From: Myxococcota bacterium
Lineage (GTDB): Bacteria > Myxococcota > B64-G9
NCBI GenBank assembly: GCA_022710975.1
Contig: JAKLGA010000004.1
Span: forward strand, 186,001-250,000
Reading direction: 5' to 3'
Length of the DNA: 64,000 nucleotides
Shown here: positions 1 through 64,000 of the stretch, piece after piece
Numbering within the stretch: position 1 is the first letter of the stretch
Layout: each line of letters starts with the position of its first letter
Made by a program: the position numbers and the translations under genes
The notes under the pieces: generated by a model
What the model was told of the DNA's origin: nothing
Databases searched by the model: none
Seen by the model: only the letters and a program-made list of their open reading frames with translations

Positions 1-983
1 ATCACCCTGAAGCGCGGATCGCTAAAGCCCTCCTTGCCCCCCATGGTCTCGAGGTCCTTCTTCCAGCTCTTCCCGTAGGGCGGGTTCGAGAGCATGAAGT
101 CGAACTCCTTGGCCGGGAAGGCGTCGTGCGCCAGGGTGGACCACTCGGCCCCGCCCCGGATGTGGTCGGCGTTGTCGCCCTCGCCCTTGAGCAGCATGTC
201 CGCCTTGCACACCGCGAAGGTCTCGGGGTTGATCTCCTGGCCGTAGAGCACGCTGGTGATCTTCTGCTTGCGCTTCGCGCCGAGGTCCTTGAGCGTCTCC
301 TCGGCCACTGTCAGCATGCCGCCCGTGCCGCAGGCGCAGTCGTACAGGAGGTAGGTGCCGGATTTGAGCCGGTCCTCGATGGGCAGGAACACCAGCTCGG
401 CCATCAGCCGGACCGCGTCGCGCGGGGTCCAGTGCTCGCCGGCCTCCTCGTTGTTCTCCTCGTTGAAGCGGCGGACCAGCTCCTCGAAGATGGTGCCCAT
501 GGCGTGGTTGTCGATGGCCGCCGGCGAAAGGTCCACGTCAGGATCCAGGAATTTCTCGAGCAACGTGCCGATGGCGTCGTTCTTGGCGAGTGTGGGGATC
601 TGGTTCCTGAACTTGAAGTTCTCCAGGATGTCCTGGACGTTGGGCGAGAAGCCGTCGAGGTAGTCCTCGAAGTCGGCCCGCAGCTTCTGCTGGCTGCCGA
701 TGGACTTCAGGTCCTTCAGGGTGAACTTCGAGGTGTTGTAGAAGGCCTGGCCCGCGACCGCGCACAGGGCCGCGCGTTGCTCGGTGATCTTGGACTTGTC
801 GAGCATCTTCTTGGTCTCGAGCACCTTCGCCTTGGTGGGCTCGAGCACGGCGTCCATGCGGCGGATGACGCACATGGGCAGGATGACGTCCGGGTACTTC
901 CCGCGCTTGAAGAGGTCGCGCAGCACGTCGTCGGCGATTCCCCAGATGAAGGAGACGATCTTGTTGTGAGTTGCCTGGTCCAT
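1..983 (-). CDS. hsdM: Type I restriction-modification system, modification subunit HsdM (N-terminal part, cut by window edge)
   Basis: Methyltransferase subunit of a type I restriction-modification complex. It transfers a methyl group from S-adenosylmethionine to adenine and works with a specificity (HsdS) and a restriction (HsdR) subunit, which should lie beyond the left edge. About 327 residues are visible with no stop. The N-terminal part has the helical HsdM_N character (opens MDQATHNKIVSFIWGIADD). The SAM-binding motif DCACGTGG is at residues 215-222 and the catalytic NPPY at 300-303, followed by GKSW, as in N6-adenine type I enzymes. The start is fixed by GAGGAG about ten bases upstream of ATG at 983. 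It diverges from the HNH gene at 1207. Family assignment is secure; whether the system is complete cannot be seen. Confidence 0.93.
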   Translation of the reverse strand, partial: MDQATHNKIVSFIWGIADDVLRDLFKRGKYPDVILPMCVIRRMDAVLEPTKAKVLETKKMLDKSKITEQRAALCAVAGQAFYNTSKFTLKDLKSIGSQQKLRADFEDYLDGFSPNVQDILENFKFRNQIPTLAKNDAIGTLLEKFLDPDVDLSPAAIDNHAMGTIFEELVRRFNEENNEEAGEHWTPRDAVRLMAELVFLPIEDRLKSGTYLLYDCACGTGGMLTVAEETLKDLGAKRKQKITSVLYGQEINPETFAVCKADMLLKGEGDNADHIRGGAEWSTLAHDAFPAKEFDFMLSNPPYGKSWKKDLETMGGKEGFSDPRFRV

Positions 984-1206
984 GGTTGCCACCACTCCTC
1001 GTTTGATCCACTTCCCGAGGGCCAACCGCCGGCCCCGTCGTTGATTTTTCCGCAGGGCACGAACTGGCTCTGGCAGGCTCCCAAGCTCTCCCCTGAGCTG
1101 CTGAAGCCGAGGTGGAGCGTACCACCTAGGCCTGCCATGCCTCAAGGGTCTTGGCCCGGATTGCCTGGCAGGTCGCGGGTTGGTGTGGTATCGTGGCGCC
1201 AAGGGG

Positions 1207-2139
1207 ATGAAAGCGTACGTCGCTATCACGGACGGGGACTGGTTCGATTTCCTTTCTCGCCAGGAAGGGATCGACGAGGTCAACTTTTGGCGGCCCCGTG
1301 GCACGCGAGAATTCCGGGTGCTCCCACCTGGCGGTCTGTTCCTTTTCAAGCTCCACAGCCCCGAAAATTTCATCGTCGGGGGAGGTTTCTTTGCCCATTT
1401 TTCTCCTGCACGCATCAGCCTTGCGTGGCAGGCCTTTGGCGTGAAGAACGGGGCGCGCTCGCTGGAGGAGATGCGTACCCGGGTCGAGAAATACCGAGAA
1501 GCAGGCGAGAACAGGTTAGCGGACTATGAGGTAGGCTGCATCATCCTCGCTGAGCCTTTCTTCCTGCCTCGCGACCTGTGGATTCCCGAACCGGACAACT
1601 GGCCTAAGCACACGGTCAGCGGCAAGACCTACGACCTGGCGGTCCAGCCGGGGAAGGGGATCTGGGAGAAGGTTCAGCTCGCCCTACAGACGATGGTCCA
1701 GCCAGAGGAAGCGTCCGAGATCCCCAAGCCCGATGTCGCGAGGTATGGCGATGGTATCCTCGTTCATCCGCGCCTCGGACAGGGCGCCTTCCGCATCATG
1801 GTTACCGATGCTTACGGGAGCAGATGCGCGGTGACCCAGGAGCGGGTGCTCCCGGTCCTGGAAGCGGCGCACATCCAGCCGTATTCGGCAGGCGGGGAGC
1901 AAGCGGTGTGGAACGGGCTGCTGCTTCGAAGCGACTTCCACAAACTCTTCGATGCCGGCTACCTGACCGTGACCCCGGAGCTGAACCTAGAAGTGAGCAG
2001 CCGCATCCAGGTCGACTTCGAAAACGGTCATGAGTACCGCGAACATCACGGAAGCCGGATCCATGCCCCGGACGAACCCGGCCAGAGGCCGGACAGGGCC
2101 ATGCTGGCGTGGCACAACGAGAACAGGTTTCTGGGATAA
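1207..2139 (+). CDS. HNH_2-type restriction endonuclease-like protein
   Basis: Predicted HNH nuclease of 310 residues, of the type found in stand-alone restriction loci. The C-terminal third has the HNH_2 pattern: AAHIQPYSAGG with H222, then NGLLL, a second acidic residue and the HKLFDAGYL segment with H245. The N-terminal two thirds (opens MKAYVAITDGDWFDFL) is a conserved region of such proteins whose role I cannot name; it probably recognises DNA. ATG at 1207 was chosen because it begins this conserved motif and follows AAGGGG, although the spacing is very short; a TTG at 1180 is an alternative. It is divergent from hsdM with a 223-base gap, which fits a defence locus. Confidence 0.8.
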   Translation: MKAYVAITDGDWFDFLSRQEGIDEVNFWRPRGTREFRVLPPGGLFLFKLHSPENFIVGGGFFAHFSPARISLAWQAFGVKNGARSLEEMRTRVEKYREAGENRLADYEVGCIILAEPFFLPRDLWIPEPDNWPKHTVSGKTYDLAVQPGKGIWEKVQLALQTMVQPEEASEIPKPDVARYGDGILVHPRLGQGAFRIMVTDAYGSRCAVTQERVLPVLEAAHIQPYSAGGEQAVWNGLLLRSDFHKLFDAGYLTVTPELNLEVSSRIQVDFENGHEYREHHGSRIHAPDEPGQRPDRAMLAWHNENRFLG

Positions 2140-2243
2140 TAATACCTCGGGGAAGGTGTGTAATGTATGAACCAGGTCAACATTCGATGTCATTTTGGGG
2201 TCGACTTGCTGTTCCATGTTCGTTACTATTATTTCGCCATCTC

Positions 2244-2253
2244 AAAGGAGGGG
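2244..2253 (+). promoter_or_regulatory. Strong ribosome binding site that sets the precursor start
   Basis: AAGGAGGGG lies two bases before ATG 2256, with the AGGAGG core about five bases away. It is a near-perfect anti-16S match and makes 2256 the start of the short precursor gene rather than any upstream codon in the same open frame. Confidence 0.8.
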
Positions 2254-2255
2254 AA

Positions 2256-2492
2256 ATGAAATTATCCTCATTTTTGCTTCAGTTCCAGGAATCAGTTGAT
2301 TGTTCTCCATCCATGACTTCTGCGCGAGGTTTCGGCATTACGAAAACAAGCAGTCGAGAAGAATCCGATCAAGATCGCGATGCTCTATGTTTTGGCACGA
2401 TGACTAGAACGGAGGCTAGGGAAGAATCCGATCAGGACATCTCCCAGTCAAACTACAACTCGATTCCACGCGATGATACTGATTATCACTAA
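2256..2492 (+). CDS. Putative graspetide (omega-ester RiPP) precursor peptide with two T-x-T-x2-REESDQD core units
   Basis: A 78-residue peptide and candidate substrate of the ATP-grasp ligase that overlaps its 3' end by 20 bases. The N-terminus (LSSFLLQFQESVD, residues 3-15) is a short amphipathic stretch that recalls the PFFARFL-type leader helix of microviridins (my comparison, not an exact match). The C-terminal half has two near-identical 12-residue units, residues 29-40 and 50-61: T-[K/R]-T-x-x-R-E-E-S-D-Q-D. Each is preceded by Phe-Gly, and the two are 21 residues apart. A degenerate third acidic tail is PRDDTDYH (71-78). Thr/Ser donors followed by Glu/Asp acceptors are what macrocyclising ATP-grasp enzymes join through side-chain esters. 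Start and RBS are strong. The precursor role rests on position and pattern. Confidence 0.72.
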   Translation: MKLSSFLLQFQESVDCSPSMTSARGFGITKTSSREESDQDRDALCFGTMTRTEAREESDQDISQSNYNSIPRDDTDYH

Positions 2493-3408
2493 TAGTCAAG
2501 ACAAAACGGCGGATTACTTCGCCGGACAACTTCTTCATCATGGCGTTGAACATTCCCGCATAAACACTGAATGTGCGCTAGAAGATACTAGGATTCAATT
2601 TGCAGTCGCCGATCCAAGGATAAAAATACGCCAGCAGGTCTATCGTGCTTCAGAGGTCAGCGCAATTTGGTATCGTCGTCCAAGGCCGATAATCGAGCCA
2701 CCTTTAGGCGACAAAGCGGAGCGCGCTCATATTGCCGGGGAATGTGTTGAGTCCTTAGAGGGGTTCTTGGCCCACATTCCAGCTGAAAAGTGGATCAACC
2801 ATCCCGCTAACAACGCACTTGCATCTCGCAAGCTTGAGCAACTTACGCGTGCGCATTTGTTCGGCTTCTCAGTGCCAAGAACACTGGTGACGCAGGACGT
2901 TGATGAAGCCCGACAGTTCTGGAGGGAATGTTCTGGGCGGGTAATCACCAAGCCAATCTCATCTGGATACCTTGAGAGGAATACCGGGGATACAAGCATC
3001 TACACCAGCCGTGTTCATGAGAGTCACATGCAGAATGTTGACCTCGTCTCAAGGTGCCCAACGTTGTTTCAGCTTGAAGTAGAGAAGGCATTCGATATTC
3101 GTGCAACTGTTGTTGATGGACAAGCCCGTTACGTCCAACTTAGCGGACAAAAACTGGATATTCGACGTGATAACATGAGGGATGTGTCTTATCGTATGGC
3201 CGTCCCCCCAAAAGAGATACATGAATCACTCATCGCCATTTTGCGTTCGTACGCGCTTAGGTTTGCTGCCGTTGATTTTGTGGTAGATGGAAATGGAAGG
3301 TGGTGGTTTCTGGAGATCAATCCCAACGGTCAATGGGCATGGTTGGATATTGAAGTCCAGGCGGGAATTGCTGAGCTGCTGTGTGGGGCCTGTTGCCGTG
3401 GGAACTAA
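2473..3408 (+). CDS. ATP-grasp ribosomal peptide maturase (MvdC/MvdD/TgmB-like macrocyclase)
   Basis: A 311-residue ATP-grasp ligase, expected to activate Glu/Asp side chains of a precursor peptide as acyl-phosphates and close omega-ester or omega-amide rings in the cytoplasm. Visible family marks are the N-terminal IWYRRP (65-70, typical of MvdD-like proteins), VITKP with the nucleotide-binding K160, EVEKAFDIRATVV (202-214), and the C-terminal metal-binding set D268, E281, N283 within DFVVDGNGRWWFLEINPNG. Length matches the family (about 310-330). The start at 2473 lies inside the end of the precursor gene and lacks a good RBS, so translation is probably coupled. RimK-type ligases are the main alternative, but the WYRRP motif and the adjacent small acidic-repeat peptide favour a graspetide enzyme. 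Confidence 0.85.
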   Translation: MILIITNSQDKTADYFAGQLLHHGVEHSRINTECALEDTRIQFAVADPRIKIRQQVYRASEVSAIWYRRPRPIIEPPLGDKAERAHIAGECVESLEGFLAHIPAEKWINHPANNALASRKLEQLTRAHLFGFSVPRTLVTQDVDEARQFWRECSGRVITKPISSGYLERNTGDTSIYTSRVHESHMQNVDLVSRCPTLFQLEVEKAFDIRATVVDGQARYVQLSGQKLDIRRDNMRDVSYRMAVPPKEIHESLIAILRSYALRFAAVDFVVDGNGRWWFLEINPNGQWAWLDIEVQAGIAELLCGACCRGN

Positions 3409-3424
3409 GAATGACGAGGATGGC

Positions 3425-4237
3425 ATGAGCGATGAATCGGCTCAGCAAATACAGTCAAGCGGGTCTGCGGCGCAAGCTTCACAAACAATGACTAAGCGTC
3501 ACCTTTGGCATCGATTGATCTACCGACTTCTAAGAATATTCCGAGTCCGTTGCTCACGGGAGGAGGTTGACAACCGTGCCTATGCGGATTCTGGAGATAG
3601 TGAACTGAAGCTTCCTCATCCCATTGACGAAATGGCATTGGATTTGGTACTGGATGAGGCGCGGGCGAGTTATGAGCAACAGCAAAGGCGACTCGCAACG
3701 ATTGATGAAAAGGTGCGAACACTGCTGTCGCTGACATCGGTGATGCTGCCCCTTGCCATTGCGTTTCTGTCATCTGCTCCTCCATACGCAATCATTGTGC
3801 CCATCCTATTCTTATTGAGCACCTCTGTTCTCCTTTCGGATTGTTTAGGGGTTACGAAGTTCAACTTGGTAAATACTCCAGAATGCAGGACCGAGAGCAA
3901 TGTGGAAGATCTGAAGCGAAGCCTAGTGGGGAGCTATTATTTGTGTTCGGTTAAAAACCACCTCGTTGTAGACTACCGGGTCGACGTATTCCGAGCTGCA
4001 CTTAGAAGTTTTCTTGTCGCGCTACTGACAATTGGAGCGATTGCTATTGCTAGCCCATTTTTCCAATCCCAGGATATGGCTATGGAGGCGCGCATAGCAA
4101 AGATGCTACAAGATGATGCTCGATTTAGAGAGTCACTAGTCGGCAAGCAAGGACCTCCAGGGCAACAGGGAGTTCAGGGCCCCATTGGTCCCCCAGGATC
4201 CCCTTGTTTTCCGGATAATCCGCTCAAGAAGAATTAG
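3425..4237 (+). CDS. Multi-pass membrane protein with short collagen-like C-terminal tail
   Basis: A 270-residue protein of unknown function, 17 bases after the maturase and in the same AT-rich style, so probably the same operon. Residues 73-100 are charged and helical (DEARASYEQQQRRLATIDEK), followed by a hydrophobic hairpin (about 98-115 and 121-138) and a third membrane segment (about 191-212). This layout resembles two-TM SLATT-like membrane proteins (weak comparison). The tail at 240-260 is seven consecutive Gly-X-Y triplets rich in proline (GKQGPPGQQGVQGPIGPPG), a collagen-like motif. GAGGA precedes ATG 3425. It could export or anchor the peptide product, or act as a membrane effector; neither is shown. 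Confidence 0.7.
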   Translation: MSDESAQQIQSSGSAAQASQTMTKRHLWHRLIYRLLRIFRVRCSREEVDNRAYADSGDSELKLPHPIDEMALDLVLDEARASYEQQQRRLATIDEKVRTLLSLTSVMLPLAIAFLSSAPPYAIIVPILFLLSTSVLLSDCLGVTKFNLVNTPECRTESNVEDLKRSLVGSYYLCSVKNHLVVDYRVDVFRAALRSFLVALLTIGAIAIASPFFQSQDMAMEARIAKMLQDDARFRESLVGKQGPPGQQGVQGPIGPPGSPCFPDNPLKKN

Positions 4238-4514
4238 TTTGGTGCTTATAGGTATCCTGTCTGGCGGTTTTGGCCTCGGCCTGCAAGTGCCAGAAGGGGT
4301 ACTCCGGGTGGACCACCTTCCACGGTGGGCCGAGGTCGAGGAGCGCGTCCCGGAGCGGCGCCTCGATCTCGGAGAAGGGCAGGCGAGGGGACTGGCCGCG
4401 CTGCGCGCGGGCGAGCAGGAAGAGGAGTAGCAGGGGTTTATGGACAGCCCGCTCCCCGTGGCGCTTCCACACGCCCAGCTCACCCACCACCTGGTCCCAA
4501 GTACGGGAGGACAT
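4224..4514 (-). pseudogene. Truncated sulfur-binding-domain-like restriction endonuclease (N-terminal fragment)
   Basis: The first 85 or so residues look like the N-terminus of the phosphorothioate-recognising (SBD) HNH restriction endonucleases: MSSRTWDQVVGELG, then HKPLLLLFLLARAQRG, FSEIEAPLRDALLDLGPP and HPEYPFWHLQ. The homology stops at about 4260, and the frame ends at 4224, inside the AT-richer insert. The rest of the domain and the HNH part are missing. The cut coincides with the insert border, so the insertion probably truncated the gene. A TTGCCC-17-TACACC promoter with the -10 six bases before ATG is intact. A second decayed relative lies at 13003-13353. Identification of the family is from memory of its motifs. 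Confidence 0.62.
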
Positions 4515-4520
4515 GAACAA

Positions 4521-4549
4521 GGTGTACCAAGAGCATGGACAGGGGGCAA
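4521..4549 (-). promoter_or_regulatory. Leaderless-type promoter of the truncated nuclease
   Basis: Read on the minus strand: -35 TTGCCC, 17-base spacer, -10 TACACC, then TTGTTC and ATG (4514). The -10 ends six bases before the start codon and there is no room for a Shine-Dalgarno sequence. Confidence 0.65.
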
Positions 4550-4569
4550 GGAGGTAAGCGACCCCTCTC

Positions 4570-4734
4570 TCAGTGCTCCTTGACCTCGTAGACCTCCCCG
4601 TTGCGCATGTAGACCTTGAATGACTTGTGGCACTTCTTGCACTGGACCTGCGAGGCTCCGTTCGAGACACCCACGCTGTAGGTGGCCGTGGTGCCGCAGT
4701 GCACACATACCACCGTGACCTTGATCGCCGGCAT
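4570..4734 (-). CDS. Small zinc-ribbon protein
   Basis: A 54-residue protein with two CxxC knuckles: CVHCG near residue 10 and CKKCHKSF near residue 33, then a basic/aromatic end (KVYMRNGEVYEVKEH). It probably binds one zinc ion; partner and role are unknown. GGGGAGG lies seven to eight bases before ATG 4734. It follows the PD-(D/E)XK-like gene by 48 bases on the same strand and may be the last gene of that operon. Too short for usual gene-length cut-offs, but the RBS and the paired cysteines make it credible. Confidence 0.75.
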   Translation of the reverse strand: MPAIKVTVVCVHCGTTATYSVGVSNGASQVQCKKCHKSFKVYMRNGEVYEVKEH

Positions 4735-4782
4735 TTCAGCACCTCCCCTGAGAAGGCCTCTTCGAAGGCCTGTTGAGCTACC

Positions 4783-6081
4783 CTAGACTGGGCTCTTCTC
4801 CCCGACGGCTTCCAGTGCCTCTCGCGCGCGTTCGAGGACCTCTGTCTTGAGCTTGCCCTTATCGTCAAGCTCCAGCGCGGTCTCCCTTGGCCAGCGATAG
4901 AAGATCTCGAGCCCCGGGCAGGGGTTGAGGTGGTCACGCGCGGTGGCGCTGAACTTCTTCCTGGCCTCCTCGGCGTCGTGCGCGGAGATCATCCCGTCGG
5001 CCTGCATGCGCCGGAGGAACTCCTCGATGCCTTCACGGGCGACCCTGTGGATCAGCGCCTGGTGGCCGCACCAGTAGCGGAGGTAGGCGCCGGGCTCGAC
5101 CACCTTCTCGGGGAACACGAGCTGGGTGCCCTGGTAGGAGAAGTGCAGGTTGGGCCGGACCTCACAAGATCCCTCGGAAAGCGCCAGGATGCGCTCCAGG
5201 GCCCCGGGCACCACCGCGAGCCGCTTGTAGAATGGCCTGGCCTGCGTCACGTTGTCCGCGGGCCAGATGCCGAGCGCGCAGCCGAGCTCCTTGCGGTCAT
5301 TCTTGTCGTTCGCCGTCAGCATGACCCGCTGCACGGTCGGCAACCCCACGGGGATGTAGGGGCTTTCCCCGTCGAGCTGGATGCTCAGGCCGCTTCCCCT
5401 GGGCAGGAGGTCCTCGAGGATCATCCTGCAACGCTTCCGCTGCAGCCCCGCATCCTTGCCGCACTGCCGGAGGCTCTTGTAGGGATTCAACTCCGGCCAC
5501 TTCTCCGCGATGAACTCTTGGAAGTCGCTGACCAGGGTCTGCTCGGAGGGGTGAAGCGTCTTGCCCGCGGCCAGGTCGAGCAGCGTCGATATGATGTCGC
5601 GCCAGCGGAGGCTGACGAGCCGGTCGTAGAGCGCGAGCTGGCAGTCCTTGGGGAGCCTCGGCCGAAGCTGCTCGAACCACACATTCTCCACGCATGGCTT
5701 GTTCTCGATCACGACCACGAGCCTCCCAGTGTAGGTCAGGAGGCCGTCGTAGACAGGTTTACGGTCGGATCCCTTGATCTCGCCCTTGTGCTCGTACTTC
5801 TCGTTCGCGATCAGCACCGAGACGAGCGCCCCCTCGGTCTCCGTGATCCTCTCGATCTGTGTCCGAACGTCCACTGTCGCGCTTCCGAGGAGCGCGAAGG
5901 ATGGGACGAGCAGGCTCGGCTCGCAACCCTTCTCGTGCTGGTGGGCACGGATCATCTCGAGGAACGCGGCTCGCATCGCGGGTGAGAGCCGGACGAGGAC
6001 GAGGAAGGCCCGGGTCAGGGTGTCCTCATGCTCCCCGGGCTTGGTTTTGAACGGGTTGAAGTAGTTGATGTGGTCCATCAT
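4783..6081 (-). CDS. PD-(D/E)XK nuclease-like protein (third gene of an unrecognised operon)
   Basis: A 432-residue protein. Residues 9-32 (NPFKTKPGEHEDTLTRAFL) and 110-128 form a PD-(D/E)XK-like active site: an acidic residue in the first helix (E21 region), D112 in VYDGLL, and E126-x-K128 in VVVIENKP. Many nucleases of this fold keep exactly this D...ExK spacing across a beta hairpin. The C-terminal 300 residues have no motif I recognise. It starts three bases after the stop of the coiled-coil gene (6085-6972), so the two are co-transcribed. A DNA-degrading effector in a defence-type operon is a reasonable inference. ATG 6081 or the next ATG at 6078 are both possible. Confidence 0.68.
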   Translation of the reverse strand: MMDHINYFNPFKTKPGEHEDTLTRAFLVLVRLSPAMRAAFLEMIRAHQHEKGCEPSLLVPSFALLGSATVDVRTQIERITETEGALVSVLIANEKYEHKGEIKGSDRKPVYDGLLTYTGRLVVVIENKPCVENVWFEQLRPRLPKDCQLALYDRLVSLRWRDIISTLLDLAAGKTLHPSEQTLVSDFQEFIAEKWPELNPYKSLRQCGKDAGLQRKRCRMILEDLLPRGSGLSIQLDGESPYIPVGLPTVQRVMLTANDKNDRKELGCALGIWPADNVTQARPFYKRLAVVPGALERILALSEGSCEVRPNLHFSYQGTQLVFPEKVVEPGAYLRYWCGHQALIHRVAREGIEEFLRRMQADGMISAHDAEEARKKFSATARDHLNPCPGLEIFYRWPRETALELDDKGKLKTEVLERAREALEAVGEKSPV

Positions 6082-6084
6082 GGG

Positions 6085-6972
6085 TCAGGTGACCAGGTGC
6101 CAGACCAAGACGATGGCCTGGGCTAGCGAGAAAGCGGCCAGGGAGAGGAGCCAACCCTTCGCGCAGGACTGCACAGTTGACTGGGTCATGGTCGCGGACG
6201 GCGCTGCGGGCTTGAGCGATTCGAGCTCGGTCCGGAGCGCATCCCTGGTCACCAGGGATTCCCGTGCACTGGTCTGCTGCGTCGCCAGCTCCCCGACCCG
6301 ATCCTTGAGCCGCTGCGTCTCGATGAGAACTTCCGTGAGCCGCTGCTGGGCCTCGAGCATGTCCTTCGCCGTCGGGATGGTGGCCAGGCGGTCGTTGACG
6401 CGCTCGACCTTGCCGGCCAGGACTTCGAGTTCTGTCCGCCTGACCTCCTGGCCGGAGGGCTTCTCGGATCCTCTCCCCTCGAGCGAGGCGTAGAGCTTCT
6501 TCAGTTGCTCCTGGACCGCGGCGCGCAGTGCGTCGAGATCTTTCGGGGTGGGCGTCTGAGAGAGCTGGTTCTTCACCGCCTCGAGTCCCTTCTCGAACTC
6601 GAGAGCGCCGCGCTGCAGCCCCTCCAGGTCGTCCACGCGGCGCTCGAGCGCGCCAAGCCGTGCCGGACCGTTCTCGATCACGTGGGGGATGAGGTCGTTG
6701 ACCTTGACGCACGCGCCGCGCAGCTCCTTGGCCATATCGGCCAGCAGTCCGTTCAGGTCGTAGATCTTGTCGTCGATGACGTAGCAGAGCGCGGTTATCT
6801 TGTTCGGGTCGCTGTCATAGAAGTAGATCCAGTCTGCCTCGTGCTTGTGGTTGCTGGGGCGGTACTTCTTGTCCTTGATCTCTAAGCTGTCGAAGTTCTT
6901 GCTCTTCTTGGTGCCCAGATCCTTCAGGAGGTACTCCTTGTCGGAGAGAACCAGGGGCTCCTTGAGGTCCAT
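6085..6972 (-). CDS. Coiled-coil protein with C-terminal membrane anchor (second gene of operon)
   Basis: A 295-residue protein of unknown function. Residues 1-75 form a globular part with many aromatics (ADWIYFYDSDPNKITALCYV). About 100-255 is charged and heptad-like, a long coiled coil with several LERRVDDLEGL-type stretches. Residues 272-293 (WLLSLAAFSLAQAIVLVWHL) form a single membrane helix ending two residues before the C-terminus, the layout of a tail-anchored protein with its bulk in the cytoplasm. GAGGA lies four bases before ATG 6972. It starts 18 bases after the stop of the 6991-8145 gene and ends three bases before the next start. Confidence 0.7.
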   Translation of the reverse strand: MDLKEPLVLSDKEYLLKDLGTKKSKNFDSLEIKDKKYRPSNHKHEADWIYFYDSDPNKITALCYVIDDKIYDLNGLLADMAKELRGACVKVNDLIPHVIENGPARLGALERRVDDLEGLQRGALEFEKGLEAVKNQLSQTPTPKDLDALRAAVQEQLKKLYASLEGRGSEKPSGQEVRRTELEVLAGKVERVNDRLATIPTAKDMLEAQQRLTEVLIETQRLKDRVGELATQQTSARESLVTRDALRTELESLKPAAPSATMTQSTVQSCAKGWLLSLAAFSLAQAIVLVWHLVT

Positions 6973-6990
6973 GTCGTCCTCCGGGTGCGG

Positions 6991-8145
6991 CTATTCCTCG
7001 CCCACATAGACTGCGGTCAGGCCCTCGGCGGTCGGCGTCTCCTTGCCGGCAGCGTTCGGGTTGGCCTCCAGGATCTCCCTCATCAGCACGAGAGCGCGGC
7101 AGGCGGCGCTGGTCTGGAACGCCAGACGGAGCGGTGTGAGCGCGCCGTCCTGGAACCGCCGGTAACGCTGCTCGGTGCTCAGGTCCGGGACATGTCCGAT
7201 GAGCTCGCGGGTGTCATCGAGGACCAACGGCAGGTGGAGATCTCCGAAACTCCGGGTCCTGCCCGGCGGCTCGGAGCCCCAGCGGTAGTGCTCCTTCACG
7301 TAGGCGGCGCGGTCGCCCTCCGGGACGTAGCGGAGGACGCCGCCGAGCGCACCCTCCAGCGCCTCCCGCGAGGCCGGGTTGTCGAGGTAGAGCCAGATGC
7401 TCGGCCTCCGCGAGACGAGGAGCTCGGTGATCTCTGCGGTCAGCTTGAAGTGCTCAGGCTCCCAGGCTCGAAGGCTGTTGCAGCCTGCTTGGCCCAGACC
7501 CGCGGCCGAGCATATGTGCGCCAGCAACGAGGCGGCGTTGAAGGCCATGGCGGCGTACTCGCCGGCGGTCTCCACGCGACCCTTGTCGAGCTCGTGGAAG
7601 GCTAGCTTCACGACCTCCTGCCAGAGCTGACGGAGCTCCTTCGTGTCAGCCTCGATGCTCGCACCCTGCCTGGGCGCCTGATCCCGGTAGTGGCCGGCGA
7701 TGCCGTTCACCTTGGCGCGGAGCTTGTTGTCCTCCCGCCACTTGTACTCCTCGATGACGCAGCTGATGTCCGCGCCGAGCTCCTCCCTGAACTCGTCGAG
7801 CTTCTTGCTCATGTCCTGGAGGCCGACCTGGATTTCCTGGATGCGGCCATCGATCTTGTTCAGCTTGTGGCAGACCACGGCGAAGCCGGCGACGGACACT
7901 CCGACGTTCACGATGCTTGCCGCGGCCGAGATGTTGGCGGCTAGCTGCGCCGACTGGAGCAGGCCCGGCAGCGCCTTGAGGGCCTTCTCGCCGACGGGCT
8001 GGAGCCACCCGGCGATCGAACCCTTCTGCTTACCACTCCCCTCGACGTAACGGAACGCGCCGTCCGCCGCGAGCTCGACGGCGCCCTTGACCAGCAGATC
8101 CTTGATCTTGCCCTTGGCCGTGGCCAGGATCTCGTCGGGTATCAT
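6991..8145 (-). CDS. Protein with hydrophobic hairpin and coiled coils, possibly membrane-inserting (first gene of operon)
   Basis: A 384-residue protein of unknown function. Residues 62-92 are a continuous apolar, Ala/Gly/Val-rich stretch (SAAASIVNVGVSVAGFAVV) placed between amphipathic helices, followed at 95-125 by a charged helix (KIDGRIQEIQ...DMSKKLDEF). A hidden hydrophobic hairpin between long helices recalls alpha-helical pore formers or membrane-sensing defence proteins; this is comparison only. The C-terminal half is mixed, with no motif I know. GGAGGGG lies seven bases before ATG 8145. It leads a three-gene operon with a tail-anchored coiled-coil protein and a PD-(D/E)XK-like protein. 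Confidence 0.68.
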   Translation of the reverse strand: MIPDEILATAKGKIKDLLVKGAVELAADGAFRYVEGSGKQKGSIAGWLQPVGEKALKALPGLLQSAQLAANISAAASIVNVGVSVAGFAVVCHKLNKIDGRIQEIQVGLQDMSKKLDEFREELGADISCVIEEYKWREDNKLRAKVNGIAGHYRDQAPRQGASIEADTKELRQLWQEVVKLAFHELDKGRVETAGEYAAMAFNAASLLAHICSAAGLGQAGCNSLRAWEPEHFKLTAEITELLVSRRPSIWLYLDNPASREALEGALGGVLRYVPEGDRAAYVKEHYRWGSEPPGRTRSFGDLHLPLVLDDTRELIGHVPDLSTEQRYRRFQDGALTPLRLAFQTSAACRALVLMREILEANPNAAGKETPTAEGLTAVYVGEE

Positions 8146-8418
8146 CTCTCGACCCCTCCAGGGAGGCCTAGGCTAGCCTTCGGCTGACCCGTTGTCCTCG
8201 TGCATCCCTTCCAGCTCCTCTGCAATGGATGGCATTGATGTATCACGAATCATGGACAGGGAGAAAGTCGACCGATCCACCTCTCACTTCCACCCGAGAA
8301 TTGGGGCTTGTCCCCGACCTTGTGCAGGTGCCTTGCACCGGAGGACCTGGGGGAGGGCGCGGCCTCGGGGCCGCCCTGTCATACCCCCGCGCTACCCTGC
8401 CTCCTGGAGGTGGCGAGG

Positions 8419-9471
8419 ATGGCGCTGTACGTGAAGACCGTGCTGCCCAACGGCCGGACCCTCGGGGAGCGGTTGGTCGAGCGGTTCCCGCTTGGGTTCA
8501 CGCTGGCGGAGCTGCTGGCGCTGCCCGGCCTGTCCTTCGAGGACCGCGAGGAGTTCCGCTGGGGCCACGCCAGGGGCGCGCGGGAGCTCCTGCTCGGGGA
8601 CGTCGCCTGCCTGCGAGACCAGCACGACGGGGCCCGCTGGAGGGTAGAGGACCGGCGCGGGGACGCCCGGAGATGGCTCCTGGAGGTGCTCGGCAAGGCC
8701 GAGATCTTCCCGGGCTGGCCCGTGGACCTGGGGAATCCGAAGTACGTGCTCGGGCTCTTTCAGGCCGCGGCTGCCTTGCCCAACCCGGCGCAGCGGGAGG
8801 ATCCCCAGGTCCACGCCCCCGCCGATGTCCGGCTCGCCTGCGAGCAGGTGGCCGGCGAACGCGCCGAGGAGCGCCAGGTGCCGAGCGCCCTCACGCCGGA
8901 GGCCGTGCGGAGCCTGGTGAGCGCCGTGACCTGTGCCCTCGCGGACCTCGAGTGGGAGCGGGAGGCCGACAAGTTCCCGGTGAGCGAGCTGCCGCTCGTG
9001 GTCGCGGCCTACGCGGGTGACCTGGCGGAGGTCCACCGGCTGCTCGAGCAGGGCGCCGCGGTGGACGAATTCGACTCCGCCGGGGATCGGGCGGCGAGCT
9101 GGGCGGCGGTGGCCGGGAACGCGGAGATGGTCAAGGCCCTGCACGCGGCCGGCGCGGACCTCACCCGCCGCGGGCCGGACGGCTGGAGCCTGCTGCACTC
9201 GGCCATGGAGTGCCCGGAGATGGAGCTGGTCCAGTACCTGCTGGACCAGGGCGTGCCCGCGGACGCCAGCTCGCGGGACGGCACGACCGTGCTGCACATG
9301 GCCGCCTACTGCGGCGACGAGGCGGTGATCGATCTGCTGGTCTCGCGCGGCGCCGAGGTCAACGCACTGGCGCACGGCGATACCCCGCTCGACTTCGCCA
9401 CGTCGCTCGGCCTGCGCGAGACCGCCCGGGCGCTCCGGAAGCACGGGGGCAAGTTCAGCATCGACCTGTAG
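8419..9471 (+). CDS. Ankyrin-repeat protein
   Basis: A 350-residue cytoplasmic protein. The C-terminal half (about 192-345) has four ankyrin repeats, with units such as LPLVVAAYAGDLAEVHRLL, DGWSLLHSAMECPEMELVQY, DGTTVLHMAAYCGDEAVIDL and GDTPLDFATSLGLRETARAL. They probably form a protein-binding solenoid. The N-terminal 190 residues show no domain I recognise. There is no signal peptide. GGAGGTGGCGAGG upstream supports ATG 8419 over a TTG at 8308. It is divergent from the three-gene operon; the 273-base gap between them shows no strong promoter. Confidence 0.82.
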   Translation: MALYVKTVLPNGRTLGERLVERFPLGFTLAELLALPGLSFEDREEFRWGHARGARELLLGDVACLRDQHDGARWRVEDRRGDARRWLLEVLGKAEIFPGWPVDLGNPKYVLGLFQAAAALPNPAQREDPQVHAPADVRLACEQVAGERAEERQVPSALTPEAVRSLVSAVTCALADLEWEREADKFPVSELPLVVAAYAGDLAEVHRLLEQGAAVDEFDSAGDRAASWAAVAGNAEMVKALHAAGADLTRRGPDGWSLLHSAMECPEMELVQYLLDQGVPADASSRDGTTVLHMAAYCGDEAVIDLLVSRGAEVNALAHGDTPLDFATSLGLRETARALRKHGGKFSIDL

Positions 9472-9507
9472 CCCTGGCCATGCCTGCCAGGACATGGCAC
9501 TTGAGGA

Positions 9508-9610
9508 GTGGGTTTCGGGTATCTGGTATCGGGTGTCGAGAGAAGAACGCAGTTCCAGGTTCCTGGTTCCACGTTCCAGGTTCCACGTTCCACGTGTCTC
9601 GTGCTTGGTA
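9508..9610 (+). repeat. Short-period tandem words
   Basis: Intergenic stretch built of repeated words: GGTATCTGGTATCGGGTGTCG, then several copies of GGTTCC(A/T)CGTTCCA-type units. Similar words recur at 17548-17575 and 26575-26605. It is not coding. Confidence 0.6.
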
Positions 9611-9620
9611 CCTGGTGCCT

Positions 9621-9680
9621 ACCCCTCGAAGCCTGCCCGGGGCGATTCACACTCGGGGGGTCCGCAAATTCCAGCCAGTT
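9621..9680 (-). repeat. Dispersed 3'-end repeat, copy 1
   Basis: One of four copies of a roughly 60-base element. In plus-strand order it has CCCCTCGAAGCCTGCCCGG, then GATTCACAC, then a GGGGTCCGC-type block and CCAGCCAGTT. It lies 70 bases past the stop of the leftward gene that ends at 9750. The other copies, at 16715, 17433 and 19493, have the same orientation and the same position after a leftward gene. Confidence 0.7.
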
Positions 9681-9749
9681 GCAGGAGGGTGGCACCTGGG
9701 CGAGGGGGGCGTTGGCCCCTGGACCCGGGTGGGTGTGCGGGCCGCCGCG

Positions 9750-11537
9750 CTAGGGACAGGTGATGAGGCAGTGCTGCTGTGCTTCGTTCGCGCAGGCCTG
9801 GTTCCACATCCCGTAGCAGTACCAGAGTTGTGCTGCGGCGCAGGCGCGAATTGGATCGGAGTCGCAGCCAGTGGACGAGCAGCAGGTGTGGTGCCTGTTG
9901 CGAGTGTAGCTCAGGTTGACCTCGCACTTGTCCGTCTGAAGGGTGGACGCGATGTCCTGCTGGGCGAAGCTCCAGGAGCCCAGGACCTGGGTGCCCGCCT
10001 TGAGCGACACCGTCGTCGTCGTGTTTTCCTTGGCGCAGAAGTAGCGCTGGTTGCGCACGTTTGGGCCGAGGAGGATGTCGAAGACGTAGCTCTCCTCAGG
10101 ATCGATCTGCTGCGTGTCGTAGCCGCCCCACTCGATCGTGTAGTCGAAGAGCGCGATAGTCTGGCCGATACGCCAGTGATCGTATGTCACGATGTCATCT
10201 GTCCGCGAGGAGTTCCGCACCACGGGGTACACGTTCTGCTGCACTGACGTCGTATTGAGCGAGTTGATCTGGACGGAGTAGTCCCAGTAGGCGTGGTTGG
10301 TGTAGGTCCCTGGCATCTTCCGCATCACGTTGCCGGTCACCCGCGCTTCCCAGAAGTGGATGGGGTCGCATACCTGGTCGCCGCGTTTGGCCGCGTCGTT
10401 GTTGTCGTTCCAGGCCCAGGGCGGCTGGGCAGCGTTTTCGTCAGCGCCGATGCTGTGGTCGTTCCCGCGGAGGTTGATGTACGTCGACACCATGGGGCAG
10501 GCGTCGTAGGTGCCGCACGCTGCGGTGCCCGGGTAGGAGTCCCTGAAGAACCAGAATCCCTGCTTCTCATCGCCTAGCTGGCTGCTCCATGGATCTGAGT
10601 ACGATCTCCCGGCGGGGGGCCAGGTCTCGCCGTCGTTGAGCCCGATCAGCTCGTAGTGGCAGGGAATCTGGAAGAAGTCGCTCTGCGGGTCGAAGAACTC
10701 CGACCCGAAGTGGCAGGTCATGGCTGGGATGTCGGCGTGACCGCCGAAGTCGTAGAAGACGAAGGTGCCTTCGTAGAACTCAGCCTCCTGGACAGTCCTT
10801 GGGCAACCCGTGGTCATCGCGCTACGGATTGCGTAGATGGCATGGCCGCCGGCCTCGACCTGGAAGCATGGCTGCTCGGGATTCGTACCCTCCGTGAAGA
10901 GCTCGAGGGTCTGGGTGCCATCCTTGGCGTCCCAGTAGAGCCCGTCGTCGTTGTTGTCGCTGCGGAGCCTGACGTCGATGGTCCCGTGCGCGACCGTGGC
11001 GGCGGCGTAGAGGTGACCCAGGCAGTTGCAGCCGGGCTCGGAGGCCGGATCAGGACCCACCAGTAGAAACACGCCCTCCAGATCGTTCTCGTGCTCCTGC
11101 TCGGCGCCCAGATCGTCGCTGTAGTCCTGGCTGTGGAACAGGTAGTACCCGATGAAGGAGAAGCTGCCGGCCCGGCTCACCGAGTAGTACACGTAGGCGG
11201 GGCGGTGATCTGTTACCACGGTCTCGAGATCCTCGCCCACGTCGTGGTACTCGAACGGGTCCAGGGCGTGATTCTGGTTGTCCCTCCCTTGGTAGTTGTA
11301 GTCGAAGTTGAAAGAAGTGAACTCGTCGCGGTTGATGGCGTCGTGGGAGTCGTTGGTGTCCTGGTAGAAGCGGGGCGCCCAGTGGGCGGCGATCTCGTAG
11401 TCCGAGATCAATGGGCAGATGCACAGCGGATCCGAGCGGCTGGCCAGGTCTTCGCCAGGCCCGGTGCCGCACGCGCCGGGCCCGCATACGCCCAGCAATA
11501 GCATCAGAAGAGAAGCGGTCCAGAGTCTCGTGGCCAT
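9750..11537 (-). CDS. Large secreted protein with HENDLEG motif (Vps62-like comparison)
   Basis: A 595-residue exported protein of unknown function. An N-terminal signal peptide (TASLLMLLLGVCGPGAC) is followed by an aromatic, acidic chain rich in Asn/Asp. Notable segments are AAHWAPRFYQDTND, AYVYYSVSR, GYYLFHSQDYSDD and HENDLEGVFLLVG. This arrangement resembles the Vps62-type secreted/vacuolar family, where an HxNDxEG motif is conserved (tentative). There are many cysteines, including a C-terminal cluster, which fits a disulfide-bonded envelope protein. GGGAGG six bases before ATG 11537 sets the start, two codons after an upstream ATG. Confidence 0.72.
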   Translation of the reverse strand: MATRLWTASLLMLLLGVCGPGACGTGPGEDLASRSDPLCICPLISDYEIAAHWAPRFYQDTNDSHDAINRDEFTSFNFDYNYQGRDNQNHALDPFEYHDVGEDLETVVTDHRPAYVYYSVSRAGSFSFIGYYLFHSQDYSDDLGAEQEHENDLEGVFLLVGPDPASEPGCNCLGHLYAAATVAHGTIDVRLRSDNNDDGLYWDAKDGTQTLELFTEGTNPEQPCFQVEAGGHAIYAIRSAMTTGCPRTVQEAEFYEGTFVFYDFGGHADIPAMTCHFGSEFFDPQSDFFQIPCHYELIGLNDGETWPPAGRSYSDPWSSQLGDEKQGFWFFRDSYPGTAACGTYDACPMVSTYINLRGNDHSIGADENAAQPPWAWNDNNDAAKRGDQVCDPIHFWEARVTGNVMRKMPGTYTNHAYWDYSVQINSLNTTSVQQNVYPVVRNSSRTDDIVTYDHWRIGQTIALFDYTIEWGGYDTQQIDPEESYVFDILLGPNVRNQRYFCAKENTTTTVSLKAGTQVLGSWSFAQQDIASTLQTDKCEVNLSYTRNRHHTCCSSTGCDSDPIRACAAAQLWYCYGMWNQACANEAQQHCLITCP

Positions 11538-11706
11538 GTCCATCCTCCCTCGCGGATTAGTTGCCCCCACTTCATGACTCGCTCTTGCTGAGCGTTGAAC
11601 CTCGAACTCCCCTGGAAGCCGTCGAGGGATCCTTTACGCCCCTCCCGGCAGGGCTCCCGACTCCGCCGGTCCTCCCGCGCACCCCGCTCCTGTCGGGTTC
11701 TGGCTG

Positions 11707-11735
11707 ACCGTACCATCGACCTGGCGCGAGGTCAA
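11707..11735 (-). promoter_or_regulatory. Sigma-70-like promoter for the 9750-11537 gene
   Basis: On the minus strand: TTGACC, 17-base spacer, TACGGT. It would leave a leader of roughly 165 bases before ATG 11537. Confidence 0.5.
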
Positions 11736-11757
11736 ATGATGTCGGGTTCGGGAGCGC

Positions 11758-12081
11758 GTGTGGCGTCGCACCGGCTGCGGCGGCCCCGGAGGCGGTGGCC
11801 TGGCATCTGAGGCCTGGGGGGTCAACACCTTGATCGAGATGCACGAAGTTGCCAAGGCGCTGGATCTCTACAAGGTGAAACGTAGCGCGTACCCGACTGC
11901 AGCAGAGGGGCTGAAGGCGCTGGTTCTGGGTGGCGAGCTTGAGAAGCTTCCCACGGATGCCTGGGGAAATCCCATCGTGTACAGCATCGAGGAGAGCGGA
12001 CACAGGTACAAGCTGACCTCACTCGGCGCGGATGGCAAAGAGGGCGGGGCAGGAGTCGATGCGGATATCGTCGTGGAGTAG
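11758..12081 (+). pseudogene. Type II secretion pseudopilin GspG-like C-terminal fragment
   Basis: From about residue 25 the frame matches the globular domain of the major pseudopilin of type II secretion: ALDLYKVKRSAYPTAAEGL, then LPTDAWGNPIVY and a C-terminal YKLTSLGADGKEGGAG segment that would bind calcium in real GspG. The essential prepilin cleavage site and the N-terminal hydrophobic helix are absent; the sequence before residue 20 is Gly/Arg-rich and not a pilin start. No other gsp genes are near. It is probably a dead fragment or a pilin-like domain re-used without a leader. The exact 5' boundary is uncertain. Confidence 0.65.
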
Positions 12082-12138
12082 GCATTAGATGCCCCTGCTT
12101 GAGCCGCCTGGCCTCTCCTGGTTGGTGGAGCCGTGATC

Positions 12139-12954
12139 CTACTTGCGCGAACTACGTTTGCGATTTGGCTTCTGTAGGCGAGACCCAATTCTTTTCCGCA
12201 ACGCCCGCAAGGAGATCATCGGCTTCCTTCGATGGATGAACCGATGGCAGTTCGGGCAGAGGATGGCCAGATCCTCCAAGCTTGTGAGGTTGAGACCGCG
12301 TCCAGCGAGGGGTCTAGTGTGATGGACCTCATACAGTTTGGCGCCATCTTTGCCGAACTGCGTTTCCAGGTCCACAGCGCATGCCTCGCAGGTGAGTGAG
12401 CCATGCTCGGCAATGAACTGATGCTTCTTGGCATCGACGAGGAAGCGTTTCCGCTCGCGCCGGATGTGCTGTGCGAGGGTTTTCTTGCCTTCCTTGGCCG
12501 TGATCCATGACAGGTCCAGGTCTTCTGGCGCTCCGGGCTTCTGGTAGTTGTCAAGGAATCGCATGAACCTCTCGGTGAGATCGTCCGGCACGAATGTGCT
12601 CATGTGCGGCTGGCGCAGGTAGGCCCACTCTCGGAATCGTGGCCTTACCGCAGAGAGCGGAACTGGCTCAAGTAGAAGCTCGACCTGGTCAATTGCTGCA
12701 CCAGATCGTCCATGCCAATTGTGCCCTGGATTATTCAAGGGTTTGACTCTGCCGTTGATCTTGCCCCTTGCGACGAAGGAGGACACGGGATGTACAAGGT
12801 AGAAGAGTACAGTATCTCCACGCTGGGCATCTTGATGTGTGGTCCACCAGCCAAATCCTGTGGATGCAGCAGCCTTGTGTCTTATGCCTTTGTAATGATC
12901 CTCTTGGGTCCCAAAGACAATCAGCACTCTCGGGCGTTTTTTTGTTGGCATCAT
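12139..12954 (-). CDS. EVE-like/HNH restriction endonuclease (modified-DNA dependent, predicted)
   Basis: A 271-residue two-domain nuclease. The N-terminal part (about 8-110; RVLIVFGTQEDHYKGIRHK, GWWTTH, GDTVLFYLVHP, FVARGKI) has the look of an EVE/PUA-like reader of modified bases. The C-terminal part is a McrA-like HNH: a CEAC knuckle, YEVHHTRPLA, then LEDLAILCPNCHRFIHR with the second Cys pair and the final His. EVE-HNH fusions cut DNA with modified cytosines. The start is set at the MM pair (12954); a codon five residues upstream is possible. It is transcribed towards the gspG fragment and belongs with the defence-like genes to the left. Confidence 0.8.
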   Translation of the reverse strand: MMPTKKRPRVLIVFGTQEDHYKGIRHKAAASTGFGWWTTHQDAQRGDTVLFYLVHPVSSFVARGKINGRVKPLNNPGHNWHGRSGAAIDQVELLLEPVPLSAVRPRFREWAYLRQPHMSTFVPDDLTERFMRFLDNYQKPGAPEDLDLSWITAKEGKKTLAQHIRRERKRFLVDAKKHQFIAEHGSLTCEACAVDLETQFGKDGAKLYEVHHTRPLAGRGLNLTSLEDLAILCPNCHRFIHRRKPMISLRALRKRIGSRLQKPNRKRSSRK

Positions 12955-13002
12955 TTCGCCACCCCGCATCTTCGACTGCTCGTGTCGCCAGTCTTCCTTG
13001 CC

Positions 13003-13353
13003 CTACTTTGGCTGACGCTCCGCCGCCATCAGGTACTTCACGTCCACTTCTCGCTCAGGAGCCCGAAAGACCTGCTTCCTGTGGTAGCGCCCTCCATGCA
13101 TCACAGCCTGGGACGATGGGCGCCAAGGGGCGCTACCACGGCGCGGGGTTTCAGGTAGAGGCCGTGGAGCCGCGCCGTGCCATCCGGGTATTGCCCGTGC
13201 GGAGCGGATGCCGTTCTTCTTCTGCGGCGGGCAGAGTTCGAGGAGCGCGTCCCGCAGCGGCGCCTCGATCTCGGAGAAGGGGAGGCGAGGGGACTGGCCG
13301 CGCTGCGCGCGGCCCAGCTCACCCACCACCTGGCCCCAGCTCTTCACTGCCAT
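13003..13353 (-). pseudogene. Second decayed copy of the sulfur-binding-domain-like nuclease
   Basis: It starts MAVKSWGQVVGELG, then jumps straight to RAQRGQSPRLPFSEIEAPL. Compared with the fragment at 4224-4514, a 21-residue (63-base) segment is missing in frame. After LRDALLELCPP the homology is lost. The shared block (about 13240-13320 against 4340-4420 on the plus strand) is almost identical at DNA level. The promoter (TTGTCC-17-TACACC) and the six-base distance to ATG are also the same. Both are therefore remnants of one gene family, probably inactive. Confidence 0.6.
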
Positions 13354-13359
13354 GGACAA

Positions 13360-13388
13360 GGTGTACCGCACGCGAAGGCAGGGGACAA
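13360..13388 (-). promoter_or_regulatory. Leaderless-type promoter
   Basis: Minus strand: TTGTCC, 17 bases, TACACC, then TTGTCC and ATG (13353). Same architecture as at 4521, 20077 and 23978. Confidence 0.65.
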
Positions 13389-13402
13389 GGAGGCCGCCCT
13401 CC

Positions 13403-13432
13403 TTGCCCTCCCGCGGTCTGGTCGACTACGAT
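13403..13432 (+). promoter_or_regulatory. Promoter of the FGE-sulfatase gene
   Basis: TTGCCC, 18-base spacer, TACGAT; then about 28 bases to ATG 13461 including a GGAGG ribosome binding site. Confidence 0.5.
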
Positions 13433-13460
13433 TCCTCCCAGAATCTCCCGGAGGATCCAC

Positions 13461-15095
13461 ATGCGTTCCATGACCGCCCCAGGCCTCGCCGCCCTCGCCC
13501 TGCTCCTCCTCGTCGAAGGTCTGGCCCGCGGCCAGGATCGCCCGATCGTCGCGGTGTTCGACATCGAGGACACGCGGGACAGGCGGGACCGGCTCTCGCC
13601 CCAGAAGCTGCAGAGCCTCACCGACTACCTGGGCAACAAGCTGGCCATCGAGGGCAAGTTCAAGATCGTGCCCCGCGACAGCGTCCGGGCGGCCATCCAG
13701 GCCAAGAAGAAGGAGTCCTTCAAGGAGTGCTACGACGAGGCCTGCCAGATCGAGATCGGCAAGGAGATCGCGGCCCAGAAGTCCCTGGCCACCAAGATCG
13801 ACCAGCTCGGCGAGGAGTGCATCGTCACCAGCACCCTGTTCGATCTCCGGCAGAGCGCCACGGAGAACTCCGCCTCCTACCGCGGCCCTTGCGGGCGGGG
13901 GGATCTTCTGACGGCCATCGAGCAGATCGCCGCCCGGCTGCGCGGCGAGACGGGCGCCGTGGCCCCGAAACAGGGGATCCGCTTCGACACCTCGGACCTT
14001 CCAGCCGTGCCCAGCCTGGAGCTGCCGCCCGGGAGCGAGGCCGCGGCCGCCGGCGTGGACTTCGGCGACGTGGACGTGGACGCCATGGAGCTGTTCGACG
14101 CCGCGGTCCAGGGAGAGAAGGACGACGCCGTGCCGGTCGAGCAGAAGATCGCGCGCTGGAAGCGGGTGAAGGACAGGGCGCCGAAGTACCGCGGGCACGC
14201 GACCGGACGGATCGCAGTGTGGCAGGAGCACGCAAAGAGGCGGCAGAAGGTCGACGCGGTGTTGAAGAAGCGGGCGGCCAGGATGATGCAGGACTGGAGC
14301 AAGCTCTCCCGCCTGCTCAAGCTGAAGATGATCTCCGAGGAGGACAAGGCGGCCTGGAGCGAGGCGTTCTACTCGGCCTACGAGGTGGAGGCGCGGGACA
14401 ACCCCTTCGCGCGCGCGCCCGACGTGGTCGGGTTCCTGGCGGCCATGACGGAGAAGAAGCGGATGGCGGAGGAGTACGCGAGGCTCGCAGCGCAGGTGCT
14501 GGCCAGCATCGCCTGGGTCCCCAGCCGGCCGGCGGGGGTCGAGTTCACCCGGAGCGAGGTGACGGTCGCGCAGTACGCCGCCTGCGTGCAGGTGGGCAAG
14601 TGCAGCACGCCGATCCCTGGCGACGGGTGCAACTGGGGTCAGGCCGGCAAGGACAACCACCCGATCAACTGCGTGCGCCTGAGCCACGCCAAGGACTTCT
14701 GCGCCTGGGCCGGCGGGAGGCTGCCCAGCGAGCAGGAGTGGCAGGCCGAGGCCACAAACAGCGGCACGCGGGAGTTCCCCTGGGGGAACGAGGACGTGAC
14801 CTGCGAGCGGGCCATCTGGGGCGACGATGACAGGACCGACGGCTGCGGCACGGGCGGCACCGCCGCCGTGTGCTCGAAGCCGAGAGGGAACAGCGTGAGC
14901 GGGCTGTGCGACATGAGCGGCAACGTGTGCGAGTGGACCTCGACCGAGGTGAACTCCCAGCCCGTGTACCGTGGCGGCGCCTGGATGTTCCTCGGCTTCG
15001 ACAGCCTGAGCGCGACAGAGAGGAGCAGGTCCCTGGGAGACAGCAACCTCGGAGACAACGTCCTCGGGTTCCGTTGCGCGCGGCCGGCCCGGTAA
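13461..15095 (+). CDS. Secreted protein: CQIEIG module plus formylglycine-generating-enzyme-like (FGE-sulfatase) domain
   Basis: A 544-residue exported protein. The signal peptide (residues 1-24, ALALLLLVEGLARG) is followed by a module (about 27-160) that starts PIVAVFDIED and contains VPRDSVRAAIQ and CYDEACQIEIGKEIAAQKSL. This resembles the TolB/CsgG-type fold that scores gene-regulated envelope stress, but the role is unknown. A charged linker (200-345) leads to an FGE-sulfatase domain (about 352-542): TRSEVTVAQYAAC, HPINCVRLSHAKDFCAWAG, GRLPSEQEW, DMSGNVCEW and GFRCAR. Enzymatic formylglycine formation is uncertain, since many such domains act as binding modules. GGAGG six bases before ATG sets the start. 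Paralogous modules lie at 24032-25099 and 40420-41700. Confidence 0.82.
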   Translation: MRSMTAPGLAALALLLLVEGLARGQDRPIVAVFDIEDTRDRRDRLSPQKLQSLTDYLGNKLAIEGKFKIVPRDSVRAAIQAKKKESFKECYDEACQIEIGKEIAAQKSLATKIDQLGEECIVTSTLFDLRQSATENSASYRGPCGRGDLLTAIEQIAARLRGETGAVAPKQGIRFDTSDLPAVPSLELPPGSEAAAAGVDFGDVDVDAMELFDAAVQGEKDDAVPVEQKIARWKRVKDRAPKYRGHATGRIAVWQEHAKRRQKVDAVLKKRAARMMQDWSKLSRLLKLKMISEEDKAAWSEAFYSAYEVEARDNPFARAPDVVGFLAAMTEKKRMAEEYARLAAQVLASIAWVPSRPAGVEFTRSEVTVAQYAACVQVGKCSTPIPGDGCNWGQAGKDNHPINCVRLSHAKDFCAWAGGRLPSEQEWQAEATNSGTREFPWGNEDVTCERAIWGDDDRTDGCGTGGTAAVCSKPRGNSVSGLCDMSGNVCEWTSTEVNSQPVYRGGAWMFLGFDSLSATERSRSLGDSNLGDNVLGFRCARPAR

Positions 15096-15341
15096 CGCGG
15101 AGTCGTGGCCCCTCGTGCAGGCGCCTGGCGCCGGAGTACCGCACCGGCGGACCCGGGGGAGGGCGTGGCTCGGCTCGGCTGCGCCTCGCCTCGCGGCGCC
15201 CCTACCGGCATCGCCTGCTCCTGCCGGCTCACCTCCACCACGGTCTGCTCCCCTGGCCGGACCTCCGCGAGGCGGGTGAGGCGCATCCCCAGCCCGTCAG
15301 ACCCTGGTGCCGACCTGAGACCAAGGACAAGGAGGTGCGCC

Positions 15342-15530
15342 ATGGCCCGGCAGTCTCCGGAGCGCCCTCGGCGAGCTGCCAGGAGGCGGACGTGCAGGGA
15401 GTGCGGGGAGCACCCCGCGGTCTTCCTGTATTGTGGCCGCGTCCGGGCCGACCGCGCGCACGACCTCTGCCCGCGCTGCGCCCGGCGGGCGATCGACAGG
15501 CTGAGGGCCAGGCAGTGCGAGGCGGCATAG
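15342..15530 (+). CDS. Small Cys-rich zinc-binding protein
   Basis: A 62-residue, very basic protein with paired knuckles: CRECG at about 18-22, a central Cys at 31, and CPRCA at 43-47. It could bind one zinc and possibly nucleic acid, given the Arg-rich N-terminus (RRAARRR). GGAGG seven bases before ATG 15342 supports the start. It is the only candidate in the gap after the FGE-sulfatase gene; 15096-15341 shows nothing else I can name. Confidence 0.6.
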   Translation: MARQSPERPRRAARRRTCRECGEHPAVFLYCGRVRADRAHDLCPRCARRAIDRLRARQCEAA

Positions 15531-15601
15531 GGCTTCACTGCGGGCGGCCAAGGTTCCCTGCGTGCCGGCGGTGGTTGGAGATTTCGCCCAGGCGACGAGG
15601 T

Positions 15602-15946
15602 TCAGGTGGGCGTCCCGCCAGGGACCGGCGGCGAGGCAGGCCTCGTGTTCTCCTCGATCTTCATCTGGCACAGCGCCGTCTGCACCTGGAGCTGCAGGTT
15701 GGAGACCCGTACGCGGCCCAGCACGCGCGCTATCTCGCAGACCGGGAGGCCGCATCCCACGAGGTAGGTCCACACGCTGCTCTCGCCCCCGTATACCTTC
15801 CACAGGAACACGCCAGCGCAACAACCAAGGATCAGGCCCGCAAAGGTGTAGACGCTCATGATGACGAGCGTGTGCAGCTCGGTCCCACGCATGAGCCTCT
15901 TCATCTCCTGGGGACCGTAGTCTTGCTGGGGATCGAAGATCTTCAT
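15602..15946 (-). CDS. Small two-TM membrane protein, duplicated copy A
   Basis: A 114-residue inner-membrane protein of unknown function, starting MKIFDPQQDYGPQEMKRLMR. Two hydrophobic segments (about 27-50, VYTFAGLILGCCAGVFLW, and 60-75) flank a short loop. The C-terminal tail LQLQVQTALCQMKIEENTRP is polar and probably cytoplasmic. The near-identical copy B lies 500 bases to the right; the copies differ mainly in the loop and second membrane segment. GGAGGGAG before ATG is a good RBS. The start codon overlaps the stop of a 12-codon leader frame (15943-15981) as ATGA. Confidence 0.72.
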   Translation of the reverse strand: MKIFDPQQDYGPQEMKRLMRGTELHTLVIMSVYTFAGLILGCCAGVFLWKVYGGESSVWTYLVGCGLPVCEIARVLGRVRVSNLQLQVQTALCQMKIEENTRPASPPVPGGTPT

Positions 15947-15981
15947 GGCGCTCCCTCCGGGTCCCGACGCCTCACGGCCAT
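15943..15981 (-). CDS. Possible 12-residue leader peptide, translationally coupled
   Basis: ATG GCC GTG AGG ... CCA TGA encodes MAVRRRDPEGAP. The -10 box TACATT ends six bases before this ATG, and its stop overlaps the downstream start as ATGA. In copy B the same frame begins with ACG instead of ATG. It is either a real leaderless leader peptide or a by-product of a conserved promoter. Confidence 0.35.
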   Translation of the reverse strand: MAVRRRDPEGAP

Positions 15982-15987
15982 GGACGA

Positions 15988-16016
15988 AATGTAGTGTGTC
16001 GCGTTCCGCAAGACAA
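15988..16016 (-). promoter_or_regulatory. Promoter of duplicated copy A
   Basis: Minus strand: TTGTCT, 17 bases, TACATT. The -10 ends six bases before the leader ATG at 15981. Confidence 0.6.
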
Positions 16017-16101
16017 CTGGTCCCTGGCGGCTGGTGGTTGGCACCTGCGAGTCTTTCCTGCGCACCGCCGGAGCTTGGAGACTTTACCTGGGCGACGAGG
16101 T

Positions 16102-16446
16102 TCAGGTGGGCGTCCCGCCAGGGACCGGCGGCGAGGCAGGTCTTGTGTTCTCCTCGATCTTCATCTGGCACAGCGCCGTCTGCACCTGGAGTTGCAGGCT
16201 GAAGACCCGTACGCGGCCCAGTTCGCGCCCTATCTCGCCGAGCAGGAGGTTGCCTCCCATGAGGAAGTACCACCAGCTGAATCCGACCTCGAGCGTCTTC
16301 CACAGGAACACACCAGCGAAAGAACCAAGGGCCATGCCCGCGAAGGTGTAGGCGCTGACGACGAAGCGCGTGTGCAGCTCGGTCCCACGCATGAGCCTCT
16401 TCATCTCCTGGGGACCATAGTCTTGCTGGGGATCGAAGATCTTCAT
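16102..16446 (-). CDS. Small two-TM membrane protein, duplicated copy B
   Basis: A 114-residue paralogue of copy A with the same first 26 and last 20 or so residues (MKIFDPQQDYGPQEMKRLMR at the start, QTALCQMKIEENTRP near the end). The membrane region differs: VYTFAGMALGSFAGVFLW and a second segment with WWYFLMGGNLLLGEIG, so the pair has diverged where they sit in the membrane. The cysteines CC in copy A are replaced here. The GGAGGGAG RBS is kept; the leader frame has lost its ATG (now ACG). Function unknown. Confidence 0.72.
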   Translation of the reverse strand: MKIFDPQQDYGPQEMKRLMRGTELHTRFVVSAYTFAGMALGSFAGVFLWKTLEVGFSWWYFLMGGNLLLGEIGRELGRVRVFSLQLQVQTALCQMKIEENTRPASPPVPGGTPT

Positions 16447-16846
16447 GGCGCTCCCTCCTGTTCCCGACGCCTCACGGCCGTGGACAAGGTGTACCGCGAT
16501 GGCCAGGAAGGCACAAGGTGCGAGCAGCGGAGCGAGCGAGGCGGCGAAGCACAGCGAGCGAAGCGAAGCAGTCCCGCCTCAAGGATAGTCCGGCCCGCTT
16601 CGCACCTGAGGTGCGGGAGTCCCGCCCCAAGGGATTCCCGTGCTGCCATGGGTCAACTTGTTGCGGGAGCCCCCGAAGGGGGTGCATCGTGCATCGTGCT
16701 GCGTTCCTTGCTCCAACCCCTCGAAGCCTGCCCGGAGTGATTCACACACGGAGGGTCAGCCAACTCCAGCCAACTGTCCCTTGCGATCCACACGCGGAGG
16801 GTCTGCCAACTCACGCCAGTTTCCCGGGGCGATCCACACAGGGGGA
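16447..16846. other. Intergenic region with promoter, GC-rich words and dispersed repeats
   Basis: It holds the copy B promoter (16488-16516), a run of AGCGAGCGAAGCG-type words (16520-16575), GTGCATCGTGCATCGTGCT at 16682-16700 and the dispersed 3'-end repeat from 16715 on. No gene seen. Confidence 0.6.
16488..16516 (-). promoter_or_regulatory. Promoter of duplicated copy B
   Basis: Minus strand: TTGTGC, 17 bases, TACACC; transcription would start close to 16481, leaving a leader of about 35 bases with an RBS. Confidence 0.6.
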
Positions 16847-16850
16847 TCAG
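16715..16850 (-). repeat. Dispersed 3'-end repeat, copy 2 (with two further partial units)
   Basis: CCCCTCGAAGCCTGCCCGGA then GTGATTCACACACGGAGGGT and CCAACTCCAGCCAACT. A second unit follows at about 16781 (GCGATCCACACGCGGAGGGT) and a third, partial one at 16830. It reaches the stop codon of the leftward gene at 16847. Confidence 0.75.
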
Positions 16851-17383
16851 CCCACCACGAAGCCCTGCTTCAGGAGCGCATAGACGCGCTGGTAGCTCCT
16901 CTGGTGAGCCTTGCAGGACCCGACCACCCCCCAGAGCCGCTGGGCGGGTTTCATGAGCCGCTCGAGGAGCGCCTTGCGCCGCGGCTCGAACGCCGCCTCC
17001 GCCCGCCTGACCGCCTGCTCCTCGGCCTCGGGGGAGAGCTCGAGCCTCGCGGCCGCGGCCAGGTTGAGCTCCGTCTTCGCCCTGGCCCGGGTGGTGAGCT
17101 GGTCGAGCCTCATGGCGAGCTCCGCGTCGCAGGCGAACTTCCCGCGCTCCAGGGCGGCGAAGGCCTCCTCCAGCGAGTCGAGCCGGGCGTGGTTCAGCTC
17201 GAGCAGCAGCGCCTCCAGGCGCGCCTCCGCGGGCAGGCCGGCCTCGTCCGGAGCGTCCTCGGCGGCCTTCCCCTGGCCGTCGCCGTCCCTGGCCTCGTCG
17301 GGGGCCTCGTGGTCCCTGGCCGGCTCGGCGGCGAGGGCGGCGGGGGCAGCCGCCAGGAGCAGGAGCCCGATGAGACGCGTCAT
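16847..17383 (-). CDS. Secreted helical protein of unknown function
   Basis: A 178-residue protein with a clear signal peptide (residues 1-18, LIGLLLLAAAPAALA) and no lipobox. The rest is acidic then helical (about 50-160), with LEALLLELNHARLDSLEEAF and LERGKFACDAELAMRLDQL. Two cysteines may form a disulfide bond. There is no domain I recognise. GGAGG ten bases before ATG 17383 supports the start. The dispersed repeat follows its stop. Confidence 0.72.
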   Translation of the reverse strand: MTRLIGLLLLAAAPAALAAEPARDHEAPDEARDGDGQGKAAEDAPDEAGLPAEARLEALLLELNHARLDSLEEAFAALERGKFACDAELAMRLDQLTTRARAKTELNLAAAARLELSPEAEEQAVRRAEAAFEPRRKALLERLMKPAQRLWGVVGSCKAHQRSYQRVYALLKQGFVVG

Positions 17384-17432
17384 GGGTACACCGCCTCCAA
17401 GGAGATGGTAGACGGAACCTGGGGCGAGAATC

Positions 17433-17530
17433 CAACCCCTCGAAGGCTGCCCGGAGCGATCCACACACGGAGGGTCGGCCAACTCCAGCCAGTTGTTCCT
17501 GGGCGATCCACACGCGGAGGGCCTTCGGCC
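17433..17530 (-). repeat. Dispersed 3'-end repeat, copy 3
   Basis: CCCCTCGAAGGCTGCCCGGA, GCGATCCACACACGGAGGGT and CCAACTCCAGCCAGTT, plus a partial second unit at 17504. It lies 100 bases past the stop of the leftward lipoprotein gene at 17632. Confidence 0.72.
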
Positions 17531-17631
17531 AAGCGGCGAGTGGTTCGGGTGTCGAGTGTCGGGTATCGGGGGAGGAAACCGGACCTCCAGCCCGGGAGGA
17601 GTGACGATCGCGGCCGAGGAGGAGGCCAGGC

Positions 17632-19230
17632 TCAAGGCGGGGGAAGGAGCACGTAGCTCTCGTTCACCATCCAGGTCCGGGACGCGTCCCTGAACACGGA
17701 GTCCCAGCAGACCTTGCACTGCGCGTAGGGATCCTCGTCCCAGGTCGCCACGGTCGGCCCCATCCTCAAGTCCGCGCCTGCGGGCAGGTAGTCCCCCAGG
17801 GGGACGCTGGACGGCCAGGCCACGTCCGCCAGGGTGAAGGACCCGACCTCGGGGAAGACGATCACCGCCCAGCGGTACACGTCCGCGCCCGCGGCGACCT
17901 GGCGGATGCTGTACTGCAGGGCGGCCTGGGTCGCCCAGGCGGGGAGCTCGACCGGGATCGGGGTGTGCATGTCGAGCGTGCCGCCCGGTGCGATGCCCTG
18001 GATGGCGGGCAGGTCGGGGACCGTCACCGAGGTCCAGGTGGCTGGATCCAGGGGGAGCGCGAGCCGGTAGTACCAGTCCTCGCTCTGGTCGTCCCAGAGG
18101 TCCAGGTAGGCGGACTGCCTCCCGGCCAAGGCGTCGGGGACGTAGGCCACCTCGACCACGGCAGACGTCCAGTCCCCGGTCCACGAGCTGGTGAAGCCGG
18201 TCAGGGGCCCCCACAGCATCACCCCGGTCAACACCCGGTTCGAGCCGTCCGGCCCGTCGCTCGGGAGCGTCGCGTCCTTGACCGGGCTGTCCGCCGCGAG
18301 CTCGAAGTCGAGCTGCAGGGTTGCGGTCGGCAGGACCGACGCCTCGGGTGCGATCGTGGGTCCGTCGCCCGTGCCGAGCCAGTCGTAGTCCACCCGGGCG
18401 AAGCCCAGCGGGGTGGCCGTGGAGCCGTCGCTGGTGTACTCCACCGCGACCAGCCGCTGGCCGGTGGCGTATAGCGAGTTCAGCCCGTACCGGCCCGTCA
18501 AGGAGTAGTTCATCCAGATCGAGCCGTAGATCCAGAGGTAGCTGCCCGCCTCGAGGTGGCTGCAGTCGCCGCGCATCCAGGAGTACGCCGGCCCGTCGTC
18601 CGGCCGGTGGATCACCAGGGGATCGGGCAGCGGCCGGCCGCCGCCCAGACCGACGATCGAGCGCGCGTAGGACCCCGGCTGGAGGAAGGTGAGGGAGAAG
18701 GTCCGCTGGCCGAGCGCCAGGCCCGGGAAGCTCACCCGGCCGGAGGCGTCGCTCTCCGCCTCGTAGGTCTGGTCCAGGCAGCGGATGGCCACCGGGATGC
18801 CCGCCAGGGGGGCCTCGGAGCCCGCGGTCAGGAAGACCACGTTGAGCGTCTCGCTGCCCGCGCAGGTCGGCGCGCACGCCCCCGTCTCCGGCTCGCAGGC
18901 CTCGCCCGGCTCGCAGCCCGGGCCGCACTCGCCCCCGCACCCGTCCTGCCCGCACTCCTTGTCGCTGCAGTCCGGGGTGCATCCGGCCACGCAGGCGGCG
19001 CGACCGTCGGTCTCGTCGCAGTCCCCGCCGGTCTCCGCGCAGAAGGTGGTGTCGAGCCAGCTCAGGCAGCCGCCCGCACCCCGGCCGCAGGTCTGGAGCA
19101 CCGTGCCGGCGCAATGGGTGAGGCCAGGGCTCAGGCACCGGTCCGTGCAGCCCCCGCCCTCGTCCTCGCAGCCGGCCAGGCCGATCAGGCCAACGACCAG
19201 GAGCGAGCCCAGGACCCCTTGCTTGACCAT
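17632..19230 (-). CDS. Cys-rich lipoprotein with carboxypeptidase-regulatory-like segment
   Basis: A 532-residue lipoprotein: signal plus lipobox LAGC with C21. Residues 22-140 are Cys-rich, including the CSDKECGQDGCGGECG unit seen in the other large lipoproteins of this window. Residues about 145-210 (PLAGIPVAIRCLDQTYEAES, ASGRVSFPGL) look like a carboxypeptidase regulatory-like (CarboxypepD_reg) beta-sandwich. The remainder is beta-rich and unassigned. It is probably anchored in the outer membrane with a disulfide-stabilised stalk. GGGGGAGG seven bases before ATG 19230 sets the start; a promoter lies at 19386-19415. Confidence 0.78.
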   Translation of the reverse strand: MVKQGVLGSLLVVGLIGLAGCEDEGGGCTDRCLSPGLTHCAGTVLQTCGRGAGGCLSWLDTTFCAETGGDCDETDGRAACVAGCTPDCSDKECGQDGCGGECGPGCEPGEACEPETGACAPTCAGSETLNVVFLTAGSEAPLAGIPVAIRCLDQTYEAESDASGRVSFPGLALGQRTFSLTFLQPGSYARSIVGLGGGRPLPDPLVIHRPDDGPAYSWMRGDCSHLEAGSYLWIYGSIWMNYSLTGRYGLNSLYATGQRLVAVEYTSDGSTATPLGFARVDYDWLGTGDGPTIAPEASVLPTATLQLDFELAADSPVKDATLPSDGPDGSNRVLTGVMLWGPLTGFTSSWTGDWTSAVVEVAYVPDALAGRQSAYLDLWDDQSEDWYYRLALPLDPATWTSVTVPDLPAIQGIAPGGTLDMHTPIPVELPAWATQAALQYSIRQVAAGADVYRWAVIVFPEVGSFTLADVAWPSSVPLGDYLPAGADLRMGPTVATWDEDPYAQCKVCWDSVFRDASRTWMVNESYVLLPPP

Positions 19231-19385
19231 CTGGAACCTCCCCCTATTCGAGCACCAATTGGCCGCATTGGAGCGGCGTTCGCGGACGTGGCAGGCATGC
19301 GTCTACACGCTCCTCCTCACGCACCGGCGCCGTTTCCCCTCGGCGCCTTCTCCCGGGCTTCTGGTTCCCTCAGGCTGTGATCGGA

Positions 19386-19415
19386 CGAGTACCACCCCCG
19401 CCCCGCCAGGGTCAA
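19386..19415 (-). promoter_or_regulatory. Promoter of the 17632-19230 lipoprotein
   Basis: Minus strand: TTGACC, 18 bases, TACTCG. Confidence 0.45.
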
Positions 19416-19492
19416 TCTTGCCCGCCTGCAGGTGACGGGCACCGGCCAGAGGGGGCATGGTGCTTGGTGCATCGTGCCGGGGTCCCTTGTGC

Positions 19493-19556
19493 CAACCCCT
19501 CGAAGCCTGCCCGGAGTGATTCACACACGGAGGGTCCGCAAACTCACGCCAACAAC
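19493..19556 (-). repeat. Dispersed 3'-end repeat, copy 4
   Basis: CCCCTCGAAGCCTGCCCGGA, GTGATTCACACACGGAGGGT, then CCGCAAACTCACGCCAACAA. It ends 11 bases past the stop of the leftward gene at 19567. Confidence 0.72.
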
Positions 19557-19566
19557 CTTCCGCGGC

Positions 19567-20070
19567 TCACTCCACCGGGAACTCGATCTCGAAGGACACC
19601 GCCGACGGGGAGCCGGAGGGCGGGAAGGGGAAGGCGCGCGCCTCGCGGGCCAGGCAGGCGGCCAGGTAGGACCCGCGGTAGGGCGGCGGGGTGTCCGGCG
19701 CCAGCTCGGCCGAGCTCACCTCGCCGCCGGGCTCGATGGTCAGCCTCAGGGTGAGGCTGCCCGGGGGCAGCGCGCCGAGCCGGCGCTGGCCCTCCCCGCA
19801 GCCCGCGGCCGCCTCCTGGACGGCGGGGCCGTCGAGCGCGGCCTGGAGCGCGCGCTGGTCTCTCGCCGAGGCCGGCACCACCAGGCGCGAGCGATCGGGC
19901 GCCCGCCGGGCGGCCCCGTCGCGGCCCGGGTCGTCCTGGCCCGCGGGCTCCCGCGCTCCGCCCTGGGGCGCCTGGGCGCGGAGGCCCCCGCAGCCCGTGG
20001 ACAGGAGCGCGGCCAGGAGCGCGGGCGCGAAGCGGCGGCCCAGCCTGGACCCACGGCGGTGCACGGCCAT
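19567..20070 (-). CDS. Lipoprotein with AgmX/PglI- or TonB-like C-terminal domain
   Basis: A 167-residue envelope protein. A basic N-terminus is followed by a hydrophobic segment and lipobox LLSTGC (C27). The C-terminal 85 residues (LTLRLTIEPGGEVSSAELAP, LAACLAREARAFPFPPSG) match the beta-alpha-beta TonB/AgmX-PglI pattern: a strand with GxV, a middle helix ending in a Cys, and a closing FxFPPS. These domains bind partners in the periplasm. There is no RBS: ATG 20070 sits six bases after a TACACC -10 box, so the mRNA is probably leaderless. Confidence 0.75.
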   Translation of the reverse strand: MAVHRRGSRLGRRFAPALLAALLSTGCGGLRAQAPQGGAREPAGQDDPGRDGAARRAPDRSRLVVPASARDQRALQAALDGPAVQEAAAGCGEGQRRLGALPPGSLTLRLTIEPGGEVSSAELAPDTPPPYRGSYLAACLAREARAFPFPPSGSPSAVSFEIEFPVE

Positions 20071-20076
20071 GGACGA

Positions 20077-20105
20077 GGTGTACCAGGGCGCCGGGGGGAG
20101 GACAA
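20077..20105 (-). promoter_or_regulatory. Leaderless-type promoter
   Basis: Minus strand: TTGTCC, 17 bases, TACACC, TCGTCC, ATG (20070). Confidence 0.68.
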
Positions 20106-20191
20106 GCGCCGCGGGGGCGCCCCGGCCGCCGGGCTGTGCTAGACTCGCCGCCTGGTGCAAGGCCCGCTCACCTGCTGGCAGGAGGAGAACC

Positions 20192-23100
20192 ATGAAGGCG
20201 TCCCCCGCGTCCCTCATCCGCCTCGGCGCCCTGGCCGCGCTCGCCCTCGGCCTGTGCGGCTGCCCGGGCGAGAGCTGCAAGCCGACCGCCGTGACCTACT
20301 GCGCCCTGGGGAACGTGTACTGGGTCGATAGCTGCGGCGAGCTCTCGGAGCTCAAGGAGACCTGCCAGAATGGCTGCAACGTCGAGGCCACCGGGTGCGC
20401 CACGATCTGCACCCCGGCCTGCGCGGGCAGGTGCGCCGGCCCGGACGGGTGCGGGGGGACCTGCACGAGCGACTGCCCCGCGGGCCAGACCTGCAACCCG
20501 ACCAGCCAGCGCTGCGAGGGGGTGGGCTGCGCCAGCCACGCGGAGTGCATCGCGGCCCACGGCGCGAGCTGGTACTGCGACCCGCTGACCTTCACCTGCG
20601 AGTGCAACGCGGTGGCCGGGTGCGTGGGCAGGTGCGGCGGGCCGGACGGCTGCGGCGGCACCTGCCCCGACAATTGCCAGGCGGGCCAGTACTGCGACCA
20701 GGCCACCCTGGTTTGCGAGACCGACGACTGCACCACCCACGCCGAGTGCACCGCGGTCCACGGGGCGAGCTGGTTCTGCGACCCGGTCACCTCCACCTGC
20801 GCGTGCGACGTGGCCGCGGGCTGCGCGGGGCTGTGCGGCGGGCCGGACGGCTGCGGCGGCACCTGCCCGGACACCTGCCAGGCGGGCCAGTTCTGCGACC
20901 AGGGCACCTTCACCTGCCGGGCCATGGGCTGCGTGACCCACGCGGACTGCGTCGCCGCCCACAACGCCAGCTGGTACTGCAACCCGGCCACCTACCAGTG
21001 CGCCTGCCTGCCCGCGGCGCAGTGCGGCGGCGCCTGCTGCACGCCCGTGGAGACGTGCGACGCCGTCAGCCACCAGTGCCAGTCGTGCACGCCGAGCTGC
21101 ACGGGCCTGCAGTGCGGCGACGACGGCTGCGGGGGGAGCTGCGGGCAGTGTCAGGCGGGCCAGTTCTGCCAGAACGGCGGCTGTGGCTGGCTGTGCGACA
21201 GCACGACCTGCCCGGGCGGCTGCTGCCTGGGGACCACCTGCATGCCCGGCACCGGGACTGGCGCCTGCGGCTCCGGCGGGGACGCCTGCGACACTTGCCA
21301 GGCGGGGGAGACCTGCATCTCCGGCACCTGCGGCGTGCCCACCGATCCCTGCGACGGCGTACCCTTCGAGGGCCGCTGCGCCAGCGCGACCACCATGGAG
21401 TTCTGCGTCGATCCGGGCAGCGGGCAGCTCTACGTGGACACCTTCACCTGCGCGCAGGGCTCCGAGTGCCGGCTGGTCGGCGGCCGCGCCCAGTGCGTGG
21501 TGACGGCCAACTGCGTGGAGGGCGCCACGAACTGCCTGGACGCGAACCGGCTCCAGGTGTGCCAGGGCGGGAACTGGGTCACCAGCACCTGCACCGCGGG
21601 CTGCCTGGAGAATCCGCTCGGGGACGCCTGCGCGCCCGACGGGACGTTCGTCGCCAGGACGCTCACCTTCCAGTACGAGGCCAAGGGCCCCAACGCGGGC
21701 TGGACGGACTGGGGCGCCCCCACCCTGAGCCCGGCCGGGTACTTCCTGCTGCTCTCGGGCACCTACACCGCCGACGAGAGCATCGTGCACGACGCGCAGA
21801 TCACCGACGCCAGCGGCACCGCGACCGTGCAGGTCCCGAGCAGCGCCGGCCCGGACGACTGGGTCATCCTGGCCGCCGCGGGCCTGCGGAGCGACGGGGA
21901 GCTGGCCTTCGTGGTGGCGGACCCGGGCCTGGGCGCGGGCACGGCCAACCCCGGCGACGTCGGGGCCGACGCCCGGATCTGGAGCTGGGCGGTCCCGGCG
22001 CAGGGGCTGGCCGCCACCAGCGCCTGGACGCTGCCAGTGGACTCGGGCTCCGGCGCCGCGCGGGTCTTCGACTACCTGCGCTTCGTCTACTCCGGCTCGG
22101 AGAACCGCTGGGCCGGCACGCAGCCCGGGCCCATCGTGGTCTGGCTGGGCATGGACGTGGAGTGGTCCTGCGGGGCCTGCTTCGGCCCCTGGCCCGCCTC
22201 GGGGTTCGGCATCAACTTCGACTCGCAGATCTGGATGGCCGCCGGCGCGGACGAGGGCTACTGGTCCGACCCGGTCACCACCCACGAGCTGGGCCACTGG
22301 GCCATGCAGACCTACGGCGCCAGCCCCGGGGAGGGCGGCCCGCACTGCATCGGCGTGCCGACCCTGCCCGGCCAGGCCTGGAGCGAGGGCTGGGCGACCT
22401 GGTTCAGCGCCGACGTGCGGGACTACCCGGTCTACTACGACAAGCAGGGCGGCGGGTTCTTCTGGCTCGACCTCGCCAGCAGGCTCTACGCCGGCGGGGT
22501 GGCCTGGCAGCGGCCCGCGGCCTACCAGGGCCTGATGCAGCTCGTCGACGAGAACGAGGTCTCCGCCATGATGTGGGCCCTGTCGAAGACCCAGGGCCTC
22601 GGCCGCGCCCCGCTGGACGCGGCCCTGGCGAGCGCCCGCATGGTGAACTCGCCCTTCGCCCGGGGCTACTACCGGCACACCTGGGAGGTCGACGCCTTCT
22701 GCAACCAGGTCAACGTGCAGGAGACCAACCAGCCGGCGCCGTTCTTCGCGGACTTCCTGGACGCGCTGCGCTGCGGCGGCGTCCCCGCGGCGACCGTCGA
22801 CGCCGCGACCCAGCCGAACCAGTACTACCCCTACCCGAGCAACGCGCCCCTGTGCAACCGGCCGGAGGCCCCGTTCTCGCTCGCCTGGGCGGTCGAGGCG
22901 GGCGCGCCCGCGGCCGGCTCCGCGCTCGGGCTGAAGCTGCGGCTGACCCGCAGGGGCTACTGGCCCGCGCCGGTGAGCGTCCGCTTCACGCTGCCCGAGG
23001 GGGTGAGCGCGACCCGGGGGAGCCTGGCCATCGAGTTGCCCGCGGACGATCAGGCCGGGCAGCGCGAGTTCCCGCTGGAGCTCGCCCTGGCGCGGGTTCC

Positions 23101-23275
23101 GGACAAGGATCTCCTGGCCGTGGTGGACGCGAGCCTGCCCGGCGCGGGCTACCACGCGGCCATCCCGTACCGCTTCGGCCGCCCGGCCCCCAGGCCGGCC
23201 GCGGCGCTCGAGCTGGGGCCCCGGGTCGCCGCTGGCGCCCACGCGTTCGGCCGGGCGGTGCTGCTGCGCAAGTAG
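20192..23275 (+). CDS. Large Cys-rich lipoprotein with HELGH metalloprotease motif
   Basis: A 1027-residue lipoprotein (lipobox LCGC, C24). Residues about 30-500 are Cys-rich, with repeats such as CGGPDGCGGTCPDNCQAGQ and a recurring HAECxAxHGASWxCDP unit (three or four copies), plus YWVDSCGE shared with two other lipoproteins here. The C-terminal half has the zinc site H698-E-L-G-H702-W with a candidate third ligand E732 in SEGWATWFS, the spacing of a gluzincin-like metallopeptidase. The catalytic Glu is present, so it may be an active surface protease. GGAGGAG before ATG 20192 sets the start. Confidence 0.82.
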   Translation: MKASPASLIRLGALAALALGLCGCPGESCKPTAVTYCALGNVYWVDSCGELSELKETCQNGCNVEATGCATICTPACAGRCAGPDGCGGTCTSDCPAGQTCNPTSQRCEGVGCASHAECIAAHGASWYCDPLTFTCECNAVAGCVGRCGGPDGCGGTCPDNCQAGQYCDQATLVCETDDCTTHAECTAVHGASWFCDPVTSTCACDVAAGCAGLCGGPDGCGGTCPDTCQAGQFCDQGTFTCRAMGCVTHADCVAAHNASWYCNPATYQCACLPAAQCGGACCTPVETCDAVSHQCQSCTPSCTGLQCGDDGCGGSCGQCQAGQFCQNGGCGWLCDSTTCPGGCCLGTTCMPGTGTGACGSGGDACDTCQAGETCISGTCGVPTDPCDGVPFEGRCASATTMEFCVDPGSGQLYVDTFTCAQGSECRLVGGRAQCVVTANCVEGATNCLDANRLQVCQGGNWVTSTCTAGCLENPLGDACAPDGTFVARTLTFQYEAKGPNAGWTDWGAPTLSPAGYFLLLSGTYTADESIVHDAQITDASGTATVQVPSSAGPDDWVILAAAGLRSDGELAFVVADPGLGAGTANPGDVGADARIWSWAVPAQGLAATSAWTLPVDSGSGAARVFDYLRFVYSGSENRWAGTQPGPIVVWLGMDVEWSCGACFGPWPASGFGINFDSQIWMAAGADEGYWSDPVTTHELGHWAMQTYGASPGEGGPHCIGVPTLPGQAWSEGWATWFSADVRDYPVYYDKQGGGFFWLDLASRLYAGGVAWQRPAAYQGLMQLVDENEVSAMMWALSKTQGLGRAPLDAALASARMVNSPFARGYYRHTWEVDAFCNQVNVQETNQPAPFFADFLDALRCGGVPAATVDAATQPNQYYPYPSNAPLCNRPEAPFSLAWAVEAGAPAAGSALGLKLRLTRRGYWPAPVSVRFTLPEGVSATRGSLAIELPADDQAGQREFPLELALARVPDKDLLAVVDASLPGAGYHAAIPYRFGRPAPRPAAALELGPRVAAGAHAFGRAVLLRK

Positions 23276-23296
23276 GCGGGACGCGGCCGCGCCCGG

Positions 23297-23971
23297 TCAC
23301 CAGGTGACCGGCACCCGCAGGTCGGGCTCGACCGGGTCGGTCAGGTTCTCGAGCCAGCCGGTGACGTTGACCCCGAGCATGACGGTGTGGGCGTGCTCGA
23401 AGTCCTCGGAGGCATCGCGGCAGCCATCGATCGAGCCGGAGTCGTAGCACAGGCGGCCGTGCTGCGGCAGGTGGTAGGTGAAGGAGACGCCGACGCTCAG
23501 CACGTCCGTGAGCCGGAACTGGACGCCCAGGCCTCCGGCGATCTGGAACCCGTCCGAGCTGAACGACTGCTCCTCGTTCTCCTCCTCGGTCTTGCTCCAG
23601 CCGATGCCCGCCTGGATGAAGGGCTCGACGAGGCCCAGCGGGATGTAGATCCTGCCGCCGGCCAGGACGCCGTAGTCGAAGACCTGGCTGTCCCGTGGGA
23701 CCTCGAACATGCCGAAGTGGAAGGTCAGGAAGAGCGCGTAGTAGTCCCTCAGCCGGTAGGCCAGGGTCGGCGCGAAGGCGAAGCTCGGGGAGATGTGGTC
23801 GCAATCGACGCCGGCGTGCTCGACGCAGAAGTCGGTCCCGATCAGCAGCTCGGCCGCGAAGCCGTTGGCCGGCTCCAGGGCCCTCGCCTGGCCAGCCCAG
23901 GCGACCGCCAGCCCGGCCAGCAGGAGCGCCACCCACCATCCACCCGCCCGATCGCAGCTCTTCGAGGCCAT
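23297..23971 (-). CDS. Outer-membrane beta-barrel protein
   Basis: A 224-residue protein: signal peptide (about 1-27, VALLLAGLAVAWAGQARA) followed by alternating hydrophobic strands with aromatic girdles (SFAFAPTLAYRLRDYYALFL, IYIPLGLVEPFIQAGIGWS, AGGLGVQFRLTDVLSVGV). This is the profile of a small eight-strand OmpA/OmpW-like barrel. Substrate or role is unknown. ATG 23971 lies six bases after TACACC with no RBS, the leaderless pattern. It converges with the metalloprotease gene, 21 bases apart. Confidence 0.78.
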   Translation of the reverse strand: MASKSCDRAGGWWVALLLAGLAVAWAGQARALEPANGFAAELLIGTDFCVEHAGVDCDHISPSFAFAPTLAYRLRDYYALFLTFHFGMFEVPRDSQVFDYGVLAGGRIYIPLGLVEPFIQAGIGWSKTEEENEEQSFSSDGFQIAGGLGVQFRLTDVLSVGVSFTYHLPQHGRLCYDSGSIDGCRDASEDFEHAHTVMLGVNVTGWLENLTDPVEPDLRVPVTW

Positions 23972-23977
23972 GGACAA

Positions 23978-24006
23978 GGTGTACTGCGGTCCGGGGGAAA
24001 GGGAAA
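23978..24006 (-). promoter_or_regulatory. Leaderless-type promoter of the barrel gene
   Basis: Minus strand: TTTCCC, 17 bases, TACACC, TTGTCC, ATG (23971). The -35 is weaker than in the sister promoters. Confidence 0.55.
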
Positions 24007-24031
24007 GACTCTTCGAGGGGGCGAGGGGAGG

Positions 24032-25099
24032 CTAGGGCGCCGCGAGCTGGCGGGCGAGCTGGTCCATCCCGTCCAGGAGCTTCTCCGCGCCGCACTCGAC
24101 CCGCGCCGAGGCCGCCTTCTCGGTGGTCGCCCGCTTCAGATCGTAGAGCTGCGAGGTGAGGACGCAGGCCTCGCCGACCTTGAGGATGCGGGTGGCCAGG
24201 GTCTTCTGCGCCGCCACCTCCTTGCCGAGCTCGATCTGGCAGCTCGCCTCGAAGCACGGGCGGTAGGACTGGCTCGCCTGCTCGAGCAGGCGCTGGCGGA
24301 GCTGCTCGCGCGGCACGACCGAGTAGCCCGCGAGCTCGGTCAGCCGGGTCGCCAGGTAGCCCTGGAGCTGCTCCAGCGCCTGAGCGTCGAACTGGCGGGA
24401 GGCGTCCTCCACGTCGAACACGGCCACGATGATCCCCGCGCCGGGCTTCGTCGAGCCGGGTGGCCCCTGCTCGGCCGCGGGTCGCCCGCCCGAGGACGCG
24501 GCGGCCGCGACCGCCGCGCTGCTGAGATCCGGCAGGAAGATCTCGAAGAACTGAGGCAGCGAGATCTCGAGGCTGCCGCTGGCGCATCTCTCCCAGACCT
24601 CGGTCTCCCGCCACAGCTCCTCGCCCGACGGCGCGAGCAGCGCCAGCTCGATCTTCGAGTCGCAGGTCCCCAGGCCGACGGGGATGGACCAGGCCATGCC
24701 GAGCAGCGGCGGCAGCAGCAGGCCTCCGAGGAAGCCGAGCGCGAACCCGCCGTTGGCGGGCCGGTAGTTCGAGACCACCATCCGGGTCTTCACGTGAAAA
24801 GCGCCGGCCTCGGGTTGGGCCGTGCACTTGGTGAAGGTGTTCCGCATGCACAGGTACTCTTTGAAACGAAGCTGGAACGAGGCGGCGAAGGCGGGGGCGA
24901 TGGGGGTGAAGTCCTTCTCCTCGTCTCTGTCGATCACCTCGGGCAGCTCGACCACCACCGTGGCCTCGGCCTGCTGGACCGGGCGCTCCGCCAGGTGTAT
25001 CGCCATGGGGAGCGGCGGGATCTCACCGTTGAAGCCCGCGCAACCCGCGAGCGAGAGCGCCAGGGAGAGGAAGCCAGCGGAGCGAACGAGCGAGCCCAT
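24032..25099 (-). CDS. Lipoprotein with C-terminal CQIELG module
   Basis: A 355-residue lipoprotein (lipobox SLAGC, C20). The N-terminal 200 residues are unassigned, with a Gly/Leu-rich stretch GGFALGFLGGLLLPPLLGMA. From about 225 it carries the module shared with the 13461 and 40420 genes: IIVAVFDVED, SVVPREQLRQRL, CFEASCQIELGKEVAAQKTL, and VLTSQLYDLKRATTEK. The two cysteines six apart are conserved in all three. GGAGGTT before ATG 25099 supports the start. It belongs to a leftward gene group with the YciI and PEGA genes. Confidence 0.75.
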   Translation of the reverse strand: MGSLVRSAGFLSLALSLAGCAGFNGEIPPLPMAIHLAERPVQQAEATVVVELPEVIDRDEEKDFTPIAPAFAASFQLRFKEYLCMRNTFTKCTAQPEAGAFHVKTRMVVSNYRPANGGFALGFLGGLLLPPLLGMAWSIPVGLGTCDSKIELALLAPSGEELWRETEVWERCASGSLEISLPQFFEIFLPDLSSAAVAAAASSGGRPAAEQGPPGSTKPGAGIIVAVFDVEDASRQFDAQALEQLQGYLATRLTELAGYSVVPREQLRQRLLEQASQSYRPCFEASCQIELGKEVAAQKTLATRILKVGEACVLTSQLYDLKRATTEKAASARVECGAEKLLDGMDQLARQLAAP

Positions 25100-25146
25100 G
25101 CGCGGAACCTCCGGGTGCGAGTCGCGAGTCGTTGGCGGCGAGCGTC

Positions 25147-25446
25147 CTAGGGCTTGACCGGCGAGGAGGCGCCGTCGCCCACCACGGTGGTCCAGGGGCG
25201 CACGTACCAGCGCTTCACCAGGCCGTGCTGCACGTAGGGATCCGCGGCCGCGAAGTCCTCGGCCACCTTCGGGGAGTCCCCGCGGAACAGCAGGATGGCC
25301 GTGTCCACGGGATCCTTGAGGGCGCCGCCGAGCTGGAGCTCGCCCCGGGCGTGGGACTGCCAGGCCAGCGTCAGGTGCTCGCCCCGGAACTGGACCCGGC
25401 GCTCGACGTAATCGGGCGTCACCTCGTAGAAGAGCAGGTAGTGCAT
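25147..25446 (-). CDS. YciI-like (YCII domain) protein
   Basis: A 99-residue cytoplasmic protein of the dimeric alpha-beta ferredoxin-like YCII family: MHYLLFYEV at the start, R-x3-HLTLA, ARGELQLGGAL, then AILLFRGDS and AEDFAAADPYVQHGLVKRW, with the conserved Asp-Pro-Tyr. Family members are small enzymes or ligand binders of mostly unknown substrate. GGAGGAG six bases before ATG 25446 fixes the start. Confidence 0.88.
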   Translation of the reverse strand: MHYLLFYEVTPDYVERRVQFRGEHLTLAWQSHARGELQLGGALKDPVDTAILLFRGDSPKVAEDFAAADPYVQHGLVKRWYVRPWTTVVGDGASSPVKP

Positions 25447-25506
25447 GCGGACTCCTCCTCGCCCTCTTCGTACCTCGGGGAAGGGGCGCATGCAAGGGCC
25501 GGAGGG

Positions 25507-26517
25507 TCAGCGCAGGTGCACCCGCAGCACGGTCCGCTCCCCGGAGCGGACCTCCACGCGGCGCTGCGACAGCAGGCCCAGCTCCGGGTTGTCCATGGTG
25601 ACCTGGTGCTTGCCCGGCGGGAGCTCCAGCGGCTCGAGCGGGGTCGGCCCGACGGGCTTGCCGTCCACGGACACGTGGGCCCAGGGGGAGACGAGGATGT
25701 GCAGCTCGCCCGGCGGGCCCGCGCCCGCCCGCCTGGCCGCGCGCGCCGCCTCCTCCCGGGCCTGGACCTCCAGCGCGGAGAGCTTCCGCAGCACGGCGAG
25801 CCGGTAGGGGTTCCGCGCGGGGTAGGCGGACAGGAACTGCATCCAGCCCTCGAGCTGGGAGGCGGCCGAGCCGCCCCGGGCCTGCGCGGCCTGGAAGTCC
25901 TCCTCGAGGATGGCCGCGTACGCCCGCTCGATCTCCTGGACGGGGGACACGTCCGCGGCCGGATCGGGCAGCGTCCCTGGGGGCACCTCCTGGACCTCGT
26001 CGAGGTCCGCCTCGCGCGGCGCGACGCCGGCGAGGGTGGCCCGGCAGGCCCGCTCCACCGAGGCGGCGATGGAGTCGCGGCCGCACTCGCCCTCGACGCG
26101 GGCGTCGGGGCTGGAGGCGCGCTCCTCCATGTCGTGCAGGACCATCTGCACCTCGCACCGCGCGCCGCGCCTCAGGATGCGGGTCTCGAGCACCCGCCAG
26201 GTGACCACCTCCCTGGCCAGCTGGAGCAGGCCGTCCTGGTCGGCGACGTCCGCGAGGGAGCCCCCCTGCTCCTGCAGGCGGAGCAGGCGCATGACCGCCT
26301 TGACGCGGGCCCGGGGCACGACCTCGAAGCCCTCGCGCGCGAGGAGCCGCTCGAGGCGCACGGTCAGGCGCTGCGGCGGTGCGAGGTCCGGCGACAGCCC
26401 CTCGGTGTGGACCTCCAGGACCGCGACGGGCGCGGGGCCCCGGGCCAGGCCCGGCCCGGGGGCGAGGAGCCCGGGCAGCAGGGCCAGCGCGGCAGGGAGC
26501 CAGGGCGAGGGGCGCAT
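25507..26517 (-). CDS. Secreted protein with PEGA domain and degenerate TolB-like module
   Basis: A 336-residue exported protein. A signal peptide (1-26, LPAALALLPGLLAPGPGLA) is followed by PVAVLEVHTEG and FEVVPRARVKAVMR, which align with the start of the module in the 24032, 13461 and 40420 genes, but the CQIELG segment is replaced (DGLLQLAREVV). The C-terminal 70 residues are a PEGA domain: VSPWAHVSVDGKPVGPTPL, LPPGKHQVTMDNPEL. PEGA domains sit in envelope proteins and bind partners or surface layers. GGAGG seven bases before ATG sets the start. Confidence 0.76.
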   Translation of the reverse strand: MRPSPWLPAALALLPGLLAPGPGLARGPAPVAVLEVHTEGLSPDLAPPQRLTVRLERLLAREGFEVVPRARVKAVMRLLRLQEQGGSLADVADQDGLLQLAREVVTWRVLETRILRRGARCEVQMVLHDMEERASSPDARVEGECGRDSIAASVERACRATLAGVAPREADLDEVQEVPPGTLPDPAADVSPVQEIERAYAAILEEDFQAAQARGGSAASQLEGWMQFLSAYPARNPYRLAVLRKLSALEVQAREEAARAARRAGAGPPGELHILVSPWAHVSVDGKPVGPTPLEPLELPPGKHQVTMDNPELGLLSQRRVEVRSGERTVLRVHLR

Positions 26518-26681
26518 CCGAGAGACCTCCTGGGCCTACTCTAGCACGCGGAGCGGGCGTCACCGGGAGACCGTGTCTGGAATCTGGTTCCTTGTTCCTG
26601 GTTCCTCGCCGCACTCCGCACGCCGCACGGATCTCATGCTAGTATCCCTCGAAGCCCGGATCGCACCGAAAGGGGCACGCG
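26518..26681 (+). promoter_or_regulatory. Upstream region of the 26682 lipoprotein with TAGTAT -10
   Basis: CTAGTAT at 26639-26645 is a good -10; no clear -35. The line after it (CCCTCGAAGCCCGGATCG) shares words with the dispersed repeat and with the upstream of the 28795 gene, ending in a CGAAAGGGG RBS. It also contains GGTTCCTTGTTCCTGGTTCC words. Confidence 0.4.
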
Positions 26682-28658
26682 ATGAAGGAGCTGACGCACC
26701 TGGGGCTCTGCCTGGCGCTGGCGGCCGGCCTGTGGACGGCCGGCTGCGGCGGCTCGGAGGGCATCGACTGCAACCCGCATGACCACACGGCCTGCGCGGG
26801 CGGGGTCATGCGCTGGGTCGACTCGTGCGGCCAGCCGGGCGGCGTGATCCAGACCTGCACCTGCGGCTGCAGCGAGGATCTGACCGCCTGCGAGCTCGAC
26901 TGCACCTGCGAGCCCGACTGCACCGGCCGGGAGTGCGGGGACGACGGCTGCGGCGGCTCGTGCGGCGCCTGCACCGCGCCCGAGGCCTGCGACGCGGACG
27001 GCCTGTGCGCCTGCGCGCCCGCCTGCGAGGGCCGATGCTGCGGGGGCGACGGCTGCGGGGGGACCTGCCCCGACGGCTGCGCCGCGGGCCTGGTGTGCGA
27101 CGCCGGGAGCTGCGACTGCGTCGCGGACGCGGTCTGCACGGCCGGGGTCCTGCGCTGCACGGGCGAGCTGGCCGAGATCTGCCTCGCGGACGCCTGGCAG
27201 ACCGTGGCGGACTGCGCCGCCGAGGGCCAGGTGTGCGAGGGCGGCGCCTGCGCGGCCTGCCGCACGGGGCAGACCCGCTGCGCCGCGGAGGTGATCGAGG
27301 TGTGCAGCCTGGGGGCCTGGGAGCCGGTGCTCGACTGCGCCGCCTCCGGCAAGCTGTGCCGGGACGGGGCCTGCCTCGAGTGCCTGGAGGGCGCGCTGCG
27401 CTGCGCGGGCCAGGCGGTGGAGATCTGCGCGGACGGGGGCTGGCAGGCGGTGGCCGACTGCGCCGCCGAGGGCCAGGCCTGCGTGGACGGCGCCTGCGAG
27501 GTGGTCTGCACCCCGACCTGCGCCGGCAGGGCCTGCGGGGACGACGGCTGCGGCGGCTCGTGCGGCACCTGCGCGGGCGCGGGCGAGGTGTGCGCGCAGG
27601 TGTCCGGCCAGTGCGTGGTGTGCAGCCCGGACTGCGCCGGCCTGGAGTGCGGCCTGGAGCCCGTGTGCGGCTCGTCCTGTGGCGCCTGCGTGGCGCCCGA
27701 GACCTGTGACGCTGGCGGGCAGTGCGTGTGCCAGCCTGACTGCGCCGGCAAGGAGTGCGGGGGCGACGGCTGCGGCGGCGAGTGTGGCGCCTGCGAGCCC
27801 GGCGAGGAGTGCAGCCCCGAGGGGCTGTGCACGCCGTGGAGCACCGGGCTGGTCGGCGAGCCGTGCACCTTCGGCAACGTGAACGCCGGCGCGGGGAACT
27901 GCGTGGCCTCGCTGGCCTGCCTGGGCTGGTCGGCCGACGCGGTGAACCGGCCCTGTGCGGTGGACGCCGATTGTGACGCCTTCGTGGACCCCACCTGGAA
28001 CCAGGACTGCGTGGAGGGCGGCTGCGGGGCCTCGTTCTGCTCGGCCCCGTGCGTGGACGGCGCCTGCGACCCGGGCTACCTGCCCCAGATCCTGGGCGGC
28101 ACCTGCTTCTGCATCCCCACCAGCCAGCCGCCCGCCACCCAGGACGTGGGCGAGCCCTGCCAGTTCGACAGCGTGCACGTGGGCGTGGGCGGCTGCCTGG
28201 AGGGGTTGCTGTGCCTGGGCATGCCGCCCAGCGTGGACACCCGCCCGTGCGCGCTGGAGGGCGACTGCGACCAGTACCTGGATCCGCTGTGGAACCCGGA
28301 GTGCGTGGGCGGGGGCTGCGGCGCCTCCTTCTGCTCGGCCCCGTGCGTGGACAACGCCTGCGAGCCCGGCTTCGAGGTCCAGGCCGTGGCCGGGGGCTGC
28401 TACTGCGTCCCGACCTCCCACCCGAACACCGCCGTCGCCGGCGAGGCCTGCCGCTCGGTGGCCACCCCGGAGGTGATCGTGGACTGCCAGGCGGGGCTCA
28501 CCTGCATCTACGACAACCAGAACGCCGTGAGCTTCTGCTCCCCGGCCTGCACCGCGGGCGGGAGCGAGTGCGACCTCCCGGCCTTCCCCGGCGGCTGCTG
28601 TGCGGACGTCACCGGGAGCGGGAACTACTACTGCTTGAGGGTGGAGTACTGCGGATAG
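26682..28658 (+). CDS. Cys-rich repeat lipoprotein
   Basis: A 658-residue lipoprotein (lipobox TAGC, C22). Nearly the whole mature part is Cys-rich. It has RWVDSCGQ near the start, several CxxDCxGxECGDDGCGGSCG units, CRTGQTRCAAE-type CxxG units with repeated VADCAAEGQ, and two longer C-terminal units sharing ASFCSAPCVDGACDPGY and the GEPCxFxxVxxG opening. Such arrays are usual in myxobacterial surface proteins; ligand and role are unknown. The start follows CGAAAGGGG at 26682. It shares a promoter-proximal sequence with the next, larger paralogue. Confidence 0.8.
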   Translation: MKELTHLGLCLALAAGLWTAGCGGSEGIDCNPHDHTACAGGVMRWVDSCGQPGGVIQTCTCGCSEDLTACELDCTCEPDCTGRECGDDGCGGSCGACTAPEACDADGLCACAPACEGRCCGGDGCGGTCPDGCAAGLVCDAGSCDCVADAVCTAGVLRCTGELAEICLADAWQTVADCAAEGQVCEGGACAACRTGQTRCAAEVIEVCSLGAWEPVLDCAASGKLCRDGACLECLEGALRCAGQAVEICADGGWQAVADCAAEGQACVDGACEVVCTPTCAGRACGDDGCGGSCGTCAGAGEVCAQVSGQCVVCSPDCAGLECGLEPVCGSSCGACVAPETCDAGGQCVCQPDCAGKECGGDGCGGECGACEPGEECSPEGLCTPWSTGLVGEPCTFGNVNAGAGNCVASLACLGWSADAVNRPCAVDADCDAFVDPTWNQDCVEGGCGASFCSAPCVDGACDPGYLPQILGGTCFCIPTSQPPATQDVGEPCQFDSVHVGVGGCLEGLLCLGMPPSVDTRPCALEGDCDQYLDPLWNPECVGGGCGASFCSAPCVDNACEPGFEVQAVAGGCYCVPTSHPNTAVAGEACRSVATPEVIVDCQAGLTCIYDNQNAVSFCSPACTAGGSECDLPAFPGGCCADVTGSGNYYCLRVEYCG

Positions 28659-28660
28659 GA

Positions 28661-28742
28661 TCGTGCGGCGTGCGGGGTGCGGCGCGGAACAGGGATCGTC
28701 GGTCGCCGATCGCTCTGCGCCGCACGCTCCTCGCCGCACGAA
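28661..28742. repeat. Long imperfect inverted repeat between the two Cys-rich lipoprotein genes
   Basis: The left arm GATCGTGCGGCGTGCGGGG... pairs with the right arm ...CGCCGCACGCTCCTCGCCGCACGA over about 30 bases around a 20-base centre. It could form a hairpin that ends or attenuates transcription of the first gene. No T-run follows. Confidence 0.6.
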
Positions 28743-28794
28743 TCTTGTGTTACCATCCGTCCGAAGTTCCGGGTTGAAACGAAAGGGGCGCGAG

Positions 28795-31700
28795 ATGTCC
28801 AAGCTGGGTCGCGTGGCGATGTGCTTCGTGCTGGTGGCCGGTCTGGCGGCGGCGGGCTGTGACTCGGGGGGCGGGAGCTGCACCCCGGAGGTCGGCACGA
28901 CCTGCCTGCAGGGCGTGACCTACTGGGTGGACTCCTGCGGCGAGCGGGGCGAGGTGGCGGACAGCTGCGTGTGCGGCTGCGCCGACGACGGCCTGGCGTG
29001 CCGGACCGACTGCCCCTGCCTGCCCCAGTGCACCGGCAAGGAGTGCGGGCCCGACGGCTGCGGCGCCTCGTGCGGGGACTGCACCGCGCCCGAGAGCTGC
29101 GACGCCGACGGGCAGTGCGTGGCCTGCGCCCCGGACTGCGCGGGCAAGCAGTGCGGCGACGACGGCTGCGGGGGCTCCTGCGGCACCTGCGACGCGGGCA
29201 TGCACTGCGACGCCCAGGGCGGCTGCGTGCCCGACTGCCTGGCCGACTGCGAGGGCCGGGTGTGCGGGCCGGACGGCTGCGGCGGCTCGTGCGGCGACTG
29301 CGACGTCGGCGCGGGCGAGGTGTGCGTGCTGGCCTCGGGCCAGTGCCAGGTGTGCGCCCCGGACTGCGCCGGGCGCGCGTGCGGCCCGGATCCCACCTGC
29401 GGCGCCTCGTGCGGCACCTGCGGCGCGAACGAGCAGTGCGATGCGGACGGCGTGTGCCAGCCCGTCTGCAGCCCGGACTGCGCGGGCAAGGAGTGCGGGG
29501 ACGACGGCTGCGGCGGTTCGTGCGGCACCTGCACGGTCGCGGGCGAGGCGTGCGAGGAGGCCACGGGCCAGTGCGAGGCCTGCAGCCCGGACTGCGCGGG
29601 CAAGGAGTGCGGGGACGACGGCTGCGGCGGTTCGTGCGGCACCTGCACGGTCGCGGGCGAGGCGTGCGAGGAGGCCACGGGCCAGTGCGAGGCCTGCAGC
29701 CCGGACTGCGCGGGCAAGGAGTGCGGGGACGACGGCTGCGACGGCTCGTGCGGCTCCTGCACGGCCCCGGAGACCTGCCAGGCGGACGGCACCTGCGCCT
29801 GCGTCCCGGACTGCCTGGACCGGGAGTGCGGGGACGACGGCTGCGGCAACTCGTGTGGCGCCTGCACCGCGCCCGAGAGCTGCAACCAGGCGGGCCTGTG
29901 CGAGTGCGTCCCCGACTGCCAGGGCAAGGAGTGCGGGGACGACGGCTGCAACGGCTCGTGCGGGGAGTGTGTGGCGCCCGATATCTGCCAGGTGGACGGG
30001 ACCTGCTGGCACGAGGACGTGCCCTGCTGCGGGGTCGGCCAGGAGTGCGGCCTCGATCCCTGCATGGGCACCTCCTGCGGCTCCTGCACCGCGCCCGAGA
30101 GCTGCCAGCCGGACCTCACCTGCGCCTGCCTCCCGGACTGCACCGGCAGGGAGTGCGGGGACGACGGCTGCGGCGGCTCGTGCGGCACCTGCACGGGCGC
30201 AGGCGAGGTGTGCGAGGAGGCCTCGGGCCAGTGCCAGGTGTGCGTCCCGAACTGCGCCGGCCGGGAGTGCGGCCCGGATCCCACCTGCGGTTCGTCCTGT
30301 GGCACCTGCGCCATCCCGGGCGAGTCCTGCGACGCGAGCGGCCAGTGCGTCGCGGGCGACCCGTGCCCGAACGGCGCGGTCACCATCGCGCAGATCCAGG
30401 ACGTGGACGCGGTCGGCCACCCGGCCGAGGGCGCGGAGCTGTGCGTGCAGGACGTGGTGGTCACCACCCCGGTCATCACCATCAACGGCACCCCGGTCTT
30501 CTACGTGGAGGACGCGGGCGGCGGCCAGTGGAGCGGCGTCTACGTGTACGCCTCGGGCCTGACCCTGGACCCCGGGGTGGTCCAGGGCGCCTCGCTGGCC
30601 ATGACCGGCACCTACGCCGAGTACTACGGGCGCACCGAGCTGGTGCCCACCGCGATCACCGTGCTGGGCGCGGGCGTGGTGCCCGCCCCGATCGTCGTCA
30701 GCCCGGACAAGCTGATGACCGGCAGCGTCTCGGCCGAGAGCTACGAGGGCGTGCTGGTGCGGGTCGAGGACGTGGACACCCTGGTCACCCCGTTCCCCGG
30801 GAGCGACGGGCTGGACCACGGCGACTTCCAGGTGGCCGCGCCGGCCGACCCGACGTCCTTGCTGGTGGTGGGCTGGCAGTTCCAGTACCCGTTCGTGTGC
30901 CCGGCCACGGGCCCGCTGCCCCAGGTCCCTTGCGCCACGGACCAGCGCGCGCTGGGCCAGACCTTCACCCGCATCACCGGGGTGATGGACTACTCCTGGA
31001 GCGAGTTCCGGCTGATGCCGCGCGAGGACCCGGACGTGGTGCTCGAGGGCGGCCCGGTGGACACGGACGGCGACGGCCTGGCCGACTTCGAGGACAACTG
31101 CCGGCTCGCCTGGAACCCGCAGCAGGAGGACCAGGACCTCGACGGCGTCGGCGACCTGTGCGACAACTGCGTCGCCGTCGAGAACCCGGACCAGCTCGAC
31201 TCGGACGGCGACAGCTCCGGCAACCTGTGCGACAACTGCCCCTGGGTGGCGAACCCCGGCCAGGAGGACGCGGACGGGGACGGCGTGGGCGACGCCTGCG
31301 AGGGCGGGGCGCGCGTGCCGCACCTGGTGATCACCGAGCTGTGCGTGACCCCGTCCACCGGCGAGTTCATCGAGATCCACAACCCGACGGCCAACGCCGT
31401 CGACCTCGGCCAGTACTACCTGTGGGACGCGACCTACACCGACGCGGTCACCCCGGCGAACAGCCGCTACTACTGGCAGATCGCCAGCCTCGTCGCCCTG
31501 GGGGTGGACAACGACTTCGTGGCCCGCTTCCCGGACGGCAGCACGCTCGCGGCCGGGGCCACCGCCACCATCGCGGTCAACACCGCGGCCGCCTTCCAGA
31601 CCGCCTACGGGGAGGAGCCGACCTTCGCGCTGCGGGGCGACGGCCTGGGCCTGACCCTGGACATGGTCCCGGCCTTCGCCGGCGCCGTGGGCGCGAACGC

Positions 31701-32037
31701 TGGCCTGAGCAACGCCCAGGAGGTGGTGGTGCTGTTCCGCTGGGACGGCGCCGCGGACCTGGTCCAGGACGTGGACTACGTGCTCTGGGGCGGCACCAAC
31801 TTCGCCTCGGACAAGACGGGCGTCAGCGTGGGCTCCTCCGCCTACCTGCCCGACACGCCCATCGCGGAGCAGGTGTTCCCGCCCACGCACACGGGCGGCC
31901 AGTCGCTCTATCGCGCCGACCTCCTGGAGGGCGCGGAGCTCCAGAGCGGCGGGAACGGCCTCGGCGGCCACGACGAGACCAGCGAGAACCTGGACACCAC
32001 CTTCGCCATCGGCGCCCCGAGCCCGGGGACGCCGTAG
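28795..32037 (+). CDS. Giant Cys-rich lipoprotein with thrombospondin-3 repeats and Lamin-tail domain
   Basis: A 1080-residue lipoprotein (lipobox AAGC, C22). Residues 30-520 hold about twelve CxPDCAGKECGDDGCGGSCG-type units. The centre (about 525-750) is beta-rich and unassigned (VVTTPVITINGTPVFYVED, an OB/DUF-type segment). Next come calcium-binding thrombospondin type 3 repeats (DTDGDGLADFEDNC, DQDLDGVGDLCDNC, DADGDGVGDACEG). The C-terminal 240 residues are a Lamin-tail-like domain (LVITELCVTP, GEFIEIHNPTANAVDLGQYY). This fits an extracellular surface or adhesion protein. It follows GAAAGGGG at 28785; a TACCAT box at 28751 may be the -10. Confidence 0.82.
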   Translation: MSKLGRVAMCFVLVAGLAAAGCDSGGGSCTPEVGTTCLQGVTYWVDSCGERGEVADSCVCGCADDGLACRTDCPCLPQCTGKECGPDGCGASCGDCTAPESCDADGQCVACAPDCAGKQCGDDGCGGSCGTCDAGMHCDAQGGCVPDCLADCEGRVCGPDGCGGSCGDCDVGAGEVCVLASGQCQVCAPDCAGRACGPDPTCGASCGTCGANEQCDADGVCQPVCSPDCAGKECGDDGCGGSCGTCTVAGEACEEATGQCEACSPDCAGKECGDDGCGGSCGTCTVAGEACEEATGQCEACSPDCAGKECGDDGCDGSCGSCTAPETCQADGTCACVPDCLDRECGDDGCGNSCGACTAPESCNQAGLCECVPDCQGKECGDDGCNGSCGECVAPDICQVDGTCWHEDVPCCGVGQECGLDPCMGTSCGSCTAPESCQPDLTCACLPDCTGRECGDDGCGGSCGTCTGAGEVCEEASGQCQVCVPNCAGRECGPDPTCGSSCGTCAIPGESCDASGQCVAGDPCPNGAVTIAQIQDVDAVGHPAEGAELCVQDVVVTTPVITINGTPVFYVEDAGGGQWSGVYVYASGLTLDPGVVQGASLAMTGTYAEYYGRTELVPTAITVLGAGVVPAPIVVSPDKLMTGSVSAESYEGVLVRVEDVDTLVTPFPGSDGLDHGDFQVAAPADPTSLLVVGWQFQYPFVCPATGPLPQVPCATDQRALGQTFTRITGVMDYSWSEFRLMPREDPDVVLEGGPVDTDGDGLADFEDNCRLAWNPQQEDQDLDGVGDLCDNCVAVENPDQLDSDGDSSGNLCDNCPWVANPGQEDADGDGVGDACEGGARVPHLVITELCVTPSTGEFIEIHNPTANAVDLGQYYLWDATYTDAVTPANSRYYWQIASLVALGVDNDFVARFPDGSTLAAGATATIAVNTAAAFQTAYGEEPTFALRGDGLGLTLDMVPAFAGAVGANAGLSNAQEVVVLFRWDGAADLVQDVDYVLWGGTNFASDKTGVSVGSSAYLPDTPIAEQVFPPTHTGGQSLYRADLLEGAELQSGGNGLGGHDETSENLDTTFAIGAPSPGTP
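29467..29694 (+). repeat. Exact 114-bp tandem repeat inside the giant lipoprotein gene
   Basis: The 38-residue unit starting CSPDCAGKECGDDGCGGSCG is repeated base for base at 29467-29580 and 29581-29694. A third copy (from 29695) starts the same and then diverges. This indicates recent slippage or recombination expansion. Confidence 0.88.
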
Positions 32038-32040
32038 GGA

Positions 32041-32235
32041 GTGCAAGGTACGTAGTGCATGGCAGCGGAACGAGCGAGCGAAGCGAGCGCGGCGGAACGA
32101 GCGAGCTAAGCGAGCGAAGTGGAGCAGTCCCGAAGGGAAAGTGGAGCAGCCCCCGAAGGGGGTGCATCGTGCATCGTTCTTCAATGCACTAAGCACTAAG
32201 CACTAAGCACGAAGCACGCAGCACGAAGCACGCAG
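32041..32235. repeat. Low-complexity intergenic words
   Basis: AACGAGCGAGCGAAGCGAGC-type units, then GTGCATCGTGCATCGTTC, then three GCACTAA units and alternating GCACGAA/GCACGCA units. It lies between converging genes and is not coding. Confidence 0.65.
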
Positions 32236-32245
32236 CACGCTTGAA

Positions 32246-32884
32246 TCATCCGCACCCGGGCTTGCCCCCGGGCACGTACTCCCGGTCCCAGGTCTCGGGC
32301 GTGGAGAAGCAGCTCCAGTCGATGTACCAGGTGGTGCCGTCGGGCTCGGTCAGGAGGATCGGGTCCCCCTGCCAGCCGCACACGATGTCCGGGTCGGCCT
32401 GGCAGAAGGCGGGCACGGCGGGCTCCTGGTAGCAGCCGGCCGCCTGATCGTAGGGCTGGGCCAGGAACACCTGGCAGCCGTGGGCCTCGCAGTCCTCGAC
32501 CGGCCGCTCCAGGCAGGAGAGCTCCGCGTCGCAGGCCGGCCGGCCCTCGGCCACGTACTGCCGCGTCCAGCCCTCGGGCGTGGAGAAGCAGCTCCAGTCC
32601 ACGTACCAGGTGGCGCCGTCGGGGGCGGTCAGGAGGACCGGCTCTCCCTGCCAGGCGCATATGATGTCCGGAACGGGCTGGCAGAAGGCGGGCTCCGCGG
32701 GCTCCTGGTAGCACCCGCGGGTCGCGTCGTAGGGCTGGGCCAGGAAGAGCTGGCCGCCCTGCGCCTCGCACTCCTCGGCGGTCAGCGCCTCGCTCCCCTG
32801 GAACGGCGCGTCCGCGCCGCAGCCGACGAGCGCCCCGACCCACCCGAGGATCGCGAATCCAAACATCCGGCTTCTCATCTCCAT
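32246..32884 (-). CDS. Lipoprotein with two tandem 85-residue Cys/Trp repeats
   Basis: A 212-residue lipoprotein (lipobox LVGC, C22). Two homologous units follow (about 35-120 and 122-210), each reading CEAxGxQxFLAQPYD, GCYQEP, PAFCQ, PDIxCxWQGxPxLL, DGxTWYxDWSCFSTPE. The motif is rich in aromatic residues and paired cysteines. I do not recognise the family; it could be a carbohydrate- or peptide-binding unit. An AAAGGAG site lies two bases before ATG 32884 and eight before ATG 32878, so the second start is as likely. Confidence 0.75.
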   Translation of the reverse strand: MEMRSRMFGFAILGWVGALVGCGADAPFQGSEALTAEECEAQGGQLFLAQPYDATRGCYQEPAEPAFCQPVPDIICAWQGEPVLLTAPDGATWYVDWSCFSTPEGWTRQYVAEGRPACDAELSCLERPVEDCEAHGCQVFLAQPYDQAAGCYQEPAVPAFCQADPDIVCGWQGDPILLTEPDGTTWYIDWSCFSTPETWDREYVPGGKPGCG

Positions 32885-33340
32885 CGCTCCTTTCGAGTCT
32901 CTCGACGTTCATCCGGCCGGCGATCCCCTGTTTCATCCGCCGGCCAAGGGGTAGCTCAGCAAGATTGATGCCTGGCCGATCGGCCGCTCCTTCACGAGCA
33001 ACTCCCTGTTTAGATGATGAATATTCGAGCTGTCGCGGCCTGCCCGCCTGCCGATGGCTCAGAATTCCATCAGAGAGTTGCCGGAAATCCGTAGCCACCC
33101 AGGTGCGCTCCACCCAGGACCAGGCGTCTTGGTCGGACCCCGAGCCGTCCCTGATCACCAGCCTTCGTCTGGGGCCTGGGTCGCAGGTTCAATGAGGGTG
33201 GGGTAGGCGGGGATGCCAGGCAAGGCAGACGCCTCCTTCTCACCTCATGGAAGAGCGGCCCTGCCTTCGCGCGAAGGCTAGAGATGCGGGACGTGGCAGA
33301 GGGCTCACGAAATCTTCAGTTCTTGGGTTACCATGGCGGC
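32885..33340. other. Intergenic region; promoter of the phosphoesterase gene at its end
   Basis: 456 bases with no convincing gene: open frames here lack RBS and recognisable sequence. It contains the RBS of the leftward lipoprotein, a locally AT-richer patch (about 33005-33030), and a TACCAT box at 33329-33334 six bases before ATG 33341. GGTTCAAT at 33188 is not part of a tRNA fold. Confidence 0.5.
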
Positions 33341-34174
33341 ATGGCTATGGAGCTCGACGTCGTCGGCGACGTGCACGGGATGATCGCCACGTTTCGCGCC
33401 ATGCTCGCGAAGCTCGGCTACGCGCAGGCGGGCGGCAGGTGGGGGCACCCCGAGGGGCGGAGGCTGGTGCTCATCGGGGACCTGATCGACCGGGGGCCGG
33501 ACCCGCTGGGCTGCCTCGAGCTGGCCATGGAGCTCGAGCGGGACGGGTGCGCGGAGATGCTCCTCGGTAACCACGAGCTGAACTTCCTGCTGTTCCTGGC
33601 CGGTCTGCGGGCGCCCACGCCGAAGAACCTCAAGCAGCTCGCCGTGACCCGGGCCCAGGTCGAGGCCCAGCCCGCCCGCTGGCAGCGGTGCCGGGAGTTC
33701 TTGATGCGTTGCCCGCTGTGGCTGCTCCTGGACCAGGGCCGGCTGCGGCTGGTGCACGCCTGCTGGGAGCACGCGGGGCTCCCCGCCGACCTGCTGCCCG
33801 CGCGGCTGGGCACGGACGAGGTGCTGCGCGAGGCCGGGAAGGGCGGCTCGCTGCACGCGCTCACCGAGTGCTGCCTCAAGGGGCCGGAGCAGCCTGCCAC
33901 GGCCCGGATCGTGGACACGGACGGGCACGAGCGCGCCGAGCAGCGCATCCCCTGGTGGGAGGACTACCCGGCCCGGGCGCCGCTCGTGGTGTTCGGCCAC
34001 TACGGCTTCCCCTGGCGCCTGTCCGCGCGGCCCGTCCCGGACCCGGCCCTGCTCGGCCCGGGACGGAACGCGGTGTGCGTGGACTTCGGGGTGGGCCGGC
34101 GGGAGCGGCTGGTGGCGTTCAGGTACGGTGGACCCGGACCGGAGTTCGTGGCGCTCGGGTGCCGCGACGCCTGA
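33341..34174 (+). CDS. Metallophosphoesterase (calcineurin-like, Ser/Thr phosphatase PrpE-type)
   Basis: A 277-residue predicted phosphatase of the calcineurin-like fold with a two-metal site. Motifs in order: GDVHG (residues 9-13), GDLIDRGPD (about 47-55), GNHELNF (near 78), a later His in VHACWEH, and FGHYGFP. The conserved Asp, Asn and His metal ligands are all present. Family members remove phosphate from proteins or nucleotides in the cytoplasm. ATG 33341 was chosen: it precedes MAMELDVVGDVHG and sits six bases after TACCAT without an RBS. A frame opening at 33284 is unlikely. Confidence 0.87.
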   Translation: MAMELDVVGDVHGMIATFRAMLAKLGYAQAGGRWGHPEGRRLVLIGDLIDRGPDPLGCLELAMELERDGCAEMLLGNHELNFLLFLAGLRAPTPKNLKQLAVTRAQVEAQPARWQRCREFLMRCPLWLLLDQGRLRLVHACWEHAGLPADLLPARLGTDEVLREAGKGGSLHALTECCLKGPEQPATARIVDTDGHERAEQRIPWWEDYPARAPLVVFGHYGFPWRLSARPVPDPALLGPGRNAVCVDFGVGRRERLVAFRYGGPGPEFVALGCRDA

Positions 34175-34181
34175 GCGTGCC

Positions 34182-34210
34182 TTGCAACCCGGTGGCTGGT
34201 GGGGTTCAAT
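34182..34210 (+). promoter_or_regulatory. Leaderless-type promoter
   Basis: TTGCAA, 17 bases, TTCAAT, then GGCGGC and ATG (34217): the -10 ends six bases before the start codon, and no RBS precedes it. Confidence 0.68.
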
Positions 34211-34216
34211 GGCGGC

Positions 34217-34978
34217 ATGAACAAGCTGCTGATCGGCTTCGGGATGCTCCTCGCGGCGGGCCAGGCCTCGGCCGGGGAGGGCGACGGGCTGGCGGAGGGC
34301 GCGGTGCAGGCGGCGCTGCGGCCCTACGCCCCGGGCCTCGTCACCTGCGCCGAGCGCCAGCGGGCCCTCGACCCCAGGGTCGGTGGCAAGCTGGACGTGG
34401 CCTTCACCATCGGCAAGGACGGCCGGGTGAGCAAGGTCGAGGTGCTGACCCCCGCGCACCGGCGCACCTACGTGGCCGGCTGCGTGGACGCGGTGCTGCG
34501 CACGGTGAAGTTCCCGCGGCCCGTGGGCGAGCCCGTGGTGGTGCCCCACCTGCCGCTCCAGGTCGGGCGGCCGGAGGACGCGCCGCCCGAGCCCGAGCCG
34601 GACGAGGACGAGGTGAAGCCGCCCCCGCCGCCCGAGGCGGCCAAGCCGGCCCGGGCCGAGGTCGGCCGCAAGGTGGCAGGCGTGGCCGGGCTCATCAAGA
34701 CCTGCATCGCGGAGCAGGGCGCGCCGGTCATGGACGAGCAGCCCAGGAAGGGCAAGAGGAAGAAGCGCGCCAAGCCGAAGGCGGACAGGATCGGCCCGGT
34801 GCTGGTCACCCTGACGATCAACCCGCTCGGCCGGGCCGAGGGCATCGAGGTGATCGCCCCGGCCCACCCGAGGGATCACGTGGCCGGCTGCGTGGCCGGC
34901 GCGCTCATCTTCGTGGAGTTCCCCGGCTCCGAGGCAGACACCTTGCGCTTCTCCAAGCTCCCCCTGCCGAAGCTGTAG
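34217..34978 (+). CDS. Secreted protein with two AgmX/PglI- or TonB-like domains
   Basis: A 253-residue protein with a signal peptide (1-19, LLIGFGMLLAAGQASA). Two copies of the same 85-residue domain follow, separated by a Pro/Glu-rich linker (PEPEPDEDE, PPPPPE). Copy 1 (about 25-115) has LDVAFTIGKDGRVSKVEVL and VAGCVDAVLRTVKFPRP. Copy 2 (about 150-253) has VLVTLTINPLGRAEGIEVIA and VAGCVAGALIFVEFPGS. The matching VAGC and KFP/EFP ends show the duplication. Such domains work in motility and gliding or as TonB-type partners in the myxobacteria. Leaderless start. Confidence 0.78.
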   Translation: MNKLLIGFGMLLAAGQASAGEGDGLAEGAVQAALRPYAPGLVTCAERQRALDPRVGGKLDVAFTIGKDGRVSKVEVLTPAHRRTYVAGCVDAVLRTVKFPRPVGEPVVVPHLPLQVGRPEDAPPEPEPDEDEVKPPPPPEAAKPARAEVGRKVAGVAGLIKTCIAEQGAPVMDEQPRKGKRKKRAKPKADRIGPVLVTLTINPLGRAEGIEVIAPAHPRDHVAGCVAGALIFVEFPGSEADTLRFSKLPLPKL

Positions 34979-34997
34979 CCGCCGCTCTTCTTCCTGG

Positions 34998-35026
34998 TTG
35001 TGCCGGCGCCGGGACTGGGCTACAAC
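34998..35026 (+). promoter_or_regulatory. Promoter of the M16 peptidase gene
   Basis: TTGTGC, 17 bases, TACAAC; about 45 bases to ATG 35072 with GGAGG in the leader. Confidence 0.62.
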
Positions 35027-35071
35027 CTCGGGCGTGGGCGTGAGGGTCGCCCACCCTGAGGAGGCACGACC

Positions 35072-38000
35072 ATGCAAACGTCCAGGACCCGGATCTTCGT
35101 CGCCGCCGCGCTGGCGGTTTCTCTGCTGGCTGGCCTGGCCCAGGCGCAAGGGGCCAAGCCCGCCTTCGAGGTGGGCAAGATGTACCAGGGCTTCAAGCTG
35201 CTCCAGGACCGGCAGATCCCCGAGATCGCCGCGCGCGGGCTCGTGTTCCAGCACGTCAAGAGCGGCGCCCGGCTGGTCAAGTTCGAGGCGGCCGATCCGA
35301 ACAAGGTGTTCTCGATCGCCTTCGCCACCCCGCCCCAGGACGACACCGGGCTGCCCCACATCCTGGAGCACTCGGTGCTGAACGGCTCGAAGAAGTTCCC
35401 GGTCAAGAGCCCGTTCCAGGAGCTGCTCAAGGGCTCGCTGAACACCTTCCTGAACGCCTTCACCAACAACGACTACACCATGTACCCGGTGGCCAGCACC
35501 AACGCCAAGGACTTCTTCAACCTGATGGACGTGTACCTGGACGCGGTGCTGAACCCCCGCATCCACCAGGAGAAGCGCATCCTGCGCCAGGAGGGCTGGC
35601 GCTACGAGCTGGAGAGCGCGGACGCGCCGCTGACGTACAACGGCATCGTGTACAACGAGATGAAGGGCGCCTTCTCCTCGCCCGAGCGGGTGCTGTGGCG
35701 GACGCTGCTGAAGACGCTCTTCCCCGACAACCCCAACGGCAAGGAGTCGGGCGGGCTGCCCGAGGCCATCCCCCAGCTCACCGACAAGCAGTTCCTGGAC
35801 TTCCACAAGACCTACTACCACCCGTCCAACGCCCGCATCGTGCTGTGGGGCGACGGGGACACCCGGGCCGAGCTCGCGTTCATCGACGAGCAGTACCTGA
35901 GGCACTTCAAGGCCCTCAAGGTGAACGCGGCCATCACGCCGCAGAAGCCGCTCGAGAAGCTGGCCGAGGTGGTGGACGAGTACCCCATCGCGGCGGGCGA
36001 GGATCCGGCCGGCAAGACCTACCTGGCGCTGGCCTGGGTGGCCGGCGGGCCGACCCAGCCCGAGCTCAGCATGGCGCTCGAGGTGCTGACCGACATCCTG
36101 GTGAACCGGCCGGCCGCGCCCGTGCGCCAGGCCCTGGAGAAGGCCGGCATCGGCAAGGACATCTCGGCCATGTACGAGGACACCCAGCAGGGCGTGTGGG
36201 TGCTCATGGCGCAGAACGCGAACGAGGCTGACGCGGCGCGCTTCCGCCAGGTGGTCACGGAGACCCTCACCCAGGTGGCCGACAAGGGCCTGGACAAGCG
36301 CCTGGTCGAGGGCGTGCTCAACAGCTACGAGTTCCGCAAGCGCGAGGCGGACTTCCGCGGCATGCCCCCGGGTCTGGTGTACGCCTGGAGCACGGTGCGC
36401 CCCTGGCTGTACGGCACCGACCCGTTCCTGGGCGTGGCCTACGAGGCGCCGCTGGCCAAGGTGCGCGAGCTGGCCGCGAGCGGCGGGCTGGAGAAGCTCG
36501 TGCGCGAGCAGCTCCTGGGCAACCAGTTCGGCGCCCAGCTCACGGTGAAGCCCAAGGCCGGGCTGGAGGAGGAGCTGAACAAGCGCACCGAGGCCAAGCT
36601 GGCCGAGGTGAAGAAGTCCCTGTCGCAGAAGGACCTCGAGCGCATCGTGGCCGAGACCAAGGACATCAAGGCCTGGCAGCAGGCGCCCGACAAGCCCGAG
36701 GATCTGGCCAAGATCCCCATGCTGACGCTGGCGGACCTCGACAAGGTCGAGCCGCGCTGGACGGCCCGCGAGGACAGCGTGGACGGCGTGCGGGTGCTCT
36801 TCTCCGAGCAGGCCGCCAAGGGCATCGTCTACCTGCAGCTCATGTTCGACACCCGGCGGGTGCCCCAGGAGCTGCTGCCCCACTTGAGCCTGCTGAGCGC
36901 GCTGGTGGGCGAGGTGGACACGCGCATGCGCTCCTACGCCGAGCTGGACGCCGAGGTGAGCATCCACACCGGCGGCATCCACACCGACACCCGCGTGTAC
37001 GTGGACGCCCAGGACCCCAAGGTCTTCCTGCCGACCCTCACCTTCAACGGCAAAGCGCTCACCCCCAAGCTCGACAAGCTGGTCGGGCTGATCGGCGAGC
37101 AGGCCCTGGACAGCCGCTTCGAGGACAAGGCCCGGGTGCGCGACGTGCTGCGCAGGCTGGACGCGCAGTACGAGGGCTTCGCGCGCAACGGGGGGGTGCA
37201 GCTCGCCACCATGCGGCTGCAGGCCCGGCTCGGGGCCCACGGCGCGCTGCAGGAGCTGCTGGGCGGGCTCACCTTCATCCAGTTCCTCAAGGGCGTCAGC
37301 CAGGGCTACGACGCCCGCGCGGACGAGCTGCTGTCCGATCTCGCCTTCCTGGCCTCGCTGGTGTTCGACAAGCGGGCGCTCACCATCGGGGTGACCTGCG
37401 CAGCCGAGGACTACGACAAGGTCAAGGCCGCGCTGCCGGCGCTGCTGTCCCGGCTGCCCGCGACCGAGCGCCCGGCGCAGCAGGTGGCCTTCCAGCCGCC
37501 CGCGGGCAACGAGGGCCTGCTGGCCGCCAGCAAGGTGCAGTACGTGGTGCAGGGCGGCGACTTCCGCCCGCTGGGCCAGGGCTACAACGGCAAGCTGGCG
37601 CTGGTGCAGCGCGTGCTCGGCCGCGACTACCTGACCGAGAAGATCCGCGTGCAGGGCGGGGCCTACGGCGCCTGGGCCATGATCGGCCGCGACGGCAGCC
37701 TGGCCTTCGCCTCCTACCGCGACCCGAACCTGTCGAAGACCCTGGAGGCCTACCGGGGCGTGGTGGATTACCTCAAGGCCTTCGCGCCCGACGAGCGCGC
37801 CATGACCCGCTTCGTGATCGGCGCCATCTCCGAGCGCGACCGGCCGATGACCCCGTCCATGCGCGGCGAGCGCGCCATGAGCGACATCCTGCGCCGCCTG
37901 CCCCACGAGACGCTGCAGAAGGAGCGGGACGAGATCCTCGCGGCCACCCCGGCGGACCTTCAGGCGCTGGCCCCGCTGATGGAGGGGGTGCTGAAGCAGG

Positions 38001-38083
38001 GCCTGCTGTGCGTGTACGGCAACGAGCAGGTGCTGAACGAGAACAAGGCGCTCTTCCAGTCCCTGGTCAAGGTGATCGAGTAG
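35072..38083 (+). CDS. Secreted M16 zinc metalloprotease (PreP/Cym1 type)
   Basis: A 1003-residue protease with a signal peptide (about 1-26, ALAVSLLAGLAQAQ). It has the inverted zinc motif H96-I-L-E99-H100 and the distal ligand E196 in NEMKGA, the arrangement of M16C presequence-peptidase-like enzymes. The family has two homologous halves; the second (after about 500) lacks the zinc motif, as usual, and closes the chamber. It should degrade unfolded peptides of up to about 65 residues in the periplasm or outside. GAGGAGG before ATG sets the start. Its last 17 bases overlap the convergent gene 38067-38942. Confidence 0.92.
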   Translation: MQTSRTRIFVAAALAVSLLAGLAQAQGAKPAFEVGKMYQGFKLLQDRQIPEIAARGLVFQHVKSGARLVKFEAADPNKVFSIAFATPPQDDTGLPHILEHSVLNGSKKFPVKSPFQELLKGSLNTFLNAFTNNDYTMYPVASTNAKDFFNLMDVYLDAVLNPRIHQEKRILRQEGWRYELESADAPLTYNGIVYNEMKGAFSSPERVLWRTLLKTLFPDNPNGKESGGLPEAIPQLTDKQFLDFHKTYYHPSNARIVLWGDGDTRAELAFIDEQYLRHFKALKVNAAITPQKPLEKLAEVVDEYPIAAGEDPAGKTYLALAWVAGGPTQPELSMALEVLTDILVNRPAAPVRQALEKAGIGKDISAMYEDTQQGVWVLMAQNANEADAARFRQVVTETLTQVADKGLDKRLVEGVLNSYEFRKREADFRGMPPGLVYAWSTVRPWLYGTDPFLGVAYEAPLAKVRELAASGGLEKLVREQLLGNQFGAQLTVKPKAGLEEELNKRTEAKLAEVKKSLSQKDLERIVAETKDIKAWQQAPDKPEDLAKIPMLTLADLDKVEPRWTAREDSVDGVRVLFSEQAAKGIVYLQLMFDTRRVPQELLPHLSLLSALVGEVDTRMRSYAELDAEVSIHTGGIHTDTRVYVDAQDPKVFLPTLTFNGKALTPKLDKLVGLIGEQALDSRFEDKARVRDVLRRLDAQYEGFARNGGVQLATMRLQARLGAHGALQELLGGLTFIQFLKGVSQGYDARADELLSDLAFLASLVFDKRALTIGVTCAAEDYDKVKAALPALLSRLPATERPAQQVAFQPPAGNEGLLAASKVQYVVQGGDFRPLGQGYNGKLALVQRVLGRDYLTEKIRVQGGAYGAWAMIGRDGSLAFASYRDPNLSKTLEAYRGVVDYLKAFAPDERAMTRFVIGAISERDRPMTPSMRGERAMSDILRRLPHETLQKERDEILAATPADLQALAPLMEGVLKQGLLCVYGNEQVLNENKALFQSLVKVIE

Positions 38084-38942
38084 CCGGGATCTCCGCGCCC
38101 TTCTCGTCGTAACGCCTCCAGCTCCCCACCTTGCGGCCGCGGCGGTACGCCCCCTCCTCGCGGAGCACCGGGCCCGCGCAGTCGTAGGTGCGCCACACCC
38201 CGTGCCTGCGGCCGGCGACGTAGGGCCCCTGCTCGGCGACTGGCGGGATGGGATCTCGGGGTGCCGGGCCGCACGGGTTCGCGCTCCAGGAGAGCGCGGG
38301 TCCGTGGCGCTTGCCGTCCCGGCGCTCGCACCACACCTCGACCCCGACGCGACCCCGGAGCCGGGTGCCCGACGGGCAACCGAAGCCAGGCGCCTTCAGC
38401 CACTCGCCCGGCGGGCCGAGGTCCCAGGCCACCTGGCCGAGCGGCGGCTGTGCGCGGGGCAAAGCCGGGTCGCACAGCTCGTCCACCAGCAGGCGGTGCT
38501 CCTCGATCAGCAGCCGGCCCAGCGCCCAGGCGCGCCTCGGGGTGAAGCCCGGCTGGCAGGCGTAGGCGTTCCGGCTGTGGACCTCGTGCACCAGCTCCAG
38601 GCCGCGGGCCATGGCCCCGGGCCCTTCGGGCTCGAGGCGCAGGAAGTAGTTGCAGGTCGGCTCCACGCCCGGGGCGGTGGCGACCGCCAGGCACTCGGCC
38701 TGGCGGCAGACCAGGGTGCCCTCCACGGGGCGGTCCGCCCGCGCCTGGCCGGCCCGGGCCACGCGCGCGTCCAGGCCGAGGGGCCGGGGCAGCCTGGGCC
38801 GGCAGGCGGGCAGGCTCGAGAAGGCCGGGACCGACTGGTCGTCGACGGGCGGCCGGACCTCCTGGGTGGAGGCGGGCGCCGGCACGAGGGTCACGGCGGC
38901 CAGCAGGGCGAGCGCGGGGAGCGCGCGGCGGTGGGGGTGCAT
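38067..38942 (-). CDS. Secreted Cys-containing protein with MORN-like repeat tail
   Basis: A 291-residue protein with a signal peptide (about 1-27, ALPALALLAAVTLVPAPAS). The middle has paired cysteines (CRQAECLAVAT, CNYFLRL, CQPGFTPRRAWAL). The C-terminal 60 residues repeat a G-x-Y-x-x-G-R-x-x-G-x-W pattern (GPYVAGRRHGVWRTYDCAG, EGAYRRGRKVGSWRRYDEKG), like the antitoxin/MORN-type repeats of secreted bacterial proteins. GGAGG eight bases before ATG supports the start. It converges with and overlaps the protease gene at its 3' end. Confidence 0.75.
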   Translation of the reverse strand: MHPHRRALPALALLAAVTLVPAPASTQEVRPPVDDQSVPAFSSLPACRPRLPRPLGLDARVARAGQARADRPVEGTLVCRQAECLAVATAPGVEPTCNYFLRLEPEGPGAMARGLELVHEVHSRNAYACQPGFTPRRAWALGRLLIEEHRLLVDELCDPALPRAQPPLGQVAWDLGPPGEWLKAPGFGCPSGTRLRGRVGVEVWCERRDGKRHGPALSWSANPCGPAPRDPIPPVAEQGPYVAGRRHGVWRTYDCAGPVLREEGAYRRGRKVGSWRRYDEKGAEIPATRSP

Positions 38943-39000
38943 GTCTCGGGGCCTCCTGGATTCCGGGCCCTGGCTTGGACCGCGCCGCACGGCCCCCGAT

Positions 39001-40416
39001 TCACCGCCCGCCGCGGACGCAGAAGATCATGCCGGAACACGTGCTCAACCCACCCACCCCCGATAGTGAGTAGGAATTGCCTCGGTGATCCGTGGTGGTG
39101 GAGGCCAGGCTAGAGCCCAGACCACCCTGGATCTCGAACACCTCGAGGGCGTCCGCGGCCCCGAAGCGCGCCACGGACAGGAGCTCCTGGATGTCCGGCG
39201 CGCGCCAGTCGGTGAAGCCGCCGAAGGCCAGGCCTTCGCACCAGTGGCATTGGTTCTCGAGATCGAGGTCCCCCAGGTCCAGGAGGTCGGCCCACTGCAA
39301 GCCGGTCGCGTTGTCGCTCAGGAGCTTCTTCCCCTCGACGAGCCGCGTGGAGAAGCGGTCGGCCGGCGCCGACTCCCGGCCCGCGCCGTGCACGCACAGG
39401 GCGCGATCGCCGTCCAGCCCGAGCCCCGAGTGGTAGTAGAGCTGGATGCCGCCGCCTTCGTCGACGAGATCCGCGCCGCAACCGATGTCCGTGTCGCCGG
39501 GGAGGTTGTCCTCGAGCCAGTAGCGGTGGGGCGCATCCACGAGGATCTCGGCCGGCAGAACGCCGTCGGGGTTATCCCAGTCGAGGATGCTCGCGAACTC
39601 CTGCACCGTGGGCAGCCGCCAGTCGGTCAGCGAGCCGGCCTCCAGACCTTCGCAGCGCGCCCGGGCGTCCGCCACGCTGGTCATCTCGTCGTTCGCGGGG
39701 TTGCGCTCCCACAGGAGGCCGCTCAGGGAGTCCTCGACGACCTCCACGCCGCCCTCCGTGCGCACGCTGAAGGTCCGGGCGGGGTCGGGGTACTGGGCGT
39801 CCTGGCCGCACATGGCCGTCGCCGCGCAGTCCTCGTCGCCGGCGACCCCCGCGCACTCCATGGTGCCGGTGACTCCCGAGGCGTAGCACTCCGTGACTCC
39901 CGTGGGCGGGACGGTCCAGCAGTCGTGGACCTGGCAGTAGGGCTGGTCGCAGTCCGGGCCGGCCCAGCCGGGCGCGCACGCGCTGCAACCGGTAGAGACC
40001 TCGAAGCGCTCCGGGCAGGTGCCGCAGTCGTCCCCCTGATCGGCCCAGCGGTCCTTGCACGCCGCGCAGTCCTGGGCCGGGTCCCAGTTCCCCGGGCAGG
40101 TGCCGCAGTCGTTCGACCCGTCGTCGACCCAGTGGTTCTCGCAGGCCTGGCAGCCCTGGGCGAGGTCCCAGTTGCCCAGGCAGGTGCCGCAGTCGTCGTC
40201 CTGGTCAACCCAGTGGGGGAGGCAGTTCACGCAGTTCGAAGCTGGATCGCGGTTGCCCGGGCACGCAGGAATGCAGACCTCATGGAAACACAGGAGGGCG
40301 CCGGAGCAGCTCCCGTCCGTGAAGCACTGCTGCCCCTCACCGCCCCTCTCCTCGACCGCGCACGAGAGAGGCAGGAGCGCCATGGGTAGGACCATCGCGA
40401 ACGAGGTGGCCTTCAT
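39001..40416 (-). CDS. Lipoprotein with Cys-rich repeats and two DUF1566-like domains
   Basis: A 471-residue lipoprotein (PLSC, C19). The N-terminal 150 residues repeat a CGTCPGNWDPAQDC / CKDRWADQGDDCG unit (four or five copies). From about 205 there are two DUF1566-like domains: LSGLLWERNPANDE, DWRLPTVQEFASILDW; and TGLQWADLLDL, DWRAPDIQELLSVARF. In both, the DWR-x-P motif and the acidic L-x-W segment are kept. Myxobacteria carry many such surface proteins; role unknown. It starts three bases after the 40420-41700 gene and is probably co-transcribed with it. Confidence 0.82.
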   Translation of the reverse strand: MKATSFAMVLPMALLPLSCAVEERGGEGQQCFTDGSCSGALLCFHEVCIPACPGNRDPASNCVNCLPHWVDQDDDCGTCLGNWDLAQGCQACENHWVDDGSNDCGTCPGNWDPAQDCAACKDRWADQGDDCGTCPERFEVSTGCSACAPGWAGPDCDQPYCQVHDCWTVPPTGVTECYASGVTGTMECAGVAGDEDCAATAMCGQDAQYPDPARTFSVRTEGGVEVVEDSLSGLLWERNPANDEMTSVADARARCEGLEAGSLTDWRLPTVQEFASILDWDNPDGVLPAEILVDAPHRYWLEDNLPGDTDIGCGADLVDEGGGIQLYYHSGLGLDGDRALCVHGAGRESAPADRFSTRLVEGKKLLSDNATGLQWADLLDLGDLDLENQCHWCEGLAFGGFTDWRAPDIQELLSVARFGAADALEVFEIQGGLGSSLASTTTDHRGNSYSLSGVGGLSTCSGMIFCVRGGR

Positions 40417-40419
40417 GGC

Positions 40420-41700
40420 TCAGAACCCTCCCTGCAGGGTGAACACCAGGCCGCCGCCGTCGGGGGTGGGGGACAGGCCCGGGGTCGGGGGAGCCTGGCC
40501 CGAGCTCCACTCCCGGGCCCAGGCCGCGTCGTCCGGGGTCAGGATCCACAGCACCACCCCGGTGACCAGCAGCGCCCCGCCCAGCCCGTAGCCCACGAAC
40601 TGCAGCGCGTTCCAGGCCTGCGCCGCGGAGTAGCTGGCGTCGCCGTGGTCGTACCGGTCGGTGGTGTCCACGAACAGGTAGGTGGACACGCCGCCGAAGG
40701 CCGCCAGCCCCAGCCCGGTCCAGAAGGTCGCGTGGCCCCAGACGTTGAAAGGATGGCGCGGGGGCGGCCGGAGCTCGAGCTCCAGCTCGCTCTGCTGGCC
40801 GCCCTGGAGGCTCACCTCGCGCTCGGCCGAGGCGTAGCCCTCCAGGCTGGCCGCCACCCGGTGGGGGCCGGACTTCAGCTCCTTGACCACCGGGGCCTGG
40901 CCGGCGGTCTTGCCGTCGATGCTCACCCAGGCGCCGGCCGGGGAGGTGCGCACCACCAGGGTGCCCGGGGCGAGCTCTCCCAGGAGCAGGCGGGCGGCCT
41001 CGCGGCGCGGGTTGTCCCCGGGGAAGGCCGTGAGGAAGCGCTCCAGCACACCCTGGCGCACCTCGACCCCGGCCATGCTGTCGCCGGCCACCTGGCGGAC
41101 GAGCTCCCAGGCGCGCTCCAGGCGCTCCCCGGCCGGGCGGGCCGCGTCGGCCAGCAACCGGTCGAGCTCCCCGACGCGCGAGCCGGTGGCCTGGCGGCTC
41201 TCGACGAGCGGCTTCTCGAGCTGGGCGGCGAGCTGCTGCACCGCGGCCAGCAGCGAGGCCTCGTCGGCGCAGCGCGCCTCGGCCATGGCTGCCAGGTCCG
41301 TGGTGGCGCGCTGGAGATCGTAGAGCACCGCGGTGAACTGGCAGGTGTCTGCGATGGGCAACAAGGCGGTGGCCAGCGTCTTCTGGGCGGCCAGCTCGCG
41401 GCCGAGCTCGATCTGGCAGCCCTGGTCGTAGCAGAGCTTGTAGCTGTCCTTCTGCGCCTCGCGCAGCCGCTCGCGGATCTGGTCGCGCGGCACCACCTGG
41501 TAGCCCGCCTGGGCCAGGCGCGCGGCCAGCAGATCGATCAGGTTGGAGCGCAGCTCCTCGGCCAGCTTGGCGCTCTTGTCCTGCAGGTCGAACATGGCCA
41601 CGATCGGCCCCTGCTCGCCGGCGGACGAGGGCGCGGGCACGGCCAGCAGCGCGGCGGACAGACAGGCAGCCAGCCACCCGGAGACTCCACGCGCGAACAT
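40420..41700 (-). CDS. Secreted membrane protein: CQIELG module, PEGA domain, two TM helices
   Basis: A 426-residue protein. A signal peptide (about 1-27) is followed by the module of the 13461 and 24032 genes (PIVAMFDLQD, YQVVPRDQIRERL, CYDQGCQIELGRELAAQKTL). A helical linker with LDRLLADAARPAGERLERAW leads to a PEGA domain (about 270-345; VVRTSPAGAWVSIDGKTAG, LKSGPHRVAASLEGYASA). Two membrane helices follow (VWGHATFWTGLGLAAFGGV and LQFVGYGLGGALLVTGVVLW). The start codon follows AAGGGGG five bases upstream, and a TTGATC-17-TACAAG promoter is visible. It forms an operon with the DUF1566 lipoprotein. Confidence 0.82.
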   Translation of the reverse strand: MFARGVSGWLAACLSAALLAVPAPSSAGEQGPIVAMFDLQDKSAKLAEELRSNLIDLLAARLAQAGYQVVPRDQIRERLREAQKDSYKLCYDQGCQIELGRELAAQKTLATALLPIADTCQFTAVLYDLQRATTDLAAMAEARCADEASLLAAVQQLAAQLEKPLVESRQATGSRVGELDRLLADAARPAGERLERAWELVRQVAGDSMAGVEVRQGVLERFLTAFPGDNPRREAARLLLGELAPGTLVVRTSPAGAWVSIDGKTAGQAPVVKELKSGPHRVAASLEGYASAEREVSLQGGQQSELELELRPPPRHPFNVWGHATFWTGLGLAAFGGVSTYLFVDTTDRYDHGDASYSAAQAWNALQFVGYGLGGALLVTGVVLWILTPDDAAWAREWSSGQAPPTPGLSPTPDGGGLVFTLQGGF

Positions 41701-41728
41701 GAGGACCCCCTTCTGAATCAGCACCCCC

Positions 41729-41757
41729 CTTGTACCTCGTGGATGGGGCTGGATCAA
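41729..41757 (-). promoter_or_regulatory. Promoter of the 40420 operon
   Basis: Minus strand: TTGATC, 17 bases, TACAAG. It is back-to-back with the promoter of the giant kinase gene. Confidence 0.62.
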
Positions 41758-41777
41758 TCGCGCCGCCGGCCGCCCGA

Positions 41778-41807
41778 TTGACACCCCCGCGCGTCCTCTG
41801 ATAGCCA
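41778..41807 (+). promoter_or_regulatory. Promoter of the giant kinase gene
   Basis: TTGACA at 41778-41783, then after 17-18 bases ATAGCC/TAGCCA. Perfect -35, weaker -10. Confidence 0.5.
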
Positions 41808-41839
41808 GCAAGGGGGGGCGGCGCGCGCCGCGTCCCCGG

Positions 41840-44800
41840 ATGGGTGCGAGCTTGCGTCTCCACGCTGCGATCCTGGTGCTGCTGTCGACCGGCTGGCTGC
41901 TCGCCGGCCCGGTCGGGGCCGCGCCGCCCAGCCCCCCCCTCGACCTCACCGGAGCGCTGACGCGCGAGGCCGTGGAGACCCTGGACGGCTGGATGGAGGG
42001 ATTGCCCTGGGCGCTGGACTGGGACGCGCTGCTGGCCGAGCTGGAGAAGGGCGGCCCGGGGGAGCTGGCCCGCTACGCCCGCGCCGCGAGCTGGCTGGCG
42101 CGCGGCTCGGCCGGCCACGCCGAGGCCGCCCTGGATGAGCTGCGCGCGCTGCGGGCCGCGGCCCCGCCCGGGCTGGCGGCGAACCTGCTCGTGTCCATCG
42201 GCCGCTGGCAGCTCCAGCTCCGGCACCCGGGCGACGCGCTGGCCAGCCTGGAGGCGGCCGCGGTCGAGCTGCGGCGGCTGAAGGACGGCCGCGGGCTGGC
42301 CCGGGCGCTGTACCTGCAGGCCATGGGCCTGATCGCCCAGTCCCGGCGGCCGTGCGACGCCCTGCCGATCATCGACGAGCTCCTGGTGGTGGCGCACCTG
42401 GCCGGGCTGCCGCGCTACACCGAGGCCGCGGAGCGGCTGCAGGGCGAGTGGCGCAAGGCCATGGACGAGCTGGAGGACTACTTCGGCCGGGCGCGGGCTC
42501 GGCTGTCCACCTTCCCGCCCTCCATCGGCATCCCGGAGGACGCCGATCTGGTGGCCTTCGTGCCCGGCGGCCTGCTGATGAACGGGGACACGGACGACCA
42601 GGTGTCGGCCTCGGCCCCGCGCCTGGCGCTGTTCGACGGGTTGCTGCTGCGCACCCGCAAGCTGCCCGAGGACGATCTCGAGCTACGCGGCTCGGCCGTG
42701 GACGGGCGCGGCCGGGTGTGGGTGGCCACCCAGCGCGGCCTGTACCTGCTCGACGACGACCGCTTCAGCCACCTGGTCAACCCGGCCCTCCCCGACGAGG
42801 CCGAGAACGGGCTGAAGGCCGCCCTGGCCAGGCCGGAGCCCGCGGGCGTCGGTCGGCGCGCGCTCGGGCTCCCCTCCAACGTGGTGAACGAGGTGAAACC
42901 CGGCCCGGACGGTCGCCTGTACCTGGCGACCGACGCGGGCCTGGCGATCTGGGACGAGGCCTCGGGCGCGCTCGAGGTGGTCACGGACAGGGACGCGCCC
43001 ATCGCCCGCAAGCTCGAGCGCGTGGCGCCCGTGCCCGGCGGGGAGGTGGTGGTCGCCTGGCGCGACGAGTACGCCGTGCGCGACCGGAGCGGCCGCTGGC
43101 AGCGCTTCCCCTTCGAGTTCCCCGCCCTGGCGGGCAAGGCCTCGGGCAAGCTGTTCGGGCTGCTGGTGGACGCGCAGGGCCGCGCCTGGGTGCACGGACT
43201 GCTCGGGGCGCTGCGGCTGGAGGGCGCGGAGATCACCCGCGTCGTGGACCGCTCCTTCCAGGCCATGACGCGAAACGTCAACCACGTGCTGATCGCCCGG
43301 GACGGGGCCTCCTGGTTCGCCACCCCCGACGGCGTCTGCCGCCAGCAGGGCCGCGGCTGCGCCGCCCTGGACGAGGGCCGCTGGCTGGCCGCCGAGTGGA
43401 CCCTCGATCTCCTCGAGGGGCAGGACGGCGCGGTGTTCGTCTCGGCCTACCTGGGCGGGCTCTACCGCCTGGCGGCGCCGCACTACCGCACCTACGGCAT
43501 GGTGGACGGCTTCGTCCAGCCGATGAACACCACCGTGGAGCTGCAGGCCGGCGCGCTCACCTTCGTCCAGCCGCGCGGCCTGACCCGGCTCGAGCCGCGC
43601 ACCGGTCGCTTCGACCACTACCTGTTCGGCAACGAGGGGCTGCCGCGCGGGGTGGTGTCGACCCCGGTGGTGATCTGGCTGGCCGACGGACGCCTGGCCA
43701 TGGTCGACCCCGAGATCGACGACGGCAAGCGGCTCATCCTGTTCGATGGCCGGCAGGGCTCCAGCCTGGGCCCGGAGGACGGGTTGCCGGAGGAGCGGGT
43801 GCGTTCGCTGTGCGAGGTGGCCCCGGGCCGGCTGTGGCTGGCCACCAAGACCGGGGTGCACGAGCTCGAGCTCGCGTCCCGCGCGCTCCGGCCCGCGCCC
43901 GGCCTCGAGGCGCTGGCCGGGCACGAGGTGACCACGCTCGTGTGCGCGCCGGGTGAACCGGTGTGGCTGGCCACCCAGGACGACCAGGTGTGGAGCCTGG
44001 AAGGCGGGCGGGCCGCCCGGCTGGACCTGGCCGGGCTCGGGCTGTCGGGCAAGCCCCGCGGCCTGCTGCGCAGCCCCACCGCCGGCCGGATCCTGGTAGG
44101 CGAGCGGGACGTGCTGCGCTTCGCCGGCGGCGCCTGGTCGCGGGTGCCGGTGGAGGCGGAGTCCTTCGACTTCCGGGTGCGCGACGTGGAGCTCGACGGG
44201 CAGGGCGTGCTGTTCTTCGCCACCGAGAGCGGGGTGCTGGCCACCGACGGGGAGAGCTGGACCCGGCTCGGCGTGGCCGACGGCCTGATCACCGACTCGG
44301 CCCACGAGATGGTGCTGCACGAGGGCCGCCTGTGGATCACCGGCAACGGCGGGGTGGTGGACTGGGGCTGGCCGGCCTCGCCGCCGCCCGAGACCTTCCT
44401 GCGCTGGTCCGACCAGGTGATCGCGCTCGATCCCCAGGGCCGGCCGCGGCGCTACCGCGTCTCCGATGGGGTGGAGAAGCCCGGCTGGGTGCTGCTGCGC
44501 GGCCTGGCCGGGGCGCTGGAGGTGCCCGAGGACGAGGCCGGGCCGACCCTGGCGGGCCTGGCCGGGGTGGTCGGCGAGGTCGGCGGCGAGCCGCCGCCCG
44601 TGGTGATCGACCGCGACCGGCTCGAGCTCCAGGTCCGCGCCGGCACGCCCTGGGAGGACGACAAGCCCTCGGAGCTCACCTGCTTCCATCGCCTGGACGG
44701 CGGGCCCTGGACGCGCGTCGAGGGGCTGGCGTTCGAGCTGCGCGAGCTCGCCGACGGCGAGCACCTGCTCGAGGTGCGCGCCACCGACCGCAACCTGCGC

Positions 44801-47800
44801 CGCGATCCGACCCCGGCCCGGCTGCGCTTCCGGGTGGACACGCCGGTCTCGCCCTGGCAGGTCGCCGCGGCCGGGCTGCTGGTGGTGGGGCTGGTCGGCT
44901 GGAACCGGCGGCGCCTGCGCGACCTGTGGCGCCGCTACCAGCACCGTTCCTTCCGCCCGATCGAGCCGTCCCCCTTCCACCCGGGCCGGCCGGCCGAGGG
45001 AGCGCAGCTCGTCGGGCGCGAGGCGGAGCTCGCCGAGATCCAGGCCCTGGCCCGTTCGGGCGGCTCGGCCGCGGCCGTGTGGGGGCCGCGCGGCAGCGGC
45101 AAGCACTCGTTCGTGCGCGCCGTGGCCGGCCGGCTGCGCCAGGATGGCGTGCTGGTGGTCGCGGCCGACCTGGCCGCGGCCTCGGCCGGCGCGGACGCGG
45201 CCGCGCTCATCGCCGGCCTGGCGAACCAGCTCGAGCTGGCGGCCGCGGAGGCCGGGCTGGCGCGGGAGGCGGAGCCGGGCCTGTCCCTGTCGGCCTCCGG
45301 CGTGGCCGGCCCGCGGCTGGACGAGCCGGTGGGCGGCAACACCATCTCGCGCAACCCGGACTCGCCCAGCGGCCCGGGCTCGTCGGAGTCGAACCCGTTC
45401 CAGCGCCTGGGCCGTTGCCTGGCCCGCCTGGAGCGTGCCCGGCCCGGGCTGCGCGTGGCGCTGCTGCTGGACAACGCCGAGGCCCTGGGCATGGCCGCGG
45501 ACGCCGACGCGGCCTTCGGCTCCTTCCTGTTCCCGTTCCTCCGCAGCCTGGTCCAGGAGCGCCCCAGCCTGTGCCTGGTGCTGGCGCTGGAGGGCCACTG
45601 GTTCGATCTGTCGCGGCGCTTCGAGGCGCTGTTCGCCTTCGCCAGCCCGCTGCACATGGGCCGGCTGCCGGACGACCTGGTGCGGGCGCTCTTCGCCGAC
45701 GCCTTCCACGGGCGCGCCTTCCTGGACGAGCGCGCGCTCGGGCTGCTGGTGGCGCTGGCCGGCGGGCGGCCGGACTTCTGCCAGCTCATGGGCCAGCGGC
45801 TGGTGGAGTCGCTGAACGCCGAGAAGACCAACCTGTGCTCGCCGGCGCTGCTGGAGAACGCGGCCGACGCCCTGGTGGCGGCCGATCCGGACCGGCGCAT
45901 GGAGAGCTCCTGGCTGCAGCTCAACCGCGAGGAGCAGCTGGTGGTGTGCGCGCTGGCCGAGGGCGGGCCGCTCGGGCCCGAGGCGATCCTGGCGCGCCTG
46001 CTGCAGGCCGAGGTGCGTCTGCTGCCCGAGGAGCTGCGCCGCACGCTGCTGGCCCTCGAGCGCAGCGGGCTGGTCGTGCCGCGCGAGGGGTTGCACGCCC
46101 TGCGGGGCGAGCTGGCGCGGCGCTGGATTCTCCGCCACCACGACGTGGGCTCGGTGGCCTCCGCGGCCCAGGAGTACGTGGGCGCCTACCAGCTCCTCGA
46201 CAAGCTCGGGGCCGGCGGCATGGGCATGGTCTACAAGGCCCGGGACATGGCCCACGGCACCACGGTCGCGCTGAAGCTCCTGCGGCCCGAGCTGGCCGAG
46301 CACAAGCGCAGCCGCCAGCGCTTCCTGCGCGAGGCCCGCCTGGGGAAACGGGTGCGCCACCCGAACGTGGTGCGCATCCTCGACTACGGCGAGCAGGGCG
46401 GGAAGCTCTACCTGGCCATGGACTTCCTGGAGGGCCACAGCCTGGCGCGCTGGGCCCGCAGCCCCCGCCGGCCCGGGCCCCGCGCGCTGGCCGAGGTGGG
46501 CCGGGCGCTGGCCTCGGCGCTGGGCGCCATCCACAAGCTGGGGGTGGTCCACCGCGACGTGAAGCCGGAGAACGTGATGGTGGTGGGGGAAGCCGATCCG
46601 GCCCACGATCCCCTGTCGGCCGCGAACCTGCGCCTCATGGACTTCGGCCTGGCGGTGGGCGAGGACGTCTCCCGGGTGACCCGGGCCGGCTCGCTGCTGG
46701 GCACGCTCATGTACATGGCCCCGGAGCAGGCCCGCGGCCAGGAGGTCGACCCGCGGGCGGACCTGTACTCGCTGGGGGCGCTGCTGTACGAGCTGTGGAC
46801 GGGCCGGACGCCCTTCGCCGGCAACGAGGCCGTGGTGCTGGACGCCGTGCTGAACCACAAGCCGGTGGACGCCGTGGAGCTCCGGCCCGGACTGCCCGCC
46901 CCGCTGGCCGAGCTGGTGCGGCGGCTGATGGAGAAGGAGGCCGCCCGCCGGCCCGCCAGCGCCGCCGAGCTCGAGCAGCTCCTGGACGCCATGCTGCCCG
47001 GGTTGCCCGCCGACGAGCTCAGCGTGGAGACCGCCCTGCCCGCCGAGGCCGGGCCGGCCGTGGGCGTCACCGACGCGCCCACCCGGGCGGGGGTCATGTC
47101 CCGCGCGCTGGACGCCATGAAGCTGGAGAGCCGCCTGCTGGGCTCGCTGTCCTCGGCGGCGCTGAGCTCCGTGGGTGACGGGCTCGCCTCCCTGGACAAG
47201 GAGCGCGCGCTGCTCTACCGGGTCTCGGCCATCGTCGCCCGCGGGCCGGTCACGGCCGGGAGCCTGGACGAGATCCTCGGGCTGACCCGCGCGGCCATGG
47301 GCGCCAGCGGCGGGCTGGTGGCCCAGCTCGGCGCGGCCAGCGCCCTGTCCATCAGCGCTACCCTGGAGCACCCGCCCGGCGTGCTGGAAAGCTCGGAGGT
47401 GCTCGGCCCGCTCGTGCGCCAGTGCGTCGAGCAGCGCATGGGCGTGCTGTACCTGGGCGAGCCGGACGCACCGGCGGAGGACCTGGGCGCCTGCGCGGCG
47501 GCCCCGCTGTGGGCCGGCGAGCAGATCCTGGGGGCGCTGCTGGTGGATCGGCGCGGGCCCTCCGCGCGTCCGTTCGAGGACTCGGATCTCGAGCTGCTGG
47601 TGTGCGTCGGCTACCTGGTCGGGCTGGGGGTGGAGCGCGAGCGGCTGCTCAAGCAGGCCCTCGACCAGGAGCGGCTGGCGGCCGTCGGGCAGATGCTGGC
47701 CGGGGTGGCGCACGATCTGAAGAACCCCATGGCCGTGGTGTACGGCTACGCCGAGATGCTGGAGGAGCCGCTGGCGCCCGAGCGCACGGCCGCCGCCGCG

Positions 47801-48325
47801 CGCATCATCCGCCGCCAGGTGGACGAGATGCTCGACATGATCGGCAACCTGCTGGCCTTCTCGCGCGGCAAGCGGGAGCTCGCCCTGGCCGAGATCCAGC
47901 CCAAGGCCTTCGCCGAGGAGATCCGCGAGAACCTCGACGTGGCCTGCCGGGATCGCCAGGTGGTGCTCCGGCTGGAGGCGGACGGCGAGCCCGTGCGCCT
48001 CGATCCCTCCCGGTTGAAGCGCATCGTGCTCAACCTGAGCAAGAACGCCCTGGAGGCCCTGGGCGGCCAGGGTCAGCTCGAGATCCACCTGGTGGGCGCC
48101 GCCGCGGGGCTCTCGCTCGAGGTCCGCGACAGCGGTCCCGGTCTGCCGGCCGAGGTCCAGCAGCGGCTGTTCGAGCCCTTCGTCACCCAGGGCAAGGTGG
48201 GAGGCACCGGGCTGGGCCTGGCCATCGTCAAGCGCTTCGTGGACGACCACAAGGGCGACATCCAGGTGGAGTCCGTGCGGGGCCAGGGCACCTGCTTCCG
48301 CATCCACCTACCTGCGCCCACCTGA
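41840..48325 (+). CDS. Giant hybrid sensor: TPR, beta-propeller, TM, AAA-type ATPase, Ser/Thr kinase, GAF, histidine kinase
   Basis: A 2161-residue membrane receptor. An N-terminal signal/anchor (8-30) leads to helical TPR-like repeats (about 50-210), then WD-like propeller units of the two-component-regulator propeller type (about 280-880; GRVWVATQRGLYLLDD, GRLYLATDAGLAIWD, GRLWLATKTGVHELE), a Y_Y_Y-like beta domain ending before a single TM at 1008-1025, a NACHT/AAA-type ATPase with P-loop GPRGSGKHS (1082-1090), a complete protein kinase (1450 to about 1720; K1479, HRD 1571-1573, DFG 1601-1603, MAPEQA), a GAF domain (about 1795-1935), and a histidine kinase: H1958 in GVAHDLKNPM, N box near 2069, GTGLGLAIVKRF near 2130. 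All catalytic residues are kept, so both kinases may be active. No receiver domain is attached or adjacent. Confidence 0.9.
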   Translation: MGASLRLHAAILVLLSTGWLLAGPVGAAPPSPPLDLTGALTREAVETLDGWMEGLPWALDWDALLAELEKGGPGELARYARAASWLARGSAGHAEAALDELRALRAAAPPGLAANLLVSIGRWQLQLRHPGDALASLEAAAVELRRLKDGRGLARALYLQAMGLIAQSRRPCDALPIIDELLVVAHLAGLPRYTEAAERLQGEWRKAMDELEDYFGRARARLSTFPPSIGIPEDADLVAFVPGGLLMNGDTDDQVSASAPRLALFDGLLLRTRKLPEDDLELRGSAVDGRGRVWVATQRGLYLLDDDRFSHLVNPALPDEAENGLKAALARPEPAGVGRRALGLPSNVVNEVKPGPDGRLYLATDAGLAIWDEASGALEVVTDRDAPIARKLERVAPVPGGEVVVAWRDEYAVRDRSGRWQRFPFEFPALAGKASGKLFGLLVDAQGRAWVHGLLGALRLEGAEITRVVDRSFQAMTRNVNHVLIARDGASWFATPDGVCRQQGRGCAALDEGRWLAAEWTLDLLEGQDGAVFVSAYLGGLYRLAAPHYRTYGMVDGFVQPMNTTVELQAGALTFVQPRGLTRLEPRTGRFDHYLFGNEGLPRGVVSTPVVIWLADGRLAMVDPEIDDGKRLILFDGRQGSSLGPEDGLPEERVRSLCEVAPGRLWLATKTGVHELELASRALRPAPGLEALAGHEVTTLVCAPGEPVWLATQDDQVWSLEGGRAARLDLAGLGLSGKPRGLLRSPTAGRILVGERDVLRFAGGAWSRVPVEAESFDFRVRDVELDGQGVLFFATESGVLATDGESWTRLGVADGLITDSAHEMVLHEGRLWITGNGGVVDWGWPASPPPETFLRWSDQVIALDPQGRPRRYRVSDGVEKPGWVLLRGLAGALEVPEDEAGPTLAGLAGVVGEVGGEPPPVVIDRDRLELQVRAGTPWEDDKPSELTCFHRLDGGPWTRVEGLAFELRELADGEHLLEVRATDRNLRRDPTPARLRFRVDTPVSPWQVAAAGLLVVGLVGWNRRRLRDLWRRYQHRSFRPIEPSPFHPGRPAEGAQLVGREAELAEIQALARSGGSAAAVWGPRGSGKHSFVRAVAGRLRQDGVLVVAADLAAASAGADAAALIAGLANQLELAAAEAGLAREAEPGLSLSASGVAGPRLDEPVGGNTISRNPDSPSGPGSSESNPFQRLGRCLARLERARPGLRVALLLDNAEALGMAADADAAFGSFLFPFLRSLVQERPSLCLVLALEGHWFDLSRRFEALFAFASPLHMGRLPDDLVRALFADAFHGRAFLDERALGLLVALAGGRPDFCQLMGQRLVESLNAEKTNLCSPALLENAADALVAADPDRRMESSWLQLNREEQLVVCALAEGGPLGPEAILARLLQAEVRLLPEELRRTLLALERSGLVVPREGLHALRGELARRWILRHHDVGSVASAAQEYVGAYQLLDKLGAGGMGMVYKARDMAHGTTVALKLLRPELAEHKRSRQRFLREARLGKRVRHPNVVRILDYGEQGGKLYLAMDFLEGHSLARWARSPRRPGPRALAEVGRALASALGAIHKLGVVHRDVKPENVMVVGEADPAHDPLSAANLRLMDFGLAVGEDVSRVTRAGSLLGTLMYMAPEQARGQEVDPRADLYSLGALLYELWTGRTPFAGNEAVVLDAVLNHKPVDAVELRPGLPAPLAELVRRLMEKEAARRPASAAELEQLLDAMLPGLPADELSVETALPAEAGPAVGVTDAPTRAGVMSRALDAMKLESRLLGSLSSAALSSVGDGLASLDKERALLYRVSAIVARGPVTAGSLDEILGLTRAAMGASGGLVAQLGAASALSISATLEHPPGVLESSEVLGPLVRQCVEQRMGVLYLGEPDAPAEDLGACAAAPLWAGEQILGALLVDRRGPSARPFEDSDLELLVCVGYLVGLGVERERLLKQALDQERLAAVGQMLAGVAHDLKNPMAVVYGYAEMLEEPLAPERTAAAARIIRRQVDEMLDMIGNLLAFSRGKRELALAEIQPKAFAEEIRENLDVACRDRQVVLRLEADGEPVRLDPSRLKRIVLNLSKNALEALGGQGQLEIHLVGAAAGLSLEVRDSGPGLPAEVQQRLFEPFVTQGKVGGTGLGLAIVKRFVDDHKGDIQVESVRGQGTCFRIHLPAPT

Positions 48326-48344
48326 TCTGAACCGATTTCGGACA

Positions 48345-48373
48345 TTGACTGACCCGTGGACGGGGGTTACGTA
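48345..48373 (+). promoter_or_regulatory. Promoter of the YfiR/TonB-like gene
   Basis: TTGACT, 17 bases, TACGTA; about 68 bases to ATG 48442, which has an AAAAGGAG RBS. One of the best sigma-70 matches in the window. Confidence 0.7.
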
Positions 48374-48441
48374 GACCTCGGCTGGCAGGGCTGACAACCG
48401 GGTCCGGGGTGCAGGTGGGGTGGGGCGAAAAGGAGTCGGGG

Positions 48442-49311
48442 ATGTTCGCCCAGAAGAGAAGTTGGCTGGCGTTTGGCGGATTGCTATGGATGGTCGCCTG
48501 GCCGGGCGCCGGGCTGGCGAGCGACCGGTTGCCTCCCTCGGCTCAGGCGAAATCATTCGTCAGTACGTTGGGTTGGGACCATCAGCTCGCCGCGCGTTGC
48601 CCCGCGGGGGTGCACGCCGGGGTGCTGGCCCTGAGCGGCGCTCCGGGCAGCGAGGCGGCGGCCGCAGACCTGGCCGAGGCTCTCCAGGGGGAGTCCCTGG
48701 GCAGGATCAAGGGGCTGGAGCTCCAGGTGAGCGTCATCAAGGTCGGCGGCCCCGGGCAGCTCGAGCCCGCCGTGGCCAGGGATGGGGTGAACGTGCTGAT
48801 GCTGGCGCCGGGCGTCGACCCCCTGCTGGAAGAGGTGGGCCGGGTGGCGCGACTCCACCGCATCCTGGTCGCGAGCGGCGAGCCGGGTCACCAGGGCACG
48901 GCCGCGCTGGTGTTCATCGGCCAGGGCGGGTCCTCACGCATCCGGGTCAACCTCGAGGCGGCCGAGTCCCAGGGCGCCGTGTTCGACGCGCGCCTGCTCC
49001 GCCTGGCCGATCTCAGCGGTGCCCGGCCCTCCTTCGAGAAACCCGACGCCGTCCGCGCGCGGCGAACCGCCGGCCGCGATCCGGAGTATCCGAGGATCGC
49101 CCAGGCCGCCGGGGTGGAGGCGACCGTCGTGGTCAAGGTGCGCATCGGGCCCGAGGGCAAGGTCGAGGAGTTCAGCTTCCTGAAGGGCAACGAGTACTTC
49201 GAGGACGAGATCAGCGAGGCCATCCGCGGCTGGCGCTTCCAGCCGCGCGTGGTGGACGGCCGGCCCGTCAGCACCACCACCACCTTCAAGTTCGAGTTCC
49301 GCAGGCAGTGA
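48442..49311 (+). CDS. Exported YfiR-like (DUF4154) protein fused to a TonB-like C-terminal domain
   Basis: A 289-residue exported protein. A signal peptide (1-27, LAFGGLLWMVAWPGAGLAS) is followed by a YfiR-like domain (about 35-185; HAGVLALSGAPG, VNVLMLAPGVDPLLEEV, HRILVASGEPGHQGTAALVF). In the known family such proteins regulate a membrane diguanylate cyclase. The last 80 residues are a TonB C-terminal domain (DPEYPRIAQAAGVEATVVV, GPEGKVEEFSFLKGNEYFED, WRFQPRVVDGRPV), which would contact an outer-membrane partner. The pairing is unusual. AAAAGGAG before ATG 48442 fixes the start. It follows the giant sensor gene on the same strand. Confidence 0.72.
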   Translation: MFAQKRSWLAFGGLLWMVAWPGAGLASDRLPPSAQAKSFVSTLGWDHQLAARCPAGVHAGVLALSGAPGSEAAAADLAEALQGESLGRIKGLELQVSVIKVGGPGQLEPAVARDGVNVLMLAPGVDPLLEEVGRVARLHRILVASGEPGHQGTAALVFIGQGGSSRIRVNLEAAESQGAVFDARLLRLADLSGARPSFEKPDAVRARRTAGRDPEYPRIAQAAGVEATVVVKVRIGPEGKVEEFSFLKGNEYFEDEISEAIRGWRFQPRVVDGRPVSTTTTFKFEFRRQ

Positions 49312-49350
49312 ACGGCGCGAGAAGGGGCCGGGGGAGTGGCGAGGGGCGGG

Positions 49351-49980
49351 TTACTTCTTCAGCTTGAACGAGTCCAGGAACTTGTCGATGTCGCCCCAGG
49401 GCTCCTGGTTCTTCACCGCCGAGGTGATGGCCTGGTAGAGGCGGTTGCCCACCAGGTAGGTGCGCGCCTTGAGCGTGAGCTGGAGGCTGCCCTCGGCCTT
49501 CTCGGCCACGAACTCGCGGCCCTGGTTGCCGTCCAGGGTGACCTTCTTCTGGCTGATGAGCTTGCCGCCCTCGGCCGCGCCCTTGACGCCGCCGTCCAGC
49601 AGGGTGTCCGCGTCCACGGCCTTGACCATGTCGGCCGGGAAGTCGGAGTACATGACCAGGAAGGCCGCGTTGTCGCGCTCGACCATGTGGATGTACATCA
49701 TGATCGGGCCCACGTCGGTCGGCTGGGACTGCGACTCGACCTTGGGGGTGCCGGGCATGAGCACCGCGAAGCCGGCGCCCTCCGGGGCGTAGTCCTTCCA
49801 CAGGTCCGCGGCCGGGGCGGGCGCGGGCGCGGGAGCAGGGGCAGGGGCCGGGGCAGGGGCAGGGGCCGCGGTGTCGCCGGCCGGGGCGGGACCGGGCTCG
49901 GGGGTGACCTCGGCCTTCTTCTCGCAGCCCAGGGCCACGAGCATGGCGAACACGGCGGCGATGCTGAAGAACGCTCTCAC
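49351..49980 (-). CDS. Lipoprotein with Pro-Ala linker
   Basis: A 209-residue lipoprotein (lipobox ALGC, C19). Residues 38-58 are a PAPAPA linker of about eleven repeats, as in envelope proteins that cross the peptidoglycan. The C-terminal 150 residues are a compact domain of unknown function (APEGAGFAVLMPGTPKVES, MYIHMVERDNAAFLVMYSD, NRLYQAITSAVKNQE), possibly a DUF-type periplasmic domain. The start is GTG 49980, set by GGAGG five bases upstream; the in-frame TTG further up lacks an RBS. Confidence 0.76.
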   Translation of the reverse strand: MRAFFSIAAVFAMLVALGCEKKAEVTPEPGPAPAGDTAAPAPAPAPAPAPAPAPAPAADLWKDYAPEGAGFAVLMPGTPKVESQSQPTDVGPIMMYIHMVERDNAAFLVMYSDFPADMVKAVDADTLLDGGVKGAAEGGKLISQKKVTLDGNQGREFVAEKAEGSLQLTLKARTYLVGNRLYQAITSAVKNQEPWGDIDKFLDSFKLKK

Positions 49981-50077
49981 GAAATCCTCCAATCTGGTTC
50001 CAGTGACCGGGAGCCGGGAATGATGACTCGGGACGGAGCATCCCCCAGGATTCGGCGGCTTGTCAAACAGGAATCAC

Positions 50078-50488
50078 TCAGGCGGGGGGCGGGTCCGTGG
50101 GCGTGCGGGCCCACAGGTCGATGGCCTCGGCCACGTCCGCGGGCATGTCCAGGAAGCGCAGGCCCATGCCCGGCTCGCTGGGCTGGCCGCGGGCGTACTC
50201 CCGGCTCCAGACCACCTGGCACTGGCACACCACGGTGCGGCGGATGGGCTCGGGCAGGGGGATCTCCACCTGGTACTGGCTGCCCGGGCGCTCCGGGTTC
50301 ACGCTGGCGATGAACATGCCCGAGCGCGAGATGTTCTTGGCGTAGCCGAAGAAGGTCCGGGTGTGGTTCTCCAGCTTGACCTTGAGCACGATCAGCGGGC
50401 GCCGGAGCGCCCGCCGCCGATCGGAGGGAGGCCAGGTGGAGGGATCCTTGGGATCCTTCTTCTTGGTCGCAGCCGCCATCCGCTCCAT
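50078..50488 (-). CDS. PilZ-domain protein (c-di-GMP binding, predicted)
   Basis: A 136-residue cytoplasmic protein made of one PilZ domain. RRRALRR at 23-29 matches the RxxxR c-di-GMP binding motif. The later NISRSGMFI (about 52-60) matches the [D/N]xSxxG motif, and strands VEIPLPEPIRRTVVCQCQVV and GMGLRFLDM follow. It could regulate motility or secretion in response to c-di-GMP. Two starts (50488 and 50479) are possible; neither has a strong RBS. The flanking YfiR-like gene is a thematic link only. Confidence 0.85.
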   Translation of the reverse strand: MERMAAATKKKDPKDPSTWPPSDRRRALRRPLIVLKVKLENHTRTFFGYAKNISRSGMFIASVNPERPGSQYQVEIPLPEPIRRTVVCQCQVVWSREYARGQPSEPGMGLRFLDMPADVAEAIDLWARTPTDPPPA

Positions 50489-50549
50489 CGTCGCCCGGCC
50501 CGGGGGGCGGAGTCAATTCCGTAGTAGAATCCCTGCCCGGGAGGCTCCC

Positions 50550-51413
50550 ATGCACGAGCTCGGCGACTACGACCACCACCACCACGCCGGCAACCACGGC
50601 GACGTGTGGAAGCACTGCGCGCTGGCGGCCTGGCTGCGGGCGCTCCTCGACGAGGCCCGGGGGCCGCTCCGCTACCTGGAGACCCACGCCGGCGCGGGCC
50701 GCTACCGGCTGGCAAAGGCCGGCGAGTGGCGGGACGGCATCGGCCGCCTGCTGGACGGCGCGGAGGGTGTCCCGGCCCGGGCCGAGGCGCCGCCCGCCGT
50801 GGAGGCCTTCCTGCAGCTCTTCGCCCGGGTGGGCATCTGGAACGAGCTCGGCCGGGTCTACCCCGGCTCCCCCAACCTGGCCCAGCACCTGCTGGGCCCC
50901 GACGACCGCCTGGTGCTGTGCGAGCTGGCCCCGCGCGCGCTCGAGATCCTGCGCGCCAAGCTGGGCGGCGACGGGCGGGTGAGCGTGCGGGCGGAGGACG
51001 GCCCGGCCCACCTGACCCCGCTGCTCACCGAGGCCGAGGGCGCGGGCCTGCGGCCGGTCGTGGTGATCGATCCACCTTACAGCGAGAAGGGCGAGTGGCT
51101 GGCGGCCGGACGCAGCCTGGCGCTGGCCCGGGCGGCCCGGCCCGACACCGCCCTGTTCCTGTGGTACCCGATCGTCAGCCGCACCCGGCCCAACGCGCTG
51201 CTGGCCGAGCTCGGCCGGGCAGGGGTGCACGGCGTGGCGCTCGAGCTGGTGGTCACGCCGCTCGCGCTGCGGCGCCAGGCGCTGAACGGCTCGGGCGTGC
51301 TGCTCGTCGACCCGCCGGCCCGGGCCGTGGCCGAGATCGCCGCCGCCGGCCCCTGGCTCGGGCGCGCGCTCACCACCCGCGGGGCCTGGGAGGCGAGACA
51401 GATCACGTTCTAA
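50550..51413 (+). CDS. rlmJ: 23S rRNA (adenine(2030)-N6)-methyltransferase RlmJ
   Basis: A 287-residue SAM-dependent enzyme that methylates A2030 of 23S rRNA in the family's E. coli member. The opening YDHHHHAGNHGDVWKHCALA matches the RlmJ signature (YxHxFHAGNxADVxKH), followed by LRYLETHAGAGRY, PGSPNLAQHLLGPDDRLVL, and the catalytic DPPY in VVVIDPPYSEKGEW. Length and motif order agree with the family. GGGAGG six bases before ATG sets the start; TAGAAT at 50525 may be the -10. Confidence 0.9.
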   Translation: MHELGDYDHHHHAGNHGDVWKHCALAAWLRALLDEARGPLRYLETHAGAGRYRLAKAGEWRDGIGRLLDGAEGVPARAEAPPAVEAFLQLFARVGIWNELGRVYPGSPNLAQHLLGPDDRLVLCELAPRALEILRAKLGGDGRVSVRAEDGPAHLTPLLTEAEGAGLRPVVVIDPPYSEKGEWLAAGRSLALARAARPDTALFLWYPIVSRTRPNALLAELGRAGVHGVALELVVTPLALRRQALNGSGVLLVDPPARAVAEIAAAGPWLGRALTTRGAWEARQITF

Positions 51414-51446
51414 AATCTCGAGCCCGCATCCCAGGGCGAAGAGATG

Positions 51447-53012
51447 CTAGCCGGGCAGGCGCAGGGTCCGGCGGGCCTCCACGCCGGGCAGGCCGTCCGC
51501 GCCGCGGCGGAGGTGGGGCCCGCTCAGGCGCTCGCCCCGCTCGCCCAGGATGGCGCGCACGTGCTCCGGCTGCTCGCCGAGCTCCACCAGCGCCACGTGC
51601 ACCTGGAACTCCCCGTCTGGCAGCCCTGCGGGAGGGCCCAGCGGGTCGCAGCCGAAGCGGTAGGCGCGCACCGTGGTGCGCAGGGCGCCCAGCTTCTCGC
51701 CCCGGGCGTCGCGCACGCTCACCTCGAGCAGGCTGCCCTCGGGCAGGTTGGTCTCGCCCAGCGCGTAGGGCCGCCGGCCGCCCTCCACCCCGAAGCTGAG
51801 CCGGATGCCCTCCCGGGCCAGGCGCTCGCCCAGCCTGCGGTGCACCTCCCGGCGTACGGCCTCGTCCTCGGCGGGCAGCGGACCCTCCTTCGCCAGCTCC
51901 AGGTAAGCCGCCACCGCCGTGTCCAGCTCGACTGGATCCTCGGCCAGGCGGCGCACCCGCTCGAGGTCCAGGGCGCGCTCGCCCTGGGCGCCCTTGGCGG
52001 CCGGGCCGAGCGGCACCGCCCCGGGCAGGCCCGGCCCCCCCGGCCCCGGGACCGCGGGCCGCGACCAGTGGAACAGGGCGAGCAGCACCAGGCCGGCCAG
52101 GGCTGCCAGGCCGAGCGCGATGCCCACCTTGAGGGGGCTGCGCAGGCGCGGGCCCACCACCCGGGCCCCGCTGTCGGGCACGAAGTAACGCACCGCCTTG
52201 CCCTGCGCGTCGCAGTGCAGCAGCCAGCCGTCCCACCAGCGCGCGGAGGCCGCCCGCCAGCCCAGGCGGCGCTCGCCGCGGGCGGCCTGGCCGAGGTCCT
52301 GGCGGTCGAGCAGCGCCCGGCACAGATCGGGGAACCAGGCGCTGGCTGCGAGGTCGGCCGAGGCGGCGGCCGCCTCCACGTCGCGGACGGAGTCGAAGCC
52401 GAGCGCCAGGCCGAAGTCGGCCTGGCCGGTGGTGGCCCCTCGCGGCATGGCCTCCGCGTCCGCGGGCAGCTTGAGGTGCAGCCGGCGCCGCTCCACCCGC
52501 TGGCGCAGCCGGGCGAACTCGAGCAGCCTGCCGGCCGCCTTGCAGCGCGGGCAGTTCACGGTCCCGCGCCCGTCGCAGCGGGTGCAGCCCACCTGCTGGC
52601 CGGGGTGCTTGGGGTCCTCGACCTGGCCGGTCGCGGCGCAGCGCCGGCAGTCCTGCTGGCCGCGCCCCTGGCAGTCCGGGCAGCTGCGCACGCTCCAGTC
52701 CTGGCGCTGATCGCTGGCCTGGTCGACGAGCTGCTTCGCGTCCGTGGGCGGCCAGGACGGGCCCCACAGGGAGGCCGCCTCGGGCGCGCGCTGCGGCTCC
52801 TCGAGCAGGGGCTCGCTCACCCGCTCGAGCTCGCGGTCCACGACCCAGGTCACCACCAGGCAGTCGCCCCAGCGCGCCCGCTCGCCGGAGCGCAGCTGCA
52901 GCGCGGCCAGCCGGCGCGGGTCGACCAGCTTGCCCTGGCCGAGCTCCTTCCTCACCCGCTCGAAGGCCGCGGCGCGGTCGGGCCCGGACGGCGCGCTGGG
53001 CGGGCGGCTCAT
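51447..53012 (-). CDS. Membrane protein with DnaJ-type zinc finger
   Basis: A 521-residue protein. Residues about 115-175 have four CxxCxxxG knuckles in the DnaJ pattern (CPDCQGRG, CRRCAATG, CTRCDGRG, CPRCKAAG), enough for two zinc ions. A cytoplasmic-looking region of unknown function follows; then a TM helix at about 295-318 (VGIALGLAALAGLVLLALFH) and a Pro/Gly-rich linker lead to a C-terminal domain with VSVRDARGEKLGAL. It has no J-domain, so it is not a co-chaperone in itself. The start codon overlaps the stop of the Sel1 lipoprotein gene as ATGA, so they are coupled. Confidence 0.75.
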   Translation of the reverse strand: MSRPPSAPSGPDRAAAFERVRKELGQGKLVDPRRLAALQLRSGERARWGDCLVVTWVVDRELERVSEPLLEEPQRAPEAASLWGPSWPPTDAKQLVDQASDQRQDWSVRSCPDCQGRGQQDCRRCAATGQVEDPKHPGQQVGCTRCDGRGTVNCPRCKAAGRLLEFARLRQRVERRRLHLKLPADAEAMPRGATTGQADFGLALGFDSVRDVEAAAASADLAASAWFPDLCRALLDRQDLGQAARGERRLGWRAASARWWDGWLLHCDAQGKAVRYFVPDSGARVVGPRLRSPLKVGIALGLAALAGLVLLALFHWSRPAVPGPGGPGLPGAVPLGPAAKGAQGERALDLERVRRLAEDPVELDTAVAAYLELAKEGPLPAEDEAVRREVHRRLGERLAREGIRLSFGVEGGRRPYALGETNLPEGSLLEVSVRDARGEKLGALRTTVRAYRFGCDPLGPPAGLPDGEFQVHVALVELGEQPEHVRAILGERGERLSGPHLRRGADGLPGVEARRTLRLPG

Positions 53013-53614
53013 GGCGCGGCCGGCTTGTCCGGCAGGTCCAGCTTGCTCAGGTTGCGGACGAGGGGCAGCATCTGGCGGGCCTTGCGCAGCTCCGCCTCCG
53101 TCAGGCGCGCCTCGATCTCTCCCAGGTGCGGCGCCGCGGCCTCGGCCTGCCCGGCCTTGGCCGCGATCGACAGCCACAGCCAGGCCTTCACGTCGTCCTG
53201 GGGGAGGCCCCGGCCGGCCTTGTGCAGCAGCCCCAGGCGCAGCTGCGCCTCGGGCACCCCCCGGTCCGCGGCCAGGGTGAGCCAGCGCGCGGCCCCGGCC
53301 GGATCGGCGGGCCCGCCCTGACCCTCGTCCAGCATCAGCCCGAGCTGGTGCTGGGCCGCCGGCAGGCCCCGCTCCGCGAGCAGCAGGAACCGCCGGCGGG
53401 CGTCCTCCAGGCGGCCGGCCGCCTTGGCCTCCAGCGCCACGTCGAGCAGGTCGCGCTGGGCGCCGCCATCCGCGGCCGCGGGCCGACCGGCGTCCGGCTC
53501 GGCCGTGCGCACGCTTAGGCCCGCGGGCTCCGGGGAGCACTTGCAGGCCGTGAGCCCGCCGAACGCGAGCACCGCGAGGAGCCAGGAGATGCGTGCACGG
53601 AATCGTGTGAGCAT
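53009..53614 (-). CDS. Sel1-repeat lipoprotein
   Basis: A 201-residue lipoprotein (lipobox LTAC, C24). Three Sel1-like units follow (about 60-160): AGRLEDARRRFLLLAERGLP, AAQHQLGLMLDEGQGGP, DPAGAARWLTLAADRGVPEA and QLRLGLLHKAGRGLP. They form a helical solenoid for protein contacts. Its promoter seems to lie within the 3' end of the upstream gene: TTGCCA-17-TAAGGA, with the -10 six bases before ATG 53614. AAGGA could also serve as an RBS. Confidence 0.82.
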   Translation of the reverse strand: MLTRFRARISWLLAVLAFGGLTACKCSPEPAGLSVRTAEPDAGRPAAADGGAQRDLLDVALEAKAAGRLEDARRRFLLLAERGLPAAQHQLGLMLDEGQGGPADPAGAARWLTLAADRGVPEAQLRLGLLHKAGRGLPQDDVKAWLWLSIAAKAGQAEAAAPHLGEIEARLTEAELRKARQMLPLVRNLSKLDLPDKPAAP

Positions 53615-53620
53615 GGCCCG

Positions 53621-53649
53621 TCCTTAGCCGACTTCGCCTGGCCTGGCAA
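53621..53649 (-). promoter_or_regulatory. Leaderless-type promoter inside the 3' end of the upstream gene
   Basis: Minus strand: TTGCCA, 17 bases, TAAGGA, CGGGCC, ATG (53614). The -10 box overlaps a possible AAGGA Shine-Dalgarno sequence. Confidence 0.5.
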
Positions 53650-54118
53650 GCCCGAGCGCGCTCAGGCGCTCGCAGGCCAGGCGCACCGCGGGCACGCACA
53701 CCTTCTCGGCCACGCCCGCGGCGGCGAACTTCACCCGGCCCAGGGATGAGGTCAGGTCGCAGCCGGTCAGCGCGCGGCAGTCGGTGGCGCCGAGCCGCGC
53801 GGCGAAGTCGCGCGCGAGCGTCTGGAGCCCCTCCCGGGCCGCGTCCTGGGGGCCGCCGAGGGCGGGGTCGAGGTCGCGATCGCGCAGCCCCAGCGCCAGC
53901 GCGGCGCCGGTGAGCGCGCCGCAGGTGAGCCCGGCCCGGCCCAGACCCCCGCCCAGGTAGCGGGCCAGCTCGACCGCGCCCGCGGCCGCGCCGTCGTCCT
54001 CGCCGCGCAGGCGCAGGGCGAACAGCAGCACGCTCTGGGCGCAGTTGCGGTGCCCCGGCCCCGAGGCGCGGAAGTCGGTCAGGCAGCGCTCGATCAGGGC
54101 CTGGGCGCGCTCGTCCAT
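53624..54118 (-). CDS. C_GCAxxG_C_C family protein
   Basis: A 164-residue protein with the C-GCAxxG-C-C pattern: HRNCAQSVLLFALRL (about 24-38), GGGLGRAGLTCGALTGAALA (about 55-74) and a later ATDCRALTGCDL. The four cysteines suggest a metal or haem-like centre, but this family has no firm function. There is no RBS: ATG 54118 sits seven bases after TACCTT, itself 17 bases after TTCAGG. It is the first gene of a leftward set with the Sel1 and DnaJ-type genes. Confidence 0.82.
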   Translation of the reverse strand: MDERAQALIERCLTDFRASGPGHRNCAQSVLLFALRLRGEDDGAAAGAVELARYLGGGLGRAGLTCGALTGAALALGLRDRDLDPALGGPQDAAREGLQTLARDFAARLGATDCRALTGCDLTSSLGRVKFAAAGVAEKVCVPAVRLACERLSALGLARPGEVG

Positions 54119-54125
54119 GGGCCCC

Positions 54126-54154
54126 AAGGTAGCACGGGACAGGCCGGGCCTGAA
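54126..54154 (-). promoter_or_regulatory. Leaderless-type promoter
   Basis: Minus strand: TTCAGG, 17 bases, TACCTT, then seven bases to ATG 54118. Confidence 0.6.
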
Positions 54155-54235
54155 GGGGAAGTTCGGGCCCAGGGGCGGCTTCTTCTTTGAGGGTGGGGCT
54201 GCTAGGATGGGCCTGGTCTTCAGGGAGGCCAGGTG

Positions 54236-55753
54236 ATGAGCGCGCGGCAGATGTGGATCGCGGTCGTGGTGCTGCTCGCGGGCTGCGCCTCGGCGCCCGA
54301 GCCCGTGCCCACGCCGGAGGCCCCTGAGGACGGCGGGGCGGGGGACGGCGGCGCCGCGGACGGCGGCCTGGCGGCGATGGGCGAGCTGGACGGCGGGGCG
54401 GGGGACGGCGGGGAGGAAGACGGCGGGGAGGAAGACGGCGGGGAGGGGGACGACAGCGCGGCCCTGCCCGGCGGGCTGCTCGCGCTCGCGCCCGAGGAGC
54501 TCGAGCTGGCCGCGCGCCGGCTCGGCCTGCAGCAGGCCCTCGAGCGCGGCGAGGTGGATCCGCTGCAGCCGCTGTCGGCGGCCGCGCGGCCCGAGGCCCA
54601 GGCGCGCGAGCCCCGGCCGCTCCCGGAGCCCTACGCGGCCCTGCTGCGCGCGCTGGAGGGGGTGGCCGGGAAGGAGGCCGAGCGCGATCCGGACCGGGCC
54701 GCCGGGCTCGTCTTCGAGGCGGCCCAGCTCCTGGCCGGGCACGATCAGCTCCTCGAGGCCCGCGCCAGGGCCGAGGAGGCCCTGGACCGCGGGCGCGATC
54801 CGGCCCTGCGCGCGGCGGCCATGGAGCTGCTGCTGGAGCTCCACCTGGCGCTGGCCGACTGGGCCCAGGTGGAGAACTGGAGCCGCGCTCTGGCCGAGCT
54901 CAGCCCGGACCCGGGCCGGCGCGCGGCGCTGGCCGGCCTGGCCCGCAACGCGCACCGGCGCTGGGCCGAGGAGCTGGGCGAGCTGGGCCGGGGGCTGTGG
55001 GAGCGGGGGGAGCGGGACGCCGGGGCCGAGAAGCTGGAGGCGGCCGCGGAGGCCCTGTCGGAGCTGGCCGAGGGCTGGCCCGCCGCGGCGCCCCCCGGCG
55101 AGGAGCCCCGCGCGCAGGCCGTGCCCGCCATGCTGCACCTGGCCGCCGAGTGCTTCGCGCTGGCCGACTCCCTGGCGGCCGCCGGCCAGGCCGCCACCCG
55201 CCTGTTCGAGGAGTTCCCCCACAGCGCCCACGCCGCGCGGGCCCTGCAGCTCGCCGGTCAGGCGGCCTTCGCCCGCGGCGACTTCCCCGCGGCCGCGGAC
55301 CTGTGGCTGCGGCTGGTGGACGGCCACCCGGCCTCGGAGCTGTGCCCCGAGGCGCTGCGCAAGGCCGCGGTGGCCTTCGAGCGCGCCGGGCTGGTGCCCC
55401 AGGCGGCCCAGGCCTACGAGCGCTGGGCTCGGGAGTACCCGGCCAGGCCCGAGGCGGCCGCGACCTTCCTGCGCGCCGGCGAGGCGCTGGAGCGGGCCGG
55501 CGAGTGGGCGGCGGCGGCCGAGAGCCACCGGCGCTTCGTGCGGAGCTACGGCCTGGACCCCGCCCAGGGCGAGCGGGTGCTGTGGGCGCTCTTTCGCATC
55601 GCCGAGGCCCAGCGCGCGCTCGGCCAGCCCGGCGAGGCCCGGGTGGGCTACCTGGCGGTGGTGAAGATGGCCCGCGGGCTGCAGCTCACCACGGGCGGGC
55701 TGGGGGCGAGGGCCCTCCAGGAGGCCGAGGCCCGCCTGGCGGCCCCGCGCTGA
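54236..55753 (+). CDS. TPR lipoprotein
   Basis: A 505-residue lipoprotein (lipobox LAGC, C17). A Gly/Asp/Glu linker (about 30-75; DGGAGDGGAADGG, EEDGGEEDGGEGDD) is followed by helical TPR-type repeats through to the end (RAAGLVFEAAQLLAGHDQLL, RALQLAGQAAFARGDFPAAA, RKAAVAFERAGLVPQAAQAY, RAGEALERAGEWAAAAESHR). It resembles BamD/CpoB-like outer-membrane assembly scaffolds in layout only. GGGAGG seven bases before ATG 54236 was used; GTG 54233 is an alternative. Confidence 0.83.
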   Translation: MSARQMWIAVVVLLAGCASAPEPVPTPEAPEDGGAGDGGAADGGLAAMGELDGGAGDGGEEDGGEEDGGEGDDSAALPGGLLALAPEELELAARRLGLQQALERGEVDPLQPLSAAARPEAQAREPRPLPEPYAALLRALEGVAGKEAERDPDRAAGLVFEAAQLLAGHDQLLEARARAEEALDRGRDPALRAAAMELLLELHLALADWAQVENWSRALAELSPDPGRRAALAGLARNAHRRWAEELGELGRGLWERGERDAGAEKLEAAAEALSELAEGWPAAAPPGEEPRAQAVPAMLHLAAECFALADSLAAAGQAATRLFEEFPHSAHAARALQLAGQAAFARGDFPAAADLWLRLVDGHPASELCPEALRKAAVAFERAGLVPQAAQAYERWAREYPARPEAAATFLRAGEALERAGEWAAAAESHRRFVRSYGLDPAQGERVLWALFRIAEAQRALGQPGEARVGYLAVVKMARGLQLTTGGLGARALQEAEARLAAPR

Positions 55754-55759
55754 GCGGGG

Positions 55760-55903
55760 TTACTTGGGCTGCTCCCTGGGGGGCTCCTCCCGCTTGCCCT
55801 CCGCCGCCTTCTTCCTCGAGACGGCGCGGCCCACCAGGATGACGACGACGATGAAGGCGACCATGCCCAGGATGGCGCCGATCTTGTTCCAGGCGATCTC
55901 CAT
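55760..55903 (-). CDS. Small single-pass membrane protein
   Basis: A 47-residue protein. Residues 6-26 (NKIGAILGMVAFIVVVILVG) form one membrane helix, and the C-terminal 20 are polar and basic (RKKAAEGKREEPPRE), probably cytoplasmic. AGGAG six bases before ATG 55903 supports translation. Function unknown; it converges with the TPR gene. Short membrane proteins like this often attach to larger complexes. Confidence 0.62.
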   Translation of the reverse strand: MEIAWNKIGAILGMVAFIVVVILVGRAVSRKKAAEGKREEPPREQPK

Positions 55904-55978
55904 GACCGACTCCTTTCGTGCACGGGCCGGATCGCGGCGCCGCGCGCTCGCTGACAGCGTCGTGGGGACTCGGGGGGG

Positions 55979-56353
55979 TCAGCGCTGGGGAGAGTCGGGG
56001 TCGTCCGCGCCGCCCATGCGGCGGAACAGAACCTGGATCGCTAGGGGGATGTCCTCCGCGCCGCGGCGGCTGGCCAGGAAGGCGCGCCGGCCCGCCAGGT
56101 CCGCGCCGCCGGAGCACGCCCACAGGCTCCGCGGCGGGCCGGCCTGCAGGCAGGGCAGGGAGGCCGCGCGCCTGGGCTCGGCGCCAGGTGTCTGGGCCGG
56201 GCCATGGCCTGGCTGCCAGGCGAGCGGTTCGTGTGTCTGGCCGGTCAGCGGCTGCTCGGCCAGGCCGGCCACCCACAGGCTCGGCAGGATGGCGAGCAGG
56301 CAGAGGGACCCGACCGCGAGGGACCACCGGCGCAGGCGCTCCAAGGGCTTCAC
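55979..56353 (-). CDS. Small exported or membrane protein of unknown function
   Basis: A 124-residue frame starting at GTG 56353 (MKPLERLRRWSLAVGSLCLL). Residues 9-29 are hydrophobic and read as a signal anchor. The rest is Pro/Ala/Gly-rich with two cysteines and no known motif. A TTGACG-18-CACAAT promoter is 11 bases upstream, and only a weak RBS is visible. The promoter and the codon use argue for a real gene, but the assignment is tentative. Confidence 0.45.
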   Translation of the reverse strand: MKPLERLRRWSLAVGSLCLLAILPSLWVAGLAEQPLTGQTHEPLAWQPGHGPAQTPGAEPRRAASLPCLQAGPPRSLWACSGGADLAGRRAFLASRRGAEDIPLAIQVLFRRMGGADDPDSPQR

Positions 56354-56364
56354 CTCGGTGTGAG

Positions 56365-56394
56365 ATTGTGCGCCGGAGCCTCCCCGTCCGTCAA
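56365..56394 (-). promoter_or_regulatory. Promoter of the small membrane protein at 55979
   Basis: Minus strand: TTGACG, 18 bases, CACAAT. Near-perfect -35. Confidence 0.5.
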
Positions 56395-56440
56395 CGGCCG
56401 GCTTGCATGCGCCCGCCTCACCGGATAAACCTTCCCGGCG

Positions 56441-57532
56441 ATGCGCTGGGACACCTTCACCCGCCGCTTCTCGCCCTGGATCTCGCTCGCGCTGGGCGTG
56501 GCCACGGTGCTGTTCTTCCGCCGTGGCCTGTCCTGGGCACCCCTGGCCACCGGCATCCTGCTCGTCGCCTGGGTGCTGGCCAGCGTGTTCAGCCGGAGGC
56601 TGGGGCGCGAGGGCGCGCCCGGCGAGCCCCCGGAGACCCGCGGCCGGCGCCTGCTGCGCTCCGCGGTCCGCTCGCTGGTGGCCAGCCTGTACCAGAACGT
56701 GCTGTTCTTCCTCGTCCCGATGTGGTTCTTCTCCGCCACCTGGGGCTCGGCCAACCTGGCCATGCCGGCGCTGCTGGCCGCCATGGCGGTGTTCTCCTGC
56801 TTCGAGCTGCCCTACACCAACTGGGTCATCGAGCACCGCGCGCAGCGCACGGTGTGGAGCTCGGTCGTGCTGTTCGCCAGCCTGGTACCGGCCGGGCCGG
56901 CGCTGCTCGCCGAGGCGCCCCTGCGGCAGTACGTGGCGATCGCGGCCTTCGCGGCGACGGCCTCCGGCATCCTGGTGGGCTTGCCCGACCTCGCCCGGCG
57001 CTTCGTGCGCCTGGGCGCGCTGGCCCTGCTGGCGGGCGCAGGGGCGGCCGCGCTCATGTTCTTCGCCGCGCCCTTCCTGCCGCCGGTGCCGGTCCAGTGC
57101 ATGGACGCAGGCCTGGGCACCGAGGTCCGGGACCGCGAGCTGCTCGGCGCCGCGCGGCAGTTCCCCGAGGGCACGGAGCGGGTGTACGCCTGGTTCGCCG
57201 TGGCCGCCCCCGACCAGTTCGACCAGGCGGTGCGCTTCGTCTGGTCGCGCGAGGGCGAGCGCATCGGGCGGCCGTTCGACACCGCGGTGACGGGCGGCCG
57301 CCAGGCCGGCTACCGCACCTGGAGCTACGCCTACCGGCCCTGGCCCGGACGCTGGCGGGTCGAGCTGCAGACGGACGAGGGCCAGCTCATCGGCCGGAGG
57401 GAGTTCACGGTGGTGCGAGGCAGGCTGGACGCCGGCGGCGCCAGGGCGGGGGCGGACGGGGCGGACGGGGCGGACGGGGCGGGCGAGAAGGACGGGTCGG
57501 ACGGGGCGGAGACGGCGGGCGGAGGCGACTAG
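56441..57532 (+). CDS. Multi-pass membrane protein (DUF5924-like) with C-terminal DUF2914-like domain
   Basis: A 363-residue inner-membrane protein. The N-terminal 220 residues contain about seven hydrophobic segments (ISLALGVATVLFF, LYQNVLFFLVPMWFF, AMPALLAAMAVFSCFELPY, and more). From about 225 a soluble beta domain follows that matches DUF2914: RDRELLGAARQFPEGTERVY, WFAVAAPDQFDQAVRFVW, TWSYAYRPWPGRWRVELQT. The last 30 residues repeat GADGAD/GAGEKDGSDG. Function unknown. The stop (TAG) abuts the ATG of the ABC-F gene, so they are co-transcribed. Confidence 0.77.
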   Translation: MRWDTFTRRFSPWISLALGVATVLFFRRGLSWAPLATGILLVAWVLASVFSRRLGREGAPGEPPETRGRRLLRSAVRSLVASLYQNVLFFLVPMWFFSATWGSANLAMPALLAAMAVFSCFELPYTNWVIEHRAQRTVWSSVVLFASLVPAGPALLAEAPLRQYVAIAAFAATASGILVGLPDLARRFVRLGALALLAGAGAAALMFFAAPFLPPVPVQCMDAGLGTEVRDRELLGAARQFPEGTERVYAWFAVAAPDQFDQAVRFVWSREGERIGRPFDTAVTGGRQAGYRTWSYAYRPWPGRWRVELQTDEGQLIGRREFTVVRGRLDAGGARAGADGADGADGAGEKDGSDGAETAGGGD

Positions 57533-59395
57533 ATGCTGTCCGTGCAGAACCTCTCCAAGTCCTTCGGTGGGCAGAAGATCTTCGAGGACGTGAGCTTCCT
57601 GCTCTCACCCGGCGAGCGCCTCGGGCTGGTCGGTCGCAACGGCCACGGCAAGACCACGCTGTTCCGGCTGATCGTCGGCGAGGAGCACCCGGACGCGGGC
57701 GAGATCAGCCTGTCGCGCGGCTACCGCCTGGGCTACCTGACCCAGGAGCTCGCCTTCCAGGGGCCGACGCTGCTCGACGAGGCCTGCCGCGGTCTCCAGC
57801 CCGAGAAGGCCGACGAGCGCTGGCGGGTGGAGAAGGTGCTGGCCGGGCTGGGCTTCTCCAGGGACGACCTCGCGCGCCACCCGGCGGTGTTCTCGGGGGG
57901 CTACCAGGTGCGTCTCAACCTGGCCAAGGTGCTGGTCGGCGAGCCGGACCTGCTGCTGCTCGACGAGCCGACCAACTACCTGGACGTGGTCTCCATCCGC
58001 TGGCTGTCGGAGTACCTGCGCGCCTGGCGGGGCGAGGTGTTCCTCATCACCCACGACCGCAAGTTCATGGACGACGTGGCCACCCACATCCTGGGCATCC
58101 ACCGCTGCAAGCTCCGCAAGGTGCGCGGCACGACCGAGAAGCTGTACGAGCAGCTCGCCCGCGAGGAGGAGGTCCACGAGAAGACCCGGCTGAACGACGA
58201 GCGCAAGCGGCGCGAGGTGGAGCTCTTCATCGAGCGCTTCCGGGCCAAGGCCACGCTCGCCTCGCGGGTGCAGTCGCGGGTCAAGTCGCTGGCCAAGATG
58301 GAGCGGCGCGAGAAGCTGGAGACCATCAAGGACCTCGAGTTCACCTTCCGCCACGAGCCCACCCCGGCCAAGACGCTGCTGACGGCCGCGGCCCTGACCT
58401 TCGGCTACGACCCCGAGGCGCCGCCGCTCATCCGCGACTTCTCGCTGGCGGTCGGGCCCACGGACCGGGTGTGCGTGATCGGCCAGAACGGCAAGGGCAA
58501 GACCACGCTGCTGCGGCTGCTGGTGGGCGATCTGTCGCCCGCGCGCGGCGAGCTCCACTGGCACCCGCGCACGCGGGTGGCCTACTACGCCCAGACGAAC
58601 GTGAAGCGCCTGGACGAGGGCCGCACGGTGGAGGAGGAGCTCATGTCCTCCGGCTGCGAGCGCCAGCGCGCCCGCGACCTGTGCGGCCTGATGATGTTCG
58701 AGGGCGACGACGCGCTGAAGCGCGTGGGGGTGCTCTCGGGCGGGGAGCGCAGCCGGGTGCTGCTGGCGAAGCTGCTGCTCACCCCCGCCAACCTGCTGGT
58801 GCTGGACGAGCCCACCAACCACCTGGACATGCAGTCCGCGGACGCCATGCTGACGGCGCTGGACGAGTACCCGGGCGCGGTGGTCATGGTCACCCACAAC
58901 GAGATGTTCCTGCACGCGCTCGCCAACCGGTTCGTGGTCTTCCAGGGCGGCGAGGTGAGCGTGTTCGAGGGCAGCTACCAGGACTTCCTGGAGAAGGTGG
59001 GCTGGGCAGGCGAGGAGCGGCCGGTGGCCAGGGCGCCCGAGGAGGACGAGGCGGCCGGCGGGCGCGGCCCGAACAGGCGCGAGCTGCGCCGCCTGCGGGC
59101 CGAGGTGATCACCCGCCAGGGCCGGGCGCTGGGACCGCTGGCCCAGCGCATCCAGGCGATCGAGGCGCGCATCGAGGAGCTCGAGGAGGCCGGCCGGGCG
59201 GCCGAGGCGGAGCTCGTCGCGCAGGCCACCAGCGGCGACGGCAAGCGGCTGGGAGACCTGGCGCGCGCCGTGCGCGAGGGCAAGGTCGAGATCGACCGCC
59301 TGTTCGACGAGCTGGAGGTGAAGAGCAAGCAGCACGCGGAGCTCGCCCAGGGCTTCACCGCCGAGCTCGCCGCGCTGGATTCCCAGGACAAGTAG
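57533..59395 (+). CDS. ABC-F ATPase (Uup/EttA-type translation or ribosome factor)
   Basis: A 620-residue protein with two ABC cassettes and no membrane domain, hence ABC-F. Cassette 1: Walker A GRNGHGKTT (34-42), signature SGGYQVRLNLAK, Walker B LLLLDEPTNYLD. Cassette 2: Walker A GQNGKGKTT (317-325), signature SGGERSRVLLAK, Walker B LLVLDEPTNHLD. The inter-domain arm (KRREVELFIERFRAKATLAS) and the charged coiled-coil C-terminus are typical. These proteins bind the ribosomal E site to regulate translation or confer antibiotic protection. ATG abuts the preceding stop. A hairpin-T-run follows the gene. Confidence 0.93.
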   Translation: MLSVQNLSKSFGGQKIFEDVSFLLSPGERLGLVGRNGHGKTTLFRLIVGEEHPDAGEISLSRGYRLGYLTQELAFQGPTLLDEACRGLQPEKADERWRVEKVLAGLGFSRDDLARHPAVFSGGYQVRLNLAKVLVGEPDLLLLDEPTNYLDVVSIRWLSEYLRAWRGEVFLITHDRKFMDDVATHILGIHRCKLRKVRGTTEKLYEQLAREEEVHEKTRLNDERKRREVELFIERFRAKATLASRVQSRVKSLAKMERREKLETIKDLEFTFRHEPTPAKTLLTAAALTFGYDPEAPPLIRDFSLAVGPTDRVCVIGQNGKGKTTLLRLLVGDLSPARGELHWHPRTRVAYYAQTNVKRLDEGRTVEEELMSSGCERQRARDLCGLMMFEGDDALKRVGVLSGGERSRVLLAKLLLTPANLLVLDEPTNHLDMQSADAMLTALDEYPGAVVMVTHNEMFLHALANRFVVFQGGEVSVFEGSYQDFLEKVGWAGEERPVARAPEEDEAAGGRGPNRRELRRLRAEVITRQGRALGPLAQRIQAIEARIEELEEAGRAAEAELVAQATSGDGKRLGDLARAVREGKVEIDRLFDELEVKSKQHAELAQGFTAELAALDSQDK

Positions 59396-59399
59396 GCGC

Positions 59400-59422
59400 A
59401 TCCTGGGCGGCAGGATCCTTTT
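59400..59422 (+). terminator. Probable Rho-independent terminator of the ABC-F gene
   Basis: ATCCTG-GGCGG-CAGGAT forms a six-base-pair hairpin followed by CCTTTT. The stem is short, but this is the clearest such site in the window. Confidence 0.5.
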
Positions 59423-59513
59423 ACAATTCCTTTTCCTCGGGCAGACCCGGCCGGGGCGCGGCGGGTGTTCCATGGGAGTCATGAACGAGCCCACGAACAA
59501 GGAGGTCCTCGTC

Positions 59514-60863
59514 ATGCGGAACCCGTGGAAGACCGTCGCCTGGTCGCTGTCGCTCGCCCTCGCCTTCACCCTCGCCCTGGGGGCGCTGGGCGCCGCGCCC
59601 GCCCTGGCCTCGGGCCCGGCCGAGCTCAAGGTGGCCGTGAGCCAGCCGGTGCTCGAGGCCGGCAAGCGCCAGGTGGCTTACCTCAAGGTGGCGCTGGTGG
59701 GCACGCCGCTGGTGGTCGCCACCGCGCGCGCGCCCATCAACCTGGCCATCGTCATCGATCGCTCGGGCTCGATGAGCGGCGCCAAGCTCGAGCACGCCAA
59801 GGACGCCGCCATCCAGGCCGTCTACAAGCTGGGGCCCCAGGACATCGTGTCGGTGGTGGCCTACGACCACAACGTGGACGTGCTGCTGCCGGCCACGCGG
59901 GCCAGCGACAAGGCCGAGATCGCCCGCGCCATCCAGCGCCTCTACCCGGGCGGCTCGACCGCGCTGTACGGCGGGGTGAGCCGCGGCTCCCAGGAGGTGC
60001 GCAAGTTCCTGGCGGAGAACCAGGTCAACCGCGTGCTGCTGCTGTCCGACGGCATGGCCAACGTGGGGCCGTCCTCGGTCGAGGCGCTGGGCATGCTGGG
60101 CGCGGCGCTCGGCAAGGAGGGCATCTCGGTCACCACCCTCGGGCTGGGGCTGGGCTACAACGAGGATCTGATGGTGCAGCTCGCGCGCATGAGCGACGGC
60201 AACCACGCCTTCATCGAGCACCCCTCGCAGCTCGCCCAGATCTTCCAGTACGAGTTCGGCGACCTCATGTCGGTGGTGGCCACCGACGTGGAGGTGCAGA
60301 TCGCCTGCCCGCGTGGGGTGCGGCCGGTGCGCGTGCTGGGGCGCGACGCCGAGGTGGCCGGCCAGATCGTCTCCACGCGCCTGAGCCAGCTCTACGGCAA
60401 GCAGGAGAAGTACATCCTGGTCGAGGTCGAGGTGGATCCCCAGGAGGCGGGCGCCCGCCTGGAGCTGGCCAAGGTGGCCGCGGCCTTCACCAGCGCCGAG
60501 AGCCGCGCGCGCGTGAGCCTCAACAGCCAGGCGGCCGTGGCCTTCAGCGCCTCCGCGGACGAGGCCCAGCGCAGCGTGGACCGGGACGTGACCGTGGCCG
60601 CGGTCGAGATGATCGCCAACGAGAACAACAAGCGCGCGCTGGCGCTGCGCGACCAGGGCCAGGTGGACCAGGCCCGCTCGGTGCTGCTGGGCAACGAGCG
60701 GTACCTCAACGACAACGCCGTGCGCTTCGGCTCCGACCGGCTGCTGAAGCAGGGCAAGATGAACCGGGCCGCCTCGGAGAACCTGGACGAGACCAACTGG
60801 AACAAGAACCGCAAGGGGCTGCGGAAGATGCAGTACGAGCTGGACTCGCAGCAGTCCTACTGA
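59514..60863 (+). CDS. Secreted von Willebrand factor type A (VWA) protein
   Basis: A 449-residue exported protein with a signal peptide (about 1-33, LSLALAFTLALGALGAAPALA). The VWA domain (about 75-245) has the MIDAS motif D82-R-S84-G-S86 (IVIDRSGSMSGAKL), PGGSTALYGGV and LLLSDGMANVGPSS. Downstream residues form a helical C-terminal domain (NKRALALRDQGQVDQARSVL) similar to other bacterial VWA surface proteins. AAGGAGG eight bases before ATG 59514 sets the start. The sensor kinase starts 21 bases downstream, so VWA, HK and RR look like one operon. Confidence 0.87.
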   Translation: MRNPWKTVAWSLSLALAFTLALGALGAAPALASGPAELKVAVSQPVLEAGKRQVAYLKVALVGTPLVVATARAPINLAIVIDRSGSMSGAKLEHAKDAAIQAVYKLGPQDIVSVVAYDHNVDVLLPATRASDKAEIARAIQRLYPGGSTALYGGVSRGSQEVRKFLAENQVNRVLLLSDGMANVGPSSVEALGMLGAALGKEGISVTTLGLGLGYNEDLMVQLARMSDGNHAFIEHPSQLAQIFQYEFGDLMSVVATDVEVQIACPRGVRPVRVLGRDAEVAGQIVSTRLSQLYGKQEKYILVEVEVDPQEAGARLELAKVAAAFTSAESRARVSLNSQAAVAFSASADEAQRSVDRDVTVAAVEMIANENNKRALALRDQGQVDQARSVLLGNERYLNDNAVRFGSDRLLKQGKMNRAASENLDETNWNKNRKGLRKMQYELDSQQSY

Positions 60864-60884
60864 GACGAGAGGAGCCCGCCCGCC

Positions 60885-62606
60885 TTGCGCGCCCGCCTGC
60901 TCATCGCCCTCCTGGCCATGGTGTTGCTGCCCCTCGGGCTGCTGGGCTGGCTGGGCGCCTGGCTGGTCGGCAGCCAGGAGCGCCTGGTGCGCCAGTCCTT
61001 CGAGGAGCTGGCGCTCGCCCAGCTCGGGGACTGGCGCGAAACCATCCACGCGGTGGTGGTCGAGCGCGAGCGGCGCCTGCTCGGCTCGCCCGAGCTGCTC
61101 GGGGCGTTGCGCGGCGACGCCGAGGCGCTGCGGGCCTACGTGCGCAAGAACCCGCTGGTGACCGCGCTGCTGGTGCTGGATCCGGAGGGCCGGCTGCTCC
61201 ACCCGCCGCCCTTCGGCCCACGCACCCAGCAGGAGGACGACTTCCTGCTGCGGGCCAAGCCGCTGCTCGAGGACCGCTCCGCGCTGGTGCAGCCGGTGGG
61301 GAACCCGGACCTCGAGGGCGTGGACCAGGGCAAGGACGCGAGGGACACCAGGGGCGCCAAGGACAATCTGGACACGAGGAGCGTCACCTGGGGCAAGGAC
61401 GTGGTGCCCGGGCAGCAGGTGGAGCAGCAGGCGCTCGCTCCGCCCCGGCCGGCCCCCCCGGCCGAGGCCGGCCCGGGCCGGGGCTGGTACGTGTGGTACC
61501 ACGGCAGCGACCTGGCCCTGCTCTTCTGGCAGCGGGAGCCCGGGGGAAGGGTGGTGGGGGCCGAGCTCGACCGGGCCCGGCTGATCGTCGACCTCATCGG
61601 CCGCCTGCCGGCGGGGGCGGGCGAGGAGCCCGGCGATCGCCCCCAGGCCGCCTACGCGCTGCTGGACGCGCGCGGGGAGGTGCTCTACCGCTGGGGCCCC
61701 TACCGGCCGCGCGGCGGCGAGGCCCCGGTGGCGCGCATGGCGCTGCGCGCCCCGCTGACCGCCTGGCAGCTCACGGTGTACGCCCCGCAGAGCAGCCTGG
61801 GCGGGGAGGGGGTGCGCCGGACGGGCTGGCTGACCCTCGGGCTGGGGCTGCTCGCCCTGGCGCTGGCGCTCGGTGGCCTGGCGTGGATCTTCTACCGCGA
61901 GCACACCCGCGGGCTGCGGCTGGCCGAGCGGCGGGTGAGCTTCGTCAACCAGGTGTCCCACGAGCTGAAGACGCCGCTGACCAACATCCGCATGTACGCC
62001 GAGCTGCTGGCCGAGCGCCTGGACGAGGACGACACGGACGCCGGGCGCTACCTGGGTGTGGTGGTGGCCGAGGGCCAGCGGCTGGGGCGGCTGATCGACA
62101 ACGTGCTCACCTTCGGCCGGCACCAGCGCGGGGCGCTGCGCCTGCGGTTCGCTCCCGCCGTGGCGGACGAGATCGTCCGGCGGGCCGTGGAGGGCTTCCG
62201 CCCGGCGCTGGCCGAGCGCGGGGTCGAGATCGAGCTCGCGCTGGGCGCGCCGGAGGCGCTCGGGCTGGACGCCGACGCGCTCACCCAGATCGTGGACAAC
62301 CTGCTCTCCAACGTGGAGAAGTACGGCGCCCAGGGTGGCCGCGTGCGCGTCGCCACCCGCCAGGAGGGCGCGCGCCTGGTGCTCGGCGTGGCCGACCAGG
62401 GCCCGGGCATCCCGGCCGGCGATCGCGAGCGGGTGTTCGCCCCGTTCGAGCGCCTGCAGGACGCGCTGACCGAGGGGGTGGCCGGGACCGGCATCGGGCT
62501 GGCCATCGTGCGCGAGCTGGCCCGGCTGCACGGCGGGGACGCCCGGGTGCTGCCCAGCGAGCGCGGGGCGGTGTTCGAGGTGACGCTGGAAGGGAGGCTC
62601 GCGTGA
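60885..62606 (+). CDS. Sensor histidine kinase
   Basis: A 573-residue membrane kinase. A TM helix at the N-terminus (5-28), an unassigned periplasmic domain (about 30-310), then TM2 (about 313-337, WLTLGLGLLALALALGGLAW). HisKA has the phosphoacceptor H359 in VSHELKTPLTN. HATPase has an N box (IVDNLLSNVEKYG), the G1 box (DQGPGIP) and GTGIGLAIVREL. The start is TTG 60885; GAGGAG lies about ten bases upstream. It overlaps the response-regulator start as GTGA and is its cognate kinase. Confidence 0.9.
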   Translation: MRARLLIALLAMVLLPLGLLGWLGAWLVGSQERLVRQSFEELALAQLGDWRETIHAVVVERERRLLGSPELLGALRGDAEALRAYVRKNPLVTALLVLDPEGRLLHPPPFGPRTQQEDDFLLRAKPLLEDRSALVQPVGNPDLEGVDQGKDARDTRGAKDNLDTRSVTWGKDVVPGQQVEQQALAPPRPAPPAEAGPGRGWYVWYHGSDLALLFWQREPGGRVVGAELDRARLIVDLIGRLPAGAGEEPGDRPQAAYALLDARGEVLYRWGPYRPRGGEAPVARMALRAPLTAWQLTVYAPQSSLGGEGVRRTGWLTLGLGLLALALALGGLAWIFYREHTRGLRLAERRVSFVNQVSHELKTPLTNIRMYAELLAERLDEDDTDAGRYLGVVVAEGQRLGRLIDNVLTFGRHQRGALRLRFAPAVADEIVRRAVEGFRPALAERGVEIELALGAPEALGLDADALTQIVDNLLSNVEKYGAQGGRVRVATRQEGARLVLGVADQGPGIPAGDRERVFAPFERLQDALTEGVAGTGIGLAIVRELARLHGGDARVLPSERGAVFEVTLEGRLA

Positions 62607-63337
62607 AGGTGCTCATCGCCGAGGACGATCGCCGCACCCGCCAGGGGCTGGTGGAGATCCTGGAGGGCGAGGGTTACCAGACGTTGCCGGCCGAGGACGG
62701 GCAGGTGGCGCTGGAGGTGTGGGCCAGGGAGCGGCCGGACGTGGTGCTGCTCGACATCATGATGCCCCGCGCCTCGGGCTACGACGTGTGCCGCGCCATC
62801 CGCAAGACGGACGAGCGGGTGCCCATCCTGTTCCTGTCGGCCAAGGGCGAGGAGCTGGACAAGGTGCTGGGGCTGGAGCTCGGTGCGGATGACTTCGTCA
62901 CCAAGCCGTTCGGGGTCAAGGAGGTGGTGGCCCGCATCCGCGCGGTCACCCGCCGGGCCCTCAACCGGGACAAGGACCGCCGGCCGGCCTCGTTCACCCT
63001 CGGCGACCTGACCGTCGACCCGGCCGAGCTGCGCGCCCGGCGCGGGCAGGAGGTGATCGAGCTCAGCTTGCGCGAGGTGAAGCTGCTCGAGCTGCTGCAG
63101 CGCAACCCCGGGGTGGTGCTGGATCGCGATCGCTTCTTCAACGAGGTGTGGGGCTACGATCACATGCCGAACAGCCGCACCCTCGATCAGCACATCTCCA
63201 AGCTGCGGAAACGCATCGAGCGCGATCCCAAGAACCCGGTCATCATCCAGACCGTGCACGGCGTGGGCTACCGCTGGGAGCCGGCGCCGCCGACCTCGCC
63301 CCCCCCGCCCCCGGTGAAGAAGTCGAAGGCCAGGTAG
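62603..63337 (+). CDS. Response regulator (OmpR/PhoB type)
   Basis: A 244-residue regulator. Receiver domain: acidic pair E7-D8-D9, phosphoacceptor D51 in VVLLDIMMPRASG, Thr/Ser (LSAK), and K in FVTKPFG. Winged-helix output domain: LTVDPAELRARRGQE, LSLREVKLLELL, NSRTLDQHISKLRKRIE and the terminal VHGVGYRWE. It binds DNA and activates genes. The GTG start follows GGGAGG by five bases and overlaps the kinase stop. The C-terminal tail (PPTSPPPPPVKKSK) is a short extension. Target genes are unknown. Confidence 0.93.
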   Translation: MKVLIAEDDRRTRQGLVEILEGEGYQTLPAEDGQVALEVWARERPDVVLLDIMMPRASGYDVCRAIRKTDERVPILFLSAKGEELDKVLGLELGADDFVTKPFGVKEVVARIRAVTRRALNRDKDRRPASFTLGDLTVDPAELRARRGQEVIELSLREVKLLELLQRNPGVVLDRDRFFNEVWGYDHMPNSRTLDQHISKLRKRIERDPKNPVIIQTVHGVGYRWEPAPPTSPPPPPVKKSKAR

Positions 63338-63342
63338 CGCGC

Positions 63343-64000
63343 TCAGCGCGGATCGGTCACCCGGCCCAGGAACAGGATCGCCCCGGTGGGCAGGTCGCGG
63401 ATCAGGTACACGAAGGGTCGGTCCAGGCTGAGCGCCATGAAGGGCGGGGCGCTGGTGTCGCCCACGATCACCGCGGTGGCCGCGGCCGCCTCGGTGCCGG
63501 CCTCGTTCACCGACACGAAGGCCTGGTGCAGCACGTCGTGGATCATCAGCGCGTGCTCGGGGTTCATCCCGGAGAAGTCGGCCGCCGGGCTGAAGGCCAC
63601 CTCCATGCCCAGGGCGGAGAGCAGCGCCTTGATGGAGAAGGTCTCGGTGGCGAACGTCCAGCGCGGCATGGCGAGCTCGACGGTGTACTCGCTCAGCCCG
63701 CCCAGGATGGCGCCGAGCTCCTCGCCGTCCAGCGTGGCCTCGAAGGTCTCGAAGGTGCCCGCGTCCGGGACCACCAGCACCATGTCCAGCTCCTCGCCGT
63801 CGTAGGGCAGGGCCACGGCCTGGTAGCCGGGCCCCTCGGCCCCCTGGAACTGGAAGGTCTGGTGCATGAGTGGCACCCGCGCGCTGGTGCCGTCCAGCAG
63901 GTGGAAGTCTCCGTCCGCCGTGTCCGCCTCCTCGAACGGCTGGTTCCAGGCGGCGTTGAAGTAGATGGCGTTGGTCAGCACCAGCTTGGTGTACTCGCTC
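63343..64000 (-). CDS. Serpin-family protease inhibitor (C-terminal part; N-terminus beyond window)
   Basis: The visible 219 or so residues are the C-terminal half of a serpin, running off the right edge with no start. Marks of the fold: LTNAIYFNAAWNQPFE (strand s3A, Asn-Ala-Ile-Tyr-Phe), LDMVLVVPD, a reactive-centre loop hinge VNEAGTEAAAATAVIV, and the closing PFMALSLDRPFVYLIRD...GAILFLGRV. The hinge P17-P8 consensus (E-x-G-T-E-A-A-A-A-T) is intact, so it is probably inhibitory; the P1-P1' bond lies near VGDTSAPP. A secreted inhibitor of serine or cysteine proteases is likely. Confidence 0.9.
   Translation of the reverse strand, partial: SEYTKLVLTNAIYFNAAWNQPFEEADTADGDFHLLDGTSARVPLMHQTFQFQGAEGPGYQAVALPYDGEELDMVLVVPDAGTFETFEATLDGEELGAILGGLSEYTVELAMPRWTFATETFSIKALLSALGMEVAFSPAADFSGMNPEHALMIHDVLHQAFVSVNEAGTEAAAATAVIVGDTSAPPFMALSLDRPFVYLIRDLPTGAILFLGRVTDPR

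Follow-up and report, generated by a model that had tools for sequence, protein, structure and literature searches.

Four look-alike stretches of DNA in a window of a Myxococcota genome are most probably the termini of an old mobile element and not a gene-end signal. In the reading that we favour, with a probability of about 0.6, they are unpaired half-units of an interspersed, non-coding repeat with MITE-type behaviour, known so far from one genome, and their uniform orientation reflects local clumping rather than a function at RNA 3′ ends. That the repeat has moved around the genome we infer from sequence comparison. The window, that is, the whole stretch analysed, is 64,000 nt long and covers bases 186001–250000 of contig 24, in a genome of 7.13 Mb in 29 contigs.

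Within the window, the pattern GATTCACACACGGAGGGTC with up to 3 mismatches matches six places, all on the + strand (9644, 16739, 16785, 17458, 17505 and 19518), and none in 100 dinucleotide shuffles of the window, confirming that the four copies picked out by a sequence-only reading are real and above chance. The core quoted in that reading was partly off: a shared repeat exists, but the quoted core is a mixture, and only the copy at 17433 reads AAGGCTGCCC, with GATCC and not GATTC. Its partial units about 50 bases apart are present at a step of ~46 bp (16783–16852 and 17498–17532), following units 2 and 3 (Table 1). All four window copies are single, unpaired units, and the called gene on the right runs leftward at each of them. 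They had been placed 0–100 bases past the stop in each case; measured from the model-matched units, this holds for unit 1 (82 bp), unit 2 (83 bp) and unit 4, but unit 3 lies at 149 bp, with its extra unit at 108 bp. Unit 3 is additionally 54 bp upstream of a gene start. Beside these copies we observed two tandem paralogues adjoining unit 2 (15602–15946 and 16102–16446, leftward, ~115 codons each), with 75% protein identity and 86% DNA identity over 440 bp, and a separate 33-bp repeat with GTGCATCGTGCATCG, which occurs before unit 2 (16668–16700) and again at 32148–32180, 97% identical.

Table 1. Repeat units and an adjoining tract in the window, and transposase matches in the genome
Feature	Position	Strand	Remarks
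Solo unit 1	9621..9670	+	Outer end at right; convergent gap between 8419-9471 (+) and 9750-11504 (-), with the rightward stop at 9471 and the leftward stop at 9750
Solo unit 2	16716..16765	+	Full unit; highest score among window copies
First partial tandem unit	16783..16810	+	46 bp after unit 2
Second partial unit after unit 2	16823..16852	+	Weak, 13 bits; 5-bp overlap with gene 16847-17383 (-)
Solo unit 3	17435..17484	+	Between start of 16847-17383 (-) and stop of 17632-19230 (-)
Partial tandem unit after unit 3	17498..17524	+	Pattern and model match
Solo unit 4	19495..19544	+	24 bp past stop of 19567-20070 (-)
GTTCC-type minisatellite	9550..9595	+	Inner side of unit 1; no other window copy has one
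Y1 transposase matches	C4:154010, C5:190227, C1:306895, C3:17283, C20:26514		Five matches

The copies belong to a much larger family. A model started from 24 copies, using sequence only, gave 95 matches at E ≤ 1 across the genome, some of which form close −/+ pairs; this total is a minimum, because the first pass of this search scored 150 of 4472 candidates. After iteration, the model counted 96 units in 911 kb of sampled pieces, picked mostly around model matches, and 0 in the reversed control. With this count and placement, which had been proposed as a check, the single orientation reported for the window copies holds there but does not extend to the genome, where 53 units lie on the + strand and 43 on the − strand. 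The whole of contig 24 together with C1:1–910000 contained 25 units by the model (reversed control, 0), two of them new to the set (12.4 and 16.0 bits). Units are clumped, on contig 1 near 93–98 kb and on contig 24 near 149–158 and 195–205 kb. A pattern for a divergent second arm type matched at 11 places, of which contigs 5 and 8 hold 9, and the model misses some of the 11.

Outside this genome we found no copy. The repeat was absent by pattern from 28 relatives (0/28) and by model from the same-family genomes (0/8), and the model with stricter filters gave 0 matches across the 194 genomes searched from the phylum besides the source, those 8 included. An exact pattern that occurs 20 times in the retrieved stretches of the source genome matched neither viral contigs nor a set of 84,980 species, which may omit the source genome itself; window stretch 16700–16860 matched nothing among plasmids and phages. 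The genomes searched include no second member of the source genus. Literature searches with the repeat's letters, and for myxobacteria with intergenic or palindromic repeats, returned no earlier report of the repeat. A protein beside a contig 1 copy has its best matches in uncultured Myxococcales (50% identity) and Deltaproteobacteria (43%).

Each unit is ~60 bp long and has a sharp outer terminus (...CACACACGSRGGRTCNGCCAACG; ...GCCAACG) from which conservation fades inward. In a logo of 80 units, information drops from 0.97 to 0.13 bits between the first and the fifth base beyond the AAC end, and the fade on the inside is gradual. Thirty-one of the 96 units stand in inverted pairs with their sharp ends outward, 26 of them in 13 measured pairs that span 115–270 bp and 5 assigned by eye. 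The remaining 65 are single, which is an upper figure because the solo count takes in one or more units with a weak inverted partner, such as L067:7281 (partner at 12.8 bits). An inverted partner of at least 6 bits lies on the inner side of 31/96 units and on the outer side of 5/96, and the inner flanks of units yield few decayed partners. When 24 paired units, 26 single units and 21 units of the subfamily that includes the window copies (split off by a short motif) were compared, the single units were conserved to about −60, as are the paired ones, more weakly beyond −50, and then not at all. Single units therefore look like half-palindromes that end near the palindrome centre. They are also no worse preserved: full units in doublets and singlets have median scores of 43.6 bits (n=20) and 42.6 bits (n=49; p=0.77), at least 5 units with weak partners being counted among the singlets. 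An excess of solo units (65 versus 31) at equal conservation is odd for simple decay. In the subfamily of the window copies, a number of copies carry a GTTCC minisatellite on the inner side and some have a 46-bp tandem extension. Minisatellite-like tracts, of this type or of the GGTGTCGAGTGTCGGGTATCGG type, lie beside some repeats and in other gaps, in the window at 9550–9595 and 17549–17570.

The sequence-only reading saw no clear hairpin, and this stands for the window copies: the four window stretches fold no better than shuffles (z −0.3, 1.3, −0.2 and 0.3). It does not describe the third or so of units elsewhere that occur in inverted pairs, since four such pairs fold as long hairpins (z −7.3, −5.7, −7.1 and −3.3 versus shuffles). 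A conserved RNA structure, the subject of another proposed check, did not emerge: RNAalifold returned 0 consensus pairs for 68 single units, and no co-variation or compensatory change was seen between paired arms. Two arms of the same element resemble each other no more closely than arms taken from different elements do (n=13, p=0.58; n=9, p=0.67 without the contig 5 and 8 pairs), so nothing points to selection on the hairpin as such. This pattern is as expected if the ends were read by one protein rather than kept as a selected hairpin. Six microRNA-model matches to one full palindrome, scoring 19–26 bits against gathering scores of 78–97, were taken as chance rather than as an RNA family. 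Integron attC sites were also rejected. The outer core sites of attC read RYYYAAC ... GTTRRRY; the elements here, read by eye, run CGTTGGC ... GCCAACG, the reverse order.

With genes called by a home-made hexamer scorer rather than a published gene finder, 95 of the 96 units do not overlap a called gene, in DNA that is 86% coding. The sole exception overlaps by 5 bp, at window position 16847, where the stop codon of the leftward gene sits inside the partial unit. Of 66 gaps with units, tandem ones number 35, convergent ones 21 and divergent ones 10, whereas these types make up 42, 26 and 31% of the bases available (p=0.017); the count omits 4/96 units that lack a called neighbour on one of their sides. 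The cluster lies nearer the stop in 24/35 tandem gaps (p=0.04), or 22/32 without the window (p=0.05). Measured against random placement relative to genes, as the sequence-only reading had suggested, the units are thus intergenic and moderately stop-sided, but their orientation is not fixed. The position after the stop of a leftward gene, true of 4/4 window copies, likewise fails as a genome-wide rule, as all gap types carry units.

Orientation separates the window from the rest of the genome. The outer end faces the stop in all three of the window's tandem gaps; in single-orientation tandem gaps outside it, the outer end points toward the start in 18 and toward the stop in 7. Neighbouring solo loci within 12 kb of one another are like-oriented in 18 cases and unlike in 6 (p=0.02; 12 to 6 without contig 24), and such clumping of like-oriented copies can explain the uniform orientation in the window. 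Strand-specific insertion was rejected, since orientation follows neither GC skew (p=0.84; 24 loci + and 16 −) nor gene strand (p=0.90). Insertion into terminator-like stems was dropped as well: stems of at least 6 bp occur in 8/87 outer flanks, compared with 5.9% and 7.3% in two control sets (2000 and 286 stretches), no clear excess. As to the neighbouring genes, no Pfam family occurs in more than 4 of 106 neighbours, among the best 25 of 118 families, and a lipobox-like start was seen in 20/116 neighbours versus 92/643 of all genes.

We looked for traces of insertion at the element ends. No target-site duplication was found in the 13 pairs (k=2–12, and for seven lengths also with the boundary moved by between −4 and +4); k=10 alone reached p=0.015, which fails correction for 11 tests. 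One of the pairs, L063 (1/13), is interrupted, and one of its ends is therefore not a true end. No empty site was found in the genome. Two paralogous matches crossed a junction (L049 and L078); the one inspected as an alignment, at L049, follows a second repeat in the flank. A 92.8%-identical gene stretch that lacks the unit (L083) is not an empty site because unrelated DNA lies upstream of it. The genome has five Y1 transposase matches (Table 1), one DDE_Tnp_1 match and no rve match, and no unit lies at the ends of any of the Y1 or DDE_Tnp_1 genes, the families covered being Y1, DDE_Tnp_1 and rve.

The Y1 genes bear on the first of the rival explanations, in which a REP-associated tyrosine (Y1) transposase would have spread a repeat of the REPIN/REP type, the window copies being singlets derived from inverted doublets. 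With such families, as PMC3733652 and PMC3116915 describe them, the repeat shares its inverted doublets, its singlets and its tandem arrays, which lie between genes and favour convergent and tandem gaps near stops, and the Y1 gene on contig 5 has a triple unit ~1 kb away on one side, the nearest of any Y1, while the one on contig 1 has units 1.9 and 4.5 kb away on two sides, in the same orientation. Against this, the unit is not palindromic by RNAalifold, no Y1 gene carries units at its ends, doublets are no better conserved than singlets in the comparison above, and orientation has no tie to GC skew. Moreover, the Y1 copies on contigs 4, 5 and 1 have end sequences in common, with CCGG palindromes, that differ from the repeat unit. 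We regard this origin as improbable, though it is the least so of the rivals in which the family is of REP type, marks 3′ ends or borders cassettes. Fragments of the Y1-copy ends, 215 and 254 bp long, also stand alone on contig 1.

A 3′-end RNA element of the upstream genes (a terminator or a processing or stability signal) would account for the four window copies past leftward stops and for the stop-sided tandem gaps genome-wide. The larger set does not support it: units occur in mixed orientation to transcription, which rules out a fixed 3′-end role, they lean the opposite way outside the window, 10/66 gaps are divergent, single units have no fold and the paired arms no co-variation, the window holds no Rfam family at gathering score, and outer-flank stems are about as frequent as in controls. 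We consider a signal of this kind, including the processing or decay signal of the sequence-only reading, very unlikely. Equally small is the chance that the units are recombination sites, borders of exchangeable gene cassettes at which the gene between two elements moves. Its main support is an element–gene–element unit at C5:6012–8819 (L059), homologous to the inverted stretch C8:15056–18056 (L063 5056–8056) with 88% DNA identity over 2.4 kb; the homology stops ~10 bp or less from the outer ends of both flanking elements. Yet the case is single. In a scan of 236 homology blocks of at least 400 bp, no second two-sided case appeared among those listed (end at most 400 bp from a unit), and most of the listed blocks end at or within genes; homology of the gene pair L051/L083 meets a unit on one side only, and at C5, L086, a third locus, the gene order of a homologous pair is preserved across an element. 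With one two-sided case, a cassette role is thus a possibility at most. The contig 8 elements (L063 5183–5282 and 7854–8018) have a GTTTCC-type repeat inserted at the same arm point, which their contig 5 counterpart does not have. Around many elements lies a paralogous gene family (L083 9485–15033, L059, L063 and L086), with no Pfam match in 4/4 members scanned; a window gene in 28795–32037 has 65–71% DNA similarity to parts of the family.

The flanks of the copies are otherwise mostly unrelated. Three contig 24 copies have up to ~160 bp in common, inner minisatellite included, the left flank of the pair at L051 (13069) matches that of the solo unit at L076 (1286) with 81% identity over 73 bp, ending at the unit in both, and segmental duplicates occur on contigs 5 and 8. 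Not every copy is therefore an independent insertion. The sequence shared by L051 and L076 is itself a CCGG-palindrome repeat.

Among the options that the sequence-only reading had offered, a MITE-like element is the best supported, by inverted pairs, a sharp outer end, non-coding sequence and mostly unrelated flanks. A short element that an enzyme copied in trans would fit the sharp terminus, the inverted arrangement, the location between genes and the finding of copies in a single genome among those searched. A transposase would have recognised the outer terminus and copied elements around the genome, and segmental duplication may have multiplied some of them. An arm could have been lost close to the centre of the palindrome to give half-units, or these could have moved on their own; the repeats would persist where they are least harmful, namely in gaps, and there more often downstream of stops than upstream of starts. 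A variant that we consider unlikely makes the ~60-bp half-palindrome itself the mobile or bound unit: a single end would insert without target duplication, pairs would form secondarily beside another copy, the mobilising enzyme would be of an unrecognised kind, and the pairs might be borders of gene exchange.

Short non-coding MITEs of bacteria include RUP, NEMIS, ERIC and EFAR and have terminal repeats of 15–30 bp, according to the description in PMC3733652. The repeat resembles MITEs as characterised there (70–300 bp, non-coding, with inverted terminal repeats, intergenic and in many copies per genome): the paired elements have inverted terminal repeats with a sharp outer end, and they are short and lie off genes. 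Unlike MITEs, the repeat has neither a target duplication nor, in the transposase families covered, a cognate enzyme that we could find, half-units (the single-ended window copies among them) outnumber whole elements, and the terminal repeats are ~48–60 bp rather than 15–30 bp (PMC3733652). We report it as MITE-like and do not file it as a MITE because no target duplication and no parent element were found. With REPs and REPINs mobilised by RAYT, as presented in PMC3116915 and PMC3733652, it has in common doublets, singlets and tandem arrays in gaps, often near stops; unlike these, it is not palindromic, no Y1 gene carries the unit and its doublets are not better conserved. GTAG REPs often provide a stop codon in the account of PMC3733652, as one window unit does here. 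The same source describes TIRYTs and TIRtrons, whose long inverted ends are likewise dispersed as singles, dimers and clusters; here, by contrast, no Y1 gene of the genome has the repeat's ends, those of the C4, C5 and C1 copies being different.

For readers of single genomic windows the case carries a caution: four like-oriented copies in one window mimic a 3′-end signal, and the genome-wide set disagrees. For the short intergenic repeats of bacteria it adds a family, known so far from one genome, whose host is an uncultured relative of the myxobacteria. Half-units are in excess and well conserved, and neither a target duplication nor a transposase is visible; the family can thus serve to test how repeats of this kind spread and whether half-copies are dead.

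Follow-up and report, generated by a model that had tools for sequence, protein, structure and literature searches.

Contact between Ser/Thr and His-Asp signalling in bacteria has mostly been studied as crosstalk between separate proteins. Both kinase types are joined on one chain in the HstK-type proteins (cbSTKIII; 'trifunctional serine/threonine-protein kinase/ATP-binding protein/sensor histidine kinase' of PGAP; fungal Chk1/Mak2/Mak3), and to our knowledge such fusions are devoid of a propeller-type external sensor. Members of the HstK class consist of an N-terminal Ser/Thr kinase (STK) and a C-terminal histidine kinase (HK) with a GAF domain in between (PMC2176072, PMC1262709), and fungal Chk1 follows the order STK, AAA-16, GAF and HK (PMC9069115). 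The sensors of the hybrid two-component systems (HTCS) of Bacteroidetes combine two seven-bladed propellers with a YYY domain, and their ligands are oligosaccharides (PMC3243724). A BT4663-like orphan sensor kinase of Clostridium perfringens, ReeS, has neither a receiver nor a DNA-binding domain nor a known partner (PMC3762733).

The gene described here, which encodes a predicted membrane receptor dual kinase, extends over positions 41840..48325 of the plus strand of the window, the whole 64,000-nucleotide stretch of Myxococcota DNA that was analysed, and runs from ATG to stop over 2161 aa without an internal stop codon and with coding-like codon-position GC values of 0.79/0.50/0.97. Pfam identifies, in this order on the chain, Reg_prop, AAA_16, Pkinase, GAF, HisKA and HATPase_c; matches of the protein to NCBIfam are at the domain level only, each under every cut-off shown. 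An overlapping minus-strand open reading frame of 1874 aa (42683-48307) was rejected as a real gene on account of the codon-position GC and the plus frame kept among orthologs; it mirrors the high-GC codon usage of the real frame. The first-pass annotation had proposed that an extracytoplasmic propeller, an STK and an HK reside in this one 2161-residue gene, on which reading frame, Pfam and orthologs agree.

Three further genera of the source family harbour intact orthologs of 2180-2202 aa with unbroken frames, which are 45-47% identical over the full length and possess the same domains in the same order, and in a fourth other genus the gene is split across the ends of two contigs. After an initial search of 58 related genomes, the gene was found in 5 of 195 genomes of the phylum, and a scan of 84,980 species, represented by one genome each, retrieved four loci, which match the four orthologs already found. 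Neither among the 195 genomes of the phylum nor among the 84,980 species was an ortholog encountered outside the source family, in searches that pick up sequence relatives and that the same domain order built from unrelated modules would escape. Within the family the distribution is patchy, with the gene absent from four of nine genomes.

All features of the protein lie on the plus strand. The extracytoplasmic part, modelled as aa 1-1030 with moderate confidence (mean pLDDT 67), begins with a putative signal peptide (aa about 1-30; 41840..41929), seen as a hydrophobic helix in the model and in hydropathy, and continues with a helical, TPR-like region (aa 42-221; 41963..42502), which gives a weak match to a TPR-chain profile (E 0.008). 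Residues 235-896 (42542..44527) form a beta-propeller region, within which Reg_prop is matched at aa 648-670 and which comprises about 59 strands in about 14 blades, equivalent to about two 7-bladed propellers. In profile searches the region hits the HTCS sensor structures 4a2l (E 4e-13), 3v9f and 3ott, in agreement with the fold search, in which the best 15 solved structures are the periplasmic domains of the HTCS BT4663, BT4673 and BT3049 (E 1e-22 to 1e-25). An Ig-like beta-sandwich (aa 927-999; 44618..44836) occupies in this moderate-confidence model the position of the Y_Y_Y domain in HTCS sensors, without a match to Pfam Y_Y_Y. It is followed by a single transmembrane (TM) helix supported by model and hydropathy (aa about 1003-1027, 44846..44920; 1005-1029 in the model). 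As the residues just behind this helix are strongly basic, the kinases should be cytoplasmic.

A second model of moderate confidence (aa 999-2161, mean pLDDT 64) is consistent with a TM helix, then an AAA core with winged helix, the kinase and GAF domains, and finally the long helices of the DHp together with the catalytic domain, with solved HKs and Mycobacterium tuberculosis PknB among its fold matches. The first intracellular module (aa 1056-1444; 45005..46171) combines AAA_16 (Pfam 1056-1247) with a winged-helix tail. Its Walker A (45083-45112), GPRGSGKHS, retains glycine and lysine and is devoid of the Ser/Thr after the lysine; the residue in this position is H/H/H/Q/R across the five copies, compared with GKS or GKT in AAA relatives and HstK proteins, and the Walker B Asp is additionally lost in one copy (L019). 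The pairing of Walker A GxxxxGK[ST] with a Walker B Asp, by which an active P-loop ATPase is recognized, is not found in this module, and the initial description of the P-loop as intact has to be corrected. Since the Mg-binding Ser/Thr is missing, the AAA module is probably non-hydrolysing and STAND-like, and the AAA/winged-helix region might act as a coupling module and not as an ATPase. A profile search against the PDB returned weak matches only for the AAA ancestry, and relatives within the phylum are remote; at one of the remote loci (L097), a 697-aa protein places AAA before STK, so that the phylum offers an earlier case of this arrangement. At another locus, an open reading frame (L098:4406-8722:-) joins an N-6 DNA methylase and a type I specificity domain with an AAA module related to that of the fusion.

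The Ser/Thr protein kinase (Pkinase, aa 1450-1707; 46187..46960) is separated by a linker from the GAF domain (aa 1810-1929; 47267..47626), behind which HisKA with an HD(L/I/M)xxP H-box (aa 1949-2010; 47684..47869) and HATPase_c (aa 2055-2160; 48002..48319) complete the chain. The STK motifs (Gly loop, VAIK Lys, alphaC Glu, HRD, DFG and APE) as well as the HK motifs (H-box His, N box, G1, F and G2) are kept in each copy extending over the respective region, which bears out the first-pass annotation for VAIK-Lys, HRD, DFG, HisKA His and G box. By their sequence the two domains are predicted to be an active eukaryotic-like Ser/Thr kinase and an active histidine kinase respectively, and the retention of all tested catalytic residues at about 45% overall identity argues that both are under selection.

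The absence of a receiver on the chain and of an adjacent response regulator, noticed initially, holds for the chain and for the flanking genes tested; the nearest other HK in the window is located at 60885-62606, and a carbohydrate locus was not seen beside the dual-kinase gene. Neighbours differ between the genera and none is conserved, which makes the gene look like a self-contained unit. Just downstream (48409-49311, plus strand), a 300-aa protein with a weak YfiR/DUF4154 match and a TonB C-terminal domain is encoded; it was rejected as a partner because it is not kept beside the orthologs. Near the end of the window (63343-63981, minus strand) lies a bacterial serpin-like gene, the frame of which matches the C-terminal part of the profile only.

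The closest relatives of the HK module are free-standing GAF-GAF-HKs of the phylum of about 600 aa (up to 289 bits) which, compared with the dual kinase, are soluble, have two GAF domains and are encoded by a separate gene, as is any STK. Their genes lie directly downstream of polA on the same strand at 14 of 20 loci across the phylum (L057-L076), two of the other six being cut by contig ends, and the source genome itself has such a locus (L064, about 7426-11870). Judged by titles and abstract openings, no paper tying a histidine kinase to polA was found, and the pairing looks unusual. Tandem, tightly packed genes for a GAF-GAF-HK, an STK and an Smr-domain protein (L057 3160-6658, L058 4820-8343, L060 5265-8834, L075 5945-9403) recur in three families of the phylum, one represented by two genomes and the others by one each. 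Apart from the fusion, the GAF-GAF-HK group is hence associated with STKs at the least by gene adjacency. This adjacency in three other families suggests that the two kinase types work together, and is to be taken as suggestive only because the STKs beside the GAF-GAF-HKs form in the tree one clade distinct from the fused STK.

The reading that we favour, and hold to be somewhat more likely than not, is that of a single-pass membrane receptor kinase in which an external ligand would act through the TM helix and the AAA module on an STK output and a GAF-gated HK output. The exported helical repeats, the double propeller and the Ig-like domain would bind a ligand outside the cytoplasm (probably a fragment of a glycan or of some other polymer), and binding outside would move the single TM helix. 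The AAA/winged-helix module, positioned directly between TM helix and STK, could relay the signal by changing the dimer geometry, which would control the PknB-like STK and the GAF-gated HK on one chain, and the HK would pass its phosphate to an unlinked response regulator.

Rather doubtful, although the strongest of the alternatives, is a serial cascade in which the STK would phosphorylate its own linker, GAF or HisKA region and thereby gate the HK, with His-Asp phosphotransfer as the sole output. The linker between STK and GAF, about 90 aa long, contains several Ser/Thr residues in all copies, and, as outlined above, genes for the related HKs adjoin STK genes in other families; the linker is, however, poorly conserved. 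Less credible still is that only one of the two kinases delivers the actual output while the second is a vestige or has a regulatory role, for instance with the HK dimerizing and scaffolding an STK receptor. This would be in line with the missing partner regulator nearby, and HATPase and DHp could constitute a dimer platform, but none of the residues tested in either core has been lost in any of the genera despite an overall identity of about 45%. In this protein the signal must enter by way of a single TM helix, with the two kinases covalently attached downstream of it, so that domain-inactivating mutants could tell parallel from serial use.

A dual kinase of the HstK lineage with shuffled domains and a gained sensor would explain the identical set of STK, AAA_16, GAF and HK on one chain; in both, GAF is placed between the kinases. 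The four HstK comparators from three phyla (two from Nostoc, one each from Bacillus badius and Mesorhizobium ciceri) have without exception the order STK, AAA_16, GAF, HisKA and HATPase with the STK first, an AAA_16 with intact P-loop and usually a TPR-like stretch. In contrast, the exported propeller and the TM helix come first in the protein described here, and the AAA module (1056-1247) with its degenerate P-loop precedes the STK (1450-1707), so that the deviation from the HstK order, put forward initially, is seen against four of four comparators. The TPR_CHK1 region between AAA and GAF, present in three of the four comparators, has no Pfam match here, and the AAA module matches AAA_16 weakly with 45 bits versus 127-148 in HstK proteins. 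In the trees, the STKs of the fusion proteins fall into a single clade (100/99) amid STKs of the phylum, from which the HstK STKs are set apart on a 100/100 branch, and the HKs of the fusion proteins likewise make up a single clade (99/91) inside the phylum-local GAF-GAF-HK group (92/89), which does not contain the HstK HKs; as the HstK HK rows are long-branched, the separate ancestry is less firm for the HK than for the STK. Descent from HstK was rejected on the basis of the trees and the domain order, and we regard this origin as highly improbable. An HstK-like order was also observed in a 1628-aa protein (L100:5052-9935:+) composed of STK, AAA_16, GAF and GGDEF, with a diguanylate cyclase replacing the histidine kinase.

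The placements of STK and HK in the trees indicate that the two were joined independently of HstK, and the dual kinase seems to be convergent with HstK, equipped with an external sensor similar to that of Bacteroides HTCS. We tentatively put forward, as a possibility of slightly less than even weight, that dual Ser/Thr-His kinases arose in bacteria a second time and independently, here as a transmembrane receptor whose pseudo-ATPase would couple one external signal to both chemistries, with the STK possibly gating the HK. The apparently independent origin suggests that fusing a Ser/Thr kinase to a His kinase has been favoured by selection on more than one occasion. The concern that an assembly chimera or a frameshift fused separate genes, raised with the first-pass annotation, can be dismissed, as three independent full-length orthologs with unbroken frames in other genera, together with the split copy in a fourth, demonstrate the gene to be real and nothing was found in favour of an artefact.

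With the Bacteroidetes HTCS BT4663, BT3049 and BT4673, the dual kinase shares the large exported double propeller, the TM helix and HisKA/HATPase (PMC3243724), and its modelled beta-sandwich before the TM helix may correspond to their Y_Y_Y domain. HTCS, however, carry receiver and AraC-type DNA-binding domains and are without AAA, STK and GAF, whereas the chain described here ends after HATPase_c, thus without receiver and AraC HTH, and has an extra helical region ahead of the propeller. ReeS resembles it as an HTCS-like sensor kinase without receiver and DNA-binding domain, and neither STK nor AAA belongs to the description of ReeS in the sections of that report used here (PMC3762733). Dual kinases and HTCS are both known already; the order propeller-TM-AAA-STK-GAF-HK was not found in the part of the literature on them that was covered.
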